64,000 nucleotides of DNA from the NCBI GenBank assembly GCA_030158125.1, contig JAOATL010000024.1:62001-126000 (forward strand). The letters are read 5' to 3'. A program made the position numbers and the translations under genes. Positions 1 through 64,000 of the stretch are shown piece by piece (positions within the stretch are counted from its first letter, which is position 1; the number at the start of each line of letters is the position of its first letter). This DNA comes from Limnohabitans sp. (GTDB lineage: Bacteria; Pseudomonadota; Gammaproteobacteria; Burkholderiales; Burkholderiaceae_C). The notes under the pieces were generated by a model. The model saw nothing but the letters and a program-made list of their open reading frames with translations. It was not told the origin of the DNA and did no database searches.

Positions 1-501
1 TTTCAGTGAGCGGAAGAAAACTTCCAAAATCATGTGAATGATGCGTGACTCGGTGGGCGTGAACAAACGGCCGGGTGGCAAATTGCCAACGCCTTTGCCA
101 AAGCCACCAAAGAAACTGTCCAGCGAGCTGAACACCACAGTGGGGTCAATCACCACAATGGCGTTGCCGCGCAAGGGGTTCATGCGAACCACGTTGACCG
201 ACAACGGTGCTTTCAGACTTTTGAGGTAATCGCCAAACCGAACAATTTCAACTTGATTGGGATTGACCTTGGGGCTGGTTCGCAACATTTCGACCAAGCC
301 CAAGCGGAAGGTGCGAATGAAGCGCTCGTTGATCATGTCGATCGAGGTGATGTTCACCCCCAAGCTGCTGTCTTCGCTGGCCAGGTCGTGTTTCTTCACC
401 CGTGCGGTGGTGTTGAAACCAGTGTCGACTGGAATCGAACCATCCATCACGCCCTCTGCCAAGGCAGAGAGTTCGTCGGGCGTTAATAAAGAAGTGGCCA
501 T
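1..501 (-). CDS. fliM: Flagellar motor switch protein FliM (N-terminal part)
   Basis: FliM is part of the C-ring under the flagellar basal body and binds phospho-CheY to switch rotation. The 167 codons present run off the left edge of the window with no stop, so only about the N-terminal half is visible. It starts MATSLLTPDELSALAEG, the short N-terminal segment that binds CheY, followed by the FliM core (INERFIRTFRLGLVEMLR, then a Gly-rich GGFGKGVGNLP stretch). The ATG at 501 follows the fliL stop by 47 bp, so it is probably the distal gene of fliK-fliL-fliM. Identification is firm. Confidence 0.93.
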   Translation of the reverse strand, partial: MATSLLTPDELSALAEGVMDGSIPVDTGFNTTARVKKHDLASEDSSLGVNITSIDMINERFIRTFRLGLVEMLRTSPKVNPNQVEIVRFGDYLKSLKAPLSVNVVRMNPLRGNAIVVIDPTVVFSSLDSFFGGFGKGVGNLPPGRLFTPTESRIIHMILEVFFRSLK

Positions 502-548
502 GAAACTCTAACAATTAAATAAGTTGATGCGAACGAGGCTTGCGCAAC

Positions 549-1148
549 TTATTGCACGATGAAGTTGGTGAAATGAATTTCTTCAATGCCACCAAAGTCT
601 TCGTACTTTTCCAGCAAGGTGTTGATGCTGTCGCGAATTTTGACGGCCAGCTCTTTGCGGAAGTCCGGCTTGACCAAGTCGGCATCGGTGGTGAGACGCA
701 TGGTGTCCATGACCGCAGAGCGGATGGCAAAGTCGTGCTTCTTCACGTTTTCAAACACGCGATCGTCGTAATGCGTCATGACGGCAATTTGCACAGACAT
801 CACTTTTTTGGAGCCGCTGACGTTCACCAAAAATTCACGCTCAATTTGCATGTAGGTGTATTCAAAGCGTGTGAGCTCGGGTGAGTCCTTGGATTTTTTG
901 CTGGGCTTGCCGTCGCCTTTTTTGTCGCCATGCGCACCGGGTGCACCATGGCCATCGCCGGCAGCTTCTGCATGCTCAGGGTCAATCACAGGCTTGGGGT
1001 TGAAGTAGCCTGTAAAAAACAGCGTACCCAACACAATGCCCACAATGAGGACGATCAAACCGACCACACCGCCAATGATCAAGACGATGGGTTTTTTCTT
1101 TTTCGGCTCTTCCGCGACGACTTCTTCTTCTGGAGCTGCTGTGGCCAT
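549..1148 (-). CDS. fliL: Flagellar basal body-associated protein FliL
   Basis: This 199-residue protein has the FliL layout: a short acidic cytoplasmic N-terminus with a KKKK stretch, one transmembrane helix (about residues 21-47, IVLIIGGVVGLIVLIVGIVL), a charged Gly/His/Lys linker and a periplasmic FliL domain ending FTNFIVQ. FliL sits in the inner membrane around the stator and supports torque. It lies between fliK and fliM in the same orientation. The linker (about residues 55-90, rich in GHGAPGAHGDKK) is longer than in enteric FliL. Confidence 0.92.
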   Translation of the reverse strand: MATAAPEEEVVAEEPKKKKPIVLIIGGVVGLIVLIVGIVLGTLFFTGYFNPKPVIDPEHAEAAGDGHGAPGAHGDKKGDGKPSKKSKDSPELTRFEYTYMQIEREFLVNVSGSKKVMSVQIAVMTHYDDRVFENVKKHDFAIRSAVMDTMRLTTDADLVKPDFRKELAVKIRDSINTLLEKYEDFGGIEEIHFTNFIVQ

Positions 1149-1207
1149 AGGTCACCTCTATATATAAACAAATTCACTCTGCATTCGGCAGAGATTCAGT
1201 TAACTGA

Positions 1208-2755
1208 TCAAGCCAGTGTGTCCCAGGCATCTTTCGATCGAAGATCTTTGATGCGAGTTTCTGTGGTTGCCACTTCCGTCACTGAAGCGCTGACTGTGTT
1301 GTCGGACGCTGTGTTTTGACGTGGTGTCGAGTTTCCGCCAGATTCTCGTTGGTTTTCACTGTTCACCCAGACATTAGCAACTGTCATGCCTGATTGCGAC
1401 AAGCTGTCTTTGAGCTTGGGCATGCCTTGGGCAATCAGTTCGCGGGTCAGCTGGTTGTCGGTTTTGAAGATGGCGTCCAATCCGCTGGCGTTCATGTCCA
1501 GCTCGACGTCAATTTTGCCCAAGTGGGCGGGGTTGAGTTTCAGCTGAAGCTTCCACTCGCCGCGTTCCATTTGGTCTTGGAGTCTCTCGCCCATGGCTTT
1601 GCCCAGCTTGTCGGCCAAGTCTTGAATTTGGGCGGCACGGTCGGTCATCTCTGGGCTGGCCAAGGCGGCGCTGGTGGCGGCGGCCCCCAGGGCGCCTGTG
1701 CTGGCGGTGTTGCGCGCCGAGTCGAGACTCAGCATGCCGTTGTTGCCATCGACAAGGGCGTCCAGGCTAGACAACAAGCCCGCATCGATGTTGCCCAAGT
1801 CCAGCAGTACTTGGGTGGCATCGCCGCTCTGACCTTTGCTGTTCAGCAGGTCGGCGCTCAGTTGCCCCCAGGCGGCGGCTTGGTCGGTGCCATTGAGTTT
1901 GGCCAGTTGGCGGGTCATGCTCTCCCAGGCGGGGACCATGCGCATGCGCATGGCATCCAAGGGGCCCATTTCTGGCGCAAGTTCGGCCACATTGTCGGCA
2001 CTGCCCAGGGCTTGTGAGGGCGCCGCCGCTGCGCCGCCAAGGGCTTGCAGCATGCCTGTGGCGCCTGCGGCTTGTAAGAGGCTCGTCACATCAGACGCTT
2101 TGGGGGCGCTGGTGGACAGGTGAGGGGCTTGCGCCCAAAGGGGTGGGGTGACTGCATCGGAAATGGCCAAACCTTGGGGGTGTGCTTGAATCCAACCCAG
2201 CGTGGCCGCGCTGGGCAACAAGGTGAGGGTGCTGCTGTCGCCACTGGGCGCACTGCCTGCTGCGCTGAGTGGTGTGGCCAACAAAGGGTTGGCGGGAAAT
2301 CCCATCATGCCCAAATTGGCCGAGCCCAAAGTGCTGGCGTCTGCGGCCAAAGTCGCTTGTGCGTCCAAGCCGGCGGCCAGGCCATCGGCGCCCGCCATGG
2401 CACTTAAATCACCAAACAAGGCCTGAACCGCCGATTCACTCAAGCCTTGTGCCCGCGCAAATTGCGCCAAGCTGTTGGGGTCGGGCAGGGGTGAAGCCGC
2501 CGTGATGACTGAAAACTGGTTGCCCAAATTGAGCGTTTGCAAGGCTGCCGCAGTGGCATCCGTGGCCTCGCCTGGGGCCGTTCCGGCAAGCTCTTGCCGC
2601 TCGCCCTTGGCCATCAGGTCGCGCATGACCCCCGCAAATTCCTGCCCATTCATGGGCTTGGCGAGGTTGGGGTCGAGCCCCCCCGATCCGCTGGAAGCCC
2701 CGACTGACGTGGGGTTCGAGACAGGTGCGGTCAAAAAATTGAGATTGGCGTCCAT
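1208..2755 (-). CDS. fliK: Flagellar hook-length control protein FliK
   Basis: FliK is the secreted molecular ruler that measures hook length and switches the export gate from rod/hook to filament substrates. The 515-residue protein has a long low-complexity Ala/Ser/Leu/Gly-rich N-terminal region and a compact C-terminal domain (about residues 385-465) with the conserved WKLQLKLNPAHLGKIDVEL and GLDAIF segments of the Flg_hook family. I chose the ATG at 2755, which has a GGAAA ribosome-binding site 5-6 nt upstream, over an in-frame TTG at 2785. A candidate sigma-54 promoter lies about 65 bp upstream. Confidence 0.88.
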   Translation of the reverse strand: MDANLNFLTAPVSNPTSVGASSGSGGLDPNLAKPMNGQEFAGVMRDLMAKGERQELAGTAPGEATDATAAALQTLNLGNQFSVITAASPLPDPNSLAQFARAQGLSESAVQALFGDLSAMAGADGLAAGLDAQATLAADASTLGSANLGMMGFPANPLLATPLSAAGSAPSGDSSTLTLLPSAATLGWIQAHPQGLAISDAVTPPLWAQAPHLSTSAPKASDVTSLLQAAGATGMLQALGGAAAAPSQALGSADNVAELAPEMGPLDAMRMRMVPAWESMTRQLAKLNGTDQAAAWGQLSADLLNSKGQSGDATQVLLDLGNIDAGLLSSLDALVDGNNGMLSLDSARNTASTGALGAAATSAALASPEMTDRAAQIQDLADKLGKAMGERLQDQMERGEWKLQLKLNPAHLGKIDVELDMNASGLDAIFKTDNQLTRELIAQGMPKLKDSLSQSGMTVANVWVNSENQRESGGNSTPRQNTASDNTVSASVTEVATTETRIKDLRSKDAWDTLA

Positions 2756-2817
2756 GGTATTTCCATCTTCAGTTTGATGTTTCAACCCCGGTTTTGAAGC
2801 CGGGTACGCCTTGTATT

Positions 2818-2833
2818 AGCAAAAACCGTGACA
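2818..2833 (-). promoter_or_regulatory. Candidate sigma-54 promoter for fliK-fliL-fliM
   Basis: On the minus strand the sequence reads TGTCACGGTTTTTGCT. Compared with the sigma-54 consensus TGGCACG-N4-TTGCW, it has the right spacing and a perfect -12 half, but one mismatch in the normally invariant GG of the -24 half. It would give a leader of roughly 50 nt before fliK. Assignment is by eye. Confidence 0.5.
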
Positions 2834-2893
2834 GGTCAGGCCTTGCCGCTTTGGGCGCCTGTTGAGAAATGGGGCAGGTGTCGGGATTTCTGG

Positions 2894-2909
2894 TGGCATG
2901 GTCTTTGCT
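2894..2909 (+). promoter_or_regulatory. Sigma-54 (-24/-12) promoter upstream of flhA
   Basis: The sequence TGGCATGGTCTTTGCT matches TGGCAYG-N4-TTGCW at every specified position, with GG at -24 and GC at -12. It lies 75 bp before the flhA ATG, giving an expected leader of about 65 nt. rpoN is encoded in this same window at 28048-29616, and sigma-54 control of middle flagellar genes is usual in polar flagellates. Confidence 0.82.
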
Positions 2910-2983
2910 CAACCTGCTGGACTATGGAAGAAAACCATGCCGTTTGAACGTTTTAACCCTGTGAACAGCCACTTAGGCCACCC

Positions 2984-5080
2984 ATGAGCACCTTGACCCT
3001 GTCAACGGTTCGACAGAACCTGTCCAAATTTGATTACACCGGACTCGGCTTGCCCGCGTTGGTGTTGTTGATCATGGCCATGCTGGTGGTGCCACTGCCG
3101 GCCTTGCTCTTGGACATCTTGTTCACGTTCAACATTGCCTGCAGTTTGCTGATCATCATGATTGCCATTGGCACACGCAAGCCGCTTGAGTTTTCGTCTT
3201 TCCCCTCTGTTTTGTTGTTTGCCACCATGCTCCGTTTGGGCTTGAACGTGGCGTCCACCCGTGTCATTTTGGTCAATGGCCATGAAGGCCATGAGGCCGC
3301 CGGCAAAGTGGTGGCGGCTTTCGGTGAGTTTGTGATCGGCGGCAACTATGTGGTCGGTTTCATCATCTTCGCGATTCTGATGATCATCAACTTCATTGTG
3401 GTGACCAAAGGTGCTGGCCGTGTGTCTGAAGTGAATGCTCGATTTACCTTGGACGCGATGCCAGGCAAACAAATGTCGATTGACGCCGACTTGAACGCTG
3501 GCGTGATTGACCAAGACACGGCCAAAAAACGCCGTGAAGAACTCTCGCAAGAATCTGACTTCTTCGGCTCCATGGACGGTGCCTCTAAGTTTGTGTCGGG
3601 CGACGCCGTGGCCGGCTTGCTGATTTTGGTGATCAACTTGATTGGCGGTTTGACGATCGGGGTCGGTCAACACGACCTGTCATTGTCTGAAGCTGGCCGC
3701 ATCTACACACTGCTGACCATCGGTGATGGTTTGGTGGCGCAGATCCCGTCTTTGTTTTTGTCACTGGCCACCGCCATCATCGTGACCCGTGTGACCACCT
3801 CCGAGTCAATGACCGAGCAGGCAACGACCCAGTTGTCCAATCCGACGGCTCTCTATATGAGTGCCGGTATTTTGGCCGTGTTGGGCTTGGTGCCTGGCAT
3901 GCCGCACTTGGTGTTCATCACTTTGGCTTTGGCCAGCGCGGGCTTGGCGTATCGCATCACCCAAAAACAAGACGTACCGGTGAGTACGCCGGCAGAGCAA
4001 GCGGCGCAAGCCGCCCTGGAAGAGCCCAAAGAATTGGACTGGGACGATGTCGACCAAGTGGACTTGATCGGCCTTGAAATTGGTTACGGTTTGATCCCCT
4101 TGGTGAACCCCGAAACGGGCGGTCAGTTGATGAACCGTGTGAAAGGTGTGCGCAAAAAGTTGTCTGCTGAATTGGGCTTCTTGGTGCAGCCAGTACGCAT
4201 TCGCGATGCCCTGACCATTGACCCTGATGCGTATCACATCGTGTTGAAGGGCGTGGTTCGCGGCAAGGGACAAATCAAGGTGGGCAAAGAGTTGGCCATC
4301 AATCCAGGTCAGGTGTATGGCCCCTTGGAAGGCCAAGCCACCCAAGAGCCAGCCTTTGGTTTGGAGGCGGTTTGGATTGATCCCTCACAGCGCGATCTGG
4401 CGCGTACCTTGGGTTACACCGTGGTCGATGCCAGCACGGCTGTGGCCACGCACTTGAACAAAGTCTTGCGCGACAACGCGTCCGATTTGCTCAGCCACGA
4501 CGAAGTGCAACAACTGCTCGACAAGTTGGCCGCCAAGTCACCCAAGTTGGTAGAAGATTTGGTGCCAGGCAAGTTGTCTTTGGGCGTGGTGACACGGACC
4601 TTGCAAAACCTGCTGAACGAGTCGGTGTCGATTCGTGACATGCGCACCATTGCCGAGACCCTGTCAGAAGTGGCCAGCCGTACACAAGAGCCAGAGCAAT
4701 TGACGGCGCTGGTGCGTCCTAAGTTGGGCCGCATGATTGTGCAAAGTTTGGTCGATGAAACCAATGGCTTGTCGGTCATGACCTTGGACCCTAGCCTTGA
4801 GCAATTGATTCACAACATCTTGCAGCAAACCGCGCCTGGCCAAAGCATTGCCATGGAGCCCGGTTTGGCTGAGCGTTTGTTTGGTGCTTTGCGCGATGGC
4901 GCACGTGCCGTCGAAGAAATGGGTCATCCCGCCGTATTGGTGGTCTCGCCTGTGATTCGTCCGTGGTTGTCAAAGGCTGTGCGCTATCGCGTGAACGATT
5001 TGACCTTGTTGTCGTACAGCGAAATTCCAGACGATCAGACCGTCAAAGTGGTTCACACCGTGCACGCCGAAACGCGTTGA
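2984..5080 (+). CDS. flhA: Flagellar biosynthesis protein FlhA
   Basis: FlhA is the nine-subunit export-gate ring of the flagellar type III secretion system. The 698 residues match the family length. The N-terminal half (about residues 20-330) holds eight predicted transmembrane segments, including the highly conserved PSVLLFATMLRLGLNVASTR and the FHIPEP-region motif GRVSEVNARFTLDAMPGKQM. The C-terminal half is the soluble domain that docks chaperone-substrate pairs. It is first in the rightward cluster flhA-flhF-flhG-fliA. flhB is not next to it here. Start: ATG at 2984, weak AGG upstream. Confidence 0.97.
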   Translation: MSTLTLSTVRQNLSKFDYTGLGLPALVLLIMAMLVVPLPALLLDILFTFNIACSLLIIMIAIGTRKPLEFSSFPSVLLFATMLRLGLNVASTRVILVNGHEGHEAAGKVVAAFGEFVIGGNYVVGFIIFAILMIINFIVVTKGAGRVSEVNARFTLDAMPGKQMSIDADLNAGVIDQDTAKKRREELSQESDFFGSMDGASKFVSGDAVAGLLILVINLIGGLTIGVGQHDLSLSEAGRIYTLLTIGDGLVAQIPSLFLSLATAIIVTRVTTSESMTEQATTQLSNPTALYMSAGILAVLGLVPGMPHLVFITLALASAGLAYRITQKQDVPVSTPAEQAAQAALEEPKELDWDDVDQVDLIGLEIGYGLIPLVNPETGGQLMNRVKGVRKKLSAELGFLVQPVRIRDALTIDPDAYHIVLKGVVRGKGQIKVGKELAINPGQVYGPLEGQATQEPAFGLEAVWIDPSQRDLARTLGYTVVDASTAVATHLNKVLRDNASDLLSHDEVQQLLDKLAAKSPKLVEDLVPGKLSLGVVTRTLQNLLNESVSIRDMRTIAETLSEVASRTQEPEQLTALVRPKLGRMIVQSLVDETNGLSVMTLDPSLEQLIHNILQQTAPGQSIAMEPGLAERLFGALRDGARAVEEMGHPAVLVVSPVIRPWLSKAVRYRVNDLTLLSYSEIPDDQTVKVVHTVHAETR

Positions 5081-5147
5081 TACACGACTGACACACACAC
5101 ACAAATAAAACCAGATTCAACCCTTAGATTGATGAAGAGATAGCACC

Positions 5148-6548
5148 ATGGAACTCAAACGCATCCTAGCCCGCGACACGCGCAGCGCCACCGAAAAGGC
5201 CATGGCTTTGTACGGTCCCGATGTGTTGATCATCTCGAATCAACGGGTGGACGGTCAGACCGAATTGATCGTGGCGTTGGAAGTGGCAGAAGCCAGCGCT
5301 GACGTTTTGATGGATGAAGAAGAAACCACATCGGCCACAGTTCAGGTGGCAATGCCATCTGAAAAGCGCATCTCGAGCACGCCCTCTTCTGTGAGCAGTC
5401 CCTTCAGCGACCATTTGCATCACTTGATGCAGCCGGGCACCAAGCAGGATGCCAAGTTGGACGTGTCTGCCAAAGAGGCCTCGCCCATTGAACAATTGTT
5501 GACACAAGGCCGTGAGCAAGTCCGCAGCCAAGAGATTGTGTCTTTGGTGCGTGAAGAATTGGCCGCTTTGCGCCAAGAGTTTCGCTTAAGCCAGCAAACT
5601 GCCAGCTGGCAGATGAACCAATACTGGCCGGCCCACATTCAGCCACTGGTGGAGGCCATGACCGATGCGGCCGTGCCAACGGCGTTGCGTGCTTTGCTGC
5701 AAGAAGGTTTGCGCGAGCAGCCTACGTTGGACAGCGCCCTTGCCAGCATTCGTTCGCAATTGACCCACAATTTAGAGCGTCCACAAGAAGGCTTTCCCAA
5801 TCGCGGCGTGCACGTGATGGCCGGCTTGTCGGGCGCAGGCAAAAGTTTGATGGTGGCCAAGGCGGCCCAGCAAGTGGCTCTGCATTACGGTGTGGAATAT
5901 GTGGCAGTGGTGAGCTACCACGACATGCGTGCTGGCGCTTGGGCGCAAACCCAAATGCTGTGCGCACAGTTGGGCGTGGATTGTTTCCGCGCGGCCAATG
6001 CCGAGACATTGGACCTGTTGTTGAACGAGCTCTCACCCCGTCGCCTCATTTTGATCGACACCCCCGGCGTTCAAATGAACGAGCGCTTGGCTGAAATTTT
6101 GCAGGTTTGCCCCGAAGCGGGCTTGCATGCGGTGGTGCCCGCCGATTCGTCTGGCGTGAGCTTGTCCAGCATCATGATGAAGTCGGGCCTGAACTGGCAA
6201 AGCCTCATGATCAGCAAGTTGGACGAGTCTCACTCGCCCTGGCCCTTGATTCAATTTTTGATTGCCGAAGGCGCCCAGTGCGTGGTCTCGGCTGGCGGCA
6301 GTTCGGACCGGGTTGCCGATGGCCTGAAATCGTCCGGTTTGCAAAAACTCATCCACATTGCCATGGCCCAATTAACCCCCAGCCCAGAGACTTTGGGGGA
6401 TGTTTTGCTTGAAGCTGCCGCAAAACCTGCGACACTAGACCATCAGGTTAACGAGGTAGAGGCTGCCAATGAACCGCTCACCCATACGCTGGGTTTGAGC
6501 CGTCCACATTGGTCGCTTGAAATTCCTCAAAGTGAGCTTCATGGATAA
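5148..6548 (+). CDS. flhF: Flagellar biosynthesis GTPase FlhF
   Basis: FlhF is an SRP-type GTPase that sets the position of polar flagella. The N-terminal region begins MELKRILARDTRSATEKAM, the variable B domain follows, and the C-terminal NG domain carries the P-loop GLSGAGKS (Lys about residue 232), the DTPGVQ G3 motif and SKLDE (G4). It lies 67 bp after flhA and its last 8 bp overlap flhG, so translation is probably coupled. The flhF/flhG pair implies polar flagellation in a controlled number. Confidence 0.95.
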   Translation: MELKRILARDTRSATEKAMALYGPDVLIISNQRVDGQTELIVALEVAEASADVLMDEEETTSATVQVAMPSEKRISSTPSSVSSPFSDHLHHLMQPGTKQDAKLDVSAKEASPIEQLLTQGREQVRSQEIVSLVREELAALRQEFRLSQQTASWQMNQYWPAHIQPLVEAMTDAAVPTALRALLQEGLREQPTLDSALASIRSQLTHNLERPQEGFPNRGVHVMAGLSGAGKSLMVAKAAQQVALHYGVEYVAVVSYHDMRAGAWAQTQMLCAQLGVDCFRAANAETLDLLLNELSPRRLILIDTPGVQMNERLAEILQVCPEAGLHAVVPADSSGVSLSSIMMKSGLNWQSLMISKLDESHSPWPLIQFLIAEGAQCVVSAGGSSDRVADGLKSSGLQKLIHIAMAQLTPSPETLGDVLLEAAAKPATLDHQVNEVEAANEPLTHTLGLSRPHWSLEIPQSELHG

Positions 6549-7359
6549 AGCAAAAAGTACCCAAGTCATTGGCATAGCCAGTGGCAAAGGAGGCGTGGGT
6601 AAAACCACGGTCTCTGTGAACCTGGCCGTTGCACTGCAGGCCATGGGTCACCGCGTCATGTTGTTTGACGCCGACATGAGTTTGGCCAATGCCCAAATTG
6701 CATTGGGCTGCCGTTGCCCCTACAACCTCAGCCACTTCATCAGTGGCGAGAAAACACTGCAAGAAATCATTGTCACCACCCGCCAGGGCATCAAGCTGGT
6801 GCCGGGGGCATCTGGTATTCAAGAGATGGCGGCCTTGGGCGACATTCAGGCGGCCAACATCGTGCGCGCCTTCAGTGCCCTCACCGACGACATCGACTAT
6901 TTGATTGTCGACATGGCCGCGGGCATTTCGCCCGAAGTCTTGTCCTTCATGTCGGCTTGCTCGCGTCGCTTTGTGGTGGTGCGCGATGATCCGTCGTCCA
7001 TTGCCGACGCCTACGCCACCATCAAGGTGCTGATTCAAGACCATGGGCTCGATGAGATTTACCTCATTCCCAATGGGGTGGGCAGTGCCCAAGAAGGCTA
7101 TCAATTGTTTGAGCGCATCAACCATGTGTGTGCGCGCTTTTTAAATCGCACCATTCGCTATTTGGGCTCGATTGAAAACGACGAGCTCATTTTGGCCGCG
7201 CTCAAAAAATACCAGCCCGTGGCTGAGTTTGCGCCAGGCAGCAGTGGTGCCCGAGATTTCCGACGTTTGGCCGAGGCCATTCGCCAGCTCGAGCCCATCG
7301 ATGAGGCCTCGGGTGGCTTGCAGTTTTTTGTGGAGCGCCTGGTGAAAACCAGCACCTAA
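6541..7359 (+). CDS. flhG: MinD-like ATPase FlhG/FleN, flagellar number regulator
   Basis: FlhG (FleN) is a ParA/MinD-family ATPase that limits flagellar number and antagonises FlhF. The deviant Walker A GKGGVGKT is at residues 15-22, and DADMSLANAQIALG and IVDMAAGIS follow as in this family. The 272-residue product starts at the ATG at 6541, which lies inside the end of flhF (ATGGATAA overlap); an upstream GTG in the same frame is less likely. The stop is 4 bp before the fliA ATG. Confidence 0.93.
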   Translation: MDKAKSTQVIGIASGKGGVGKTTVSVNLAVALQAMGHRVMLFDADMSLANAQIALGCRCPYNLSHFISGEKTLQEIIVTTRQGIKLVPGASGIQEMAALGDIQAANIVRAFSALTDDIDYLIVDMAAGISPEVLSFMSACSRRFVVVRDDPSSIADAYATIKVLIQDHGLDEIYLIPNGVGSAQEGYQLFERINHVCARFLNRTIRYLGSIENDELILAALKKYQPVAEFAPGSSGARDFRRLAEAIRQLEPIDEASGGLQFFVERLVKTST

Positions 7360-7363
7360 GCAC

Positions 7364-8116
7364 ATGGCCACCTCCACTCGCCTTTACGAACAGGTTCAAA
7401 ACAACAGCGAAGCGCTGGTCATGGCTCATTTGGGCATGGTCAAGCGTGTCGCTTTGCACCTGAAGGTGAGACTGCCGCCTTTCATGGAGCTCGACGAGCT
7501 CATTCAAGTGGGCATGATTGGCCTCTTGGAAGCGGCCCGTGCCTACAACCCGGGCAAGGGCATTGAGTTTGAGAATTTTGCACACAGCCGTGTGCGCGGC
7601 GCCATTTTGGACGAGGTGCGCAGGCTGTCGTTTTTGCCACGCTCGGCCGTGGCCATCAACAAATCGCACAGCGAAGCCACCCACGAGTTGGCCGCTGAGC
7701 TGGGCCGCACGCCCACGCAGGCCGAATTGGCCGATCACATGGGCAAGGACATTGAGCTGTTTCACAAAGAGCGCACCCAGGCGCGCCGCTTTGAAACCTA
7801 CTCCATGGAGGTGGTGACGGAAGAGGTGATGAACATTGCCACTGACACCTCACAACAGCCTGAGGCCATTGTGGAGCACGAGCAATTCATGGGCGCCCTG
7901 ACCGACGCCATTGCCGACTTGCCCGAGCGCGACCAATTGTTAATGAATTTGTATTACGTTGAAGAGCTCAACCTCAAAGAAATTGGCGAAGTCTTGGGCG
8001 TGACCGAGTCACGCGTTAGCCAATTGCTGTCGGCGGTGGTTAAAAAACTGCGCGGCACACTCAAGGTCGAGCCTGCGCAAGTGGCCAAACCCAAAGCTGG
8101 AAAGGGCGCGGCATGA
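7364..8116 (+). CDS. fliA: RNA polymerase sigma factor FliA (sigma-28)
   Basis: FliA directs transcription of late flagellar genes. The 250 residues show sigma region 2 (LDELIQVGMIGLLEAARAYNP, then FENFAHSRVRGAILDEVRR), region 3 (SHSEATHELAAELGRTPTQAELADHMG) and region 4 with the helix-turn-helix LKEIGEVLGVTESRVSQL. It is the last gene of the tight flhF-flhG-fliA block. A sigma-28-type promoter lies just downstream, before fliS. The Lys/Ala-rich tail (about residues 238-250) is a minor extension. Confidence 0.96.
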   Translation: MATSTRLYEQVQNNSEALVMAHLGMVKRVALHLKVRLPPFMELDELIQVGMIGLLEAARAYNPGKGIEFENFAHSRVRGAILDEVRRLSFLPRSAVAINKSHSEATHELAAELGRTPTQAELADHMGKDIELFHKERTQARRFETYSMEVVTEEVMNIATDTSQQPEAIVEHEQFMGALTDAIADLPERDQLLMNLYYVEELNLKEIGEVLGVTESRVSQLLSAVVKKLRGTLKVEPAQVAKPKAGKGAA

Positions 8117-8187
8117 GCATGGCTGTCGCTTTTTCTGGGCTTCGTGTGGTTCAGCCCACTTTTATGCCTTCTTTTACGGCTGAAGGC

Positions 8188-8214
8188 TCAAGTTTCCCGA
8201 TGTCCCTCCGATTC
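8188..8214 (+). promoter_or_regulatory. Sigma-28 promoter upstream of fliS
   Basis: TCAAGTTT at 8188-8195 and TCCGATTC at 8207-8214 are separated by exactly 11 nt. This fits the sigma-28 consensus TAAAGTTT-N11-GCCGATAA closely: seven of eight at -35 and the CCGAT core at -10. It is 34 bp upstream of the fliS ATG and directly follows fliA, whose product would recognise it. Confidence 0.75.
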
Positions 8215-8247
8215 CTGCTGTGTCAGGATCAAAAGGAACAAGACATC

Positions 8248-8682
8248 ATGCGAGTACATTTCAAAGCGATGGAGAGCTACGGCGAAGGCAATCATGCATC
8301 ACAAGCCATGGTGGCCGACAAGGTCGAGCTCATTCAAATGCTGTTTGACGGCCTGATCGACAGCTTGGTCACAGCCAAAGGCCATATTCAGCGTGGCTCG
8401 ATTGAAGACAAAAATAAGAGCTTGGTTCGTGCAGGACGCATTGTCTTGGGCTTGCAAGGCGCTTTGGATTTAGACAAAGGTGGCGATTTGGCGCGCAATC
8501 TGTACGAGTTGTACAGCTACGTGACTCGCCGTCTGGTGCATGTGAATGCACGCAATGACCTCGATGCATTGCAAGAAGTTCACACCTTGTTGAATGAAAT
8601 TCGCCAAGCTTGGCGTGATGTTCCTAACTTGTTACCCAAAACAGCGCCTGCGTCAGGCGTTGCAATGTCTGCAATGCATTGA
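8248..8682 (+). CDS. fliS: Flagellin export chaperone FliS
   Basis: FliS binds the C-terminus of newly made flagellin and delivers it to the export gate. From the ATG at 8248 (AAGGAA ribosome-binding site 9 nt upstream) the product is 144 residues, normal for the family. It has the typical YG.G motif near the N-terminus, VELIQMLFDGLIDSLVTAKGHI, and the conserved LYELYSYVTRRLVHVNARNDLDAL helix. A longer frame from 8113 overlapping fliA is open but would add about 45 unconserved residues and would bury the sigma-28 promoter. fliC and fliD are not in the window. Confidence 0.85.
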   Translation: MRVHFKAMESYGEGNHASQAMVADKVELIQMLFDGLIDSLVTAKGHIQRGSIEDKNKSLVRAGRIVLGLQGALDLDKGGDLARNLYELYSYVTRRLVHVNARNDLDALQEVHTLLNEIRQAWRDVPNLLPKTAPASGVAMSAMH

Positions 8683-8720
8683 GCCTTCGCCTCAGAAGGC
8701 GTGGCTTTGAGGGTGCAATG

Positions 8721-8762
8721 ACGGGCGCAGCTGGGAAGCCAGCCGCCCGTTTGGTCGTTTTT
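8721..8762 (+). terminator. Rho-independent terminator after fliS
   Basis: ACGGGCG pairs with CGCCCGT, and an inner GCTGG/CCAGC stem closes on a GAAG loop with a 2-nt bulge. TTTGGTCGTTTTT follows. A smaller hairpin, GCCTTC/GAAGGC at 8683-8700, precedes it. Together they separate fliS from motA, whose ribosome-binding site starts right after the T-run. Confidence 0.7.
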
Positions 8763-8772
8763 GGAGAGAAAT

Positions 8773-9633
8773 ATGAATGCGATTATTGGTATCGTTGTTT
8801 TGATGGTTTGCGTGTTCGGCGGTTTCATCATGGCCGGCGGAAGCATGAAGCCGATTATCAAATCCGCGCCGATTGAGACCTTCATTATTTTGGGCGCTGG
8901 CATTGGCGGCATGCTGATCGGCAACAGCATGGACATTTTCAAAGGTGCCCTGGGCGGCATGGGCAAAGTGTTCAAGGGCCCAGCCTATAAAAAAGAAGAT
9001 TATTTGAGCACCATTTTTGTGGTGTCCAAGATCATGAAAACGCTCAAGACCGAGGGCCCCGTGGCCCTTGAGGCGCACATTGAAAACCCGGACTCCAGCG
9101 CCATTTTTGGCGAGTACCCCAAAATTCTGCACGACCACGCGTTGTTAGATTTGGTGTGCAACACGGTGCGCTTGATGGTGGTGTCTACCAGCCCTCTCAG
9201 TCCCTATGCCGTGGAAGACGTGATGGACCTGTCTATCAAAACCCACCACCACGATGCCCTGAAGGCGCAGGCTGCGTTGGCCACCTTGGCCGGTGCGCTG
9301 CCCGCTTTGGGTATTGTGGCCTGTGTGTTGGGTGTGGTGAAAACCATGGACGCGATTGACCAACCACCTGCCGTTTTGGGTGCCATGATTGGTGGCGCGT
9401 TGGTGGGAACTTTCTTGGGCGTGTTCATGGCCTATGGCTTCATTGAACCGATGGCATCGCGCTTGGCCCAGATCATTGACGATGAAGGTCAAATTTACAA
9501 AGTGGTCAAACAAATCATCATTGGCACTCTGCACGGTCACCCCATGCCCTTGATCATCGAGGCTGCGAGAGCCGGCATCAGTCACCACAATCAACCTAGC
9601 TTTGCTGAGGTGTTTGATGGGTTACGAGGCTAA
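8773..9633 (+). CDS. motA: Flagellar motor stator protein MotA
   Basis: MotA is the inner-membrane stator subunit that, with MotB, couples proton flow to rotation. From the ATG at 8773 (GGAGA ribosome-binding site) it has 286 residues. It has four hydrophobic segments (about residues 1-20, 33-50, 170-190 and 200-225), the cytoplasmic loop with the charged cluster, and conserved ALPALGIVACVLGVVKTM. Family length matches. No promoter of its own was recognised between the upstream terminator and the start. motB follows after 5 bp. Confidence 0.95.
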   Translation: MNAIIGIVVLMVCVFGGFIMAGGSMKPIIKSAPIETFIILGAGIGGMLIGNSMDIFKGALGGMGKVFKGPAYKKEDYLSTIFVVSKIMKTLKTEGPVALEAHIENPDSSAIFGEYPKILHDHALLDLVCNTVRLMVVSTSPLSPYAVEDVMDLSIKTHHHDALKAQAALATLAGALPALGIVACVLGVVKTMDAIDQPPAVLGAMIGGALVGTFLGVFMAYGFIEPMASRLAQIIDDEGQIYKVVKQIIIGTLHGHPMPLIIEAARAGISHHNQPSFAEVFDGLRG

Positions 9634-9638
9634 ACACC

Positions 9639-10673
9639 ATGGCTGAAGCAGAAGCAGTTGTAGAAGCGCCTCTCGAAGCCCAGGCCGAAGCCGAAGCCAT
9701 GGCAGCGGCTGTGCCTGCAGAGGCCGGCGCCGACGAGGCGCCGCTCATTCCAGAAGAGGCCGATACCGATGCGCCTGTGGTGGTGGCACCGTCCATCACC
9801 ATCAAAAAGATCATGGACGATGGGCACGGGGGTGCTCACGGGGGTGCTTGGAAAATTGCCCTGGCCGACATGATGACCGCCATGATGGCCTTCTTCTTGT
9901 TGATGTGGCTGTTGGGGGCGTCCAACGCCGACCAACGCAAAAGCATTGCCGACTATTTCAAGCCCACCTCACACAGCAATGTGACCATGGGCAAATTGGC
10001 CGGCTCAGACGGCATGCTGGGCGGCCGCTCGGTCATTGACCCAGATGGTTTCCCTTTCTCGGCCAAACAAACCAGCGCTTTGAACATGGTGACGCCGCGC
10101 TCTGAAGGCGGCCCTACCGAAAACGACCCCTCACCCAAAGGCGCCGACAGCAAAGAGTCGGGTCAAGACGGCGATCCAGGCAAGAAAGCGGCAGAGGCTG
10201 CCGACAAAGCCAACTTTGACAAGTTGGAAAAAGAAATCAAAGAGGCCATGGCCAAGAATCCGAAGCTGGAAAAAATGAAAGACCAGGTTTCATTTGCCAG
10301 AGACAAAGATGGCTTGCGCATCGAGATCCTCGACAAAGCCGACTTCGCCATGTTTGGCTTGGGCACCACCAACATGACGCCCAAGGCGCAAGCCTTGTTG
10401 AACGAAGTGGCCAAAACATTGCAGGGCATTCCCAACAAAGTGGCCATTCGAGGGCACACCGACAGCATTCAGTTTGCCAACACTGACGACCGCAACAACT
10501 GGTCTTTGTCCGCCGAGCGGGCGGAAGAAACGCGCAAGATCATTGAGAAAAAGGGCATTCCCAACAGCCGGTTTGCCAAGATTGAGGGTGTGGCCGATAC
10601 CGCGCCTTACAACCCGAACGATCCCAAAGATCCTCGAAATCGACGGATCGGCATCACGGTGATGAACCAGTAA
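9639..10673 (+). CDS. motB: Flagellar motor stator protein MotB with acidic N-terminal extension
   Basis: MotB anchors the stator to peptidoglycan. The 344-residue protein has one transmembrane helix (WKIALADMMTAMMAFFLLMW, residues 71-90) whose Asp77 corresponds to the proton-carrying Asp32 of E. coli. A plug/linker region follows, then a C-terminal OmpA-like peptidoglycan-binding domain (about residues 210-344, with VAIRGHTDS and LSAERAEETRKII). Unusually, about 50 residues rich in Ala and Glu (AEAEAVVEAPLEAQAEAEA and so on) precede the usual start of the family. The ATG at 9639 is 5 bp after motA. Confidence 0.94.
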   Translation: MAEAEAVVEAPLEAQAEAEAMAAAVPAEAGADEAPLIPEEADTDAPVVVAPSITIKKIMDDGHGGAHGGAWKIALADMMTAMMAFFLLMWLLGASNADQRKSIADYFKPTSHSNVTMGKLAGSDGMLGGRSVIDPDGFPFSAKQTSALNMVTPRSEGGPTENDPSPKGADSKESGQDGDPGKKAAEAADKANFDKLEKEIKEAMAKNPKLEKMKDQVSFARDKDGLRIEILDKADFAMFGLGTTNMTPKAQALLNEVAKTLQGIPNKVAIRGHTDSIQFANTDDRNNWSLSAERAEETRKIIEKKGIPNSRFAKIEGVADTAPYNPNDPKDPRNRRIGITVMNQ

Positions 10674-10681
10674 CACCTCCC

Positions 10682-10709
10682 AAAAGCAGCTTTTCGAAGC
10701 TGCTTTTTT
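10682..10709 (+). terminator. Rho-independent terminator after motB
   Basis: AAAAGCAGCTT and AAGCTGCTTTTTT form a long stem with a TTCG tetraloop, 9 bp after the motB stop. It cleanly ends the flagellar block. Confidence 0.93.
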
Positions 10710-10715
10710 GATGTC

Positions 10716-10744
10716 TTGACGCCTTTGCTTGGATTGGACATAAT
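10716..10744 (+). promoter_or_regulatory. Sigma-70 promoter of the 2-aminobenzoyl-CoA operon
   Basis: TTGACG (10716-10721) and CATAAT (10739-10744) are separated by exactly 17 bp, a near-consensus housekeeping promoter. It lies about 60 bp upstream of the first operon gene and just upstream of a palindrome, so it is likely repressed. Confidence 0.72.
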
Positions 10745-10746
10745 TA

Positions 10747-10774
10747 TTTTAAGCTTCAACTATTGAAGTTAAAA
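10747..10774. promoter_or_regulatory. Palindromic operator candidate downstream of the -10 box
   Basis: The core CTTCAActaTTGAAG (10754-10768) is a perfect inverted repeat. The flanks (TTTTAAG to the left, TTAAAA to the right) extend the symmetry imperfectly to 28 bp. Size and position, starting 2 bp after the -10 box, suit a MarR-family repressor. The operon encodes one at 13975-14478. Confidence 0.6.
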
Positions 10775-10805
10775 CAATTGACCATCAGGGACAAGGAGCA
10801 TCGTC

Positions 10806-13196
10806 ATGAACATCGTCTGCCTAGGGGGCGGCCCCGCCGGTTTGTACTTCGGCCTGTTGATGAAACTGCGTCATCCAGAACACAAGATCACGGTGTTAGA
10901 GCGCAACAAACCCTACGACACCTTTGGTTGGGGGGTGGTGTTTTCCGATGCCACCATGTCCAAGCTGCAAGTGGCCGATCCAGTGACAGCGTCCGAAATT
11001 TTGGGCGCGTTCAACCATTGGGATGACATTGCGGTGCATTTCAAGGGCGAAACCATGCGCTCCAGTGGTCATGGTTTTTGCGGCATTGGCCGCAAGCGCT
11101 TGCTCAATATTTTGCAAAAGCGTTGCGAGCAACTGGACGTTGAGTTGGTGTTTGAGAGCGAGGTGGATGCCAATGCTGACATCGGTGCACGCTACAACGC
11201 CGACCTGGTGATTGCATGCGACGGCATCAACTCCAAAGTGCGCACCCGGTTTGAAAAGACCTACAAACCAGACATCGACGAACGCAAATGCCGCTTTGTG
11301 TGGCTGGGTACGCGCAAGTTGTTTGACGCGTTCACTTTTGCCATTGAAGAAACCGAGCACGGCTGGTTTCAGGCGCACGCCTATCAGTTTGATGGCGACA
11401 CCTCCACCTTCATTGTGGAAACGCCCGAGTCCGTTTGGAAAGCAGCAGGGTTTGAAACCATGACGCAAGAAGAGTCGGTCGCTTTTTGTGAAAAGTTGTT
11501 TGCCAAGTACTTGGACGGCAATGCCCTGATGACCAACGCCAAGCATTTGCGAGGTTCTGCGCATTGGATCAAATTCCCCCGTGTGATTTGCGACCAGTGG
11601 GTGCATTGGGACACCTCGGCCGATGGTCGTGAGGTGCCCTATGTGCTGATGGGCGATGCCGCGCACACCGCGCATTTCTCCATTGGCTCTGGCACCAAGC
11701 TGGCCCTGGAAGATGCCATCGAATTGGCCGATACCTTTGAGCGCGTGGGCCACGATGTGAAGGGCATGAAAGAGGTGATGACGGCTTACCAAGCCACACG
11801 CTCTGTCGAGGTGCTGAAGATTCAAAATGCCGCGCGCAATTCCACCGAGTGGTTTGAAAACGTGGCGCGCTATGTCAACTTGCCGCCGCAGCAATTTGCC
11901 TATTCATTGCTCACGCGCAGTCAGCGCATTTCTCATGAAAACTTGCGTCTGCGCGACGATCAATTTGTTGCCGCCTACGAGCGCTTCATGGCGTCCTTGG
12001 TCAACTTTGACGACAGTACCCGCGCCAAGTCAACGCCGCCCATGTTCTTGCCCTTGCAAGCGCGCGGCATTACCTTGAAGAATCGCGTGATGGTGTCACC
12101 CATGGCCACGTACTCGGCCGTCGATGGCTTGCCTGGCGACTTTCACTTGATGCATTACGGCGCGCGTGCTGTAGGCGGGGCCGCCATTGTGTTTACAGAA
12201 ATGACTTGCGTCACACCGGAGGGGCGCATCACGCCCGGTTGTCCTGGCTTGTGGAATGACGAGCAGCAACAAGCCTGGGCACGCATTGTGAGTTTTGTAC
12301 ATGCGCAGTCCGATGCCAAGATGGCCTTGCAGCTGGGCCATGCCGGGCGCAAAGGTTCAACGCGCCGCGCATGGGATGGCATTGACATGCCTTTGAACGA
12401 TGTCGCGCGCGATGGCAGCAACTGGCCTTTGATGGCACCTTCTGCGTTGCCCTACATGGCAGGTGTGAGCCAGGTGCCGCATGAAATGACGCGTGCCGAC
12501 ATGGACAACATGTTGGCGGCGTTTGTGGCCGCGGCTGAGCGGGGCGCCAAAGCTGGATTCGATTGGTTAGAGCTGCATTGCGCCCACGGCTATGTGTTGT
12601 CTGGTTTTATTTCGCCACTCACCAATCACCGCACAGATGAATTTGGCGGATCCTTGGAAAATCGATTGCGCTTTCCCTTGGCGGTGTTTGTGGCCCTGCG
12701 CAAAGTGTGGCCGCAAGACAAGCCGATGTCTGTGCGCATTTCGGCGCACGACTGGGTGGAAGGCGGCATCACGCCAGACGATGCCATCGAGATTGCCAAA
12801 CAATTCAAAGCCGCCGGTGTCGATTTTGTGGACTGCTCATCAGGCCAGGTGGACAAGCGTGAGAAGCCCGTGTATGGCCGCATGTTCCAAACGCCATTTG
12901 CCGACCGCATTCGCAACGAAGCGGGCGTGCGCACCATTGCGGTGGGTGCCATCTCGGAAGCAGACCATGTGAACAGCATCATTGCAGCGGGCCGTGCCGA
13001 CTTGTGTGCGGTGGCGCGGCCGCATTTGGCCAATCCCTCATGGACGATGCAAGAGGCCGCGCGCATTGGGTACACCGATTTGAACTGGCACAAGGCCTAT
13101 GTGTCGGGCAAGCGCCAGATGGAAACCAACTTCGATCGTGCAGCCGCCATGGCCGCCATGAGTGCTTCACCAGCAGCCGCCAAAGGAGAAAATTGA
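10806..13196 (+). CDS. 2-aminobenzoyl-CoA monooxygenase/reductase-like fusion (FAD monooxygenase + old yellow enzyme)
   Basis: This 796-residue protein joins two flavoenzymes. Residues 1 to about 390 are a class A FAD monooxygenase: [10 protein letters not shown] dinucleotide motif at residues 6-15 and [17 protein letters not shown] near 275-290. Residues of about 405-770 are an old-yellow-enzyme/2,4-dienoyl-CoA reductase barrel ([45 protein letters not shown]). The combination is that of 2-aminobenzoyl-CoA monooxygenase/reductase of Azoarcus evansii, which hydroxylates and then reduces the ring. Related proteins are often labelled salicylyl-CoA 5-hydroxylase. The CoA ligase and beta-oxidation genes downstream support the anthranilate assignment. 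Start: GACAAGGAGC precedes the ATG. Confidence 0.85.
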
Positions 13197-13975
13197 TGCG
13201 TCATGTGTGGATTACGGGCGCAGGCCGAGGCATTGGTGCGGCCGTGGCACATGCCTTTGCAAGAGAAGGCGCGGCACTGAGTTTGTCGGGGCGCAACATG
13301 CAGACCTTGGCCGCGCAAGCGCTTGAATTGCGCAAGGCCTACCCGGATGTCAAGCTGCACCTGAGCGCCATGGACTTGGGCGATCCTGAATCCGTTGCCG
13401 CGGCACATCGCGCCAACCAAACCGCTTTAGGCCCTGTCACGGTGTTGGTGAACAACGCGGGGCAAGCGCTCAGTCAGCCATTTGCCAAAACCGATTTGCA
13501 GCTTTGGCAGCAGATGTTGAGTGTGAATCTCACGGGCACCTATTTGTGCATTCAATCTGCGCTGCCAGATTTGTTGGCGCAAGCCGCTGCAGGACAAGTT
13601 GCACGGATTGTGAACATTGCCAGCACAGCAGGCTTGAAGGGTTATGCGTATGTGTCCGCTTATGCAGCGGCCAAACACGGCGTGATTGGCTTGACGCGCA
13701 GCTTGGCTTTGGAGTTGGCACACAAAGGTGTGACGGTCAACGCGGTCTGCCCAGGTTTTACAGAGACCGACATCGTGCGCGACGCCATTGCCAACATTGT
13801 GGCCAAAACAGGCCAAAGCGAAGCGCAAGCGCGCGATGCGTTGGTGGCGCACAACCCGCAGAAAAAAATGATTCAGCCCGATGAGGTGGCGCAAGCGGTG
13901 ATGTGGTTGTGCAGCGATGCAGCCGCCTCGGTGAATGGTCAATCAATCGCCGTAGACGGCGGGGAGACGATGTGA
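13196..13975 (+). CDS. Short-chain dehydrogenase/reductase (SDR)
   Basis: A 259-residue classical SDR: TGAGRGIGAAVA cofactor motif at residues 7-18, NNAG near residue 89, and YAAAKHG with catalytic Tyr and Lys near residue 155. The Gly-rich motif lacks an obvious Arg pattern for NADP, so NAD is likelier. It begins at the ATG of a TGATG overlap with the fusion monooxygenase, so it is translationally coupled. In this operon it probably acts as the 3-hydroxyacyl-CoA dehydrogenase of the ring-opening beta-oxidation steps; the substrate is inferred only from context. Confidence 0.85.
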   Translation: MRHVWITGAGRGIGAAVAHAFAREGAALSLSGRNMQTLAAQALELRKAYPDVKLHLSAMDLGDPESVAAAHRANQTALGPVTVLVNNAGQALSQPFAKTDLQLWQQMLSVNLTGTYLCIQSALPDLLAQAAAGQVARIVNIASTAGLKGYAYVSAYAAAKHGVIGLTRSLALELAHKGVTVNAVCPGFTETDIVRDAIANIVAKTGQSEAQARDALVAHNPQKKMIQPDEVAQAVMWLCSDAAASVNGQSIAVDGGETM

Positions 13976-14478
13976 TGGCGCACTATGAGAGTTTGAAAAT
14001 CAATGCCGATCATGAGTTCAGAGCGCATGCAGATCAGCACGCCTCTTTGCGCCTGTGGCTGCGCTTGTTGTCGTGCACCACGCGCGTAGAAGACAAGATT
14101 CGGCAAAAGTTGCGCGAGACCTTTGACATCACCTTGCCGCGCTTCGATTTGATGGCGCAACTCGAGCGTCACCCCGATGGGCTCACCATGGGGGAATTGT
14201 CGCGCCGCATGATGGTCACGGGTGGCAACATCACCACCATTGTGGACCAGTTGGAAAAAGAGAGCTTGGTGCAGCGGCAAGTGGGCGCGAACGACCGCAG
14301 GTCCTTCACGGTCAAGTTGACCAAGGCTGGTCGTGATGCATTTGCAGGCATGGCCATTGCCCATGAAGCTTGGGTGGCCGACCTGTTCACTGGCCTGTCA
14401 GAGAACCAACAAAGTCAGCTTTATACCTTGCTGGGCGCACTGAAAAAGAATTTACAAAAACAAGAGGAGACCGTATGA
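13975..14478 (+). CDS. MarR-family transcriptional regulator
   Basis: A 167-residue winged-helix regulator. It has [34 protein letters not shown] as its DNA-recognition region, then the wing [15 protein letters not shown]. The gene overlaps the SDR stop (TGATG) and its own stop overlaps the next gene (ATGA), so it is made with the enzymes. MarR proteins in aromatic-CoA operons commonly repress until a CoA thioester binds. The likely target is the palindrome at 10747-10774. Confidence 0.87.
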
Positions 14479-15335
14479 GCCAAACCTACTTACCGGGTGT
14501 ACCGCACCAATTGCCGCGTCATGGCAACAAACTGGCCAACTACAAAGCCGAGCATGTGCTGTTTGAAGTGAAGGATGGCGTGGCCACACTCACGCTCAAC
14601 CGTCCTGAGCGCAAAAATCCTTTGTCGTTTGAATCGTATGCGGAGATGCGAGACTTGTTCCGCGCTTTGTCGTATGCCGATGATGTGCATGCCGTGGTGG
14701 TCACAGGCGCTGGGGGCAATTTTTGCTCGGGTGGTGATGTGCATGAAATCATTGGCCCGCTCACCAAACTGGACATGCCTGGCTTGCTGACTTTCACACG
14801 CATGACGGGTGACTTGGTCAAGGCCATGCGCGCATGCCCGCAGCCCATCATTTCGGCCATTGATGGCATTTGTGCCGGTGCTGGCGCATTGCTGGCACTC
14901 GCGTCTGACATGCGTTATGGCACAGCACGCAGCAAAACGTATTTCTTGTTTAACAAAGTGGGCTTGGCAGGTTGCGACATGGGTGCCTGCGCCTTGTTGC
15001 CGCGTGTGATTGGGCAGGGCCGCGCATCGGAGTTGTTGTACACCGGCCGTGGCCTGCCTGGCGAGGAAGCAGAGCGCTGGGGTTTTTACAATCGCGTGTG
15101 CACCCCCGAGACCGTGTTGGCCGAAGCGCAAGCCATGGCGAATGTTCTGGTCAGTGGCCCCACATTTGCCAACGGCATGACCAAAAAGATGCTGCAACAA
15201 GAGTGGAACATGGGCGTCGACGAAGCCATTGAAGCAGAAGCCCAAGCGCAAGCCATCTGCATGGCCACCAACGATTTCCACCGGGCGTATCACGCCTTTG
15301 TGGCCAAACAAACGCCGGTGTTTGAAGGAAACTGA
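14475..15335 (+). CDS. Enoyl-CoA hydratase/isomerase family protein
   Basis: This 286-residue crotonase-family protein has [23 protein letters not shown] at the N-terminus and the oxyanion-hole region [20 protein letters not shown]. The second conserved segment is [26 protein letters not shown]. In the anthraniloyl-CoA pathway it would hydrate or hydrolytically open the alicyclic CoA intermediate. The start is the ATG of an ATGA overlap with the marR gene; the acyl-CoA dehydrogenase ATG follows its stop by 2 bp. Confidence 0.88.
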
Positions 15336-15337
15336 AC

Positions 15338-16507
15338 ATGAATTCAAGTGCACATTTGGCGTGGCCGTTTTTTGATGAACACCACCGCAGTTTTAAAACC
15401 AATCTGCAGACTTGGACAAACAAACAGTTTGCAGGCCTGCACGGACACGATGAATCACGCGAGGCGATTGACCGCGAATGCGTGAGCTTGGTCAAGGCCT
15501 TGGGGCAAGGCGGGTGGCTCAAGCCTGCCATTGCCGGCAAGGCCCACGGCGGCGCTGCCGATGTGATCGACACACGCACCATCTGCATGTTGCGCGAAGA
15601 ATTGGCTTGGCACCACGGCTTGGCTGATTTTGCGTTTGCCATGCAGGGTTTGGGTTCGGGGGCCATCAGTTTGAAGGGCACACCAGAACAACAAGCAGAA
15701 TACTTGCCCCGCGTGGCCAAAGGCGAGGCCTTGGCTGCGTTTGCTTTGAGCGAACCCGATGCAGGCTCGGATGTGGCGGCGATGCAGTGCAGCGCTGTTG
15801 AAACGGCTGAAGGTTATCGCTTGAATGGTTTCAAGACTTGGATTTCCAATGGTGGCATTGCCGATTTTTACGTGGTGTTTGCACGCACGGGTGAAGCGCC
15901 AGGTGCGCGTGGCATCAGCGCTTTCATTGTGGATGCCAACTCACCAGGTTTGGAGATCGCCGAGCGCATCGATGTGGTGGCGCCGCACCCCTTGGCCAAA
16001 TTGCATTTCAACAACGTGCTGGTGCCACATGCCAAGCGCATTGGCGCAGCCGGTGAAGGCTTCAAAGTGGCCATGGCCACTTTGGATGTGTTCAGAACTT
16101 CAGTGGCGGCCGCATCGCTCGGCTTTGCACGCCGCGCACTGGACGAGTCGATTGCATGGGCCAAGCAACGCAAGATGTTTGGCCAAGCCTTGGGTGATTT
16201 TCAAATTACACAAAGCAAGCTGGCGCAAATGGCCACGCTGCTCGATGCAGCTACCTTGCTAACCTACCGTGCGGCCTGGCTGCGCGATCAAGGCCAACGC
16301 ATCACGCAAGAGGCGGCCATGGCCAAAATGACCGCCACCGAAAACGCCCAGAAAATCATCGACATGGCCGTGCAAATGCACGGCGGCATGGGCGTTAAGA
16401 AAGGTTGCATCGTCGAGTCTTTGTACCGAGAGATTCGGGCCTTGCGCATTTACGAAGGTGCCACCGAGGTTCAGCAACTGATCATTGGCCGCGATTTGCT
16501 CAAGTGA
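15338..16507 (+). CDS. Acyl-CoA dehydrogenase
   Basis: A 389-residue FAD acyl-CoA dehydrogenase. It shows [15 protein letters not shown] and [19 protein letters not shown] in the middle domain. The C-terminal [34 protein letters not shown] keeps the canonical catalytic Glu (about residue 373) in YEGATE. The N-terminal 20 residues (Trp/Phe/His-rich) are atypical. It lies 2 bp after the enoyl-CoA hydratase gene. It probably oxidises an alicyclic or opened-ring acyl-CoA in 2-aminobenzoate breakdown. Confidence 0.88.
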
Positions 16508-16515
16508 GGTCACAC

Positions 16516-18213
16516 ATGACGCCATCTCTTTCAACTTCTTTGGCACCCTCCTCGCACGTGGACACTTTCACGCGCGATAACTTACCGCCGCAAGACCAGT
16601 GGCCTGAGTTTGTCTTTGATCGTCCCGAAGTTCAGTACCCTGAACAACTCAATTGTGTTCAAGGCTTGTTGGATGCGCATGTGGCCAATGGCTTGGGTGA
16701 CCGCGTGGCGGTGCGCGGCATGGATGCCGCTGGTGACATCTGCTGGACGTATGCCCAACTGCAAGCCAAGGTCAACCAAATTGCACAGGTGCTGGTCACC
16801 GACATGGGCATGACGTCTGGGCAGCGTTTGCTGCTGCGCGGCGGCAACAGCCCCATGATGGCGGCTTGTTTTTTGGCGGCGCTCAAGGCGGGCTTGGTGG
16901 TGGTGCCCACCATGCCCTTGCTGCGCGCAGCCGAGCTCAAGCAGATCATTGACAAAGCCCAGGTGAGTGCGGCACTGTGCGACAGTTTGTTGGCAGAAGA
17001 ACTCAGCCATTGCACAAATGCCGAACATCCGCACCATGCGGCTGCGTTAAAGCAAGTGCGGCGGTTCAGGTCTGAAGAGGCCGCAGGCGTGGAAGCAAGC
17101 ATGGCCAAGCATGCGGCAACTTTTGAAGCGCACCCTACCAGTCGTGACGATGTGTGTTTGATCGCCTTTACCAGTGGCACCACAGGCCAACCCAAAGGCA
17201 CGATGCATTTTCACCGCGACATACTGGCGATGTGCGACTTGTTCCCACGCCATGTTTTGAAAATGGACGCCAACGACATTGTGTGTGGCACACCGCCCAT
17301 CGCTTTCACTTTTGGTCTGGGCGGCTTGCTTGCATTTCCATTGCGTTTTGGCGCTTGTGCTGTGCTGCTTGAAAAGTACACGCCCGAATCTTTGTTACAT
17401 GCCGTGGGGCAGTACGCTGCCACGCAGTGTTACACGGCGCCCACCATGTACCGACAAATGGCCATGTTGGTGACAGACAAACCCGAAGGCTTCAATTTGA
17501 AGTCTTTGAAGCACACGGTCTCCGCCGGCGAAGCCTTGCCAGATGCCACCCGTCAGTTGTGGAAAAAAGCCACAGGCTTGGAAATGACCGATGGCATTGG
17601 TGGCACCGAAGTGATTCACATCTACATCTCTAGCGCGGGACACGATGTGCGTGCCGGCAGCATTGGCAAAGTGGTGCCAGGTTATCAAGCCCAAATCGTG
17701 GACGAAGACATGCAACCCGTACCGCCGGGTGTGGTGGGGCGCTTGGCTGTGCGGGGCCCAACAGGTTGCCGTTACTTGGACGATCCGCGCCAAAAGGATT
17801 ACGTCAAAAACGGCTGGAACTTGCCCGGCGACACCTTCATGATGGACGCTGATGGCTACTTCAGTTACCAAGCGCGCAACGACGACATGATCATTTCAGC
17901 GGGTTACAACATTGCTGGCCCCGAGGTGGAGGGCGCCTTGATGCAACACCCCGCTGTGGCGGAATGTGGCGTGGTGGGCGCAAGTGACATTGAGCGCGGC
18001 CAAGTGGTGATGGCCTTTGTGGTGCTCAAGCCAGGGCATGCCGGTTCGCCTGCACTGGAAAAAGAAATTCAAGAGTTTGTGAAGCAAACCATTGCACCCT
18101 TCAAGTATCCAAGGCGTGTGGTGTTTTGCGACACCCTGCCGCGCACCGAAACAGGCAAGTTGCAGCGCTTTAAATTACGGCAGCAAGCGCCTGCCTTCAA
18201 TTCAGAAAAATAA
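16516..18213 (+). CDS. 2-aminobenzoate (benzoate-type) CoA ligase
   Basis: An AMP-forming CoA ligase of 565 residues. It has the P-loop-like LIAFTSGTTGQPKGTMHFHRD (A3), GGTEVIHIYIS (A5) and YFSYQARNDDMIISAGYNIAGPEVE (A7/A8), and ends with ETGKLQRFKLR carrying the catalytic Lys. Overall similarity is to benzoate/2-aminobenzoate-CoA ligases. It would start the pathway by making anthraniloyl-CoA. The chosen ATG is 8 bp after the preceding stop, with GAGG upstream; the open frame extends further 5' inside the dehydrogenase gene but is a shadow there. Confidence 0.86.
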   Translation: MTPSLSTSLAPSSHVDTFTRDNLPPQDQWPEFVFDRPEVQYPEQLNCVQGLLDAHVANGLGDRVAVRGMDAAGDICWTYAQLQAKVNQIAQVLVTDMGMTSGQRLLLRGGNSPMMAACFLAALKAGLVVVPTMPLLRAAELKQIIDKAQVSAALCDSLLAEELSHCTNAEHPHHAAALKQVRRFRSEEAAGVEASMAKHAATFEAHPTSRDDVCLIAFTSGTTGQPKGTMHFHRDILAMCDLFPRHVLKMDANDIVCGTPPIAFTFGLGGLLAFPLRFGACAVLLEKYTPESLLHAVGQYAATQCYTAPTMYRQMAMLVTDKPEGFNLKSLKHTVSAGEALPDATRQLWKKATGLEMTDGIGGTEVIHIYISSAGHDVRAGSIGKVVPGYQAQIVDEDMQPVPPGVVGRLAVRGPTGCRYLDDPRQKDYVKNGWNLPGDTFMMDADGYFSYQARNDDMIISAGYNIAGPEVEGALMQHPAVAECGVVGASDIERGQVVMAFVVLKPGHAGSPALEKEIQEFVKQTIAPFKYPRRVVFCDTLPRTETGKLQRFKLRQQAPAFNSEK

Positions 18214-18223
18214 GGAACGAAAA

Positions 18224-18628
18224 ATGTCACAAGGCATGTTGCGAGTACTTCAACCAGATGGCTGGGCGCCCGCCAAAGGCTATGCCAATGGCATTGCCGC
18301 ACGAGGTGAAATGATTTTTGTCGCCGGCATGATTGGCTGGAATGGCCAGTGCCAATTTGAAACCGATGACTTCGTGGCACAGTGCAAACAAGCGCTGCAA
18401 AACATTGTGGCCACACTGGCGTGTGCCGGCGCCGGGCCTGAGCACATGGCCCGCATGACGTGGTATGTAAAAGACAAAAAAGAGTACGTGGCGCGTGGCC
18501 GCGAACTGGGCAAGGTGTACCAAGAGGTGATGGGCAAAAACTATCCTGCCATGACCTTGGTTCAGGTGGCCGACTTGGTGGAAGACCGTGCTTTGGTAGA
18601 GATTGAAGTGACGGCCGTTAAGCCTTGA
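18224..18628 (+). CDS. RidA/YjgF/TdcF-family protein (probable enamine/imine deaminase)
   Basis: A 134-residue RidA-superfamily protein (FVAGMIGWNGQCQFETDDFVAQCKQALQNI and VQVADLVEDRALVEIEVTAV). RidA proteins hydrolyse reactive enamines and imines. The product of the monooxygenase/reductase, 2-amino-5-oxocyclohex-1-ene-carboxyl-CoA, is an enamine, so release of ammonia at this stage is a natural role (inference). The canonical RidA Arg105 context (SARxAV) is replaced, as in several catabolic subfamilies. AAGGAA precedes the ATG. Its 3' end overlaps the convergent marR gene by 11 bp. Confidence 0.85.
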   Translation: MSQGMLRVLQPDGWAPAKGYANGIAARGEMIFVAGMIGWNGQCQFETDDFVAQCKQALQNIVATLACAGAGPEHMARMTWYVKDKKEYVARGRELGKVYQEVMGKNYPAMTLVQVADLVEDRALVEIEVTAVKP

Positions 18629-19055
18629 CAACCAGCTTTTGCAAAATGGTTTTGAGCGACGCACTGTGTGCGTTGCCCAATAATTGAAGCACTTGCTGCT
18701 CATGCAGCGCTGCTTTTTTTAAAAGTGGTGTGACGCGTTTTTTGCCTTGCACGGTAAGGCTTACCCAGGCTTGACGCTTGTCTTGTGTGCAGGCCGTGCG
18801 AATCAGCAATCCATCGGCTTCCATGCGCAGCAACATTTTGGTGACAGTGGGTTGCTTGGCCAGCACAATGTCGACCAGTTCGCCCACGGTGCGTTGCTTC
18901 ACACCCGACAATGCAGCCAAGATACGCCACTCTGACACTGTAAAGCCAGCTGCTTCTACTTGGGCATGAAACTCTGACGAGATGCTGAAGCTGGCCCGTG
19001 CCAGCAGGTAGGGCAAATAACTGTCAACGAATTCGACCGTTTGCACGCGGCTCAA
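18618..19055 (-). CDS. MarR-family transcriptional regulator
   Basis: A 145-residue MarR-type regulator. The winged helix includes VSEWRILAALSGVKQRTVGELVDIVLAKQPTVTKMLLRME, with the wing TACTQDKRQAWVSLTVQGK. It is cotranscribed with the flavin reductase (ATGA overlap) and divergent from the NicX-like operon; the NicR regulator of nicotinate catabolism is also MarR-type. The palindrome at 19587-19600 between the two divergent units is a likely operator. It differs clearly in sequence from the MarR at 13975. Confidence 0.86.
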   Translation of the reverse strand: MSRVQTVEFVDSYLPYLLARASFSISSEFHAQVEAAGFTVSEWRILAALSGVKQRTVGELVDIVLAKQPTVTKMLLRMEADGLLIRTACTQDKRQAWVSLTVQGKKRVTPLLKKAALHEQQVLQLLGNAHSASLKTILQKLVVKA

Positions 19056-19576
19056 CCTGCTAGCTTTTGGACGCTAGAAAAGCCGCCCTGCTGGTACACC
19101 AAAGGCGAGCCATCGGCAAAGCCGCAGCGCTCAACTTCACCCACAAAAATGATGTGATCACCTTCAGGGTACTGGCTGCGGTTGCGGCATTCAAACCAGG
19201 CCAATGCCCCCTTCAGGATGGGCAAGCCGGCGACGCCCAATTCGTAGTCAATGCCATTGAACCGATCGCCTTGTCCAAATGCAAATTGCTGGCAAGCCGG
19301 CAACTGCTGGTCACTCAGGACATTGATGACATAGTGCGATGCTTTTTGAAACGAGGGCACAGTGCGTGAGTTCAGTCCCAAACTCCAAACCACCAAGGGC
19401 GGCGTGAGCGAGACGCTGTTGAATGAGCTGGCCGTTAGACCCACAAATGAGTGACCCCATTCTGCGGGATTGGCGTCGCCACCTTGGTGAGTGGTGATGA
19501 CCGACACACCGGTGGGAAAGCGCGACAAAGCTTGCTTGAATTGGGGGGTGTCGATGGGGGTGCTAGGGGAATTCAT
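19052..19576 (-). CDS. Flavin reductase (HpaC/FMN-binding split-barrel family)
   Basis: A 174-residue flavin reductase domain protein (FPTGVSVITTHQGG, GLTASSFNSVSLTPPLVVWSL, HYVINVLSDQQ). These NAD(P)H:flavin oxidoreductases supply reduced flavin to two-component monooxygenases. No classical monooxygenase partner is adjacent; the best candidate is the acyl-CoA-dehydrogenase-fold protein at 21575. The ATG at 19576 was chosen because upstream codons fall in the divergent promoter region. Its stop overlaps the following MarR start. Confidence 0.87.
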   Translation of the reverse strand: MNSPSTPIDTPQFKQALSRFPTGVSVITTHQGGDANPAEWGHSFVGLTASSFNSVSLTPPLVVWSLGLNSRTVPSFQKASHYVINVLSDQQLPACQQFAFGQGDRFNGIDYELGVAGLPILKGALAWFECRNRSQYPEGDHIIFVGEVERCGFADGSPLVYQQGGFSSVQKLAG

Positions 19577-19586
19577 GAGGCCATTG

Positions 19587-19600
19587 TATGAAATTTCATA
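19587..19600. promoter_or_regulatory. Perfect 14-bp palindrome in the divergent promoter region
   Basis: TATGAAATTTCATA is its own reverse complement and lies in the 84-bp gap between the flavin reductase/marR pair and the NicX-like operon. AT-rich palindromes of this size are typical MarR operators. It sits 11 bp from the flavin reductase ATG, so it would mainly block leftward transcription and could also affect the rightward unit. Confidence 0.6.
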
Positions 19601-19660
19601 TAAACTGGTTGAACTATTTAAAAACCACTTTTCACATGAGTGGCATCCCAAGGAGTGGTC

Positions 19661-20746
19661 ATGCTGATTGAGCAAATTGAACATCGATGGTTAGACGCTT
19701 TTGAGCGCACATTTGCCCTTTGCAAAATTCAAGAGGGCGATGTGGTGGCCTTGCTCACCGAAAGCCAGTCGCGCCGCGTCAATGTTGATTTGGCACGCAT
19801 CACTTTGCAGCGCATGGGCACCAAAATCTTTGAGGTGTGTTTGCCCACGCCGGCCTTGTCGGCCCCTGCGCCGGTTCGCTCAACGGGCGCCACCGATGTC
19901 ATTCAACAGCTGGTGCCCGTGGTGGCAGCCCTGCAGCGCGCCAATGTCGTGATCGATTGCACGGTAGAAGGCATGTTGCATGCGCCAGAGCTGCCGGCCA
20001 TTTTGAAGGGCGCCGACGGCGTGGTGCCGCGCTTGTTCATGATTTCCAACGAGCACCCCGAAATATTGGAGCGCACCGTGCCCCATCCTGCGCTGGAGTC
20101 GGTGGTGCGCAATGCCATGAAAAAGTTGCGCGGCACACAGCACATGCATGTGACTTCCAAAGCGGGTACCGATTTGAACATTCAGTTGAAGTCGGCCGTG
20201 GTGGGCGGCGTCTGGGGTTTTTGCAGCAAGCCTGGCATGGTGTCACACTGGCCCGGGGGCTTGGCTTTGGCCTTTCCCGCCGCTGGCAGTGTCAACGGCA
20301 CCTTGGTGATGGCGCCTGGCGATGTCAACCTCACCTTTAAGCGTTATTTGCGCGACACCATTCGCCTCACCATTGAAAACGACACCATCACTCAAATTGA
20401 CGGCGAGGGCGTGGACGTTGACATGATGCGTTCGTACTACCAAACCTGGATTGACAAAGAAGGCCATCGCGATGCCTGTGCGGTGTCGCATGTGGGCTTT
20501 GGTTTGAATCCTGCTGCGCGTTGGGATGCCATGACTTTTTACGACAAGCGCGATTGCAACGGCACCGAGCTGCGTGCATTTGCCGGCAACTTTTTGTACT
20601 CCACCGGCGCCAATGAGGTGGCGGGGCGTCACACGCTGGGACATTTTGATTTGCCCATGCGGGGCTGCACCATTGCGTTGGATGGCCAGTGCGTGGTGAA
20701 CGAAGGTGTGTTGGTAGCGGGTGTGTTTGAAAGTCCTGCAGCATGA
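19661..20746 (+). CDS. NicX-like non-heme iron ring-cleaving dioxygenase (M29-fold)
   Basis: This 361-residue protein belongs to the M29 aminopeptidase fold, but its closest recognisable relatives are 2,5-dihydroxypyridine 5,6-dioxygenases (NicX/Hpo). The NicX iron ligands are conserved: His277 in SHVGFGLNP, and His328 and Asp330 in GHFDLPM. Other shared stretches are KAGTDLNI, WPGGLALAFP, GTLVMAPGDV and AFAGNFLYSTG. It is therefore probably an oxygenase, not a peptidase. It heads a four-gene operon (hydrolase, ACAD-fold protein, CoA ligase). AAGGAG before the ATG at 19661 supports this start over a GTG at 19640. The substrate is unknown. Confidence 0.78.
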   Translation: MLIEQIEHRWLDAFERTFALCKIQEGDVVALLTESQSRRVNVDLARITLQRMGTKIFEVCLPTPALSAPAPVRSTGATDVIQQLVPVVAALQRANVVIDCTVEGMLHAPELPAILKGADGVVPRLFMISNEHPEILERTVPHPALESVVRNAMKKLRGTQHMHVTSKAGTDLNIQLKSAVVGGVWGFCSKPGMVSHWPGGLALAFPAAGSVNGTLVMAPGDVNLTFKRYLRDTIRLTIENDTITQIDGEGVDVDMMRSYYQTWIDKEGHRDACAVSHVGFGLNPAARWDAMTFYDKRDCNGTELRAFAGNFLYSTGANEVAGRHTLGHFDLPMRGCTIALDGQCVVNEGVLVAGVFESPAA

Positions 20747-21558
20747 TGGTCGACACACCTGCTTGGATCGAGGCTGGCCCTGCTGATGCCAAAACCACAC
20801 TGGTGTTTTTGCACGGCATTGGTGGTGGCAAAAAAGGATTCCAATCTGCCGTCGACTACTTTGCCAGCTTGGGATGCCGCGCCTTGGCGTGGGACATGCC
20901 GGGTTATGGTGACAGCCCTCTCACGGGCACACTCAGCTTTGCCAGTTTGGCGCAATCCCTTGAGCAGCTGCTAGACAGCGCCCACGTTAAAAAGGCGGTG
21001 CTGGTGGGGCACAGCATGGGCGGCATGGTGGCCTTGCAAGCGTGGACTCGTTGCCCGCAACGCATTGAAGGCTTGATCATTGCCGCTAGCAGCCCCGCCT
21101 TTGGGCAACAAGATGGCGATTTTCAGCAGCAGTTCGTGGCCCAGCGTTTGGCACCTTTGAATGCTGGCAAAACCATGGCGCAAGTGGCCGATCGATTGGT
21201 GCCCAGCATGGTGGCGCCTGATGCGCTGCCTGCCGGTGCAAGCTTGAAAGACTATCCCGCGGGCTTGGCCTTGGCGCACGCATGCATGTCGGCTGTGCCA
21301 CCCGACACTTACCGTGCGTCCTTGCAAGCCTTGGTTACTTTTGAGCAGCGCGCTGCATTGCCCAGCATTGCCGTGCCCACCCTGTGCTTGGCCGGTGAGC
21401 ACGACAAAACAGCGCCCCCCGAGGTGCTGCGGCGCATGGCGCAAAAGATCCCAGGCGCGCAGTACGAATGCCTGCCTGGCGTCGGTCATTTGATGGGCTT
21501 CGAGCAAGAAGCACCATTTCATCAAGCCGTCTTGAAATTTGTCCGTCATTATTTTTGA
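20743..21558 (+). CDS. Alpha/beta hydrolase
   Basis: A 271-residue alpha/beta-hydrolase: oxyanion region LVFLHGIGGGKKGF, nucleophile elbow GHSMGG (Ser about residue 89), Asp in GEHDKTAPP and His in GVGHLMG, so the triad is complete. It overlaps the dioxygenase stop by ATGA. In the nicotinate pathway NicX is followed by the hydrolase NicD (N-formylmaleamate deformylase), so a role on the ring-cleavage product is likely. Generic hydrolases of this type also include carbon-carbon bond (MhpC-like) enzymes. Confidence 0.82.
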   Translation: MMVDTPAWIEAGPADAKTTLVFLHGIGGGKKGFQSAVDYFASLGCRALAWDMPGYGDSPLTGTLSFASLAQSLEQLLDSAHVKKAVLVGHSMGGMVALQAWTRCPQRIEGLIIAASSPAFGQQDGDFQQQFVAQRLAPLNAGKTMAQVADRLVPSMVAPDALPAGASLKDYPAGLALAHACMSAVPPDTYRASLQALVTFEQRAALPSIAVPTLCLAGEHDKTAPPEVLRRMAQKIPGAQYECLPGVGHLMGFEQEAPFHQAVLKFVRHYF

Positions 21559-21574
21559 GTTGAAGGAAACCTTC

Positions 21575-22855
21575 ATGAGCAACAGCACAACCCTCCCCGC
21601 CTACAACAGCACAGCCAACTACATGCCCATCAGTGGTGAAGACTATCCCCTGACCGACAAGCAAAAAAAGCTGATGGCCTTGGCCTACGATTTGGGCAAA
21701 AACAAATTTGCACCTCGTGCAGCGCAACTTGATCGCGACGCACAGTTTCCCTTTGAAAATTACAAAGACATGAAAGACAGCGGTTTGCTGGCTTTGTGTG
21801 TGCCCGAAGCACATGGCGGCTTGGGTGCCGACTACGCCACCTATGCCATGGTGTCTGCAGAAATTGGCCGCTGGTGTGGCGCCACCGCCCTCACGTTCAA
21901 CATGCACGTCTGCACCATGATGTGGAGTGGTTTGCTGTCTGAAGACTTGGACATGACGCCCGAGCAGCGCGCCTTGCACCGCGTGCATCAAAAGGCGCAC
22001 TTTGCACGTGTGGTCAACGATGGGGCCATTTATGCACAACCGTTTTCTGAAGGCGGCGCTGCCGCTGCAGGCGCACAACCATTTGGCACGCAAGCCGTCA
22101 AAGTGGACGGCGGTTGGCGCATCAATGGCAAAAAGATTTTTGCGTCCTTGTCAGATGCGGCAGATTATTTTGGCGTGCTGTGCACTGAGAAAAAACCCGA
22201 TGCCGATTTGTCGCGCCGCGACACCCTCTACTTGGCGGTGCCGCGCACAGCGCCAGGACTCACGGTAGAAGGTGACTGGGATCCCTTGGGCATGCGTGCC
22301 ACGGTGTCGCGCAATTTGGTGTTCAAAGATGTGTTTGTGCCAGACGACGCGGCACTCATGCCGCAAGGTGTGTATTTCCAAGCGGCCAGCCGCTGGCCGC
22401 ACATGTTCATGACCTTGTCACCCACTTACATGGGCATTGCGCAGGCCGCCTACGATTTCACTGTGGCGTATTTGCGCGGCGAAATTCCGGGCACAGGCCC
22501 CGTCAAGCGCCGTCAGTTTGCCACCAAACAAATTGCCGTGGCAGAAATGTTTGTGAAGCTGGAGCAAACCCGCAATTTGTTTTTGCGCGCCATCGAAGAT
22601 GCCAAAATTGACCCGCCCAAATCTTCGCGCCTGCGTGCCTATGCGGCGCAGTACACCATCATGGAAAACGCACAAGACATCGCGCGCTTGGCCATTCGCA
22701 CCTGTGGTGGTCAGTCGATGCTCAAGTCTTTGCCGCTAGAACGTTTGTACCGTGATGCGCGATGTGGTTCTCTCATGCTGCCGTGGACTGCCGAGTTGTG
22801 CCTCGACCGATTGGGCCGCGAAACTTTGTACGAAGCAGGTGAGAAAGACGAATGA
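21575..22855 (+). CDS. Acyl-CoA dehydrogenase-fold flavoprotein lacking the canonical catalytic Glu
   Basis: A 426-residue ACAD-superfamily protein (CVPEAHGGLGADYATYAMVSAEIGR, WRINGKKIFASLSDAADYFGV, ERLYRDARCGSLMLPWTAE). Aligned by eye, the IYEGT motif that carries the catalytic Glu in most ACADs becomes SLMLPWT (residues 399-405), with Leu402 near the Glu position. The GTxEIQ continuation is also lost. It may use a Glu from another helix, as isovaleryl-CoA dehydrogenase does, or be an ACAD-fold monooxygenase fed by the nearby flavin reductase. GAAGGAAA precedes the ATG; the stop overlaps the ligase start. Confidence 0.8.
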   Translation: MSNSTTLPAYNSTANYMPISGEDYPLTDKQKKLMALAYDLGKNKFAPRAAQLDRDAQFPFENYKDMKDSGLLALCVPEAHGGLGADYATYAMVSAEIGRWCGATALTFNMHVCTMMWSGLLSEDLDMTPEQRALHRVHQKAHFARVVNDGAIYAQPFSEGGAAAAGAQPFGTQAVKVDGGWRINGKKIFASLSDAADYFGVLCTEKKPDADLSRRDTLYLAVPRTAPGLTVEGDWDPLGMRATVSRNLVFKDVFVPDDAALMPQGVYFQAASRWPHMFMTLSPTYMGIAQAAYDFTVAYLRGEIPGTGPVKRRQFATKQIAVAEMFVKLEQTRNLFLRAIEDAKIDPPKSSRLRAYAAQYTIMENAQDIARLAIRTCGGQSMLKSLPLERLYRDARCGSLMLPWTAELCLDRLGRETLYEAGEKDE

Positions 22856-24399
22856 ACGAAAGTTCAAAATTAGCGCAAGCCTTTAAAGCGCTTGCGCAAG
22901 GTCAGCCGCAGCACCTGGCCATTCGCTTTGGCATGCCAGGGCAGACGCAAGACATTGACTTTGCCAAATTTTGGCGACGGGTTGAACGCGTCACAGGCCA
23001 TCTGCAGGCCACCTTGGGTTTGCAGGCGGGCCAACGCGTGGCGTGGCTTGGTTTGAACCATGAGTTGCAATGTGTCACCTTGGTCGCCTGCGCGCGCCTG
23101 GGTTTGATTTTCATGCCGCTCAATTTTCGATTGGCGGTGGCCGAGCTCCACATGGTGTTGCAAGATGCGCAGCCCAGTGTGTTGGTCTATGACGACATGC
23201 ACGCCGTGGCGGCCAAGGCCTTGATGCAAGATGGCCACGTCTTCGTGCTCAAGGCGTGCGGCTTAGACGATTTGATTTCGACATCGTCGCCCAAAAACCT
23301 CAACTTGCCAGAGGTGTCAGACGACGCCGATGTGCTCTTGGTTTACACCTCGGGTACAACCGGGTTGCCCAAAGGCGCTGTGCATACCCAGGCGGGTCTG
23401 CTGGCCAACGCCCAAGCCAGCCAAGAGGCGCACGCGTTCAAGCCGCAAGACATCGTGCTGTCGACTTTGCCCATGTTTCATGTCGGCGGACTTTGCATTC
23501 AGACCTTGCCTGCATTGTTGTCCGGTGTCTCCGTTCATTTGCATCCCCGGTTTGATGCCGCCGAGTGGCTGACAGCGGTCACGCAGGGCGACATGTCGCA
23601 GCGGCCCACCTTGTCCTTGTTGGTGCCCGCCACTTTAAGGGCGGTGCTGGACCACCCCGACTGGCCTTCGGCAGATCTGCAGAGTTTGCGCGGCATCATG
23701 GCAGGGTCTTCCACCTTGCCGGTGTCGTATTTGAAAATGTTTCATGCGCGCGGCATTCCGGTGGGGCAAATTTATGGCGCCACCGAAACCGGTCCTGTCA
23801 GTGTCATTTTGAAATTTCAAGATGCTGTGGCCCGCATTGGTTTTGCGGGTTGGCCACATGCCAACTTGTCATTGAAACTGGTCGATGCGCAAGGCCAAGA
23901 CGTGCCACAAGGTGAGACGGGTGAGGTTTGTGTGAAAGCACCCAATGTGATGCGCGGGTATTGGAATGCGCGCAATCCCAAAGACTTGACGGGTTTACAC
24001 AATGGCTGGTTTCACGCCGGTGACATGGGTTACTTGGATGCACAAGGCTGCTTGCAAATTGTGGGGCGCAACAAGGACATGATTATTTCGGGCGGGGAAA
24101 ATATTTACCCTGCTGAAATTGAAAATGCTTTGGCGTCTTTTGCAGGGGTGGCGGAATGTGCGGTTGTGGGTTTGCCAGATGAGCGCTGGGGTGAGGTGCC
24201 GGTGTTGGTGCTGGTGAAGGCCACGGGCCAGACCTTGCAAACCCAAGCAGTGATGGCGCATCTGCAGGCGCAGATTGCCCGCTTTAAGTTGCCACGGCGG
24301 GTGGTGTTGCTTGAGCAGCTGCCCAAAAGTGCTTTGGGCAAAGTGCAAAAGGCCGTGCTCCAACAGCAATTGGCATCCATGCCCGAGACATCTGCATAA
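22852..24399 (+). CDS. AMP-forming acyl/aryl-CoA ligase
   Basis: A 515-residue ANL-family ligase: VLLVYTSGTTGLPKGAVHTQAG (A3), GQIYGATETGPVS (A5), WFHAGDMGYLDAQGCLQIVGRNKDMIISGGENIYPAEIE (A7/A8) and a C-terminal PKSALGKVQKAVL with the catalytic Lys. It resembles medium/long-chain and aryl-CoA ligases but the acid it activates cannot be read from sequence. ATGA overlap with the ACAD-fold gene puts it last in the NicX-like operon. It differs from the benzoate-type ligase at 16516. Confidence 0.84.
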   Translation: MNESSKLAQAFKALAQGQPQHLAIRFGMPGQTQDIDFAKFWRRVERVTGHLQATLGLQAGQRVAWLGLNHELQCVTLVACARLGLIFMPLNFRLAVAELHMVLQDAQPSVLVYDDMHAVAAKALMQDGHVFVLKACGLDDLISTSSPKNLNLPEVSDDADVLLVYTSGTTGLPKGAVHTQAGLLANAQASQEAHAFKPQDIVLSTLPMFHVGGLCIQTLPALLSGVSVHLHPRFDAAEWLTAVTQGDMSQRPTLSLLVPATLRAVLDHPDWPSADLQSLRGIMAGSSTLPVSYLKMFHARGIPVGQIYGATETGPVSVILKFQDAVARIGFAGWPHANLSLKLVDAQGQDVPQGETGEVCVKAPNVMRGYWNARNPKDLTGLHNGWFHAGDMGYLDAQGCLQIVGRNKDMIISGGENIYPAEIENALASFAGVAECAVVGLPDERWGEVPVLVLVKATGQTLQTQAVMAHLQAQIARFKLPRRVVLLEQLPKSALGKVQKAVLQQQLASMPETSA

Positions 24400-24405
24400 A
24401 TAAGT

Positions 24406-24445
24406 CTTGGCAACTTGCGCGATGCGGCTATCCCGGATTGCCAAG
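24406..24445. repeat. 8-bp inverted repeat between CoA ligase and dehalogenase-like gene
   Basis: CTTGGCAA at 24406-24413 and TTGCCAAG at 24438-24445 are exact inverted copies around a 24-nt spacer. It fills most of the 73-bp gap. It may be an operator or a weak attenuating hairpin; there is no T-run. Confidence 0.4.
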
Positions 24446-24472
24446 CGTTTCGAATAACCCGAAAATCTGGCC

Positions 24473-25453
24473 ATGCACACACCGCCAACAGATTCTTCGA
24501 CGGCCCAAACCCTGGACGCCCCCGGCACATGGTTTGATGGCTTTGAAAAACGTCAGTTCAACGTCAATGGCGTGGTGGTGTGCGCACGCATCTCTGCCCA
24601 CTGGTTGAATCAAATGGACAAGCCTGTGCTGGTGTTGTTGCATGGCTTTCCGCAAACGCATGTGATGTGGCATCGTGTGGCGCAGGCGCTCAAAAACGAC
24701 TACCGATTGGTGTTGCCCGATTTGCGCGGCTATGGCGATTCGTCGCATGCCCCGGGCTTGCCCGATCACAGCAACTACAGCAAGCGTGCCATGGCGCAAG
24801 ACGTGGTGGGTTTGCTAGACCAATTGAATGTGGACAATTTCTTTTTGTGCGGTCACGACCGCGGCGGTCGTGTCGCGCATCGATTGGCTGTGGACTATGC
24901 TGCGCGTGTGCGTCGTCTGTGTGTGCTCGATATTGCGCCAACTCTAGACATGTACAAGCGCACCGACATGGACTTTGCACGCGCCTACTATCACTGGTTC
25001 CATCTCATTCAACCCTGCCCCTTGCCCGAACGCATGATTGGCGGCAATGTGTTGCATTACTTGCATGCCAAGTTGGGCGGTTGGGGGTCAGGGACGACGT
25101 CGTTCATTGAGCCCGAGGCCATGGCCGAGTACGAACGCAGCCTCACCTTGGCGCCGGAGCAAGCCGGTGACATCTTGCCTGCGGTGCACACGGCGTGTGA
25201 AGACTACCGCGCCAGTGCTGGCATCGATTTAGCGCACGATCAAGAAAGCCGCGCACAAGGCCAGAAAATTCAGTGCGACTTGCTGGTCTTGTGGGGTGAC
25301 CGCGGTGTGGTGCACAAAATGTTCAAGCCGCTGGAACTTTGGCAGGCGCAATGCGCTGCGCACGTCTCGGGCCATGTGGTGCCATCCGGGCATTTCATTC
25401 CAGAAGAGTTGCCACACCGCACCATTGAAAGCCTTCGCACCTTCATGGTGTGA
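24473..25453 (+). CDS. Fluoroacetate dehalogenase-like alpha/beta hydrolase
   Basis: A 326-residue alpha/beta hydrolase whose residues match fluoroacetate dehalogenases (FAcD of Rhodopseudomonas palustris/Burkholderia). It has the nucleophile Asp129 in GHDRGGR, the carboxylate-binding Arg130 and Arg133, and Asp153 in VLDI. The halide-pocket residues are His174 and Trp175 in YHW and Tyr245 in EDYRA; the catalytic His307 is in GHFIPEE. Conserved GxP context (QPCPLPERMIGG) also matches. Hydrolysis of fluoroacetate or another 2-haloacid is predicted; epoxide hydrolase activity is a possible alternative for this branch. It has about 20 extra N-terminal residues. Confidence 0.82.
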   Translation: MHTPPTDSSTAQTLDAPGTWFDGFEKRQFNVNGVVVCARISAHWLNQMDKPVLVLLHGFPQTHVMWHRVAQALKNDYRLVLPDLRGYGDSSHAPGLPDHSNYSKRAMAQDVVGLLDQLNVDNFFLCGHDRGGRVAHRLAVDYAARVRRLCVLDIAPTLDMYKRTDMDFARAYYHWFHLIQPCPLPERMIGGNVLHYLHAKLGGWGSGTTSFIEPEAMAEYERSLTLAPEQAGDILPAVHTACEDYRASAGIDLAHDQESRAQGQKIQCDLLVLWGDRGVVHKMFKPLELWQAQCAAHVSGHVVPSGHFIPEELPHRTIESLRTFMV

Positions 25454-25454
25454 C

Positions 25455-25482
25455 AAAAAAGGGCACGTTGAAAGTGCCCTTT
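25455..25482. terminator. Bidirectional terminator between convergent genes
   Basis: AAAGGGCAC and GTGCCCTTT form a 9-bp stem with a 7-nt loop, 4 bp after the hydrolase stop. The run of A on the left side gives a T-run for leftward transcripts, so it serves the convergent yecA-like gene best and the hydrolase to a lesser degree. Confidence 0.82.
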
Positions 25483-25520
25483 GAGATGTGTGCCCTTGTT
25501 GCTGAGGGGCCGAGTCGCCG

Positions 25521-26282
25521 TCAATTGGCGCCGCAACACTTTTTGTATTTTTTGCCACTGCCACAACTGCACGCGTCATTGCGGCCGGGCGTGGCTTCTT
25601 TGATCACTTGCGTTACACGCGGGCCAATGCTGCGCCAAATTTCACGCAAGTCGTACACCGCCCACAAGGCTTCGCCATACGCGTTCAAGCGAGATTCGCT
25701 GACGCTCAAGGGACCGTCTTCGCTGAGGGCGGACAGCGTGGGCTCGTCGGTGTCATCTTCTGTCAGGGCCACAATGGCTTCAAGCGCCGTGTCGTGCCAC
25801 TGTGAGGCATCCTTGTCTTTGGGGGCTGTCCATTCATCGGGCCAGTTTTCGACTGCAAACATGAAGCCCAAGGCCCACACTTGGGCGAAGGCAGGAATTT
25901 CTTCGCTGTCAATTTCGGCGCGTTCTTCCGCAGACAAGCTGGCAATGGCGCCGCGCACATCCATCACTTCGGGTGCATAGGCACTGTCTTCATCCAGGGC
26001 TTTGATTTCGGTGTCCAGTGACAGTTTGACTTCGTCATAACGCTGTTGCCAAAGACTTAAGAATTTGACTTTTTGTGCCTCGTCGGAAAAGCCTGCGCCA
26101 TCATCGTCTAGGCCCAACAACACCGGCAACCACTCGGCTTCTGGGATGGCACGTCGGCAGCAAATGAGAGCCACCAAGAAACCTTCACAAAATTCCCACT
26201 GTGGGGTTTCTTCGTAGCGTGTGCGCAAGTCGTCCAAGATGTCGTCAAGGGCGTCGAAGTCTTCGGGTTGCAGGCCGGTCAT
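25521..26282 (-). CDS. UPF0149/YecA family protein with C-terminal SEC-C zinc motif
   Basis: A 253-residue protein with an N-terminal UPF0149 (YgfB/YecA) helical domain (about residues 5-200; [38 protein letters not shown]). The C-terminus is a SEC-C metal-binding motif, [18 protein letters not shown], as at the end of SecA. YecA-type proteins may bind ribosomes or SecB; the function here is not established. It is strongly acidic outside the tail. Transcribed leftward into the terminator at 25455. Confidence 0.87.
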
Positions 26283-26331
26283 GGATTGTTCCTGTGATGA
26301 ATGTGGGGTGTTGTGGGTGAAGCTTGCGCAC

Positions 26332-26799
26332 TCACTGCGATGGCATTAGGGTCGGATTCAGCATCACGCCCGATTGAAACAAACGTTTCTTCATGCACAA
26401 AATAGCCGCGTCTTTGCTCAGCAAAGGCACAGCGTGCGCCACTGCCAAGTCGATGAATTTTTGGTCGTCAGGGTCTTTGCAAGTGCACGGCGCTTTGATG
26501 GCAGGTTCTGCAGCCACATGGTGTTCGTCAAAGCGGTTCAGGATGTCTTGTGCTTGACGCTTGGCCTTGGCCATGCGCTTCACGATGTGGGGGTAAGTGA
26601 GCACGCGCGCAAGCTCATCGCGCATGCTGCTGGTGGCCAGATGTGAAATGCGGCCGCTTTGCAAAGCGGCCCGCAAAGGCACCGTGGCGGGGTCTTCAAA
26701 CAACCACAGGTCGAGCACGATGTTGGTGTCAATGACCCAAGGCTGAGAATGGCCAAGCGGAGGCGGGGGCTTGCGCAAATGCGGCTCAGAGCTTGTCAC
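26332..26799 (-). CDS. PIN-domain protein, COG1569-type putative toxin
   Basis: A 155-residue PIN-domain ribonuclease fold: acidic residues Asp24 ([10 protein letters not shown]), Glu62 (MRDELARVL), and Asp109/Asp112 in [16 protein letters not shown]. This is the family annotated as 'putative toxin-antitoxin system toxin, PIN family'. No antitoxin-like gene is next to it. Its first 14 bp overlap the end of the rlmL-like gene, which argues for a housekeeping RNA-processing or orphan role instead of a mobile toxin. Residues 1-20 are Pro-rich and unconserved. Confidence 0.78.
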
Positions 26800-28051
26800 G
26801 CACCGAGCCCTTCATGAGGTCAAAGCGGAACATGCGGCATTCAATGGGGCCGTTCCACATCGGCACGCGGCGTGTTTCTTTGAGGCGCATTTTGGAGGGG
26901 AGCTTCAAATCGGGCGTCAGCATCCAAGCGGTCCAGCCGCTGTAATTCTTTTTCCAGTGCGAGGCCAGTTGTGAGAAGAACTCGCCGCCATCGTCGCCTT
27001 CGGCAATTTCACGTGCACGGCTTAAGTCAACGCCATCGTGTGCGCGGCCAAAGTCGCCGCCATCGCGGTTTCTGTCGCGGCTTGAAACGCCGGCCACACC
27101 CGCCGCTGCAATACGCTCACCATACGGTGGGTTGAGCAGCATGATGCCGGGTGTTTCGCAAGGCGGCATGCGCTGCAATGCATCGCCACCACGGGCTTGC
27201 ACCACTTGGCCAACGCCTGCGCGCTCGGCATTGCGCTGTGTGAAGTCGACCATGCGGAAGGCCACATCGGAGGCGTGAATTTCGGCGGTGGGCGCGTGCT
27301 CTTGCGCGCGCGCATCGTCTTGCAGGGCTTGCCAAACGTGCGGTTGAAACGGCAGCAATTTTTCAAAGGCAAAACGGCGCATGATGCCCGGCGCAATGCC
27401 GCAGGCAATTTGCGCGGCTTCAATGGCAATGGTGCCGCTGCCGCAGCAGGGGTCGTACAACGGGGTGTGCGCATCCCAGCCGCTGGCGGCCAGCATGGCC
27501 GCTGCCAAAGTTTCTTTCAAAGGCGCATCACCTTTGTCTTCACGCCAGCCACGCTTGAACAACGGTTCACCCGAGGTGTCCATGTACAAGGTACAGCTGT
27601 CGGTGGTGAGGTGCACATAAATTCGCACGTCGGGCCACTGGGTGTTGACGTCGGGGCGCTCGCCGCGCTTGGCCCGAAAGCGGTCGGCCACGGCGTCTTT
27701 GATTTTGAGCGCCGCAAAATTGAGGCTGGTGAGCGGGCTGTGCTGCGCCGTGATTTCAATCTTGAAGGTTTGCTTGGTGGTGAACCAAATTTCCCAGGCC
27801 ACGGCGCTGGCGGCGTCGTACAAATCTTTTTCGTTGCGGTAAAAAGTTTGTGAGAGTTGAATCAGCACACGCTGCGTGAGGCGGCTGTGCAGGTTCAGTC
27901 GCAGCGCATCGCGCCACGACGCGTTGGCCATCACGCCGCCTCGGCCGGTGAGCAAATCGTTGCCCGTGAGGCCGGTGAGGTGGTGCACCTCGTCGGCCAG
28001 TAAGCCTTCAACGCCGGCGGCGCAAGGCATGAAAAGTTGTAGCGAGTTCAC
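26786..28051 (-). CDS. rlmL: THUMP-domain class I rRNA methyltransferase (RlmL/YcbY N-terminal type)
   Basis: A 421-residue RNA methyltransferase. It has an N-terminal ferredoxin-like and THUMP RNA-binding region (about residues 1-160) and a Rossmann SAM domain with YDPCCGSGTIAIEAA (motif I) and the catalytic MLLNPPYGERI. This corresponds to the N-terminal enzyme of E. coli RlmL, which makes m2G2445 in 23S rRNA. The RlmK half is absent, as usual in betaproteobacteria. The segment around residues 320-355 (SSRDRNRDGGDFGRAHDGV) is an Arg/Asp-rich insertion. It overlaps rpoN by ATGA. Confidence 0.82.
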   Translation of the reverse strand: MNSLQLFMPCAAGVEGLLADEVHHLTGLTGNDLLTGRGGVMANASWRDALRLNLHSRLTQRVLIQLSQTFYRNEKDLYDAASAVAWEIWFTTKQTFKIEITAQHSPLTSLNFAALKIKDAVADRFRAKRGERPDVNTQWPDVRIYVHLTTDSCTLYMDTSGEPLFKRGWREDKGDAPLKETLAAAMLAASGWDAHTPLYDPCCGSGTIAIEAAQIACGIAPGIMRRFAFEKLLPFQPHVWQALQDDARAQEHAPTAEIHASDVAFRMVDFTQRNAERAGVGQVVQARGGDALQRMPPCETPGIMLLNPPYGERIAAAGVAGVSSRDRNRDGGDFGRAHDGVDLSRAREIAEGDDGGEFFSQLASHWKKNYSGWTAWMLTPDLKLPSKMRLKETRRVPMWNGPIECRMFRFDLMKGSVRDKL

Positions 28052-29616
28052 AGTGTTTTACGCAAGTTGGCGGGCGCAATTTTGAGCGCCTCGCGGTATT
28101 TGGCTACGGTGCGACGGGCGCAATCGATGCCTTGTTCTTTGAGCATCTCAGACAGTTGGTTGTCTGACAAGGGCTTGTTGGGGTTTTCGGCCGCCACCAG
28201 TTGTTTGATGAGGGCACGCACGGCGGTGCTGGACGCAGCGCTGCCGCTGTCGGTGCCCAGGCCCGAGCCAAAGAAAAACTTCAACTCGAAGGTGCCCATG
28301 GGGGTGGTCATGTATTTGGCCGTGGTGACGCGGCTGATGGTGGATTCGTGCAGACCCAGTTCATCGGCAATTTCACGCAGCACCAACGGCCGCATGGCCA
28401 GCTCGCCATGGATGAAAAAATTGCGTTGGCGTTCAACAATGGCGGTGGACACGCGCAAGATGGTGTCAAAGCGTTGCTGAATGTTTTTGATGAACCAGCG
28501 TGCTTCTTGCAGCCTTTGTTGCAAGCCTAAATGACCTTCGCCCTTGCCGCCGCGAAGTGCATTGGCATAAATGTCGTGCACGCGAAGCTTGGGCATCACG
28601 TCGGGATTGAGCTGCACCCTGAAGTGCGGCTCGCCGCCTTTGCGAGTGCCAATGACCAACACATCGGGCACGATGACGTGCTGCTCGGCATTGGCAAATG
28701 GGCGGCCGGGTTTGGGTTCTAGGCGTGTGATGTAGGTCAGTGCCTGTTTGACAATGGCCTCGTCTTCGCCGCACTGCACAGCCAAGCGTTTGAAATCGCG
28801 TTTGGCCAACAACTCAAGCGGCAGCGCACAAATTTTCAAGCCCACCGCAGCCACTTCGTTGTCGGGCTCGTCGTTCAAAATGGCTTTGAGTTGGATGCGC
28901 AGGCATTCGCCCAAGTTGCGGGCGCCAATGCCCACAGGCTCGAGTGATTGCAGCAAGCTCAGGGCCACCGTGAATCGGTGCACCAGTTCTTCAAGTTGCT
29001 CGATGTCGTCGGTGCCAGCCAGGCCTTGTGCCAAAGACTCCAGGCTGTCTTCTAAATAGCCATCGTCGTTCAAAGACTCAATGAGGAAGCGCAGCGCCGC
29101 ACGGTCAATCTCTGACAAGCGCATGGACAAAGCCTGTCGGTGCAATGCTTCGGTGAGCGAACCCAATCCGCGCGCCAGTTCAATGGCATCCGCGCCTTCA
29201 GAGTCGTTGTTGGTGTTGTTCTTGCGCGCACCGGCATCGGTGCCCCATTCGCTGTCGTCAGGGGCAATCTCGACGCTGCCATCGCCATCCCAACTGTCGG
29301 CCACATCCGTGACGGCTTCGTCGTTGGACACCGAGGCGCTGGACTCGCTGGCGGCATCGCGCGAGTCTGAGCTGGCATCGCTGGCAGCTTCCGAGACACG
29401 ATCGCCCAAGCTGACGCGTGCATCGGCTTCTGGCAGGCCAAAGTCTTCTGCCGGCGCATCGTCGGTGCTGCGCTCTAAGAAGGGGTTCTCGTCGAGCATT
29501 TGCTCAACCTCTTGGCTGAGCTCTAGCGTGGAGAGTTGAAGCAGGCGAATGGATTGTTGCAACTGTGGCGTCAGCGCCAAGTGCTGAGACATCCGAAGGG
29601 AGAGGCTTTGCTTCAT
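28048..29616 (-). CDS. rpoN: RNA polymerase sigma-54 factor RpoN
   Basis: Sigma-54 directs enhancer-dependent transcription. The 522 residues show the Gln/Leu-rich region I (LALTPQLQQSIRLLQLSTLELSQEVEQML), an acidic low-complexity region II (about residues 55-150) and region III. The RpoN box near the C-terminus reads CARRTVAKYREAL. It is the distal gene of the conserved lptA-lptB-rpoN order. Its likely targets include the flhA promoter in this window. The start is the ATG at 29616, 13 bp after lptB. Confidence 0.97.
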   Translation of the reverse strand: MKQSLSLRMSQHLALTPQLQQSIRLLQLSTLELSQEVEQMLDENPFLERSTDDAPAEDFGLPEADARVSLGDRVSEAASDASSDSRDAASESSASVSNDEAVTDVADSWDGDGSVEIAPDDSEWGTDAGARKNNTNNDSEGADAIELARGLGSLTEALHRQALSMRLSEIDRAALRFLIESLNDDGYLEDSLESLAQGLAGTDDIEQLEELVHRFTVALSLLQSLEPVGIGARNLGECLRIQLKAILNDEPDNEVAAVGLKICALPLELLAKRDFKRLAVQCGEDEAIVKQALTYITRLEPKPGRPFANAEQHVIVPDVLVIGTRKGGEPHFRVQLNPDVMPKLRVHDIYANALRGGKGEGHLGLQQRLQEARWFIKNIQQRFDTILRVSTAIVERQRNFFIHGELAMRPLVLREIADELGLHESTISRVTTAKYMTTPMGTFELKFFFGSGLGTDSGSAASSTAVRALIKQLVAAENPNKPLSDNQLSEMLKEQGIDCARRTVAKYREALKIAPANLRKTL

Positions 29617-29629
29617 AAAGTGTCAGCCA

Positions 29630-30384
<755 letters not shown>

Positions 30385-30388
<4 letters not shown>

Positions 30389-30987
30389 GGTTTGTCGCTG
30401 CCGATGCGCGTGCTGGATTTCAAGACGGTGCCCGTTGCTGCGGCGGGCTCTGGTGTTTTGGCTCTTGGCGTGATGGTGGCTTTGACGCGTTGAGGGCCGG
30501 TGGCGGTGTTGGGCTTGCCATCGACCGTGAACACCTCGGTGGTGTTGTTGACCAAAATTTGTTGACCTTGAATGCGATCGGCCACCACTGTGCCGCGCAG
30601 TAAACGCAGTTCTGCACGCGTGGCGAGGGTGAGTGTGTCGGCTTGGCTGTTGTAGACCGCTGTTTCGGCCTCGCCTTCTGTGTACTCTTCCAAGCCTTCA
30701 CGTTTTTGGCGGAAGAAAATTCGATCGCCTGCTTCGGCCCACAAGGTGGCCACCTGATGGCCTTGGCCGTCTTGTTTGACTTCCATGCGATGCGCTTTGA
30801 GAACCAAACTGCCTTTGGTCATTTGCACTTTGCCCGTGAAGATGGTGAGTTGCTGCTGGTCGTCGTGCTTGAGCGAGTCGGCCTCGATGTTCATGGGTTT
30901 GTCGCGGTCTGCTTTTTCGGCAAGCGCGCCTGTCGCCGTGAAGACGGCGGCCAAACTGCTGAGCAAGAGGATAAAGTGAATTTTCAT
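30385..30987 (-). CDS. lptA: LPS transport periplasmic protein LptA
   Basis: LptA forms the periplasmic bridge carrying lipopolysaccharide to the outer membrane. The 200-residue protein has a signal peptide (residues 1-23, ending TATGALA) and the OstA/LptA beta-jellyroll: [36 protein letters not shown] Pro/Ala/Thr-rich tail follows. It overlaps lptB. Its usual upstream partners lptC and kdsC are not present; the next gene upstream is a dsbA-like gene beyond a terminator. Confidence 0.94.
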
Positions 30988-31057
30988 AAAGGCGCGAATC
31001 TTGCTTGATTGTAGGTGGTCAATCGAGAGTCAAGCCGCTTTGAGAGAAAAATCGCAC

Positions 31058-31080
31058 AAAAAAGCCCGCCGAAGCGGGCT
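31058..31080 (-). terminator. Rho-independent terminator after the dsbA-like gene
   Basis: On the minus strand AGCCCGC, loop TTCG, GCGGGCT is followed by TTTTTT. It lies 24 bp past the stop of the dsbA-like gene and separates it from lptA. Confidence 0.93.
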
Positions 31081-31103
31081 GATGTGCAACACCTTGAAAA
31101 GGA

Positions 31104-31766
31104 TCAGGCGCGGCCTTGGCGAACCTGCGCCAACAAAGAGTCGGCCACTTGCAAGGCCCTCGGCATGCTGCCTGCCAATGTGCCATCGATGTAGTATTTG
31201 CCAGCAATGCCCAAAGACGGCACGCCTTCAATTTTGAAATCGTTTTGCAATTGCACCGCGCGCTTGAGTTTGCTGGCCACGCCAAAAGACTTGGCGATGT
31301 CGGCAAATTTGGTTTTGTCGACGCCTTGCTTCTCGATCCACGCCAAGATGCTGGCATCGGTGTTCAGGGTCAGGCGTTCGACGTGAATGGCTTGGAACAC
31401 TTTGACGTGCAGTTTTTCAAGCAGTCCCATGGCTTCCAAAGTGAAATACAGGCGTTGCTGAGGCGCAAAGTCGTCGCGGAATGCAACGGGAATTCGCTGA
31501 ATCACCACGTCTTTGGGCGCGCTTTTGATCCATTGTGCAAAGGCTGGCTCAAAAGCATTGCAGTGCGAGCAGCTGTACCAAAAGAACTCGATCAATTGAA
31601 TCTTGCCGGCTTCTGTTTCGGAAGGGACCGTGCGGTCTAGCTTGAGATAGTCTTTGCCCGCAACAAATTTGGCAGGCCCTTGGGCCATGGCGGAAGGACT
31701 CCAGCCCAACTGACCTGCGGCGGCAACGGTGCCCAAAGTGGCAATGGAAAAATCACGGCGTTTCAT
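31104..31766 (-). CDS. dsbA: Thiol:disulfide interchange protein, DsbA family
   Basis: A 220-residue periplasmic oxidoreductase that introduces disulfides into exported proteins. The N-terminus MKRRDFSIATLGTVAAAGQL looks like a signal peptide, with RR and a Tat-like pattern. The thioredoxin-fold active site is C66-S-H-C69 (WYSCSHCNAFEP), and the cis-Pro loop is GVPSLGIAGKYYI. CSHC replaces the CPHC of E. coli, as in other betaproteobacterial DsbA. AGGAG lies 5 nt before the ATG at 31766, so this start is preferred over an ATG 15 bp upstream. Confidence 0.92.
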   Translation of the reverse strand: MKRRDFSIATLGTVAAAGQLGWSPSAMAQGPAKFVAGKDYLKLDRTVPSETEAGKIQLIEFFWYSCSHCNAFEPAFAQWIKSAPKDVVIQRIPVAFRDDFAPQQRLYFTLEAMGLLEKLHVKVFQAIHVERLTLNTDASILAWIEKQGVDKTKFADIAKSFGVASKLKRAVQLQNDFKIEGVPSLGIAGKYYIDGTLAGSMPRALQVADSLLAQVRQGRA

Positions 31767-31808
31767 GGTGACTCCTGTCAATGAGAAAAAACTGGACGTG
31801 TCTATGGC

Positions 31809-32459
31809 TTAGCGTTGAACGCGAACCAAAGCGGCGTCAATGCCGTTGGCATCCAAGCGGGCTTTGATTTTTTCGGCCTGATCTTTGTCGTCAAACGGGC
31901 CGCTGCGAACCCTGAAAATGGTGCGGCCCGCTTGATCGCGCTCGCTGACTTTGGCTTCAACCCCCATCATGGAGAGCTTGGCTTTTTGTGCGTCAGCATC
32001 ACCGGCTGACTTGAAGGCGCCGGCTTGTACAAAATAAGTGAAGGGGTCGTTGGCTGCTGCTTTGTTGCCTGCCGATGGCGCGGGTTGGGGCATGGCGGCC
32101 GGTGGCGGGGCCACGGCCGGCGCCGTGCTGGTGCCCGATTTCTTCATCAAATCGGCCAGAGGGTCGGCCGAGACCGCGGGTGCAGCGGCGCCCGCGGCGG
32201 GGTTGGCATTGCTTTCGGTGGGCACTTCTGCCGCAGCAGGCTTGCTTTGCAAGGCGCCGTTGGGATTCCAGTCTTTGTTTTTTTGCGACTCGACAGCATC
32301 TTGTTCAGCCGAACGCGTTTGGTTCTTGTTGCTGAAAGGCATGGGCACTTTGGTGACGTACATGGCCACACCCAGGGCCACCGTGAGGCCAATGACCAGG
32401 CCCAGAATGAATCCGAGCAAGGTGCTGCCGCGTTGGCGTTGAAATTTGGTAGTAGACAT
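31809..32459 (-). CDS. SPOR-domain cell-division/peptidoglycan protein (FtsN-like)
   Basis: A 216-residue single-pass membrane protein: a short basic N-terminus (MSTTKFQRQRGST), a transmembrane helix (about residues 14-37, LLGFILGLVIGLTVALGVAMYV), a Pro/Ala-rich periplasmic linker and a C-terminal SPOR domain. The SPOR motif is FTYFVQAGAFKSAGDADAQKAKL. SPOR domains bind denuded septal peptidoglycan. This layout and the position between argS and dsbA are typical of betaproteobacterial FtsN-like proteins. The start is the ATG at 32459; upstream frame is unconserved. Confidence 0.88.
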   Translation of the reverse strand: MSTTKFQRQRGSTLLGFILGLVIGLTVALGVAMYVTKVPMPFSNKNQTRSAEQDAVESQKNKDWNPNGALQSKPAAAEVPTESNANPAAGAAAPAVSADPLADLMKKSGTSTAPAVAPPPAAMPQPAPSAGNKAAANDPFTYFVQAGAFKSAGDADAQKAKLSMMGVEAKVSERDQAGRTIFRVRSGPFDDKDQAEKIKARLDANGIDAALVRVQR

Positions 32460-32497
32460 GCTGTAGTGGTTTTTCAAAGGAAGGCCCCTGCGGCCGT

Positions 32498-34183
32498 TTA
32501 CATCTGCTCGGGCGCAGACACACCCAAAATCTTCAGGCCATTTTGCAAGACTTGGGCGCAGGCTGCAACCAAGGCCAAACGTGCCAGTTTTTGAGTTTCG
32601 TCGTCGACCAAAATGCGCTCGGCATCGTAGTAGCTGTGGTAACTGGCGGCCAAATCGCGCAAGTAGAAGGTGACATCGTGCGGCGCAAAATCTTGCGCAG
32701 CCGCCGTGAGCATCTCGGGGTATTTGGCCAAGAGCAACATGAGGGCTTGCGCTTTGGGGTTCTCCAAACTCGACAAGTCGGCCTTGGCCAAACTGGCCAC
32801 ATCGCCACCCCACGTGCGCAAGATGGAGTGAATGCGTGCGTGCGCATATTGCACGTAGTACACCGGGTTGTCATTGTTTTTGGCCAAGGCCAAATCGATG
32901 TCAAACACGTACTCGGTGTCGGGCTTGCGGCTGAGCAAGAAGAAGCGCACGGCGTCTTTGCTGGTCCACTCAATGAGGTCGCGCAAGGTGACGTAGCTGC
33001 CGGCACGCTTTGAAATTTTCACTTCTTCGCCGCCGCGCATCACACGCACCATGGTGTGCAAGACGTAGTCGGGGTAACCTTGTGGAATGCCCGCGCCAGC
33101 GGCTTGCAAACCTGCGCGCACGCGCGCGATGGTGCCGTGGTGGTCGGTACCTTGGATGTTGACCACCTTGGTAAATCCGCGTTCCCACTTGGTGATGTGG
33201 TACGCCACATCGGGTACAAAGTAGGTGTAAGTGCCGTCGCCTTTGCGCATCACGCGGTCTTTGTCGTCGCCGTAGTCGGTGGACTTGAGCCACAGCGCGC
33301 CGTCTTGCTCGTAGGTCTTGCCGGCTTCTTGTAATTTCTTAACAGCGCTGTCGACACGGCCGCTGGTGTAGAGGCTGGACTCGAGGTAGTAGTTGTCAAA
33401 CTTGACGTCGAAGGCTTTCAAGTCGAGGTCTTGTTCGTGGCGCAAATAGGCCACGGCAAATTCGCGCATGCCGTCCAAATCGTTGAGGTCGCCACTGCCG
33501 GTAAATTCGCGGTCGTCGGATTTGACCGTTTTTTGGGCCAAGAAATCTTGCGCAATGTCTTGAATGTAGTCGCCGTTGTAGGCGGGGGCGTTTTCGCCGC
33601 TGGGCCACTGTGCATCACCGGGCTTGAAACCTTGTGCACGCAATTGCGTGGACGTGGCCAAGGTGTTGATTTGCACGCCCGCATCGTTGTAATAGAACTC
33701 GCGGTAAACGTTCCAACCTTGCGTGGCAAACAAATTGCAAATGGCATCGCCCAAAGCGGCTTGTCGGCCGTGGCCCACGTGCAATGGGCCGGTGGGGTTG
33801 GCGGACACAAATTCCACCAAAACTTTTTCATTGCGCTCGGTTTGCTGGCCAAAGCAACTGGCTGCATGCAGCACTTCTTTGACCACCGCTTGTTTGGCGC
33901 TGGGCTTGAGCTTGAGGTTCAAAAAGCCAGGGCCCGCAATGTCGATGCTCTCAACCCATTGGCTGAAGGCCGGTGTGGCCATGAGCGCAGTCCGCAAAGC
34001 TTCGCCCACTTGTCTGGGGTTTTGACCCAAAGGTTTGGCCAAGTGCATGGCGGCCGTGCAGGCCAAATCGCCATGGGCAGCCACCTTGGGCGATTCAAAT
34101 GCGGCTTTGGCGCCGGCACCAGCGTGCAGGCGTTCGAGTTCGGCGGCGAGGGCCGAGAGTAATTCTTGTTTGGCTTGAAGCAT
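32498..34183 (-). CDS. argS: Arginyl-tRNA synthetase
   Basis: ArgS charges tRNA-Arg. The 561 residues include the N-terminal Add1 domain, the HIGH signature as [17 protein letters not shown], and the degenerate KMSK-equivalent VKISKRAGS typical of ArgRS. The C-terminal DALR anticodon-binding domain follows ([15 protein letters not shown]). The gene is complete and normal in length. It is followed 38 bp later by the SPOR gene in the same direction. Confidence 0.97.
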
Positions 34184-34192
34184 CCCCCGATT

Positions 34193-35125
34193 TTACGGGG
34201 CGCTTTGCCATGTTGTGGGCAAGCTGTAGTGATGCTTCAAAAAGTCGATCCAAAGCCGCAAACGCAGGGGCAGGTGCTTGCGCTGGGGGAAAACGCCGTA
34301 AATGCCATTGGGAGGGGCTGCAAAACTGCCCAAAACCTCAACCAATTGGCCCGATTGGATGTCGTTTTCCACCTCCCAGGTACTGCGCCACGCAATGCCC
34401 ATGCCGGCCAAGCACCAACTGTGCAATACCTGGCCGTCCGAGCAATCCAAGGGGCCATGGGGCCGTAAATGGACCACGTCAGGGCCGTCTGCGTTGTCGC
34501 TGGGGGGGACTTTGAAGGCCCAGCCGCGGGTTTGGGAGGCGTCGCTGGACAGGGTGAGGCAGCTGTGTTGCAACAACTCTGAAGGGTGCTGTGGGGTGCC
34601 GTGCTGTGCCAAATAGGCCGGTGTCGCCACACACAAGCGGCGGTTGTCGGCCAGGCGAACGCTGACCAAGGAGGAGTCGGGCAAGTCGCCCACGCGCACG
34701 GCAAAGTCAAAACCTTCGGCCGCCAGGTCAATCACCCGATCGCTCAGGTTCAAGGAAATTTTGACGTCGGGATTTTGGGCGTGGAACAAAGGTGCCAAGG
34801 GCGCCACATGTCGCCTGCCAAAACCGGCGGGTGCTGTGATGCGCAAATGGCCACTGGCTTTCAGACCGCCTGCCGACACGCTGTCTTCGGCATTGGCCAC
34901 ATCGCTTAAGAGGCGTTGGCAGTTTTCTAAAAATGCGCTGCCCTCGTGGGTGAGGCTGATGCGCCGCGTGGTGCGCAGCAACAACTTCACACCCAAGTGG
35001 GACTCTAAAGCATCCAAACGACGGCCAATGATGGCGGGCGCCACACCTTCAGCGCGTGCCGCCGCACTGAGGCTGCCACGGGTGGCCACAGATACAAAGG
35101 ATTCAAAAACTTTGAGTTTGTCCAT
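34193..35125 (-). CDS. LysR-family transcriptional regulator
   Basis: A 310-residue LysR-type regulator of the AaeR/CrgA-like branch: N-terminal winged helix (KVFESFVSVATRGSLSAAARAEGVAPAIIGRRLDALESHLG) and an effector-binding domain starting near residue 90 (GHLRITAPAGFGRRHVAPL). It lies 23 bp downstream of the CoA-transferase gene in the same direction, so it may be cotranscribed with hydroxymethylglutaryl-CoA lyase and CoA-transferase. The inducer is unknown. Confidence 0.87.
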   Translation of the reverse strand: MDKLKVFESFVSVATRGSLSAAARAEGVAPAIIGRRLDALESHLGVKLLLRTTRRISLTHEGSAFLENCQRLLSDVANAEDSVSAGGLKASGHLRITAPAGFGRRHVAPLAPLFHAQNPDVKISLNLSDRVIDLAAEGFDFAVRVGDLPDSSLVSVRLADNRRLCVATPAYLAQHGTPQHPSELLQHSCLTLSSDASQTRGWAFKVPPSDNADGPDVVHLRPHGPLDCSDGQVLHSWCLAGMGIAWRSTWEVENDIQSGQLVEVLGSFAAPPNGIYGVFPQRKHLPLRLRLWIDFLKHHYSLPTTWQSAP

Positions 35126-35148
35126 GGCCTTGCTCGCTTGGTGGGGGA

Positions 35149-36339
35149 TCAGTCTGTGGGATGGCTCAGGTGCTTGATTTGTTCGGCGGTGTAGCCCAGG
35201 CTGCCAAGCAAACTGTCGTTGTGTTCACCCAAACGCGGTGCGGATTGCCGCACTTTCAAGCGTTCATTGTTCAGACTCAGAGGCAGCAGCACGGTGTTGA
35301 TGCTGCGGCCGTCGTTCAACTCAACCGGCGCCAAGCCACCTGTGGCATTCAAATGCGGATCGTCCAGCAAGTCGTGCGGCGCGGTGATGGGGGCGTAGGG
35401 CAAGGCATTCTTCTCAAAGACTTCGCTCAGGTGCTGGGCTGAAAAATCTTTCAGTCGTTCCCGCAGCAATGGAATGAGCCAGTCGCGCGCCAGCACCCGT
35501 TCGTTGTTGTTGCGCAGGCGCGGGTCGTCAAACAGGTCTTGGTACTGGAAGACATCGCAGAAAATTTTCCACGACGTGTCACTCACCACGGCCAAGAAAA
35601 TCTGCTCGCCATCTTTCACCACAAACACGTCGTACACCCCCCAGGCAGAGATGCGCTCGGGCATAGGGGCCGCTGGTTTGCCTGTCACTTGGTATTGCAG
35701 CATGTGCTGTGCCACCAAGAACACGTTGTTTTCAAAGAGCGCGCTTTGCACTTCTTGGCCTTCACCGGTTTGCGCGCGTTGGGCCAGCGCGGCCATGGCC
35801 CCGATGGCGCCAAACATGCCGCCCATGATGTCGTTGACGCTGGTGCCGGCGCGCAAGGGATCGCCGCGGCGGCCCGTCATGTAGGCCAAGCCACCCATCA
35901 TTTGCACCACTTCATCGAGCGCTGTGCGGTGGTCGTATGGACCTGGCAAAAAGCCCTTGAGCGACACGTAAATGAGACGCGGGTTGATTTTTTTCAAGGT
36001 CTCGTAATCGAGGCCCAGCTTTTTCATGGTGCCGGGTTTGAAGTTTTCACTGACGATGTCGGCGGTGGCAATCAACCGCAACACAGCCTCTTTGCCCTCT
36101 GGCGTCTTCAAATCCAAGGCCAGGCTTTTTTTGTTGCGATTGAACAGCGGGTAAAAGCCGGCGCCAGAGCCAAGCAGCTTGCGCGTGCTATCGCCTTCAT
36201 GGCCGTGGCCAATCGGCTCGACCTTGATGACTTCGGCGCCCAAGTCGGCCAGTACCAGGCCGCAGGTGGGGCCCATCACCATGTGGGTAAATTCAACGAC
36301 GCGAATGCCTTCGTAGGGCAGGGGGGTGGAAGTGGTCAT
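35149..36339 (-). CDS. CaiB/BaiF family (class III) CoA-transferase
   Basis: A 396-residue class III CoA-transferase: PYEGIRVVEFTHMVMGPTCGLVLADLGAEVIKVEP at the N-terminus (with the usual catalytic Asp expected near residue 165), GSGAGFYPLFNRNKKSLALDLKTPEG and the terminal domain. It starts 9 bp after the HMG-CoA lyase stop. That pairing suggests transfer of CoA from succinyl-CoA to a C5-C6 dicarboxylic acid (HMG, glutarate or citramalate type) that the lyase then cleaves; the exact acid is inferred. Confidence 0.86.
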   Translation of the reverse strand: MTTSTPLPYEGIRVVEFTHMVMGPTCGLVLADLGAEVIKVEPIGHGHEGDSTRKLLGSGAGFYPLFNRNKKSLALDLKTPEGKEAVLRLIATADIVSENFKPGTMKKLGLDYETLKKINPRLIYVSLKGFLPGPYDHRTALDEVVQMMGGLAYMTGRRGDPLRAGTSVNDIMGGMFGAIGAMAALAQRAQTGEGQEVQSALFENNVFLVAQHMLQYQVTGKPAAPMPERISAWGVYDVFVVKDGEQIFLAVVSDTSWKIFCDVFQYQDLFDDPRLRNNNERVLARDWLIPLLRERLKDFSAQHLSEVFEKNALPYAPITAPHDLLDDPHLNATGGLAPVELNDGRSINTVLLPLSLNNERLKVRQSAPRLGEHNDSLLGSLGYTAEQIKHLSHPTD

Positions 36340-36348
36340 GTTGTGGAA

Positions 36349-37275
36349 TTAAATGAAATCGAGGGCCCAGCCTTTGGGCAAGCCTGCATCGGGCGTCATG
36401 CCGTAGAGTGGCTCGCCGGGTAGACCATCGCTCAAAGCCTGACGGGCCGCAATGAGTTTGAGAATGTCGACGCCAGTGTCAATGCCCATGGCCTCAAACA
36501 TAAAGACCAAGTCTTCGGTGACCACGTTGCCCGATGCGCCGGGCGCATAAGGGCAGCCGCCCAAACCGGCCATGGAACTGTCAAAGGTGCGAACCCCCAC
36601 GTCGTAGGCGGCCAAGCAGTTGGCCAAGCCCAGGCCGCGTGTGTTGTGCATGTGTGCGGCGCCAGTTTTGCTGCCAATTTCTGCAAAAACCCGTTGAAAA
36701 ATACGGCGCACTTGTGCGGGATTGGCCATGCCGGTGGTGTCTGACAAGCCCGACTCGTCGGCACCCGCTTCAATCACGTCGGCGGCCAGTTTGACCACAT
36801 CGTCTTCGGCCACATGGCCTTGTAGCGTGCAACCAAAGGCGGTGGAAATGCCCGCCTCCACTTTGACATGCGGTGCCAATTCGTTGCGAATTTGAACGAT
36901 GGCGCGAACTTCCGACACCATGGCCTCGCGTGTTTTGCGCACATTGGCCAAGGAGTGCGCTTCGCTGGCCGACACAGGAATGGTGAGTTTTTGTGCGCCT
37001 GCTTTCAAGGCGGCCTCGGCGCCTTTTCGGTTAGGTACCAAGGCCATCACGGTGATGTGTTTGTGCTGAAGTGCATGCTGCACCACCTGGGCGGCATCGG
37101 CCATTTGCGGCAGCAAGTGCGCCGGCACAAATGAGGCCACTTCAATTTCTTGAAGGCCTGACGCCACCAACGCATCGATCCAGCGCAGTTTGTGGGCGGT
37201 GGGCATGGTTTGCTTGACCGACTGCAGGCCATCGCGCGGACCCACTTCGCTGATCAGGATGCGTTCTTTGGCCAT
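36349..37275 (-). CDS. Hydroxymethylglutaryl-CoA lyase family protein
   Basis: A 308-residue TIM-barrel lyase of the HMGL-like family. ILISEVGPRDGLQ carries the first metal/catalytic Asp; AHMHNTRGLGLANCLA has the metal His residues. GCPYAPGASGNVVTEDLVFM holds the signature Cys and Gly-rich loop of HMG-CoA lyase. It cleaves HMG-CoA to acetoacetate and acetyl-CoA in leucine breakdown; citramalyl-CoA is possible. MAKERILI at 37275 is the family start; the longer frame to 37374 is unconserved. It is divergent from glcB. Confidence 0.88.
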   Translation of the reverse strand: MAKERILISEVGPRDGLQSVKQTMPTAHKLRWIDALVASGLQEIEVASFVPAHLLPQMADAAQVVQHALQHKHITVMALVPNRKGAEAALKAGAQKLTIPVSASEAHSLANVRKTREAMVSEVRAIVQIRNELAPHVKVEAGISTAFGCTLQGHVAEDDVVKLAADVIEAGADESGLSDTTGMANPAQVRRIFQRVFAEIGSKTGAAHMHNTRGLGLANCLAAYDVGVRTFDSSMAGLGGCPYAPGASGNVVTEDLVFMFEAMGIDTGVDILKLIAARQALSDGLPGEPLYGMTPDAGLPKGWALDFI

Positions 37276-37498
37276 GTGGTGCGTGTTCAAGGGGGCAGGA
37301 AACTGAAGAAGGACTGTTGGCGCTATTTTCGCAAATTTCAGTGCTTTCTTGCCCAATCTTTGCAAAAAAGTCACAAGTCAAAAGCTATTTTGACAATTTA
37401 TAAACCTTGAAACATCGAATACAGTGGAAGCCATTGGAGAAAAAGCCCTTTGTTGGCAACTCCCAAACACATTCATTTTTTACTTTTAAGAGGCTCTC
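37276..37498. promoter_or_regulatory. Divergent intergenic region between HMG-CoA lyase and malate synthase G
   Basis: The 223-bp gap must hold promoters for both genes. A TTGACA hexamer is at 37390-37395 facing malate synthase, but no good -10 box occurs at 16-18 bp from it. Nothing else stands out by eye. Confidence 0.35.
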
Positions 37499-39730
37499 AT
37501 GTCCCAACGCACCAGCATTCACGGCCTGCACGTGGCCACCCCTTTGTACCGATTCATTGAAGACCAGGTCTTGCCGGCAGTGGGCGTGAAGAGCAAGGCC
37601 TTCTGGGCGGGCTTTGATGGCATCGTCAAAGATTTGGCGCCGCAAAACATCGCCTTGCTGGCCGAGCGCGATCGCATTCAATTGGAAATGGACAAGTGGC
37701 ACACGGCCAACCCCGGCCCACTGCTTGACGCCAAAGCCATGAAGGCTTATCGCAAACATCTGTCTGCCATTGGTTACTTGGTGCCAGAACCTAAGAGCCC
37801 CAAAGCCACCACGCAAAATGTGGACGCTGAGTTGGCCGTGTTGGCCGGCCCTCAGTTAGTAGTGCCTATTTTGAATGCGCGTTATGCCTTGAACGCCGCC
37901 AACGCACGTTGGGGTTCTTTGTACGACGCTTTGTATGGCACCGATGCATTGAGCGAAGCCAATGGTTGCGAAAAAGGCACGGGTTACAACCCCAAGCGCG
38001 GCGCCAAAGTGATTGAGTACTGCCGCTATGTGCTCGACCGTTGCGCGCCTTTGAAAAAGGGTTCGCACATTGACAGCACTGGCTACAGCGTGAAGGGTGG
38101 CAAGTTGGTGGTCAGCCTGAAGTCGGGCACCACCACTTTGGCCGATGCCAAACAATTTGTGGGCTTTCAAGGCGATGCCAAAGCGCCCACATCCTTGCTG
38201 TTCAAGCACAACGGTTTGCACCTCGATTTGCAAATCAACAAGTCACACCCCATTGGCAAAACAGACCCTGCAGGCGTGTCCGATTTGGTGGCCGAGTCTG
38301 CACTGTCAACCATTCTGGACTTGGAAGACTCTGTGGCCGCAGTGGATGCAGAAGACAAAGTGTTGGCCTACAGCAATTGGCTAGGCATCTTGCAAGGCAC
38401 CTTGGCCGAAGAAGTGCAAAAGGGTGGCCAAACATTCAAGCGCACCTTGAATGCAGACCGCGTGTACACCAAGCCCAGCGGCAAAGGCACTGAAGTGCTG
38501 CATGGCCGTTCTTTGTTGTTTGTGCGCAATGTGGGTCACCTCATGACCAACCCTGCCATTTTGTACAACGCGGCAGACGGCACGCAAAAAGAAATTCCTG
38601 AAGGCATCATGGACGCCATGATCACCACCACCTGCGCCATGGTGGACTTGCAGAAAAAGAAAAGTGCGAATTTCCGGAACAGCCGCACAGGCAGCGTGTA
38701 CATCGTGAAACCCAAAATGCACGGTCCCAAAGAAGTGGGCTTTGCCGACACCTTGTTTGGCCGCGTGGAAAAAGTCTTGGGCTTGAAGCCTTCTACGGTC
38801 AAGCTGGGCATCATGGACGAAGAGCGCCGCACCAGCGCCAACTTGGCCGCCTGTATTGCTGCTGCCAAATCACGCGTGGCGTTCATCAACACCGGTTTCT
38901 TGGACCGCACCGGCGACGAAATGCACACCTGCATGTTGGCCGGCCCTGTGATGCGCAAGGGCGACATCAAGGGCAGCACTTGGTTGGGCGCTTACGAAAA
39001 AGCCAACGTGGCCGTGGGCTTGCAAGCCGGTCTGCGCGGTCGTGCGCAAATTGGCAAAGGCATGTGGGCCATGCCCGATTTGATGGCCGACATGTTGAAA
39101 CAAAAAATTGCGCATCCCAATGCGGGCGCCAATACCGCTTGGGTACCCAGCCCCACAGCGGCCACACTGCACGCCATGCACTATCACCAAGTGAACGTGC
39201 CCGCCTTGCAAAAGCAGATGGAAAAAACCATAGCCAAGCAAAGTGCCAAAAACCTGCGCGAAGAGACTTTGAACAAGTTGTTGCAGTTCCCAGTGGTCAC
39301 CAAGGCACAAGCGGCAGAGTGGACCGCGAAGGACAAGCAAGACGAACTCGACAACAACGCACAAGGTATCTTGGGCTACGTGGTGCGCTGGGTCGACCAA
39401 GGTGTGGGTTGCTCCAAAGTGCCCGACATCCACGGTGTGGGCTTGATGGAAGACCGTGCCACTTTGCGCATCAGCAGCCAACACATTGCCAACTGGTTGG
39501 CACATGGTGTGGTGACGCAGGCGCAAGTGAAGGCCACGATGGAGCGCATGGCGGCCGTGGTGGACCAACAAAATGCAGGCGATGCTTTGTACCAAAAGAT
39601 GGCCGGCAATTTCAAAACTTCCAAGGCTTACCAAGCCGCTTGCGACTTGGTGTTCAAAGGCAAAGAGCAACCGAGCGGTTACACCGAGCCGTTGTTGCAC
39701 GCCTGGCGTTTGAAGGTGAAGGCAGGCTAA
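37499..39730 (+). CDS. glcB: Malate synthase G
   Basis: Malate synthase G condenses glyoxylate and acetyl-CoA to malate. The 743 residues match isoform G in length. Conserved segments include [28 protein letters not shown] (catalytic and Mg-binding acidic residues), [35 protein letters not shown]-type stretch and [14 protein letters not shown]. The catalytic base lies in [17 protein letters not shown]. An isocitrate lyase gene is not in the window, so glycolate or purine-derived glyoxylate may be the substrate source. Confidence 0.96.
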
Positions 39731-39738
39731 ACTCTTTC

Positions 39739-39764
39739 AAGGCGGCCAACTGTTGGCCGCCCTT
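39739..39764 (+). terminator. Strong hairpin after glcB
   Basis: AAGGCGGCCAA and TTGGCCGCCCTT pair over at least 9 bp with a 3-nt loop, 8 bp after the glcB stop. No T-run follows, and the next gene begins 16 bp later, so it may be an attenuator or partial terminator. Confidence 0.55.
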
Positions 39765-39779
39765 GAACAAGGTTTAGAC

Positions 39780-40541
39780 ATGTGCCAACTCTTGGGCATG
39801 AATTGCAACACGCCCACCGACGCCACCTTCAGTTTCAGTGGCTTTTCGCAACGGGGCGGTATCACCGACCATCATTCAGATGGTTGGGGCATCGCCTTTT
39901 TCGAAGGGGTGGGGGTGCGACACTTTGTGGACCACCAAGAGGCCAGCAAGTCGCCTGTGGCCGAACTGATCAGGCGCTATCCGATCAAAAGTCAGAATGT
40001 CATTGCGCACATTCGCAAAGCCACGCAAGGCAAGGTGTCGCTGGAAAACTGCCATCCGTTTGTGCGTGAGTTGTGGGGGCGCTATTGGGTCTTTGCGCAC
40101 AATGGCAACTTAGAAAACTTCAACCCTCGATTGCACGGGCATTTTCAGCCGGTAGGTCAAACCGACAGTGAGCGCGCGTTTTGTTGGATCATGCAAGAGC
40201 TGTCCAAGTCGCATGCTTCGGTGCCCAGTGTGGAAGAACTCACACTCACGTTGCGTGAGTTGGTGCCCGCCATTGCCAAGCACGGCACTTTCAATTTTTT
40301 GCTGTCCAATGGCCAAGCGCTGTGGGCACATGCGTCCACCCATTTGCACTATGTGCTGCGGCAATACCCGTTCAAAACGGCCACACTCAAAGACGAAGAT
40401 GTGCAGGTGAACTTTGCCGAAAAAACCAACCCCACCGATCGTGTGGCGGTGGTGGTCACAGCCCCCCTCACCTTGGACGAGCCATGGACGGCTTTTGTGC
40501 CCGGTGAGGTGATGGTGTTTAGAGACGGGGCGTTGCTTTAA
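39780..40541 (+). CDS. Class II glutamine amidotransferase (YafJ-like)
   Basis: A 253-residue Ntn-type glutamine amidotransferase domain. From the ATG at 39780 the protein begins MCQLLGMN, so Met removal exposes the catalytic Cys; this decides the start over an in-frame upstream codon. Conserved features are GGITDHHSDGWGIAFF, VIAHIRKATQGKVSLENCHPF and FAHNGNL. YafJ-type proteins have no established substrate. It is convergent with gshB, 10 bp away. Confidence 0.88.
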   Translation: MCQLLGMNCNTPTDATFSFSGFSQRGGITDHHSDGWGIAFFEGVGVRHFVDHQEASKSPVAELIRRYPIKSQNVIAHIRKATQGKVSLENCHPFVRELWGRYWVFAHNGNLENFNPRLHGHFQPVGQTDSERAFCWIMQELSKSHASVPSVEELTLTLRELVPAIAKHGTFNFLLSNGQALWAHASTHLHYVLRQYPFKTATLKDEDVQVNFAEKTNPTDRVAVVVTAPLTLDEPWTAFVPGEVMVFRDGALL

Positions 40542-40551
40542 GCCGCCGCCT

Positions 40552-41502
40552 TCACGCCTGCTTCACTGCCGCTTCAAGTGCGTCGATGAAAATGGCCGCC
40601 ACATCACAACCTGTTTGATCAAATATCTCTTGGAAGCAAGTGGGGCTGGTCACGTTGATTTCGGTCACGCTGGTGCCGATTACATCGAGGCCAATCAATA
40701 GCAAACCACGCGCCGCCAAGATGGGGCCAATGGCTTCCGCAATAGAACGGTCGTTGTCGGTGATGGGTTGCGCCACGCCTTTACCACCAGCGGCCAAGTT
40801 GCCACGCACTTCACCGCCTTGCGGAATGCGTGCCAAACAGAAAGGCACAGGCTTGCCGCCAATGATCAAGACGCGCTTGTCGCCTTGCGCAATGGCGGGC
40901 AAAAACTTTTGCACCATGACCGACTGCGCGCCATCCAAATTCAAGGTCTCGATGATCGAGCCCAAATTCAAACCGTCAGCGCCCACGCGGAAAATGCCCA
41001 TGCCGCCCATGCCATCCAGTGGCTTCAAGATGATGTCTTGGTGTTCTGCATGAAAGGCTTTGATGGCGTCGGCTGAACGTGTGACCAAGGTGGGCCCAAT
41101 GAATTGGGGAAACTCCATGATGGCCAGTTTTTCGGGGTGATCGCGCAAAGCAGATGCTTTGTTGAACACTTTGGCGCCTTCGCGCTCGGCTTGGCTGAGC
41201 AAATGCGTGGCGTAGAAATATTCGCTGTCAAAGGGCGGGTCTTTGCGCATGATGATGGCGTCAAAGTCCTTGAGCCATGCTTCGCGCGATGCCGTGACCT
41301 CGTACCAAGTGTTGGCGTCGCCGGTTAAATGCAGGTCTTGCACTTGCGCTTTGACGCATTCGCCGCGCTGCCATTGAATGTGCGGCACTTCGCAGGCGCT
41401 CACTTGGTGGCCTCGCTTTTGCGCTTCGCGCATCATGGCAAAGCTGGTGTCCTTCTTGATCTTGAAGGAGGCGAGGGGGTCGACAATGAAAAGGATGTTC
41501 AT
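40552..41502 (-). CDS. gshB: Glutathione synthetase
   Basis: GshB joins gamma-glutamylcysteine and glycine. The 316-residue ATP-grasp enzyme shows MNILFIVDPLASFKIKKDTSFAMM at the N-terminus, RKDPPFDSEYFY, the ATP-binding loop LKPLDGMGGMGIF and the terminal metal-binding VIGTSVTEINVTSPT. Start at 41502 by family alignment; the ORF extends 30 bp further. gshA is not adjacent. Glutathione supply also fits the persulfide dioxygenase encoded at 46229. Confidence 0.95.
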   Translation of the reverse strand: MNILFIVDPLASFKIKKDTSFAMMREAQKRGHQVSACEVPHIQWQRGECVKAQVQDLHLTGDANTWYEVTASREAWLKDFDAIIMRKDPPFDSEYFYATHLLSQAEREGAKVFNKASALRDHPEKLAIMEFPQFIGPTLVTRSADAIKAFHAEHQDIILKPLDGMGGMGIFRVGADGLNLGSIIETLNLDGAQSVMVQKFLPAIAQGDKRVLIIGGKPVPFCLARIPQGGEVRGNLAAGGKGVAQPITDNDRSIAEAIGPILAARGLLLIGLDVIGTSVTEINVTSPTCFQEIFDQTGCDVAAIFIDALEAAVKQA

Positions 41503-41530
41503 GCGCGTAATGTCGCACAAAGCGCAAAAC

Positions 41531-41562
41531 AAAGTAAATCAGCAGGACTTTCGCCCTGCTGA
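41531..41562 (-). terminator. Terminator after icmF
   Basis: On the minus strand TCAGCAGG and CCTGCTGA form an 8-bp stem with an 8-nt loop. TTTACTTTGTTTTG follows it. The element lies about 29 bp beyond the icmF stop and before gshB. Confidence 0.7.
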
Positions 41563-41590
41563 TGTCACATTGAAAAGGCATTCACACGAA

Positions 41591-44500
41591 TTACATGTTT
41601 CTGCGGTATTGACCACCCACCTCAAACAGGGCGTTGGTAATTTGACCCAATGAGCAAACACGCACGGCATCCATCAAGACTTCAAACACGTTGTCGTTGT
41701 GAATCACGGCCTGTTGCAAGCGGGCCAACATGGCAGGCGATTCTTTGGCGTGTTTGGCGTGGAAGGCATGCAAACGATCGAGTTGAGATTTTTTCTCGTC
41801 TTCCGTTGAGCGTGCCAATTCCAGCTTCTCGAGCACTTCGTCGCCTTTGGGGTTGCGGAAGGTGTTGACACCAATGATGGGGTACTCGCCGGTGTGCTTG
41901 AGCATTTCGTAGTGCATCGATTCGTCTTGAATCTTGCCGCGCTGATAGCCGGTTTCCATGGCACCCAACACACCGCCGCGGTCTGCAATTTTTTCAAACT
42001 CAGTGAGCACGGCTTCTTCCACCAACTCAGTAAGCTCTTCAATGATGAAAGCGCCTTGGTTGGGGTTTTCGTTTTTGGCCAAGCCCCACTCGCGGTTGAT
42101 GATGAGCTGAATAGCCATGGCACGGCGCACACTGTCTTCGGTGGGCGTGGTGATGGCTTCGTCAAACGCATTGGTGTGCAGTGAGTTGCAATTGTCGTAA
42201 ATGGCAATCAGCGCTTGCAGTGTGGTGCGAATGTCGTTGAACTGAATTTCTTGCGCGTGCAGTGAACGGCCTGAAGTTTGAATGTGGTACTTCAATTTCT
42301 GGCTGCGTTCGTTGGCACCGTATTTGTTCTTCATGGCCACGGCCCAGATGCGGCGCGCCACACGGCCCAGCACGGTGTACTCGGGGTCCATGCCGTTGCT
42401 GAAGAAGAAGCTGAGGTTGGGCGCAAAGTCATCAATGTGCATCCCGCGCGCCAAGTAGGCTTCAACAAACGTAAAGCCATTGGACAGCGTGAAGGCCAAC
42501 TGGCTGATGGGGTTGGCGCCCGCTTCAGCAATGTGATAACCGCTAATGGACACAGAGTAGAAGTTGCGCACGTCGTGGTGCACAAAGTACTGTGCAATGT
42601 CGCCCATCACCTTCAGGCTGAACTCGGTGCTGAAGATGCAAGTGTTTTGGCCTTGGTCTTCTTTCAAGATGTCGGCTTGCACAGTACCGCGCACATTGGC
42701 CAACACCCATTCGCGAATTTTGGCAGCTTCGGTGTCGGTGGGGTCGCGGCCGTTGTCGGCTTTGAATTTTTCCAAGTTTTGATCGATGGCGGTGTTCATG
42801 AACATGGCCAAAATGGACGGTGCGGGCCCGTTGATGGTCATGGACACGCTGGTGCTGGGGTTGCACAAGTCAAAGCCGCCGTACAAGACTTTCATGTCGT
42901 CCAGCGTGGCAATGCTCACGCCTGAGTTGCCCACTTTGCCGTAGATGTCGGGACGCGGATCGGGGTCGTTGCCGTACAAAGTAACGGAGTCAAAGGCGGT
43001 GGACAAACGCTTGGCAGGCATGCCTTCGCTCAAGAGCTTGAAGCGCGTGTTGGTGCGGAAGGCATCGCCTTCACCCGCAAACATGCGTGTGGGGTCTTCG
43101 CCTTCGCGTTTGAAGGCAAAGGTGCCCGCCGTGTAAGGGAAGCTGCCGGGCACGTTGTCCAACATCAACCATTTCAAAATTTCGCCATGGTCTTCGTAGG
43201 TGGGCAAAGACACTTTGCGAATGGTGGTGCCAGACAAAGTCTTGGAGGTGAGTGCTGTGCGAATTTCCTTGTCGCGAATCTTCACAACATATTCATCACC
43301 AGCGTAGGCCTTTTGCATTTCGGGCCACTGGCCTAAAAGTTTTTTGGCAGAAGGGTCTTGCGTTTCTTCGCGGCGAACGGCTAGGTCGATGGCGGCTTCA
43401 GATGCTTTAGCCCGGCCGGGCTTGTCTACTTCCAACATCACTGCGGCTGCGCGCAGTTGTTGAATTTCACGTGCCAGTTTGGCTTGGGCTCGGGCTTGCT
43501 TTTTGTAGCCGCGCACGGTGTCGGTAATTTCGGCCAAGTAGCGGGTGCGTGCGGCAGGCACAACAGGGGTTTGGTTGGTGCTGTGACGCACATCGACTGC
43601 GGGCAACAAGCCCTCTTTCAACTTCAAACCAAGCTCACCCAAACGCACTTTGAGCGCTTGATACAAAGCCGTTACGCCATCGTCGTTGAAGCGCGCAGCC
43701 ATGGTGCCGAACACTGGCATCTGCTCGGTAGGCACTGTCCAGGCTTCTTTGTTGCGTTGCACTTGTTTGGCCACATCGCGCAGGGCGTCGCTGGCACCTT
43801 TGCGGTCAAACTTGTTGATGGCCACAAACTCGGCAAAGTCGAGCATGTCAATTTTTTCCAACTGGCTGGCGGCGCCAAACTCGGGCGTCATGACGTACAT
43901 GGGCACATCCACGTGCGGCACGATGGCGGCATCGCCTTGGCCAATGCCAGACGTTTCCACCACCACCACATCAAAGCCCGCCACCTTGCAAGCGGCCACC
44001 ACATCGGGCAAAGCCGCAGAAATTTCGCTGCCAAAATCGCGCGTGGCCAAACTGCGCATGAACACACGCGCGCCATTGCGCCAAGGGTTGATGGCGTTCA
44101 TGCGAATGCGATCGCCCAGCAAGGCGCCACCGCTCTTGCGGCGTGAAGGATCGATCGACACCACCGCAATGCGCAAGTCGTCGCCTTGGTCCAAGCGCAA
44201 ACGACGAATCAGTTCGTCGGTCAGTGATGACTTGCCCGCACCGCCGGTGCCAGTGATGCCCAACACGGGCACTTTGTGCTTGGCGGCTTCGGTGCGCAAT
44301 GCGGCCATCATGTCGGCAGAAGCATTGCCGTTTTCCAACACCGTGATGAGTTGTGACAACGAACGCCAGTTGGCCTCTGTGCCACCTTGAATGGCTTTTA
44401 AATCTTTAGGAGCGTAAGCGCTGATGTCTTTGTCGCAGCGCATCACCATCTCACCAATCATGCCAGCCAAGCCCATGCGCTGGCCGTCTTCTGGCGAGTA

Positions 44501-44884
44501 AATGCGGCCCACGCCATAGGCATGCAACTCGCGAATTTCTGCCGGAACAATCACACCACCGCCGCCGCCAAACACCTGAATGTGTTCGCCGCCGCGCTGG
44601 CGCAGCAAGTCGACCATGTATTTGAAATACTCTACGTGGCCGCCTTGGTAAGAGCTGATCGCAATGCCTTGCGCGTCTTCTTGCAAAGCCGCAGTCACCA
44701 CTTCATCGACCGAACGGTTGTGGCCCAAGTGAATCACTTCGGCGCCCATGCTTTGCAAGATGCGGCGCATGATGTTGATGGCGGCATCGTGCCCATCGAA
44801 CAAACTGGCAGCCGTCACAAAGCGCACTTTGTGCGTGGGACGGTATTCGGCAAGGGCTTTGAATTCGGCAGACAGGTCGGTCAT
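41591..44884 (-). CDS. icmF: Fused isobutyryl-CoA mutase IcmF
   Basis: IcmF interconverts isobutyryl-CoA and butyryl-CoA with coenzyme B12 and carries its own G-protein chaperone. The 1097 residues show three parts. The B12-binding domain (about residues 18-150) has the DxH motif D30-G-H32. A MeaB-like GTPase has Walker [10 protein letters not shown] at 212-220 and NKFDRKGA. The mutase TIM barrel starts near residue 570. RMFAGEGDA places Phe at the position that is Tyr in methylmalonyl-CoA mutase, favouring isobutyryl-CoA. A palindromic operator precedes the gene. Confidence 0.95.
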
Positions 44885-44931
44885 GGCAAGGTTCCAGGCA
44901 AGGCTAAAAAGGCCGCGTGTAAAAGCGGCTC

Positions 44932-44960
44932 AGTCTAATTGACGTTTACGTCAACGTCAA
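44932..44960 (-). promoter_or_regulatory. icmF promoter with nested inverted-repeat operator (LiuR/MerR type)
   Basis: On the minus strand, TTGACG (44955-44960) and TAGACT (44932-44937) are 17 bp apart. The spacer contains an inverted repeat with 7-bp arms TTGACGT and ACGTCAA (44939-44954). An extra ACGTCAA half-site overlaps it. An operator inside the spacer is how MerR-family activators work, and the sequence resembles the LiuR site of branched-chain amino acid catabolism, as I recall it. No merR gene is adjacent. Confidence 0.65.
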
Positions 44961-44982
44961 CTGGCCATTTGATGGCCTGACC

Positions 44983-45474
44983 TCAGTTTTGCCTTAAGAA
45001 AGACTTACAAATCAGCATGCCCACCAGCATGGCGGCCGTGAAAATCAGGGCGTCGACACTGAGCAGGGCGGCGGCCAGGGCCGGGCCTGGGCAATAACCC
45101 GCCAAGCCCCAACCCACCCCAAACAAGGCGGCACCGCCCACCAAGGGCCAATCGATCTGGCTCACGGCGGGCGCATGAAACGCATTGGCAAAGACGGGCG
45201 TCTGGGTCATTCTTTGGGTCCAAGCGAAGGCCAGCAGGGTGACGCACACAGCGCCGCCCATGACAAACGCCAGGGTGGGGTCCCACAAGCCTGGAAAAGG
45301 GCCTTGGGTGACGGCCGTGATGTCCAAGAACCCCAGAACCTTGAGGGGTTGGGTCATGCCAGACAGCACCAAGCCTGCTGCAAAAACCAGACCGGCGGAA
45401 AAAGCCAAGCCCAGACGGCCCGCGCGATGAGGGCTTGGGCTGAGGTTGGCGTTGGCTAAGGGCGAGGTACTCAT
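44983..45474 (-). CDS. YeeE/YedE family membrane protein, second half-transporter
   Basis: A 163-residue integral membrane protein with four to five predicted helices. Conserved family motifs are FSAGLVFAAGLVLSGMTQPLKVLGFLDI and GGAALFGVGWGLAGYCPGPALAA, with the Cys of AGYCPG expected to line the thiosulfate/sulfane-sulfur path. It begins within the stop of the first YeeE-like gene (ATGA), so the two halves form one transporter, as in PmpA/PmpB. The ORF extends upstream but only the ATG at 45474 matches family starts. Confidence 0.87.
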   Translation of the reverse strand: MSTSPLANANLSPSPHRAGRLGLAFSAGLVFAAGLVLSGMTQPLKVLGFLDITAVTQGPFPGLWDPTLAFVMGGAVCVTLLAFAWTQRMTQTPVFANAFHAPAVSQIDWPLVGGAALFGVGWGLAGYCPGPALAAALLSVDALIFTAAMLVGMLICKSFLRQN

Positions 45475-45890
45475 GCCGCACCTCGCATCAAGGTCACGGT
45501 GATCATGCCCGCGGCCATGAAAGTCAGCACCGCCACCAAAGATCGCAAGGACATGCGTCCTAAGCCGCACACCCCGTGTCCGCTGGTGCAGCCACTGCCC
45601 CAAACGGTGCCAAAGCCCACCAGCAAGCCTGCTGGAATGAGCAGGCTTAAGGGCCGAGTGGGCAAACTGGGAATCTCCAGGCCTTGTCCCAGCAAGCAGC
45701 CGCCCACAATCAAGCCCGCCAAAAAGGCCCAGCGCCAGGTGTCTGGGTTGCCCGGTGCAGACAAGACTTCCGCCGTGATGCTGCTGACGCCGGCAATGCG
45801 GCCTAGGCCCCACCACAGTAGCCAACTGGCCAAGCCAATGAGGATGCCGCCGATCGCGGCAATGAAATAAGGGTGCAAATTCGCAAGCAT
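45471..45890 (-). CDS. YeeE/YedE family membrane protein, first half-transporter
   Basis: A 139-residue membrane protein of the sulfur-transport YeeE/YedE family (DUF395). It carries the hallmark GSGCTSGHGVCGLGRMSLRS near residues 96-113, with two Cys residues that relay sulfur. With the overlapping second half it probably imports thiosulfate or a persulfide-type sulfur species. It is divergent from a CsoR-like regulator and a persulfide dioxygenase gene, which supports the sulfur role. Confidence 0.88.
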   Translation of the reverse strand: MLANLHPYFIAAIGGILIGLASWLLWWGLGRIAGVSSITAEVLSAPGNPDTWRWAFLAGLIVGGCLLGQGLEIPSLPTRPLSLLIPAGLLVGFGTVWGSGCTSGHGVCGLGRMSLRSLVAVLTFMAAGMITVTLMRGAA

Positions 45891-45966
45891 CAAACAGAGT
45901 TCCTGAAATATGTTCTCAAAAGGTGGCAAAAGTTATCATAATTTGCAATCCACTAGAAAGATTCGA

Positions 45967-46212
45967 ATGAGCCGTATTGCCGACCCAGAAAAAAAGAAAG
46001 CCCTGTGTGCCCGTTTGGCCCGAATTGAAGGCCAATTGAGGGGCTTGCAGAAGTTGATCGACACCGATGCCGATTGTGAAAAAATTGCACAACAAATGGC
46101 GGCATCGCGCAAAGCCTTGGACAAAACCTTCTTTTCCATGGTGGGCTGCATGATTGAGCAGGGCGACCAATCGGCTGAACATGTGGCCGACATGCTGACC
46201 AAGTTTGCTTGA
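45967..46212 (+). CDS. CsoR/FrmR/CstR-family (DUF156) repressor
   Basis: An 81-residue all-helical repressor: LARIEGQLRGLQKLIDTDADCEKIAQQMAASRKALDKTFFSMVGCMIEQG. Cysteines are Cys14, Cys37 and Cys61. The first conserved Cys (Cys37) aligns with Cys35 of FrmR, but the second metal/thiol position, normally 25 residues later, is Met62, and Cys61 lies beside it. With YeeE genes on one side and a persulfide dioxygenase on the other, a persulfide-sensing role like CstR is likely. Start at the ATG at 45967 by homology. Confidence 0.85.
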   Translation: MSRIADPEKKKALCARLARIEGQLRGLQKLIDTDADCEKIAQQMAASRKALDKTFFSMVGCMIEQGDQSAEHVADMLTKFA

Positions 46213-46228
46213 GCCGTCAGGTCCTGAC

Positions 46229-47380
46229 ATGTCAGCCAACAACCCGCAAATCGTTCAGCTGTTTGACCCAGAGTCCAGCACCTACACCTATGTGGTGTAC
46301 GACCCTCAAAGCTTGGAGGCCGTGATCATTGACCCCGTCGACACGCAACTTCAGCGCGATCAAAAAACCATTCAAAGCCTGGGCTTGAATCTGCGATGGG
46401 CCCTTGAAACGCATGCCCACGCTGATCACATTACAAGTGCGGGCTTGTTGGCCGAGCACTTGGGTGCACAAACGGCGGCCCCCGAAGGCTGTCACATCGG
46501 CACAGCCGCAGTGCAGTTGGTTAATGGTCAATTGATTCCCTTTGGTGCCTTTGCACTCAAGGCGCTTCACACGCCAGGTCACACAGCTGGCAGCATGTGT
46601 TTTTATGTGAGCGCTGATCAAGCCAGTCATGTGTTCTCTGGCGACACGCTGTTGATTGGCGGCTGTGGCCGCACTGATTTTCAGTCGGGCAGTGCCAAAG
46701 ACATGTTTCAAAGCCTGGCCGACATTTTGTTCAAGTTACCCGTTGGCACCACGGTGTGGCCAGGCCATGACTACCAAGGCCGCACATATTCCAGCATTGG
46801 CCATGAAATGCAGCACAACGCGCGCGTGGCGGGCAAAACGCTGGCGCAGTTTGAGGCCATCATGGCGCAATTGAATTTACCCAAACCAAGGCGAATCGAT
46901 GAAGCGGTTCCTGCCAATTTAACGTCGGGCTTGCGCCATGACGCAGGAGGAGATGCCGTGTCCAGTGACGTATTGAGTGTCAGACCTGCGGCTGGCTATG
47001 CAGGCGATGTCTTGCCCGAGCTGGCTTGGCAATGGGTGCAAGCGGGTGAAGCCGTGTTGGTCGATGTGCGTTCGGATGCCGAACGCGCGTGGGTGGGTTT
47101 TGTGCCCGAGGCCAAAGCCTTGGCTTGGAAGCAGTGGCCCGTGGTGGAAGTGAATCCTGAATTTGATGCCAACCTCAAAGCCATTGCAGCCGAAGGCAAA
47201 AAAATAGTGCTGTTGTGCCGCAGTGGCGTTCGCTCTGTGGCGGCAGCCCAACGCGCCACCCAATTGGGCCTTGAGGCCTACAACATTTTGGAAGGCTTTG
47301 AGGGCGACCCCGATGCCCATGCCCACCGCGGCTTGCTCGGTGGCTGGCGCAAACGAGGCTTGCCTTGGAGACAAAACTGA
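46229..47380 (+). CDS. Persulfide dioxygenase-rhodanese fusion (ETHE1-like MBL + rhodanese)
   Basis: A 383-residue fusion. Residues 1-230 are an ETHE1-type metallo-beta-lactamase-fold dioxygenase with iron ligands His62 (THAHADH), His118 (TPGHTAG) and Asp139 (SGDTLLIGGCGRTDFQ). Residues of about 255-383 are a rhodanese domain with active-site Cys330 in LLCRSGVRS. Such fusions (as in Burkholderia PRF) oxidise glutathione persulfide to sulfite and move sulfane sulfur to or from thiosulfate. It follows the CsoR-like gene by 16 bp. ATG at 46229 chosen; AGG lies upstream. Confidence 0.92.
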   Translation: MSANNPQIVQLFDPESSTYTYVVYDPQSLEAVIIDPVDTQLQRDQKTIQSLGLNLRWALETHAHADHITSAGLLAEHLGAQTAAPEGCHIGTAAVQLVNGQLIPFGAFALKALHTPGHTAGSMCFYVSADQASHVFSGDTLLIGGCGRTDFQSGSAKDMFQSLADILFKLPVGTTVWPGHDYQGRTYSSIGHEMQHNARVAGKTLAQFEAIMAQLNLPKPRRIDEAVPANLTSGLRHDAGGDAVSSDVLSVRPAAGYAGDVLPELAWQWVQAGEAVLVDVRSDAERAWVGFVPEAKALAWKQWPVVEVNPEFDANLKAIAAEGKKIVLLCRSGVRSVAAAQRATQLGLEAYNILEGFEGDPDAHAHRGLLGGWRKRGLPWRQN

Positions 47381-48717
47381 TGAATTCAAAAACCACCCCG
47401 CCAGACCTCAGCCCCCAAGTTCAAGCCTTGTTGGCGCGCATCGAGGCCAAGCAAGACGAGGTGGTTGCGTTGACGCAAGACCTGGTCCGCATTCCCACTG
47501 TCAACCCGCCGGGTGATGCCTATGAAGCGTGTGCACGTTTCATTGGTGAGCGTCTCAAGCCTCGCGGTTTTGCCGTTGAATATGTTCGCGCGCATGGTGC
47601 GCCAGGCGACTCCGATGCCAAACCTCGCGTCAATGTGGTGGCCCGTTGGCAAGGTGCAAGCGCAGGTGAATGTGTTCACTTCAACAGCCACATCGATGTG
47701 GTGGAAGCGGGCAGTGGTTGGACTTCTGATCCCTTTGGCGCCGAAATTCGCGACGGCAAAATTTATGGTCGTGGCACCTGCGACATGAAGGGCGGTTTGG
47801 CCGCCAGCATCATTGCCTGTGAGGCCTTGATTGAATCGGGCATGCCCATTCCCGGTGCGCTTGAAATCAGCGGCACAGTCGACGAAGAATCTGGCGGCTT
47901 TGCCGGCGTGGGCTATTTGGCCGAGCGCGGTTACTTCAGCAAACCCCGTGTACACCATGTGATCATTCCAGAACCCTTGGGTGTGGACCGCATTTGTTTG
48001 GGTCACCGCGGTGTGTGGTGGGGCGAGGTGGAAACCAAAGGCCGTATTGCGCACGGTTCGATGCCTTTTTTAGGCGACAGCGCCATCAATCACATGAGTG
48101 CGTTCATTCATTTGCTAGAAACGCAGCTACAACCTCGCTTGAATCAGCGCCGCACTGCCGAACCTGTTGAACCACCCGGTGCGCGCGTCAGCACTTTGAA
48201 CATCAACAGCATCCATGGTGGCCAAGTAGAGCAGCGTTACGCCAACGACGAACGTGGTTGGCCCACGGCCGATACGCCGTCGCCCGTGGTGGCGCACAGT
48301 TGCCGTACGGTGCTCGACAGGCGCTTCATTGCCGAAGAAAATTTAGAAGCCGTGAAGCAAGAAATCATCGACATGCTCGATGAACTCAAGCGCACGCGTC
48401 CGGGCTTTGATTACGGCATTCGCGAGATCATGAGCTTTGTGCCCACGGCTACACCGCGTGATGCACCCGTTGTCGATGCCACCGCCCGCGCCATTGCCCG
48501 CGTGTTGGGTCGCGAGCCCTCGTACATTGCCAGCCCCGGGACCTACGATCAAAAACACATTGTGCGAACTGGCAAGCTGAAGGACTGCATTGCCTATGGC
48601 CCAGGCATTCTCGATTTGGCGCACCAGCCCAATGAATATGTGGGCATTCAAGAGTTGGTGGACTCGGCCAAAGTGATGGCTTTGGCCAGCCTCACTTTGA
48701 CGGGTGCCATGCGCTGA
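47380..48717 (+). CDS. M20-family metallopeptidase (ArgE/DapE/ACY1 type)
   Basis: A 445-residue M20 deacylase/peptidase: HFNSHIDVVEAGSGWTSDPFGAEIRDGKIYGRGTCDMKGGLAA (first metal His, bridging Asp), GTVDEESGG (catalytic Glu and metal Glu), VIIPEPLGVDRICLGHRGVWWGEVETKGRIAHGSMPF (dimerisation domain) and the final metal His in LAHQPNEYV. Related to N-acyl amino acid or succinyl-diaminopimelate deacylases; substrate not assignable. It overlaps the preceding fusion gene by TGATG, but a sulfur role is not evident. Confidence 0.86.
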   Translation: MNSKTTPPDLSPQVQALLARIEAKQDEVVALTQDLVRIPTVNPPGDAYEACARFIGERLKPRGFAVEYVRAHGAPGDSDAKPRVNVVARWQGASAGECVHFNSHIDVVEAGSGWTSDPFGAEIRDGKIYGRGTCDMKGGLAASIIACEALIESGMPIPGALEISGTVDEESGGFAGVGYLAERGYFSKPRVHHVIIPEPLGVDRICLGHRGVWWGEVETKGRIAHGSMPFLGDSAINHMSAFIHLLETQLQPRLNQRRTAEPVEPPGARVSTLNINSIHGGQVEQRYANDERGWPTADTPSPVVAHSCRTVLDRRFIAEENLEAVKQEIIDMLDELKRTRPGFDYGIREIMSFVPTATPRDAPVVDATARAIARVLGREPSYIASPGTYDQKHIVRTGKLKDCIAYGPGILDLAHQPNEYVGIQELVDSAKVMALASLTLTGAMR

Positions 48718-48774
48718 TCAGAGCGTGCGCCTCTTTTGTAGGCCACATGCGTGCAGGCACGCCGTCGGCATGTC

Positions 48775-50205
48775 TCAAATGCCAGGCGGCCGCTTTTGAA
48801 TCAGTTCTTGTGCGGCTTGCTCATAGGCATAGGCCACTTGTAACAGCTCAAAATCACCTTGCGGTTTGCCAATCAATTGCAAACCCATGGGCAGACCTTG
48901 CGCATTGAATCCTGCGGGAATGCTGATGGCGGGCAAGCCTGCAAAAGTGGCGTAGATCACCACTTCCATCCAGCGGTGGTAGGTGTCCATCGCTTGCCCC
49001 TTGATGTGTTGCGGCCAACGTTCGGTGACCTCAAAAGGCCAGACTTGTGCTGTAGGCAAGGCCAACACATCAAAGGATTCAAACAAGGTCAACATGCTTT
49101 GGTAGTAGCGTGAACGCGTCGCGCTGGCTTGCATCAATTGACTGCCGGTGAGCCCTAGCGATTGGTCGTACTCCCACTGCGCTTCGGGTTTGACGAGGTC
49201 GCGCCAGTTCGCGTGATGTGTAGACGTTTCGATGTTGCGCCCTGCCAAGGCCTTGCGCCAAACCAACCACGCCTCCCAAATTTCTTCAGGATGCATGCCC
49301 AGTTGCGCGGCAGACACATCGCAGCCCGTGGTTCCCAGTGTTTTCAAGGCGCTTTCACAGACCGACAAAACGCCATCTTCCATGGGCAAGTAGGCATTGA
49401 GATTGCCCAACCAACCCACACGGCGATGTGTCATCGACGCTTCTAAGCTTTGTGTAAAGACTTGACCCGATTCGGCAATCGACAAAGGTGAGCGGGCGTC
49501 ATACCCCGCTTGCGTCGACAAAAGCATGGCCAAGTCACGGACAGTTCTGGCCATCGGGCCTTCTGTGCCCAGTTGTGAAATGAACGTGTCGGCCACAGGG
49601 TATCGGGGCAATCTGCCTTGTGAGGGACGCATGCCAAACACATGGTTCCATCCTGCAGGGTTGCGCAAACTGCCCATGAAGTCGGAGCCATCTGCAACAG
49701 GCAACATGCGCTGCGCCAAAGCGACGGCGGCACCACCACTGCTGCCGCCAGCACTTTTGGAGGGGTTCCACGCGTTGTAGGTGGCGCCAAACACTTCGTT
49801 GAACGTGTGCGAACCCAATCCAAATTCGGGTGTGTTGGTTTTGCCAATGAAGATGCATCCGGCCGTGCGCATGCGTGCCGCCATGAGGTTGTCTGTGGTG
49901 GCGGGTAAGGGGTTGCTCAGGCGGGAGCCATGGCTGGTGCGAAAGCCCGCCACATCGACCAAGTCCTTGACGGCTTGTGGCACGCCGTGCAGCCAGCCCA
50001 TCGATTCGCCACGCGCCAATTGCGCATCTCTTTCATCGGCCTGCTGCAAAACGACTTCAGGCGAGGCCAGACTGACGATCGCATTGCTGGCAGGGTTGTG
50101 AGTTTCGATGTGTGTCAAAAAAGCCAGTGTCACTTCACGACAAGACACGGCCTTGCTGTGAATGGCGTTAGACAAATCGAGGGCAGACATATTCGGGATG
50201 ACCAT
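48775..50205 (-). CDS. Amidase signature family protein
   Basis: A 476-residue amidase with the Ser-cisSer-Lys triad: Lys in QAVKDLVDVAGF, cis-Ser and nucleophile Ser in GGSSGGAAVALAQRMLPVADGSDFMGSLRNPAGW. The family hydrolyses amides or acts as GatA; here there are no gatB or gatC genes, so a catabolic amidase is likely. It is divergent from the MlrC-like gene across a region with GTGAAC repeats, suggesting joint control. Confidence 0.87.
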   Translation of the reverse strand: MVIPNMSALDLSNAIHSKAVSCREVTLAFLTHIETHNPASNAIVSLASPEVVLQQADERDAQLARGESMGWLHGVPQAVKDLVDVAGFRTSHGSRLSNPLPATTDNLMAARMRTAGCIFIGKTNTPEFGLGSHTFNEVFGATYNAWNPSKSAGGSSGGAAVALAQRMLPVADGSDFMGSLRNPAGWNHVFGMRPSQGRLPRYPVADTFISQLGTEGPMARTVRDLAMLLSTQAGYDARSPLSIAESGQVFTQSLEASMTHRRVGWLGNLNAYLPMEDGVLSVCESALKTLGTTGCDVSAAQLGMHPEEIWEAWLVWRKALAGRNIETSTHHANWRDLVKPEAQWEYDQSLGLTGSQLMQASATRSRYYQSMLTLFESFDVLALPTAQVWPFEVTERWPQHIKGQAMDTYHRWMEVVIYATFAGLPAISIPAGFNAQGLPMGLQLIGKPQGDFELLQVAYAYEQAAQELIQKRPPGI

Positions 50206-50233
50206 GAGATGCTTTGTCCTTTAGCGGTCTATA

Positions 50234-50299
50234 GTGAACGCTTAAATGTGAACTCTTTGATTAGCGCCATTGTGAACTTGAATTCATGCCCAGTTCACA
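50234..50299. promoter_or_regulatory. GTGAAC repeat cluster in the amidase/mlrC-like divergent region
   Basis: GTGAAC occurs at 50234-50239, 50248-50253 and 50272-50277. The last lies in TGTGAACT (50271-50278), which pairs as an inverted repeat with AGTTCACA (50292-50299). The cluster sits between two divergent hydrolase genes and looks like a shared operator region. No regulator gene is adjacent. Confidence 0.5.
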
Positions 50300-50314
50300 T
50301 ACGCTGAAATTGTC

Positions 50315-51814
50315 ATGACCAGAATTTTGATCGCGGGCTACCAGCACGAAACCAACACCTTTGCCCCCAGTTTGGCCGATTGGGTGGCTTTTAACGCGGG
50401 TGAATCGTTCCCTGCTTACATGCGAGGACAAACCGTCATTGACCAAATGACCGGCATCAACATGCCCATCTCGGGCTTCATGGATGCGGCCAAACGTTGG
50501 CAATGGGATTTGATACCGTCAGTGTGGGCCGGTGCAACGCCCTCGTCCTATGTCACGCAAGATGCCTTTGAAAAAATTGCATCGGCCATCTTGGAGGACA
50601 TTCGCAATGCATTGCCCCAAGGCCTCGATGGCATCTACTTGGACTTGCATGGTGCAGCAGTTGCTGAGCATGCGGACGACAGTGAAGGTGAATTGCTTTG
50701 GCGCATTCGACAGTTGGTGGGACCCGAACTGCCCATCGTGGCCAGCTTGGACTTGCATGCCAATGTGACGCAGCGCATGCTAGCGCAAAGCGATGCTTTG
50801 GTGTCGTACCGCACCTACCCGCACATCGACATGGCCGACACAGGTGAACTGGCCGCGCAACTGATGCAGCGCCGTTTAAAGCTGGGCCGAAAAGAGCCCG
50901 TGTTTGCGCGCAGATTTCCTTTTTTGATCTCACTCAATGCGCAGTCAACCTGGATGGAACCTGCCAAGTCAGCCTACGAACAGCTGTTGGCACGCGATCA
51001 TGAATCCGGCGTCATGCTGAGTTTTTGCATGGGCTTTCCCGCCTCCGATTTTGACGAGTGCGGACCGGTGGTGTGGGGTCATGGCCCGCGCGCAGAAGAG
51101 GTGGTCGAGCAACTTTTCAAGGCCATCAGCGAACCTTTGGTGTGGCGACCCCATTGGCTTCCCGCGCGCGAAGCGGTGGTGCACGCCTTGGCCACCGCGG
51201 GCCTTGCGGCGGCGCCCGTGGTCATTGCAGACACGCAAGACAATCCTGGCGCGGGGGGCGACAGCAACACCACGGGCATGTTGCATGCCTTGTTGCAGCA
51301 AGGCGCGGGCAAAGCCTTTCCGGGGCAGATTGCACTGGGCCTGATGTTTGATCCGGACGTTGCGCAGATGGCGTGTGAGGCTGGTGTGGGGGCGCAAATC
51401 AATTGCAGTTTAGGCAAAGCTGTTCCCATCTTCACAGGTCAGCTGAGCGATCCACCTTTGCAAGGACGTTTTACCGTCAAGGCCATCAGTGATGGGCGCT
51501 GCGTTTTGAAGGGCCCCATGATGACGGGCGTCACCGCTCAAATGGGCCCCAGCGCTTGCTTAGAAATAGAGGGTATTTTGATTGCCGTGGTGAGCGGCAA
51601 AGTGCAGTTGCTCGACCGTGAGTTGCTGCGAACTGTGGGCATTCATGCAGAGCAAATGAAGATCGTGGTGGTGAAAAGTTCTAACCATTTCCGGGCGGAC
51701 TTCACCCCTATTGCTTCAGAGGTGTTGATCGCCAAAGCCCCTGGCCCCATGGCAGCCGATCCTGCTGATTTGCCTTGGAAAAAACTCAGTCCGCTGACGA
51801 GGCGACAGCCATGA
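50315..51814 (+). CDS. M81-family metallopeptidase (MlrC/microcystinase C-like)
   Basis: A 499-residue M81-family protein. The metal ligands known for MlrC (Asp, His and His, spaced 2 and 22) are present as Asp146 and His148 in SLDLHANVTQ and His170 in TYPHIDMADTG. The N-terminus has GYQHETNTFAP, and GIYLDLHGAAVAEH is a family stretch. MlrC cleaves the tetrapeptide and Adda steps of microcystin breakdown, but homologues are widespread in bacteria without mlrA, and no mlrA/B/D is here. A general amide/peptide hydrolase is the safe call. Confidence 0.84.
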   Translation: MTRILIAGYQHETNTFAPSLADWVAFNAGESFPAYMRGQTVIDQMTGINMPISGFMDAAKRWQWDLIPSVWAGATPSSYVTQDAFEKIASAILEDIRNALPQGLDGIYLDLHGAAVAEHADDSEGELLWRIRQLVGPELPIVASLDLHANVTQRMLAQSDALVSYRTYPHIDMADTGELAAQLMQRRLKLGRKEPVFARRFPFLISLNAQSTWMEPAKSAYEQLLARDHESGVMLSFCMGFPASDFDECGPVVWGHGPRAEEVVEQLFKAISEPLVWRPHWLPAREAVVHALATAGLAAAPVVIADTQDNPGAGGDSNTTGMLHALLQQGAGKAFPGQIALGLMFDPDVAQMACEAGVGAQINCSLGKAVPIFTGQLSDPPLQGRFTVKAISDGRCVLKGPMMTGVTAQMGPSACLEIEGILIAVVSGKVQLLDRELLRTVGIHAEQMKIVVVKSSNHFRADFTPIASEVLIAKAPGPMAADPADLPWKKLSPLTRRQP

Positions 51815-51885
51815 TGGACCACTCAAGGCCAAAGATTTGCCGATGCCGGCCCTTGCGCGTCTAAAAAGTCATTATCATCCCGTCT

Positions 51886-52650
51886 ATGACTTTTTTGGCC
51901 ATCGATGTCGGCAACACCCGCTTAAAGTGGGCCCTGTACGATCGTCCCCATACCCAGGCCAATGTGCTGGCACAGGGCGCAGAGTTTCTCGAAAACATTG
52001 AAACCTTGGCCGAAGGCCCGTGGGCCGCATTGCCGGCACCTGAGCGCATGCTCGGATGCGTGGTGGCTGGTGAAGCCGTCAAGCGCCGCGTGCAAGAACA
52101 ATTGGAAATTTGGGACATCACGCCGCAGTGGGTGGTCTCATCCTCCGAGGAGGCGGGTGTGTCCAATGGTTATGACCATCCCACCCGCTTGGGCTCTGAC
52201 CGTTGGGTGGCCATGATCGGTGCGCGGCATCGCTTGTTGTCCAAAGGCGAAGCCAAGCCCTTGGTGGTCGTGATGGTGGGCACTGCTGTCACGGTGGAAG
52301 CCTTGGACCAACATGGCAAGTTTTTAGGCGGCTTTATTTTGCCCGGGCACGGCATCATGCTGCGCGCATTGGAGTCTGGAACTGCGGGCTTGCACGTGCC
52401 CACAGGTGAAGTCCGGCCTTTTCCCACCAACACCAGCGACGCACTCACCAGCGGCGGCACTTACGCCATTGCGGGTGCTTGCGAACGCATGGTGCAGCAT
52501 CTGAAAGATCACACGGGCATGGCGCCCGCCTGTGTCATGACGGGTGGTGCGGGTTGGAAAATGGCGCCCAGCATGGCCATTCAATTTGAGTTGGTCGACA
52601 GTCTTATTTTTGACGGCTTGCTGAAGCTGGCACAAACGCGTTTCGCGTGA
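51886..52650 (+). CDS. coaX: Type III pantothenate kinase
   Basis: CoaX catalyses the first step of coenzyme A synthesis. The 254-residue ASKHA-fold kinase has [17 protein letters not shown] (phosphate loop), the [16 protein letters not shown] substrate motif, [10 protein letters not shown] and [15 protein letters not shown]. It stands alone between mlrC-like and tetR genes; the birA gene that often precedes coaX is not present. It is convergent with the tetR gene one base away. Confidence 0.94.
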
Positions 52651-52651
52651 C

Positions 52652-53302
52652 TCAGTACGCTTGGGTGAGTTGCATCAAGTGTGCACGCTCATCGGTGTTT
52701 TCCAAATAGGGTGCCAACAATAAAAGGACGTGCTTTGCGCCGCGCGCCAAAGCTTCACCGGCACTTTCGGGCTCCATGGCATGGCGCGGATTGCGCACAT
52801 ATTCATAACTGAGCCAATAGGTCACCACCACCGACATGCTGGCCGACAAGGTGCTGAAGGTTGCCGGATTGTTTTGAATGTGCCCTTGTCTGGCCAGCGC
52901 GATCAGCAGTTGATTGAGCGAGGCTGTTTTGGCATCCAAGATGATTTTGAAATGCGTTTCTAGGTGTCGATTCTTGGACAGCAAGTCGTTCAAGTCACGG
53001 TATAAAAAACGATGTTCCCAAATGAGCTCGAACAACGAGTGCAAAAAGAACCATGCGTCTTCCACATCCTTCACATCTTGGCTGGCGTCTAGCAAGCCAA
53101 GGATGTGCGTTTTGTAGTCGTCAAAAAGATGGCTGACCAATTGGTCTTTGGCTGGAAAGTGATAGTACAAATTGCCCGGGCTGATGTTCAGTTCCGAGGC
53201 AATGAGTGTGGTCGAGACATTGGGCTCACCATAGCGGTTGAACAAGTCCAATGCCGCTGTGGCGATGCGCTCTGCGGTGCGTCGAGGTGCTTTTTTGGCC
53301 AT
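52652..53302 (-). CDS. TetR-family transcriptional regulator
   Basis: A 216-residue TetR regulator: N-terminal helix-turn-helix ALDLFNRYGEPNVSTTLIASELNISPGNLYYHFPAKDQLVSHLF and an all-helical ligand domain (HRFLYRDLNDLLSKNRHLE). The downstream domain resembles TetR proteins near PHA/fatty-acid genes in Burkholderiales. It lies 35 bp after the phasin gene in the same orientation, so it may be cotranscribed. Confidence 0.88.
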   Translation of the reverse strand: MAKKAPRRTAERIATAALDLFNRYGEPNVSTTLIASELNISPGNLYYHFPAKDQLVSHLFDDYKTHILGLLDASQDVKDVEDAWFFLHSLFELIWEHRFLYRDLNDLLSKNRHLETHFKIILDAKTASLNQLLIALARQGHIQNNPATFSTLSASMSVVVTYWLSYEYVRNPRHAMEPESAGEALARGAKHVLLLLAPYLENTDERAHLMQLTQAY

Positions 53303-53337
53303 GCCGTTTTGTGCAATGCAGCGTGAGGTGTCGCCTT

Positions 53338-53793
53338 TTATCGGCTGGCTTTGCTGGTTTTAACGCTGGCGCGTTTGCGCGGTGCCGGTTTGACCGCATG
53401 CGATTTCAGTGCAGCTTCTAAGGCGCTGACACGCGCTTGCAGCGCGGCGACTTCTTGTGCAGTTGGCAATCCCAGGCTTTTCAAAGCGCGGGCCACGCGG
53501 TCTTCAAACAGGTGTTCCAGGCGGTCTACTTTGACGCCGGCGGGTTGCACCATGCCGGTGTGAATGCCCGCGCTGAGCCCTTGGGCCAATTGGTTGAAAT
53601 GCGCGGTGGCTTCGTGCAGTTTTTCTTGTGCAACAGCTTGTGCTTGCGCCATGGCACCTAGCCCGGCCATCCAGATGTCCTTGGGTGCGTTGCGCTGTTG
53701 AGGTTCTTTGGCTGTGCTTTTGGTTTGCGCGGCCTTGGAAGCAGGCTTGGCTGCAGGCTTGGCGCGTGACTTCGGGGTCGGTTGGGTGGCCAT
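53338..53793 (-). CDS. Phasin-like PHA granule-associated protein (PhaF/PhaI family)
   Basis: A 151-residue basic protein: Lys/Ala/Pro-rich N-terminus (SRAKPAAKPASKAAQTK), a phasin helix (KDIWMAGLGAMAQAQAVAQEKLHEATAHFNQLAQ), a coiled-coil stretch (AALQARVSALEAALKS) and a Lys/Arg-rich tail. Phasins of this type coat polyhydroxyalkanoate granules and can link them to DNA. No PHA synthase lies in the window. Confidence 0.84.
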   Translation of the reverse strand: MATQPTPKSRAKPAAKPASKAAQTKSTAKEPQQRNAPKDIWMAGLGAMAQAQAVAQEKLHEATAHFNQLAQGLSAGIHTGMVQPAGVKVDRLEHLFEDRVARALKSLGLPTAQEVAALQARVSALEAALKSHAVKPAPRKRASVKTSKASR

Positions 53794-53864
53794 GGAAACT
53801 CCGTACTTCTAGGTTGCTTCAGCAAAACCCCACTTTAACCGCTGTGGCGCATGGTTGCCAAGGC

Positions 53865-53885
53865 TTCTAAAATACAGTTTTAGAA
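53865..53885. promoter_or_regulatory. AT-rich inverted repeat immediately upstream of rfbB
   Basis: TTCTAAAA and TTTTAGAA are exact inverted copies around TACAG, ending 9 bp before the rfbB ATG. It overlaps the expected 5' leader, so it is either an operator or a hairpin at the start of the message. Confidence 0.5.
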
Positions 53886-53894
53886 AGAAAAAGC

Positions 53895-54956
53895 ATGTCT
53901 GTTCTGATTACCGGCGGCGCGGGCTTCATCGGAGCCAACTTTGTGTTGGACTGGGTGGCCAATACCGATGAAAAAATCATCAACCTCGACAAGCTAACCT
54001 ACGCGGGCAATTTGGAGTCGTTGGCATCGCTTTCGCGCAATCCGCAGCATGTGTTTGTGCAAGGCGACATTGGCGATGACAAGTTGTTGCCCAAGCTTCT
54101 CGATGAACATCAACCTCGTGCGGTGTTGAACTTTGCCGCAGAAAGTCATGTCGACCGCTCTATTCATGGCCCCGGCGATTTCATTGAAACCAACATTGTG
54201 GGCACCTTCCGTTTGTTGGAGTCGGTGCGTGGTTATTGGCAGAGTTTGTCTGCCGAGGCGCAGCAGCAGTTTCGGTTTTTGCATGTGTCCACGGACGAGG
54301 TGTATGGCAGCTTAACGCCGCAAGATCCTGCATTCAGCGAAAACAACAAGTACGAACCCAACAGCCCCTACAGTGCCAGCAAGGCGGCCAGCGACCACTT
54401 GGTGCGCGCTTGGCACCACACCTATGGCCTGCCCGTGCTCACCACCAACTGCAGCAACAACTACGGCCCCTTGCACTTCCCTGAAAAACTCATTCCTTTG
54501 ATGATCGTGAACGCCTTGGCAGGCAAGCCGCTCCCTGTGTACGGCGACGGCATGCAGGTGCGCGATTGGCTCTATGTGAAAGATCATTGCAGCGCCATTC
54601 GCCGCGTTTTAGAAGGCGGCCGTTTGGGCGAAACCTACAACGTGGGCGGCTGGAACGAGAAGCCCAACATTGACATTGTGAACACGGTGTGCACGCTGTT
54701 GGATGAGATGCGACCCCGCGCCGATGGCCAGTCGTATGCGTCGCAAATCACTTACGTGAAAGACCGCCCCGGTCACGACCGTCGCTACGCCATCGATGCC
54801 CGCAAACTTGAAAAAGAGTTGGGCTGGCGGCCCGCGGAAACCTTTGAAACCGGTATTGGCAAAACGGTGGCTTGGTATTTGGACAATGCCGAGTGGGTGG
54901 CCCATGTGCAAAGTGGCGCCTATCGAGAATGGGTTTCCAAGCAATACACGGCCTGA
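53895..54956 (+). CDS. rfbB: dTDP-glucose 4,6-dehydratase
   Basis: RfbB converts dTDP-glucose to dTDP-4-keto-6-deoxyglucose, the second step of dTDP-L-rhamnose synthesis. The 353-residue extended SDR has [15 protein letters not shown] at the N-terminus, the substrate motif STDEVYGSL and the catalytic [32 protein letters not shown] follows. It is 7 bp upstream of rfbD. Confidence 0.96.
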
Positions 54957-54963
54957 GCTGCGC

Positions 54964-55845
54964 ATGAAAATTTTATTGCTTGGAAAAAATGGCCAGGTGG
55001 GCTGGGAGTTGCAGCGCAGCTTGGCGCCTTTGGGGGAGTTGCTGGCGCTCGACCGTCACAGCACCTCTCATTGTGGCGACTTGACCCATTTAGAAGAACT
55101 GGCCAACACGGTACGGGAGTTCCGTCCCGATGTGGTGGTCAATGCGGCGGCTTACACCGCTGTAGACAAAGCAGAGTCCGATGCCCAGACCGCACATGTG
55201 GTCAATGCGCTCGCACCCGAAGTGTTGTCTAGCGCTTGCGCGGCCATCGGCGCACGGTTGGTCCACTTTTCAACCGATTACGTATTTGATGGCCGTGGCC
55301 ATGCGCCCTGGACCGAGTCCGATCCGACGGGCCCCGTCAATGTCTATGGACAAAGCAAATTGGCAGGAGAGCTGGGTCTCGCCAAGCAAGGTGCAAAGCA
55401 TGTCATTTTCAGAACAAGTTGGGTGTATGGCACAGAGGGCGGCAATTTTGCCAAAACCATGCTGCGTCTGGCGCAAGAGCGCGAGAAGATGACTGTCATC
55501 AACGATCAATTTGGCGCCCCCACCGGTGCCGCCCTGTTGGCCGATGTCACCGCCTTGGCCTTGCAAGCCTCGGAACCTCTTTCCGGCATTTACCATGTGG
55601 CGGCTGCCGGCGAAACAACGTGGTTCGACTATGCGAACTACGTGTTGAGACAGGCCAAAGTGTTGAAGCCCCATTTGAACTTGAGGGTCCAAGAAGTTCT
55701 GCCTGTGCCCACTTCAGACTTCCCCACGCCGGCCATGCGACCCCTGAACTCCAGGCTCAATTGCCACCGTTTGGAACAGGCCTTGCAGATCAAGTTGCCT
55801 GTGTGGCAAACGGGGGTGGATCAGCTCTTGGCAAAAATTTTGTGA
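54964..55845 (+). CDS. rfbD: dTDP-4-dehydrorhamnose reductase
   Basis: RfbD makes dTDP-L-rhamnose by NAD(P)H reduction. The 293 residues show LLLGKNGQVGWELQRSL (cofactor), DVVVNAAAYTAVDKAESD, the catalytic YGQSKLAGE and FRTSWVYG. The ATG at 54964 fits the family; the longer frame inside rfbB is a shadow. rfbA and rfbC, usually next, are absent; the following gene is argB. Confidence 0.95.
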   Translation: MKILLLGKNGQVGWELQRSLAPLGELLALDRHSTSHCGDLTHLEELANTVREFRPDVVVNAAAYTAVDKAESDAQTAHVVNALAPEVLSSACAAIGARLVHFSTDYVFDGRGHAPWTESDPTGPVNVYGQSKLAGELGLAKQGAKHVIFRTSWVYGTEGGNFAKTMLRLAQEREKMTVINDQFGAPTGAALLADVTALALQASEPLSGIYHVAAAGETTWFDYANYVLRQAKVLKPHLNLRVQEVLPVPTSDFPTPAMRPLNSRLNCHRLEQALQIKLPVWQTGVDQLLAKIL

Positions 55846-55959
55846 ATTGAGGGTTCAGGTGGGGTTGAGTGGCCTCAAAAGTGTTCACAATACGGCCCTG
55901 AATGCCTTCCATCCAATGAGCAAGTACTGACTTGCATGTTTCCACTTTGACGGCCCATC

Positions 55960-56859
55960 ATGACTGACAACAATTCTTTGGCTCACATTTCGCCGCGCGA
56001 CAAAGCAGAGATCTTGGCGCAAGCCCTGCCTTACATTCGCCAGTTTCATGGCAAAACCTTGGTGATCAAATACGGCGGCAACGCCATGACCGATCCTGCT
56101 TTGCAAGCCGACTTTGCCGAAGATGTGGTGCTGTTGAAATTGGTGGGCATGAACCCCGTGGTGGTTCACGGTGGTGGCCCTCAAATTGAAACAGCTTTGA
56201 ACCGTTTGGGCAAAAAAGGCGAGTTCATTCAAGGCATGCGCGTGACCGATGCTGAAACCATGGAGGTGGTGGAGTGGGTTTTGGCCGGGGAAGTGCAGCA
56301 AGACATCGTGGGTTTGATCAACCAAGCTGGCGGTAAAGCCGTGGGTTTGACCGGACGTGACGGCGGTTTGATTCGCGCCAAAAAACTCAAAATGGTTGAC
56401 AACACCGACCCCAACAAAGAATACGACGTGGGCCAAGTGGGGGACATTGAATCGATCGATCCCAGTGTGGTCAAAGCCTTGCAAGATGACGCCTTCATTC
56501 CCGTCATCAGTCCGATTGGTTTTGGCGAGAACAACGAAAGTTACAACATCAACGCCGATGTGGTTGCAGGTAAATTGGCCAGTGTTTTGAGAGCCGAGAA
56601 GTTGGTGCTGCTCACCAACACGCCAGGCGTGTTGGACAAAGCAGGCAACTTGTTAATCGATCTGACAGCACGTCGCATTGACGAGTTGTTTGCCGATGGC
56701 ACCATCAGTGGCGGCATGTTGCCCAAGATCAGTGGCGCATTGGATGCCGCCAAGAGTGGTGTGAACGCCGTGCACATCATCGATGGCCGCGTGCCCCACG
56801 CCATGTTGTTAGAGATTCTGACCGATCAAGCATTCGGCACCATGATTCGCAGCCATTGA
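55960..56859 (+). CDS. argB: Acetylglutamate kinase
   Basis: ArgB phosphorylates N-acetylglutamate in arginine synthesis. The 299 residues show [23 protein letters not shown], the N-terminal helix extension ([19 protein letters not shown]) of hexameric, arginine-inhibited forms, [12 protein letters not shown] and the C-terminal [19 protein letters not shown] short 6-bp inverted repeat (GCAAGT/ACTTGC) lies at 55920-55935. slmA follows after 14 bp. Confidence 0.97.
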
Positions 56860-56873
56860 GCAAGGGACCCTTC

Positions 56874-57512
56874 ATGACCACAGAGACATCATCCCAAGAC
56901 AACTTGCCCGAGCAAGAGGGCGCTGGCACTGCGCCCACACGCAAGCGCCCCAAGCCCGGCGAGCGCCGTTTGCAAATTTTGCAAACCTTGGCGGGCATGC
57001 TAGAGCAGCCCGGCGCAGAGCGCATTACCACGGCTGCTTTGTCAGCCAAGTTGGGTGTGAGTGAAGCGGCCTTGTACCGTCACTTTGCCAGCAAAGCGCA
57101 AATGTTTGAAGGCCTGATTGATTTTGTGGAGCAGTCGGTGTTTGCGTTTGTGCGCCAAATTGCCGATCGCGAGCCTGCAGGTCCTGCGCAAGTGGCACGT
57201 ACCGTGGCGCTCATTTTGCAATTTGCCGAAAAGAACCCCGGCATGGCGCGCGTCATGACGGGTGATGCGCTGGTGTTTGAAAACGAGCGCTTGCAAGAGC
57301 GCATGAATTTGCTGTTCGACAAACTCGAAAGCACTTTCAAGCAGTCTTTGCGTGATGGCGGCATTCAAAGCGATACGCCCACCGTGGACGCGCAAGTCAC
57401 GGCCTCGTTGTTGGTCGCTTTCATGATGGGTCGCATGCAACGCTTTGCCCGTTCAGGCTTTAAGCGTTTGCCTTCAGAGAATTTGCAGGCCTCTTTGGCG
57501 CGCATTTTGTAA
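56874..57512 (+). CDS. slmA: Nucleoid occlusion factor SlmA (TetR-like)
   Basis: SlmA binds chromosomal sites and blocks FtsZ assembly over the nucleoid. The 212 residues have an SlmA/Ttk-type TetR domain: KPGERRLQILQTLAGMLEQPGAERITTAALSAKLGVSEAALYRHFASKAQMFEGLI, followed by FAEKNPGMARVMTGDALVFENERLQERM. The ATG at 56874 has AAGGGA upstream and beats a TTG at 56856. Position after argB is typical of betaproteobacteria. Confidence 0.88.
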   Translation: MTTETSSQDNLPEQEGAGTAPTRKRPKPGERRLQILQTLAGMLEQPGAERITTAALSAKLGVSEAALYRHFASKAQMFEGLIDFVEQSVFAFVRQIADREPAGPAQVARTVALILQFAEKNPGMARVMTGDALVFENERLQERMNLLFDKLESTFKQSLRDGGIQSDTPTVDAQVTASLLVAFMMGRMQRFARSGFKRLPSENLQASLARIL

Positions 57513-57528
57513 ACCCAAGCGCCCAAGA

Positions 57529-57556
57529 AAAAAAGGCACCGCAAGGTGCCTTTTTT
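57529..57556. terminator. Bidirectional terminator between slmA and the mannonate dehydratase gene
   Basis: AAAAAAGGCACC, loop GCAA, GGTGCCTTTTTT: a symmetrical stem with a T-run in either direction. It ends both convergent transcripts. Confidence 0.95.
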
Positions 57557-57575
57557 GTGCCGGACATTGTTTGAA

Positions 57576-58787
57576 TTACCAACTCCACAAAGTGCCGTCG
57601 TGTTGTAGGCGGTTCACTGGCAAATAGGCGCGCTGATACGGATACTTGGCCGCCAGTTTTTCATCAATGTCCACGCCGTGGCCAGGTGACTCGCCGCAAT
57701 ACAGCATGCCCTTCTCAAAGCGCCAATCGTGCGGAAACACCGACAGCATTTCTTCGCTGTGCGCCATGTGTTCTTGAATGCCAAAGTTGGGCACCCAGGT
57801 GTCAAAGTGCAAAGCAGCGCCCATGCAAACGGGCGACATGTCGGTGGCGCCGTGGCAGCCGGTGCGCACTTGGTACAAGCTGGCCAAGTTGGCAATGACG
57901 CGCAAATGCGTGATGCCGCCCGCGTGCGTGACGGTGGTGCGGATGTAATCGATGAGTTGCTGCTCGAGCAAATCTTTGCAATCCCACACTGTGTTGAAAA
58001 TCTCGCCGACCGCCAAAGGTGTGGTGGTGTGGTGGCGAATGAGCTTGAAGGCTTCTTGGTTCTCGGCGGGTGTGGGGTCTTCTAGCCAGAACAAGTGGAA
58101 GGGCTCCAGTTCTTTGCCCAAGCGGCCCGCCTCAATGGGTGTGAGGCGGTGATGGGCGTCGTGCAATAAATGCGTGTCGGGTCCTACGGCTTCGCGCACA
58201 GCTTGGAACAAGCCAGGTGTGTGACGCAAATACTTTTCGGTGCTCCAGTCGTGCTCGCCAGGCAAGGGACCGTCGGCAGGTTCGTACATGCGGCCGTTGC
58301 CACTCACGCCATAAACTTTGTTCAGGCCTGGAATGCCGCTTTGTGCGCGAATGGCCAAATAGCCCATTTCTTTGTGGCGCAAGACTTCGTCCACTGTTTC
58401 TGCGGTGTCGCGGCCCGTGGCGTGGGCATATGACATGATGCCGGTACGGCTTCTGCCCCCCAACAATTGGTAAAGCGGTTGCCCTGCAATTTTGGCTTTG
58501 ATGTCCCACAGCGCCGTGTCCACGGCGGCAATGGCGGTCATCGTCACAGGGCCTCTGCGCCAGTAAGCGCCCTTGTAAAGGTACTGCCAAATGTCTTCAA
58601 TTTGCTGAGGGTCACGGCCTATCAAGCAAGGGATGACGTGCTCTTCTAAGTAACTCACCACGGACAATTCGCGGCCATTGAGCGTGGCGTCGCCAATGCC
58701 TGTCAGGCCTTCGTCGGTTTCAATTTTGAGCGTGACGAAATTGCGGCCGGGGCAGCAAACAATGACGCGAGCAGCGGTGATTTTCAT
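57576..58787 (-). CDS. manD: D-mannonate dehydratase, enolase superfamily (ManD)
   Basis: ManD dehydrates D-mannonate to 2-keto-3-deoxygluconate in glucuronate catabolism. The 403-residue protein has the enolase-superfamily N-terminal cap ([34 protein letters not shown]) and a barrel with [38 protein letters not shown] and [14 protein letters not shown]. These hold the metal-binding acids and the His/Tyr pair of ManD. Some members have low activity on D-gluconate. It is the last gene of the leftward uronate operon. Confidence 0.9.
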
Positions 58788-58814
58788 AAAGAGGCTATTG
58801 ATGAAGGTTGCGGT

Positions 58815-60227
58815 TTAGGCGTCTAAGGTGATGGCAAATCTCACCGTGGCATCCACGCCTTGATGGATCACTTGATCGTGCCAATAGGCCACGCGTTCAG
58901 CCCATTGCGCGTTCTGAGGCAAGTCAGTGCCCCACAAGTCTTGCCGAGACAACAAAGCTTTTAAGCTGCCAGCTGCGTCTGCTACTTGGTTTTTACCGAC
59001 GGCCAATAAGCTCTCCGCTTGCGGATCGTTCAATGTGTAGGCATTTCCTTGTTCATCCACAGCCAACGTGTAGCGCAAGAAAATAGCGGCCGCCAAAGCA
59101 TGGTGTTCAAAAGACTGGCCTTGGGCCATTTGCCCCAAGACAGAGGGCGGCCAGCGTTGCGGAATTTTTTGTGAACTGTCGGTGGCAATTTGATGCACGC
59201 TGTGCTTCAAATAAGGGTTGCCAAAACGTTGGATGAGTGCGTCGCGGTAGTCGGCCCAGTCGGCGCGGCTTAAGTGCGGCGCCACTTCGTGGCTCATCAA
59301 ACGATCAACAAACTCACGGATGTGGTCTGCACCAATGCAAGTGGCAATGTAGGGACGGCCCGTGATGGCGCCCATCAGGGCCATGGCCGAGTGACTGCCG
59401 TTGAGCATGCGAAGTTTCGCTTCCTCGTAGCTGTGCACTTGCGACGTAACGCGCACACCGCACTTGGTCAGCAAAGCCGCATCGGCGGGGTCGACAAACT
59501 TGTCTTCAATCACCCATTCCCAAAAAGTTTCGGTGCTGAGCGCGCAGTCGTCGATCAAGCCCAACGTGTCTTTGGCCGCAGCGGCCACTTCCTCCGTGGC
59601 GGCAGGCACGATGCGATCGACCATGCTGCAAGGGAAGGCGCAGTGCGTGTCCATCCACTGCATCAACGCCACGTCTTGCGCTGTGGCTGTTGCGTGAATC
59701 AGGGCTTGAAGTTTGTGGCCGTTGCCTTGCAGGTTGTCGCACGAGGCAATGGTGAGGCCGGGCAGTGCGGCAGCTTGGCGCAAACGCAGGCCATCTATCA
59801 GCAGCTGGGCCAAAGCAGGCGTGTAGCCTTTTTCTGTCACGGTGAGGGTGATCCAGCGGGTGCTTTTGGCTGCAATGGCGTTCAATACGTTTGGTCGTTC
59901 GGTTGTCGCCACACTGGTTTGCCAGAGTGCACCCGGCACTTGCCATTCGATGCCCGTGGCGCCGGCAATGCGCACCGCATACAAGCCATCTTGGGCGCGC
60001 AGTTTGCTGACCAAGCCAGGTTGGGTCATGCCGACGCCATGGATGCCCCAACGCGCATCGCCCTCGCGCAGCAGCTGCTCAAACACCATGGCTTGGTGCG
60101 CGCGGTGAAATGCGCCCAAGCCCAAATGCACAACCCCTGCTTCTGCCGGGCAAGGTGCATCGCTTGGCGTTTTAACGGACGCGGGAATGTGCGCAAGCGT
60201 GGCGCGAGAGAGTTGAAGTTCAGACAT
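58815..60227 (-). CDS. Mannitol dehydrogenase family protein, probable D-fructuronate/tagaturonate reductase
   Basis: A 470-residue polyol-specific long-chain dehydrogenase: VVHLGLGAFHRAHQAMVFEQLLREGDARWGIHGVGM at the N-terminus, MVDRIVPA, and the catalytic-Lys region LRMLNGSHSAMALMG (Lys shifted as in UxuB/UxaB-like members). In this operon it most likely reduces fructuronate to mannonate for ManD. UxuB and UxaB types cannot be separated by eye. Its first 8 bp overlap the preceding dehydrogenase. Confidence 0.85.
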   Translation of the reverse strand: MSELQLSRATLAHIPASVKTPSDAPCPAEAGVVHLGLGAFHRAHQAMVFEQLLREGDARWGIHGVGMTQPGLVSKLRAQDGLYAVRIAGATGIEWQVPGALWQTSVATTERPNVLNAIAAKSTRWITLTVTEKGYTPALAQLLIDGLRLRQAAALPGLTIASCDNLQGNGHKLQALIHATATAQDVALMQWMDTHCAFPCSMVDRIVPAATEEVAAAAKDTLGLIDDCALSTETFWEWVIEDKFVDPADAALLTKCGVRVTSQVHSYEEAKLRMLNGSHSAMALMGAITGRPYIATCIGADHIREFVDRLMSHEVAPHLSRADWADYRDALIQRFGNPYLKHSVHQIATDSSQKIPQRWPPSVLGQMAQGQSFEHHALAAAIFLRYTLAVDEQGNAYTLNDPQAESLLAVGKNQVADAAGSLKALLSRQDLWGTDLPQNAQWAERVAYWHDQVIHQGVDATVRFAITLDA

Positions 60228-61278
60228 GTCGATTTTTCAGTTTGGCTTCGGAGGCTTGAATTTCTGACCATGTGGCGTCGTCGATCCAAATGCCGTTTTG
60301 CGTGCGGTCAGCGCGTGCTGTGCGCTCGGGTTCACCGGCCAACATCACACCTTCGGTGCCTGGTGCATCGGGGCTTTGACGCAACCAATCTTCAAAGGCC
60401 AAAGCTTCTTTTTCAAAACTGTCTTGCGTGCCTAGGCGCACAGGATCGATGATCATGGTGAGCATGCCATTGAGCACGGCGCGTTTGTCATCGGCTTCGC
60501 GGTGCCAAGTGCCACCCCCTGTGAGCGCACCGCCTAACAATTCACAGGCCATGGCCATGCCAAAGCCTTTGTGGTCGCCAAAAGTCATGAGCGCGCCAAA
60601 CAAACCATTCGATTGCGGCACCACCACCACACCGGGGTTGTTGGTGGGATGGCCTTTTTCATCGATCAAATAACCGTCGGGCACTTGTTCGCCTTTGTTG
60701 TGCGCCACGCGCATTTTGCCTTGGGCCACACGGCTGGTGGCAAAGTCGAGCACGAAGGGTTTTCGCTTGCCCATCGGTACGCCAATGCAGCAAGGGTTGG
60801 TGCCAAAGCGACCATCACCTCCGCCAAAGGGTGCCACCACAGGGCGAGACAAGACATTGACAAAATGCACGGATACCAAGCCTTGCGCCACCGCCATTTC
60901 GGCAAAGTGACCAATGCGGCCCAAGTGATGCGAGCGACTGAGTGCCACTGTGCACACACCATATTGTTTGGCGCGCTCGATGCCCATCTGCATGGCTTGC
61001 ACACCTGTGATTTGGCCGTAACCACGCTGGCCATCCAAGTTCAGCAAGGGGCCGGTGTCGAGTACCACTTTGACGCCGGTGTTGGGGTTCAGGCCACCTT
61101 CCAAAACGGCATCGACATAGCGCGGCACCATGCCCACACCATGCGAGTCATGGCCACTTAAATTGGCCATGACCAAATTGGCGGCCACTTGCTCGGCTTC
61201 TGCCGCCTCGCTGCCGGCCATTTGAATGATGCCGGCAATTTGTTGTTGCAGTTGTGCGGCGGGAATGCATTGACTCAT
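60220..61278 (-). CDS. Malate/L-lactate dehydrogenase family oxidoreductase (YiaK/Ldh2 type)
   Basis: A 352-residue NAD(P)H-dependent 2-oxoacid reductase of the malate/L-lactate dehydrogenase superfamily: LSGHDSHGVGMVPRYV (catalytic His), SRSHHLGRIGHFAEMAVAQG, FGTNPCCIGVPMG and FGDHKGFGMAMACELLGG. Relatives reduce 2,3-diketo-L-gulonate or other 2-oxoacids. It lies 53 bp after the altronate dehydratase gene and overlaps the next gene, so it belongs to the uronate operon, but no reaction in the standard pathway needs it. Confidence 0.84.
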   Translation of the reverse strand: MSQCIPAAQLQQQIAGIIQMAGSEAAEAEQVAANLVMANLSGHDSHGVGMVPRYVDAVLEGGLNPNTGVKVVLDTGPLLNLDGQRGYGQITGVQAMQMGIERAKQYGVCTVALSRSHHLGRIGHFAEMAVAQGLVSVHFVNVLSRPVVAPFGGGDGRFGTNPCCIGVPMGKRKPFVLDFATSRVAQGKMRVAHNKGEQVPDGYLIDEKGHPTNNPGVVVVPQSNGLFGALMTFGDHKGFGMAMACELLGGALTGGGTWHREADDKRAVLNGMLTMIIDPVRLGTQDSFEKEALAFEDWLRQSPDAPGTEGVMLAGEPERTARADRTQNGIWIDDATWSEIQASEAKLKNRHV

Positions 61279-61331
61279 AAAAACTTTCTATCCGTGAGGC
61301 GCCACACACATGGCATGGCAACAGAAGTGGC

Positions 61332-62858
61332 TTACATCACTGCGCCAACTTGCCAAGGCACAAATTCGTTTTGGCCATAGCCATGCCGTTCGCTCTTGGT
61401 GGGTTCGCCTGAAGCCGCCTTCAAAATCATTTCGAAAATGCGTTGACCCATGTCGGCAATGCTGACACCGCCGTCCACAATTTCACCGCAGTTGAGGTCC
61501 ATGTCCTCTTCTTGTTTCTTCCACAAAGCGGAGTTGGTAGAAAACTTCAAACTGGGTGAGGGCGCACAACCGTATGCGCTGCCACGACCGGTGGTGAAGC
61601 AAATGAGGTTGGCGCCGCCGGCTACTTGGCCAGTGGCACTGACAGGGTCGTAGCCGGGCGTGTCCATGTAGACAAAACCATGCGTGTTGACGGGTTCTGC
61701 ATATTCATAAACCGCCTGCAGGTTGCTGGTGCCGCCTTTGGCCACCGCGCCCAGCGATTTTTCTAAGATGGTGGTGAGACCGCCTGCTTTGTTGCCAGGC
61801 GAGGGGTTGTTGTTCATTTCGCCGCCGTTGATCTCGGTGTATTTTTCCCACCAGTGAATGCGGTCAATCAGTTTTTGGGCCACTTCTGGCTTGACAGCCC
61901 GGCGCGTGAGCAAGTGTTCAGCACCATAAATTTCGGGTGTTTCACTGAGGATGGCCGTACCGCCGTGTTGTACCAACAAGTCGACTGCAGCACCCAGTGC
62001 TGGGTTGGCGCTGATGCCCGAGTAACCATCGGAGCCGCCGCATTGCAGGCCCACAGTAATGTGTTCTGCGCTGCAAGGCTCGCGCTTGACTTGATTGGCG
62101 CGGGGCAGCATTTCTTCGATGAGGGCGATGCCTTTTTCAACCGTCAGGCGTGTGCCGCCGGTGTCTTGAATGTTGAACACCTTGAGGGTGTCGCCTTCTC
62201 GCAAGCTGCTGTGGGCCAACCACGTGTTGAGTTGATTGGTTTCGCAGCCCAAGCCCACGACCACCACGCCCCAGAAGTTGGCGTGTGTGGCGTAGCCTGC
62301 CAAGGTGCGCTCCAGCAGTTTCATGCCCAAGCCTTCGGTGTCCATGCCGCAGCCTGTGCCGTGTGTGAGGGCCACCACGCCATCGACGTTGGGAAAGTTA
62401 GCAAGCGCTGCAGGGTTGTTGCGTTTTGAAAAATGATCGGCAATGGCGCGCGCAGCCGTGGCGGAGCAATTGACGCTAGACAGCACACCAATGTAGTTGC
62501 GCGTGGCCACGCGGCCATCGCTGCGCTTGATGCCCATGAAGGTGGCTTGCTTGCTGGGTGCTTCAGGTTTGACGTCTTGGCCGATGGCGTAGTCACGCTC
62601 AAAGTTGCCTTTTTCAGGGCCCATGTTGAGGTTGTGCGTGTGCACGTGCTCGCCGGGTTGAATGGCGGCACTGGCGAAGCCAATGATTTGGTTGTAACGG
62701 CGAACGGGCTGGCCTGCTTGTATTGCGCGCGTCGCTATTTTGTGACCGGGCGGTACCAAGCCGCGCACGGCCACGCCATCGACGCTGCTGCCACTCATCA
62801 GTTGCGAACGCGCAATGACCACGTCATCGGCGGGATGGAGTCGAATGAAAAGGCTCAT
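61332..62858 (-). CDS. uxaA: Altronate dehydratase
   Basis: UxaA dehydrates D-altronate to 2-keto-3-deoxygluconate in galacturonate catabolism. The 508 residues join an N-terminal SAF domain (about 1-95; RLHPADDVVIARSQLMSG) and the large dehydratase domain with RNYIGVLSSVNCSATAARAIADHF, HGTGCGMDTEGLGMKLLERTLAGYATHANFWGVVVVGLGCETNQ and LQCGGSDGYSGISANPALG. The Cys residues fit iron binding. It starts 9 bp after the TRAP permease stop. Confidence 0.93.
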   Translation of the reverse strand: MSLFIRLHPADDVVIARSQLMSGSSVDGVAVRGLVPPGHKIATRAIQAGQPVRRYNQIIGFASAAIQPGEHVHTHNLNMGPEKGNFERDYAIGQDVKPEAPSKQATFMGIKRSDGRVATRNYIGVLSSVNCSATAARAIADHFSKRNNPAALANFPNVDGVVALTHGTGCGMDTEGLGMKLLERTLAGYATHANFWGVVVVGLGCETNQLNTWLAHSSLREGDTLKVFNIQDTGGTRLTVEKGIALIEEMLPRANQVKREPCSAEHITVGLQCGGSDGYSGISANPALGAAVDLLVQHGGTAILSETPEIYGAEHLLTRRAVKPEVAQKLIDRIHWWEKYTEINGGEMNNNPSPGNKAGGLTTILEKSLGAVAKGGTSNLQAVYEYAEPVNTHGFVYMDTPGYDPVSATGQVAGGANLICFTTGRGSAYGCAPSPSLKFSTNSALWKKQEEDMDLNCGEIVDGGVSIADMGQRIFEMILKAASGEPTKSERHGYGQNEFVPWQVGAVM

Positions 62859-62867
62859 GGTGTGTTC

Positions 62868-64000
62868 TCAATAAAACTGCTTAGGCAACCACAGGACCAA
62901 GCTGGGAAAATACGTGATGACGACCAGGCTGCCCAACAAGGGGAAGAGCCAAGGCAAGATGGCTGCAGTGGTTCTTTCTACGCTGAGTTTGGCCACACGC
63001 GCCAGCACAAACAAGACCATGCCCATGGGGGGGTGCAGCAAGCCAATCATGAGGTTGAGCACCATGACCAAGCCAAAGTGAACCAAGTCAATGCCCAACT
63101 TTTGACAGATGGGAACCAAGATGGGAACCAAGATGGTGATGGCCGCCGTGGGCTCCAAGAAGCAACCTACAAACAACATCAGCAAGTTGACCAGCAGCAA
63201 AAACTTCCAGGGCTCTTGCGTGAAACCCAACACCCAATCGCTGATGGCGGCCGTCACCCCCGTGGCTGTGAGCATCCAACCAAAAATACTGGCAGCCGCC
63301 ACAATGAACATGACAGTGGCCGTGGTTTCAACGGTGTCTAAGCAAATCTTCACAAACATTTTGAAGTGAAGGGTGCGATACCAGAAGAAGCCCAACACAA
63401 TGGCCCAAACGCAGGCTGCAATGGCGCCTTCCGTGGGTGTGAATACACCGGTGGTCATGCCGCCAATGAGCAACACAGGCGTCATGATGGGGAGCACGGC
63501 TTGAAAGTTGAATAACTTGTCTGCGGCAAACAAAACGATCAGGGCCCCAAACACAGTCAATTGCGCAGGTGTTTCAAGTTGGGTCACACAGTACCAAATG
63601 CACACCGGCCAAGCAATGACAACAGCCGTCTCTGCCAATGCCTTGAAAACGCGTGGCCAATTGAAGGGCACGTCAGAGCCCCAATTGTTTTTGTGTGCAA
63701 AGTAAGCCACGGTGATCATCATGAGGAGCCCCATCATGACGCCTGGCAAGATGCCTGCTAAAAACAGTGAGCCTACTGACACGTTGGCCATCATGCCGTA
63801 AATGACAAAGGGCAAGCTGGGGGGAATGATGGGGCCCAATGTGGCCGATGCCGCTGTCACGCCCACCGCAAATTCGGTGCTGTAACCATGGTCTTTCATG
63901 GCCTTGATTTCGATGGTGCCAAGGCCGGCCGCGTCGGCAATGGCGGTACCGCTCATGCCAGCAAACACCACAGAGCCCACCACATTGACGTGGCCCAAGC
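62868..64000 (-). CDS. TRAP transporter large permease (DctM family), 5' end outside window
   Basis: DctM-type subunits carry organic acids across the inner membrane with a binding protein (DctP) and small subunit (DctQ). The 377 visible codons enter from the right edge in frame (LGHVNVVGSVVFAGMSGTAIADAAGLGTIEIKAM), so the N-terminal part is missing; the apparent TTG start at 63998 is internal. Eight or more hydrophobic segments and TLGPIIPPSLPFVIYGMMANVSVGSLFLAGILPGVMMG are present. Being first in a uronate operon, it probably imports hexuronates. A 12-bp tandem repeat at 63108-63136 encodes a repeated ILVP. Confidence 0.93.
   Translation of the reverse strand, partial: LGHVNVVGSVVFAGMSGTAIADAAGLGTIEIKAMKDHGYSTEFAVGVTAASATLGPIIPPSLPFVIYGMMANVSVGSLFLAGILPGVMMGLLMMITVAYFAHKNNWGSDVPFNWPRVFKALAETAVVIAWPVCIWYCVTQLETPAQLTVFGALIVLFAADKLFNFQAVLPIMTPVLLIGGMTTGVFTPTEGAIAACVWAIVLGFFWYRTLHFKMFVKICLDTVETTATVMFIVAAASIFGWMLTATGVTAAISDWVLGFTQEPWKFLLLVNLLMLFVGCFLEPTAAITILVPILVPICQKLGIDLVHFGLVMVLNLMIGLLHPPMGMVLFVLARVAKLSVERTTAAILPWLFPLLGSLVVITYFPSLVLWLPKQFY

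Follow-up and report, generated by a model that had tools for sequence, protein, structure and literature searches.

Which substrate does a NicX-type ring-opening enzyme serve when it stands apart from the genes of nicotinate breakdown? The question arises from a Limnohabitans locus within a 64,000-nucleotide stretch (the window) of contig JAOATL010000024.1. A first-pass annotation had placed six genes at positions 18618 to 24399, all of which are present, and had noted an alpha/beta hydrolase after the NicX-like gene, as NicD lies beside NicX, together with a lack of nicC, nicE and nicF. Both points hold: the hydrolase (ABH1) lies at 20743-21558, and none of the ten proteins scanned between 15338 and 25453 is NicC, NicE or NicF. 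Gene context, sequence and predicted fold likewise agree with a CoA ligase, an ACAD-fold protein and a flavin reductase under MarR control. The extent of the locus was drawn too narrowly; an anthraniloyl-CoA cluster, overlooked along with the kynBUA neighbours of related loci, begins at 10806. The features are:

10806..13196, + strand: AbmA-like 2-aminobenzoyl-CoA monooxygenase/reductase (NF006101, 1344.9 bits, cut-off 1078)
13975..14478, + strand: MarR1, probably regulates the anthraniloyl-CoA genes (lies with AbmA in several genera)
14475..15335, + strand: enoyl-CoA hydratase of the anthraniloyl-CoA cluster (NF006107, 483 bits, cut-off 330)
15338..16507, + strand: ACAD1, acyl-CoA dehydrogenase (catalytic YEG motif present)
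16528..18213, + strand: LigABA, anthranilate/benzoate-type CoA ligase (benzoate-CoA ligase 2v7b, E 6e-79; anthranilate-CoA ligase 4wv3, E 9e-77)
18227..18628, + strand: RidA-type enamine/imine hydrolase (PF01042, E 2e-20)
18618..19055, - strand: MarR2, IadR-type (auxin-sensor) MarR regulator (PDB relatives and contact residues)
19052..about 19576, - strand: flavin reductase (PF01613, E 1.6e-39)
19587..19600, no strand: palindrome TATGAAATTTCATA, proposed operator, between the divergent genes
19661..20746, + strand: NicX-like protein, putative ring-opening dioxygenase with Fe(II) (NicX 7cn3, AF2 model, ligands)
20743..21558, + strand: ABH1, alpha/beta hydrolase, proposed deformylase (PF00561, E 8e-29)
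21575..22855, + strand: ACAD2, ACAD-fold flavoprotein, proposed group D monooxygenase (ACAD Pfam domains; Glu replaced)
22852..24399, + strand: Lig2, AMP-binding acyl/aryl-CoA ligase (PF00501, E 1e-75)
24473..25453, + strand: ABH2, second alpha/beta hydrolase, accessory (PF00561)

NCBI names the AbmA-like gene bifunctional salicylyl-CoA 5-hydroxylase/oxidoreductase. The flavin reductase start is taken as the ATG ending at 19576; the longest open reading frame reaches 19684.

The NicX-like protein (residues numbered from the ATG at 19661) has no match at E 0.001 among the models of Pfam or NCBIfam. Its sole convincing sequence relative in the PDB is NicX (7cn3, E 1.2e-50), to which its AF2 model aligns with a TM of 0.85 (E 4e-37). 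The iron ligands His277, His328 and Asp330, reported as kept by the annotation, are invariant in 18/18 aligned sequences and align with NicX-group proteins; the alignment comprises the window and 17 of 31 loci; of the other 14, two are copies of the window, three contain an in-frame TGA and nine more were likewise set aside. This supports a NicX-type fold with Fe(II) ligands, for which dioxygenase activity is proposed on the predicted structure.

One species-level scan yielded at least 570 relatives of this protein, the best 80 of which were used as loci; each count leaves out those too short for it (20 downstream, 20 upstream at 9.9 kb, seven at 2.6 kb). The 60 close loci among these best 80 are those with at least 5.2 kb beyond mid-gene, and in 59 of them a hydrolase, an ACAD and a ligase stand beside the NicX-like gene. 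The annotation had named a lack of joint conservation in other genomes as grounds for rejecting its reading; the genes are conserved together, and the set is not due to chance. ABH2 has a relative in 23 of the same best 80. The set thins out in more distant relatives. In a sample of the order, ACAD2 stands beside the NicX-like gene in 16/16 loci, the hydrolase in 15/16 and the ligase in 12/16 (two more being broken off at contig ends). A further 14 loci of the phylum have ACAD2 within 20 kb in 12 cases and the ligase in seven. Plasmid-borne Rhizobiales loci have no adjoining Lig2 but encode an APC permease and an enzyme resembling glutamine synthetase, contents that would suit an amine better than indole-3-acetate (IAA).

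The pairing of an ACAD fold with a flavin reductase, the latter present in 58/73 loci with 2.6 kb upstream, supports the logic of a two-component flavin oxygenase, with oxygenase activity putative. The catalytic YEG glutamate of acyl-CoA dehydrogenases is replaced in 13/13 ACAD2 sequences and retained in both controls, a count that covers the YEG position only (alignment of the window and 13 of 31 loci); its loss is as expected if ACAD2 is such an oxygenase. A Foldseek search with the ACAD2 model was rejected as functional evidence: ordinary acyl-CoA dehydrogenases are nearest, the first named monooxygenase stands at rank 20, and the two activities are not told apart. The best NCBIfam models for the flavin reductase, all under cut-off, are the reductases of HPA hydroxylase, FerA and HsaB. 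ABH1 has only general esterases/hydrolases as PDB relatives, and therefore no function is drawn from them. Nearest to Lig2 in the PDB is feruloyl-CoA synthetase 8wev (325 bits).

MarR2 bears on the identity of the substrate. Its nearest solved relatives are Variovorax MarR_73/IadR (7kki/7kfo, E 1e-29), identical at 49 of 102 residues in the first alignment block, and R. pomeroyi 3CDH (E 2e-20). PMC9613470 gives Y15, A18, W45, R46 and V65, plus S28, H32 and R46, as contacts of MarR_73 with IAA, and 3CDH as the strongest IAA binder of the MarRs tested. The corresponding MarR2 residues are Y13, Y16, S26, H30, W43, R44 and I63. Over these seven positions MarR2 reads YYSHWRI, MarR_73 YASHWRV and 3CDH YYSHWRL; MarR2 equals 3CDH at six, with Ile instead of Leu at the seventh, and the Tyr at the position of MarR_73 Ala18 is also found in 3CDH. 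The pocket resembles those of auxin sensors, and MarR2 is predicted to be an IadR-type regulator that binds IAA.

The Ser/His/Arg set is retained in 80/105 locus records with a linked MarR2 (some genomes counted twice) and absent in 25/105 (families f3 and f11 and some of f1), where the enzymes are still present. A MarR2 gene occurs in only 2/14 more distant loci (L146-L159), and three close Limnohabitans relatives (L057, L058, L073) have neither MarR nor reductase beside the NicX-like gene. Of 20 other MarR2-like loci in the family, 13 have iad genes (12 IadD, one IadA only), five are NicX-like loci and two are neither. One of the two neither-type loci ends in a partial IadA gene. In a separate set of 37 MarR rows, one was left out.

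At the divergent promoter, TATGAANNTTCATA is the single such site in the 3.06-Mb genome. ATGAANNTTCAT recurs at the equivalent place in 84/104 locus records of the order (omitting loci with under 700 bases upstream); the palindrome is absent from 20/104 and from all 14 distant loci. Exact ATGAANNTTCAT occurs in 0/13 iad loci, and the looser ATGA-N4-TCAT in 3/13, within 350 bp upstream of MarR; an operator common to NicX-like and iad loci was therefore dropped as evidence, the looser match being no more than suggestive.

On the product side, the anthraniloyl-CoA cluster lies directly upstream of the NicX-like module in the window, with its AbmA-like enzyme above cut-off; in Cupriavidus and Pandoraea kynBUA is the neighbour instead. 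For 60 named loci the sequence extends 9.9 kb upstream: anthraniloyl-CoA genes occur in 26 and kynBUA in 24, no locus has both, and ten have neither (a single KynU, KynA and KynB were checked, all over cut-off). Near full-length AbmA is encoded in 30/30 NicX-like genomes examined (29 over cut-off); in 14/30, from five families, no more than 20 kb separates it from the NicX-like gene. Elsewhere, AbmA clusters occur with KynA and KynU (L166) or KynU (L167), and two iad loci (L205, L206) directly adjoin the same anthraniloyl-CoA cluster. Co-occurrence of AbmA with the NicX-like gene (16/16 vs 40/383, p 2.9e-15) was dropped as proof; it is confounded by family, since three of the four families involved carry AbmA almost throughout. 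AbmA frequencies by family are 11/12 (f1), 5/5 (f3) and 11/12 (f11), and AbmA is also found in 5/6 genomes having only true-NicX-like genes. Kynureninase was rejected as a genome-wide partner, being over cut-off in just 20/30 NicX-like genomes.

These neighbours (kynBUA and the anthraniloyl-CoA genes), together with a MarR of IadR type, favour an acid of the indole kind whose breakdown yields anthranilate. The hydroxylated N-heteroaromatic acid class and CoA-linked route of the first-pass annotation are supported; the pyridine carboxylates and aminophenolic acids it named are not favoured. The chances are evenly balanced that this is a third aerobic type of locus, converting an indole acid, most likely IAA, to anthranilate or anthraniloyl-CoA. 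The fuller claim, a third aerobic auxin-degradation system that is Rieske-free, apart from iac and iad, opens the indole ring by a NicX-type enzyme and exits through anthraniloyl-CoA, is tentative and somewhat more probably wrong than right. Counted for the auxin reading are the regulator pocket, the AbmA/kyn product side, the genes shared with iad, the rarity of IadD and a route described in 1961. Counted against it are the pocket loss in 25/105 records, the scarcity of MarR2 in distant loci, the gaps in the palindrome, the Foldseek ranks of ACAD2, the thiolase-free cluster, the divergence of Lig2 from the iad ligase, the Rhizobiales plasmid loci, the Tyr for Ala18, the 2/20 neither-type loci, the close Limnohabitans relatives without an adjoining MarR and reductase, and the confounding of the AbmA co-occurrence.

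We infer the following scheme, including its substrate, the order and regiochemistry of its steps, the function of the operator and every activity. MarR2, bound to the palindrome at the divergent promoter, would act as a repressor and be released on binding the acid. Hydroxylation of the indole ring would fall to ACAD2 and its flavin reductase, in the manner of IacA/IacG; the NicX-like enzyme would cleave C2-C3 with O2 to a 2-formamidobenzoyl-acetate type product; ABH1 would remove the formyl group and Lig2 form the CoA ester. A thiolase, of which none was seen in the window cluster, would then release acetyl-CoA together with anthraniloyl-CoA, on which AbmA acts.

The same genes can be read in other ways. 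Known ring opening of quinolone- and quinaldine-type compounds is by cofactor-free alpha/beta hydrolases, which differs from a route in which ACAD2 would hydroxylate C3 of a 4-quinolone, the NicX-like enzyme open the heterocycle to give an N-acylanthranilate, ABH1 split this and Lig2 activate the fatty acid. Such a route would likewise yield anthranilate beside AbmA, and the best NCBIfam score of Lig2, under its cut-off, is for a fatty-acid CoA ligase subfamily; given a MarR2 of IAA-binding type and genes common to iad loci, it is unlikely. Indole or skatole could be monooxygenated to an indoxyl, cleaved to N-formylanthranilate and converted by ABH1 to anthranilate, with LigABA supplying AbmA; PMC6221969 has N-formylanthranilate as an old proposed indole intermediate. 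This leaves unexplained both the CoA ligase of 59/60 close loci (among the best 80 of at least 570) and the carboxylate-binding MarR residues, and is decidedly improbable.

Equally improbable is NicX-style cleavage of a hydroxypyridine carboxylate or nicotinate analogue: it accounts for the fold and iron site, but not for the missing nic partners among the ten scanned proteins (15338 to 25453), the anthranilate neighbours or an identity of only 34-38% to the true-NicX-like group. A second anthranilate route, in which Lig2 or LigABA would make anthraniloyl-CoA, ACAD2 hydroxylate C5 and the NicX-like enzyme open the para-aminophenol ring, would agree with the adjacency of kynBUA in Cupriavidus and Pandoraea; AbmA is, however, already encoded in 30/30 genomes, adjacent in five families, and is so often alongside the NicX-like gene that a parallel route is very unlikely. 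Scarcely credible is an M29 aminopeptidase with coincidental neighbours. Relatives do carry the annotation 'peptidase M29', yet the AF2 model has a TM of 0.55-0.59 to M29 peptidases vs 0.85 to NicX, the M29 profile gives no Pfam match at E 0.001, and the gene set is conserved.

If the auxin reading is correct, the range of auxin consumers would be wider, especially in fresh water, NicX-type enzymes would gain a role outside pyridines, and genes would be supplied for the orphan 1961 route through 2-formamidobenzoylacetate. The system would be frequent among freshwater Limnohabitans, Cupriavidus, Pandoraea and certain alphaproteobacteria, and its carriers are predicted to detect and consume indole acids with neither iac nor iad. 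That bacterial route, from IAA via 2-formaminobenzoylacetate to anthranilate (Tsubokura 1961), is placed with the pathways 'not well classified' by a figure legend of PMC11630574. No published description of the NicX-like locus was found in the open-access literature searched; neither a 5GJ7 search nor a skatole paper (PMC11434297) gave a lead. According to PMC9613470, the principal genomic survey for auxin degraders began from adjacent iacC/iacD homologues, and would therefore miss any locus lacking them.

Among known systems, the NicX/HpdF 2,5-dihydroxypyridine dioxygenases are alike in fold, iron ligands and adjoining alpha/beta hydrolase, but differ in sequence (34-38% identity for the true-NicX-like group) and gene neighbours. 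The aerobic anthraniloyl-CoA (abm) pathway, whose cluster sits directly upstream in the window, is a neighbour and likely sink, not the NicX-like module itself. The iac route employs a Rieske enzyme. Iac-like loci (PMC7225977, PMC11630574) contain the ACAD-fold group D monooxygenase IacA with the flavin reductase IacG, often under MarR control, and the pathway ends in catechol (PMC11630574). ACAD2 is likened to IacA by fold and reductase partner, and is set beside it by description only.

The iad-like locus of Variovorax (PMC9613470, PMC12633357) encodes a MarR of the same kind, including the residues for the IAA carboxylate, as well as a CoA ligase, and has anthranilate as end product, as proposed for the NicX-like locus. 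A search for genes shared with the 13 iad loci took in thirteen loci (L146, L148, L152, L153, L155, L158, L164, L165, L204, L214, L215, L218, L219). In L146 and L148, the stretch that separates Lig2 from the NicX-like gene holds two genes resembling iad-locus genes (best 50-61% identity, in seven and five of 13 iad loci). Lig2 is 26-29% identical to the iad ligase. Neither the Rieske protein IadD nor the indolepyruvate ferredoxin oxidoreductase marker IadA is in any of the NicX-like loci examined; IadD at 55% identity or more is found in 1/36 NicX-like genomes vs 6/6 iad genomes besides the query's own, and in the genome of the window a single IadD match, at 38%, lies on a different contig. 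Unlike in iad, ring oxidation in the NicX-like locus is proposed to rely on a flavoprotein of ACAD fold together with an enzyme of NicX type.

The NicX-like locus has, in our estimate, an even chance of encoding an upper pathway that would convert an indole acid, most likely indole-3-acetate (IAA), into anthranilate or anthraniloyl-CoA; here we infer substrate, step order and activities alike. The six genes reported in the first-pass annotation are all present in the window, but that annotation overlooked an upstream cluster which, judged by its gene content, is a predicted aerobic anthraniloyl-CoA cluster:

10806-18628: the cluster as a whole
AbmA-like enzyme: scores over the cut-off of model NF006101
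13196-13975: likely SDR gene, between AbmA and MarR1 (a simple ORF finder gave a longer frame)
MarR1 (regulator), enoyl-CoA hydratase, ACAD1 (dehydrogenase) and RidA: further members
CoA ligase: near anthranilate-CoA ligase 4wv3

Despite the NCBI name of NF006101, salicylyl-CoA 5-hydroxylase, the AbmA-like enzyme is read as a putative 2-aminobenzoyl-CoA enzyme because of the cluster's ligase, RidA, and the presence of KynA and KynU in similar clusters of other genomes (both in L166; KynU in L167 and L205). From their own work on a Cupriavidus, the authors of PMC6221969 report that a 2-aminobenzoyl-CoA cluster is vital when anthranilate is degraded. Near full-length AbmA was found in 30/30 NicX-like genomes examined (16 + 14), over the cut-off in 29. 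The association of AbmA presence with the NicX-like gene (p 2.9e-15) is confounded by family, because in three of the four families involved nearly every genome has AbmA. Physical linkage is better evidence: in 14 of the 30 genomes, across five families, AbmA and the NicX-like gene are at most 20 kb apart.

At the sequence level the NicX-like protein hits NicX with E 1.2e-50, and the claim that it keeps the NicX iron ligands holds, these being invariant in 18/18 aligned sequences, 3 of them from the true-NicX-like group. Its predicted model (pLDDT 85.9) gives a TM of 0.85 to NicX (7cn3) versus 0.55-0.59 to M29 aminopeptidases. The nearest named match among those listed is a Limnohabitans MAG (L052, 98%).

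Conservation of the gene set was followed in three samples. At E 1e-10, 27 of 399 genomes of the order had a NicX-like match. In 16 of these ACAD2 adjoins the gene, 5 belong to a divergent group, and in 6 the matches are all true-NicX-like genes. The 16 ACAD2 loci include the hydrolase in 15 and the ligase in 12, 2 more being cut by contig ends. At E 1e-62, 19 of 398 genomes of the phylum matched; 5 were already in the order sample, and the 14 new loci hold ACAD2 in 12 cases and Lig2, the CoA ligase, in 7. Among named loci (the best 80 of at least 570 relatives), hydrolase, ACAD and ligase occur together in 59 of the 60 with downstream room. Upstream, the 60 of these best 80 with 9.9 kb carry anthraniloyl-CoA genes in 26 cases, kynBUA in 24, both in 0 and neither in 10; for each of kynB, kynU and kynA, a single example scored above its NCBIfam cut-off and served as the reference for calling the rest by similarity. 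In Cupriavidus and Pandoraea (L104-L118, most of L120-L131), the kynBUA tryptophan-to-anthranilate genes adjoin the NicX-like cluster. In three close Limnohabitans relatives (L057, L058, L073) neither MarR2 nor flavin reductase was seen between the anthraniloyl-CoA cluster and the NicX-like, hydrolase, ACAD and ligase genes, all of which they keep. A Bug/TctC-type binding protein, of a family present in 17/101 loci, lies immediately 3' of the ligase in L063, L078, L099 and L103, which hints at carboxylate uptake.

The auxin link starts with the regulator MarR2, whose closest solved relatives are IAA-binding repressors of iad loci, one of two known auxin degradation systems. At seven IAA-contact positions taken from a portion of PMC9613470, MarR2 reads YYSHWRI, versus YASHWRV in MarR_73 and YYSHWRL in 3CDH. 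Of 105 locus records in which a MarR2 is linked, 80 retain Ser/His/Arg; this set is altered in families f3 and f11 and in part of f1. MarR2-like matches occur in 33/200 genomes of the family; the 20 other such loci fetched comprise 13 with iad genes, 5 with NicX-like genes and 2 with neither, one of which ends in a piece of IadA, an iad marker. In L205 and L206 an iad locus is directly followed by an anthraniloyl-CoA cluster of the window's kind; L205 also has a kynureninase gene, and the pocket string of the window's MarR2 recurs in the L206 MarR. In a tree of sequences picked for their similarity to MarR2, MarR2 and the IAA sensor IadR join with full support against MarR1. Of its 13 iad rows, 12 sit in a clade that contains a single further row (94/84); the NicX-like rows are split among more than one clade (3 changes). 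Two dehydrogenase genes adjoining the NicX-like gene (L146, L148) are at most 50-61% identical to genes in 7 and 5 of 13 iad loci. Close IadD, another iad marker, occurs in 1/36 NicX-like genomes (2 more at 49-52%) versus 6/6 iad genomes besides the query's own. The link is weakest outside the order, where the MarR2 gene was found in 2/14 loci.

The divergent genes for the flavin reductase and the NicX-like protein are separated by a stretch that contains the palindrome TATGAAATTTCATA, and across the 3.06-Mb genome TATGAANNTTCATA matches at this site alone. The 2.58 Mb of fetched loci contain 84 copies of ATGAANNTTCAT, against 0 in one base-shuffled control, and every copy is near the start of a gene for a MarR, a flavin reductase or a NicX-like protein (at most 120 bases from the nearest match start). 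Among NicX-like locus records from the order that extend far enough upstream, 84/104 have it; among the distant NicX-like loci, 0/14 do. Exact ATGAANNTTCAT occurs in 0/13 iad loci; looser sites lie upstream of MarR in 3/13.

Not every NicX-like gene should be read as an auxin gene, because of two sets of loci which may act on other substrates. On Rhizobiales plasmids, NicX-like, ACAD-fold and hydrolase genes accompany a glutamine-synthetase-like enzyme and an APC permease. This ligase, without Lig2, is found in L160 and L162 (Aminobacter and Ensifer plasmids; both with the permease) and in L155-L159, which suggests an amine substrate; the Aminobacter locus also has a nitrilase-like protein and a gentisate-type cupin dioxygenase. 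The second set is the divergent group, with AbmA over the cut-off in 0/5 genomes. In four of its loci, fetched at 20 kb (L048-L051), a class A FAD monooxygenase adjoins the pair of divergent NicX-like gene (about 45-51% identity) and hydrolase. L048 and L050 also have a branched-chain-type binding protein close by, and three of these four genomes measure roughly 2 Mb.

ACAD2 has acyl-CoA dehydrogenase domains. In 13/13 aligned ACAD2 sequences the YEG glutamate has given way to another residue, whereas the controls, the window's ACAD1 and a GcdH-like protein, retain it. Because of this replacement and the adjoining flavin reductase, the simplest reading is a predicted group D two-component monooxygenase; a Foldseek search of the ACAD2 model does not by itself settle the oxygenase question. 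The other auxin system, iac, has IacA in this same class, as sections of PMC6165268 and PMC7225977 state. In the iad pathway, side-chain removal is believed to involve a CoA ligase and a thiolase (preprint PMC12633357). The proposed upper pathway resembles an old route from IAA through 2-formaminobenzoylacetate to anthranilate, which a figure legend of PMC11630574 lists as unclassified.
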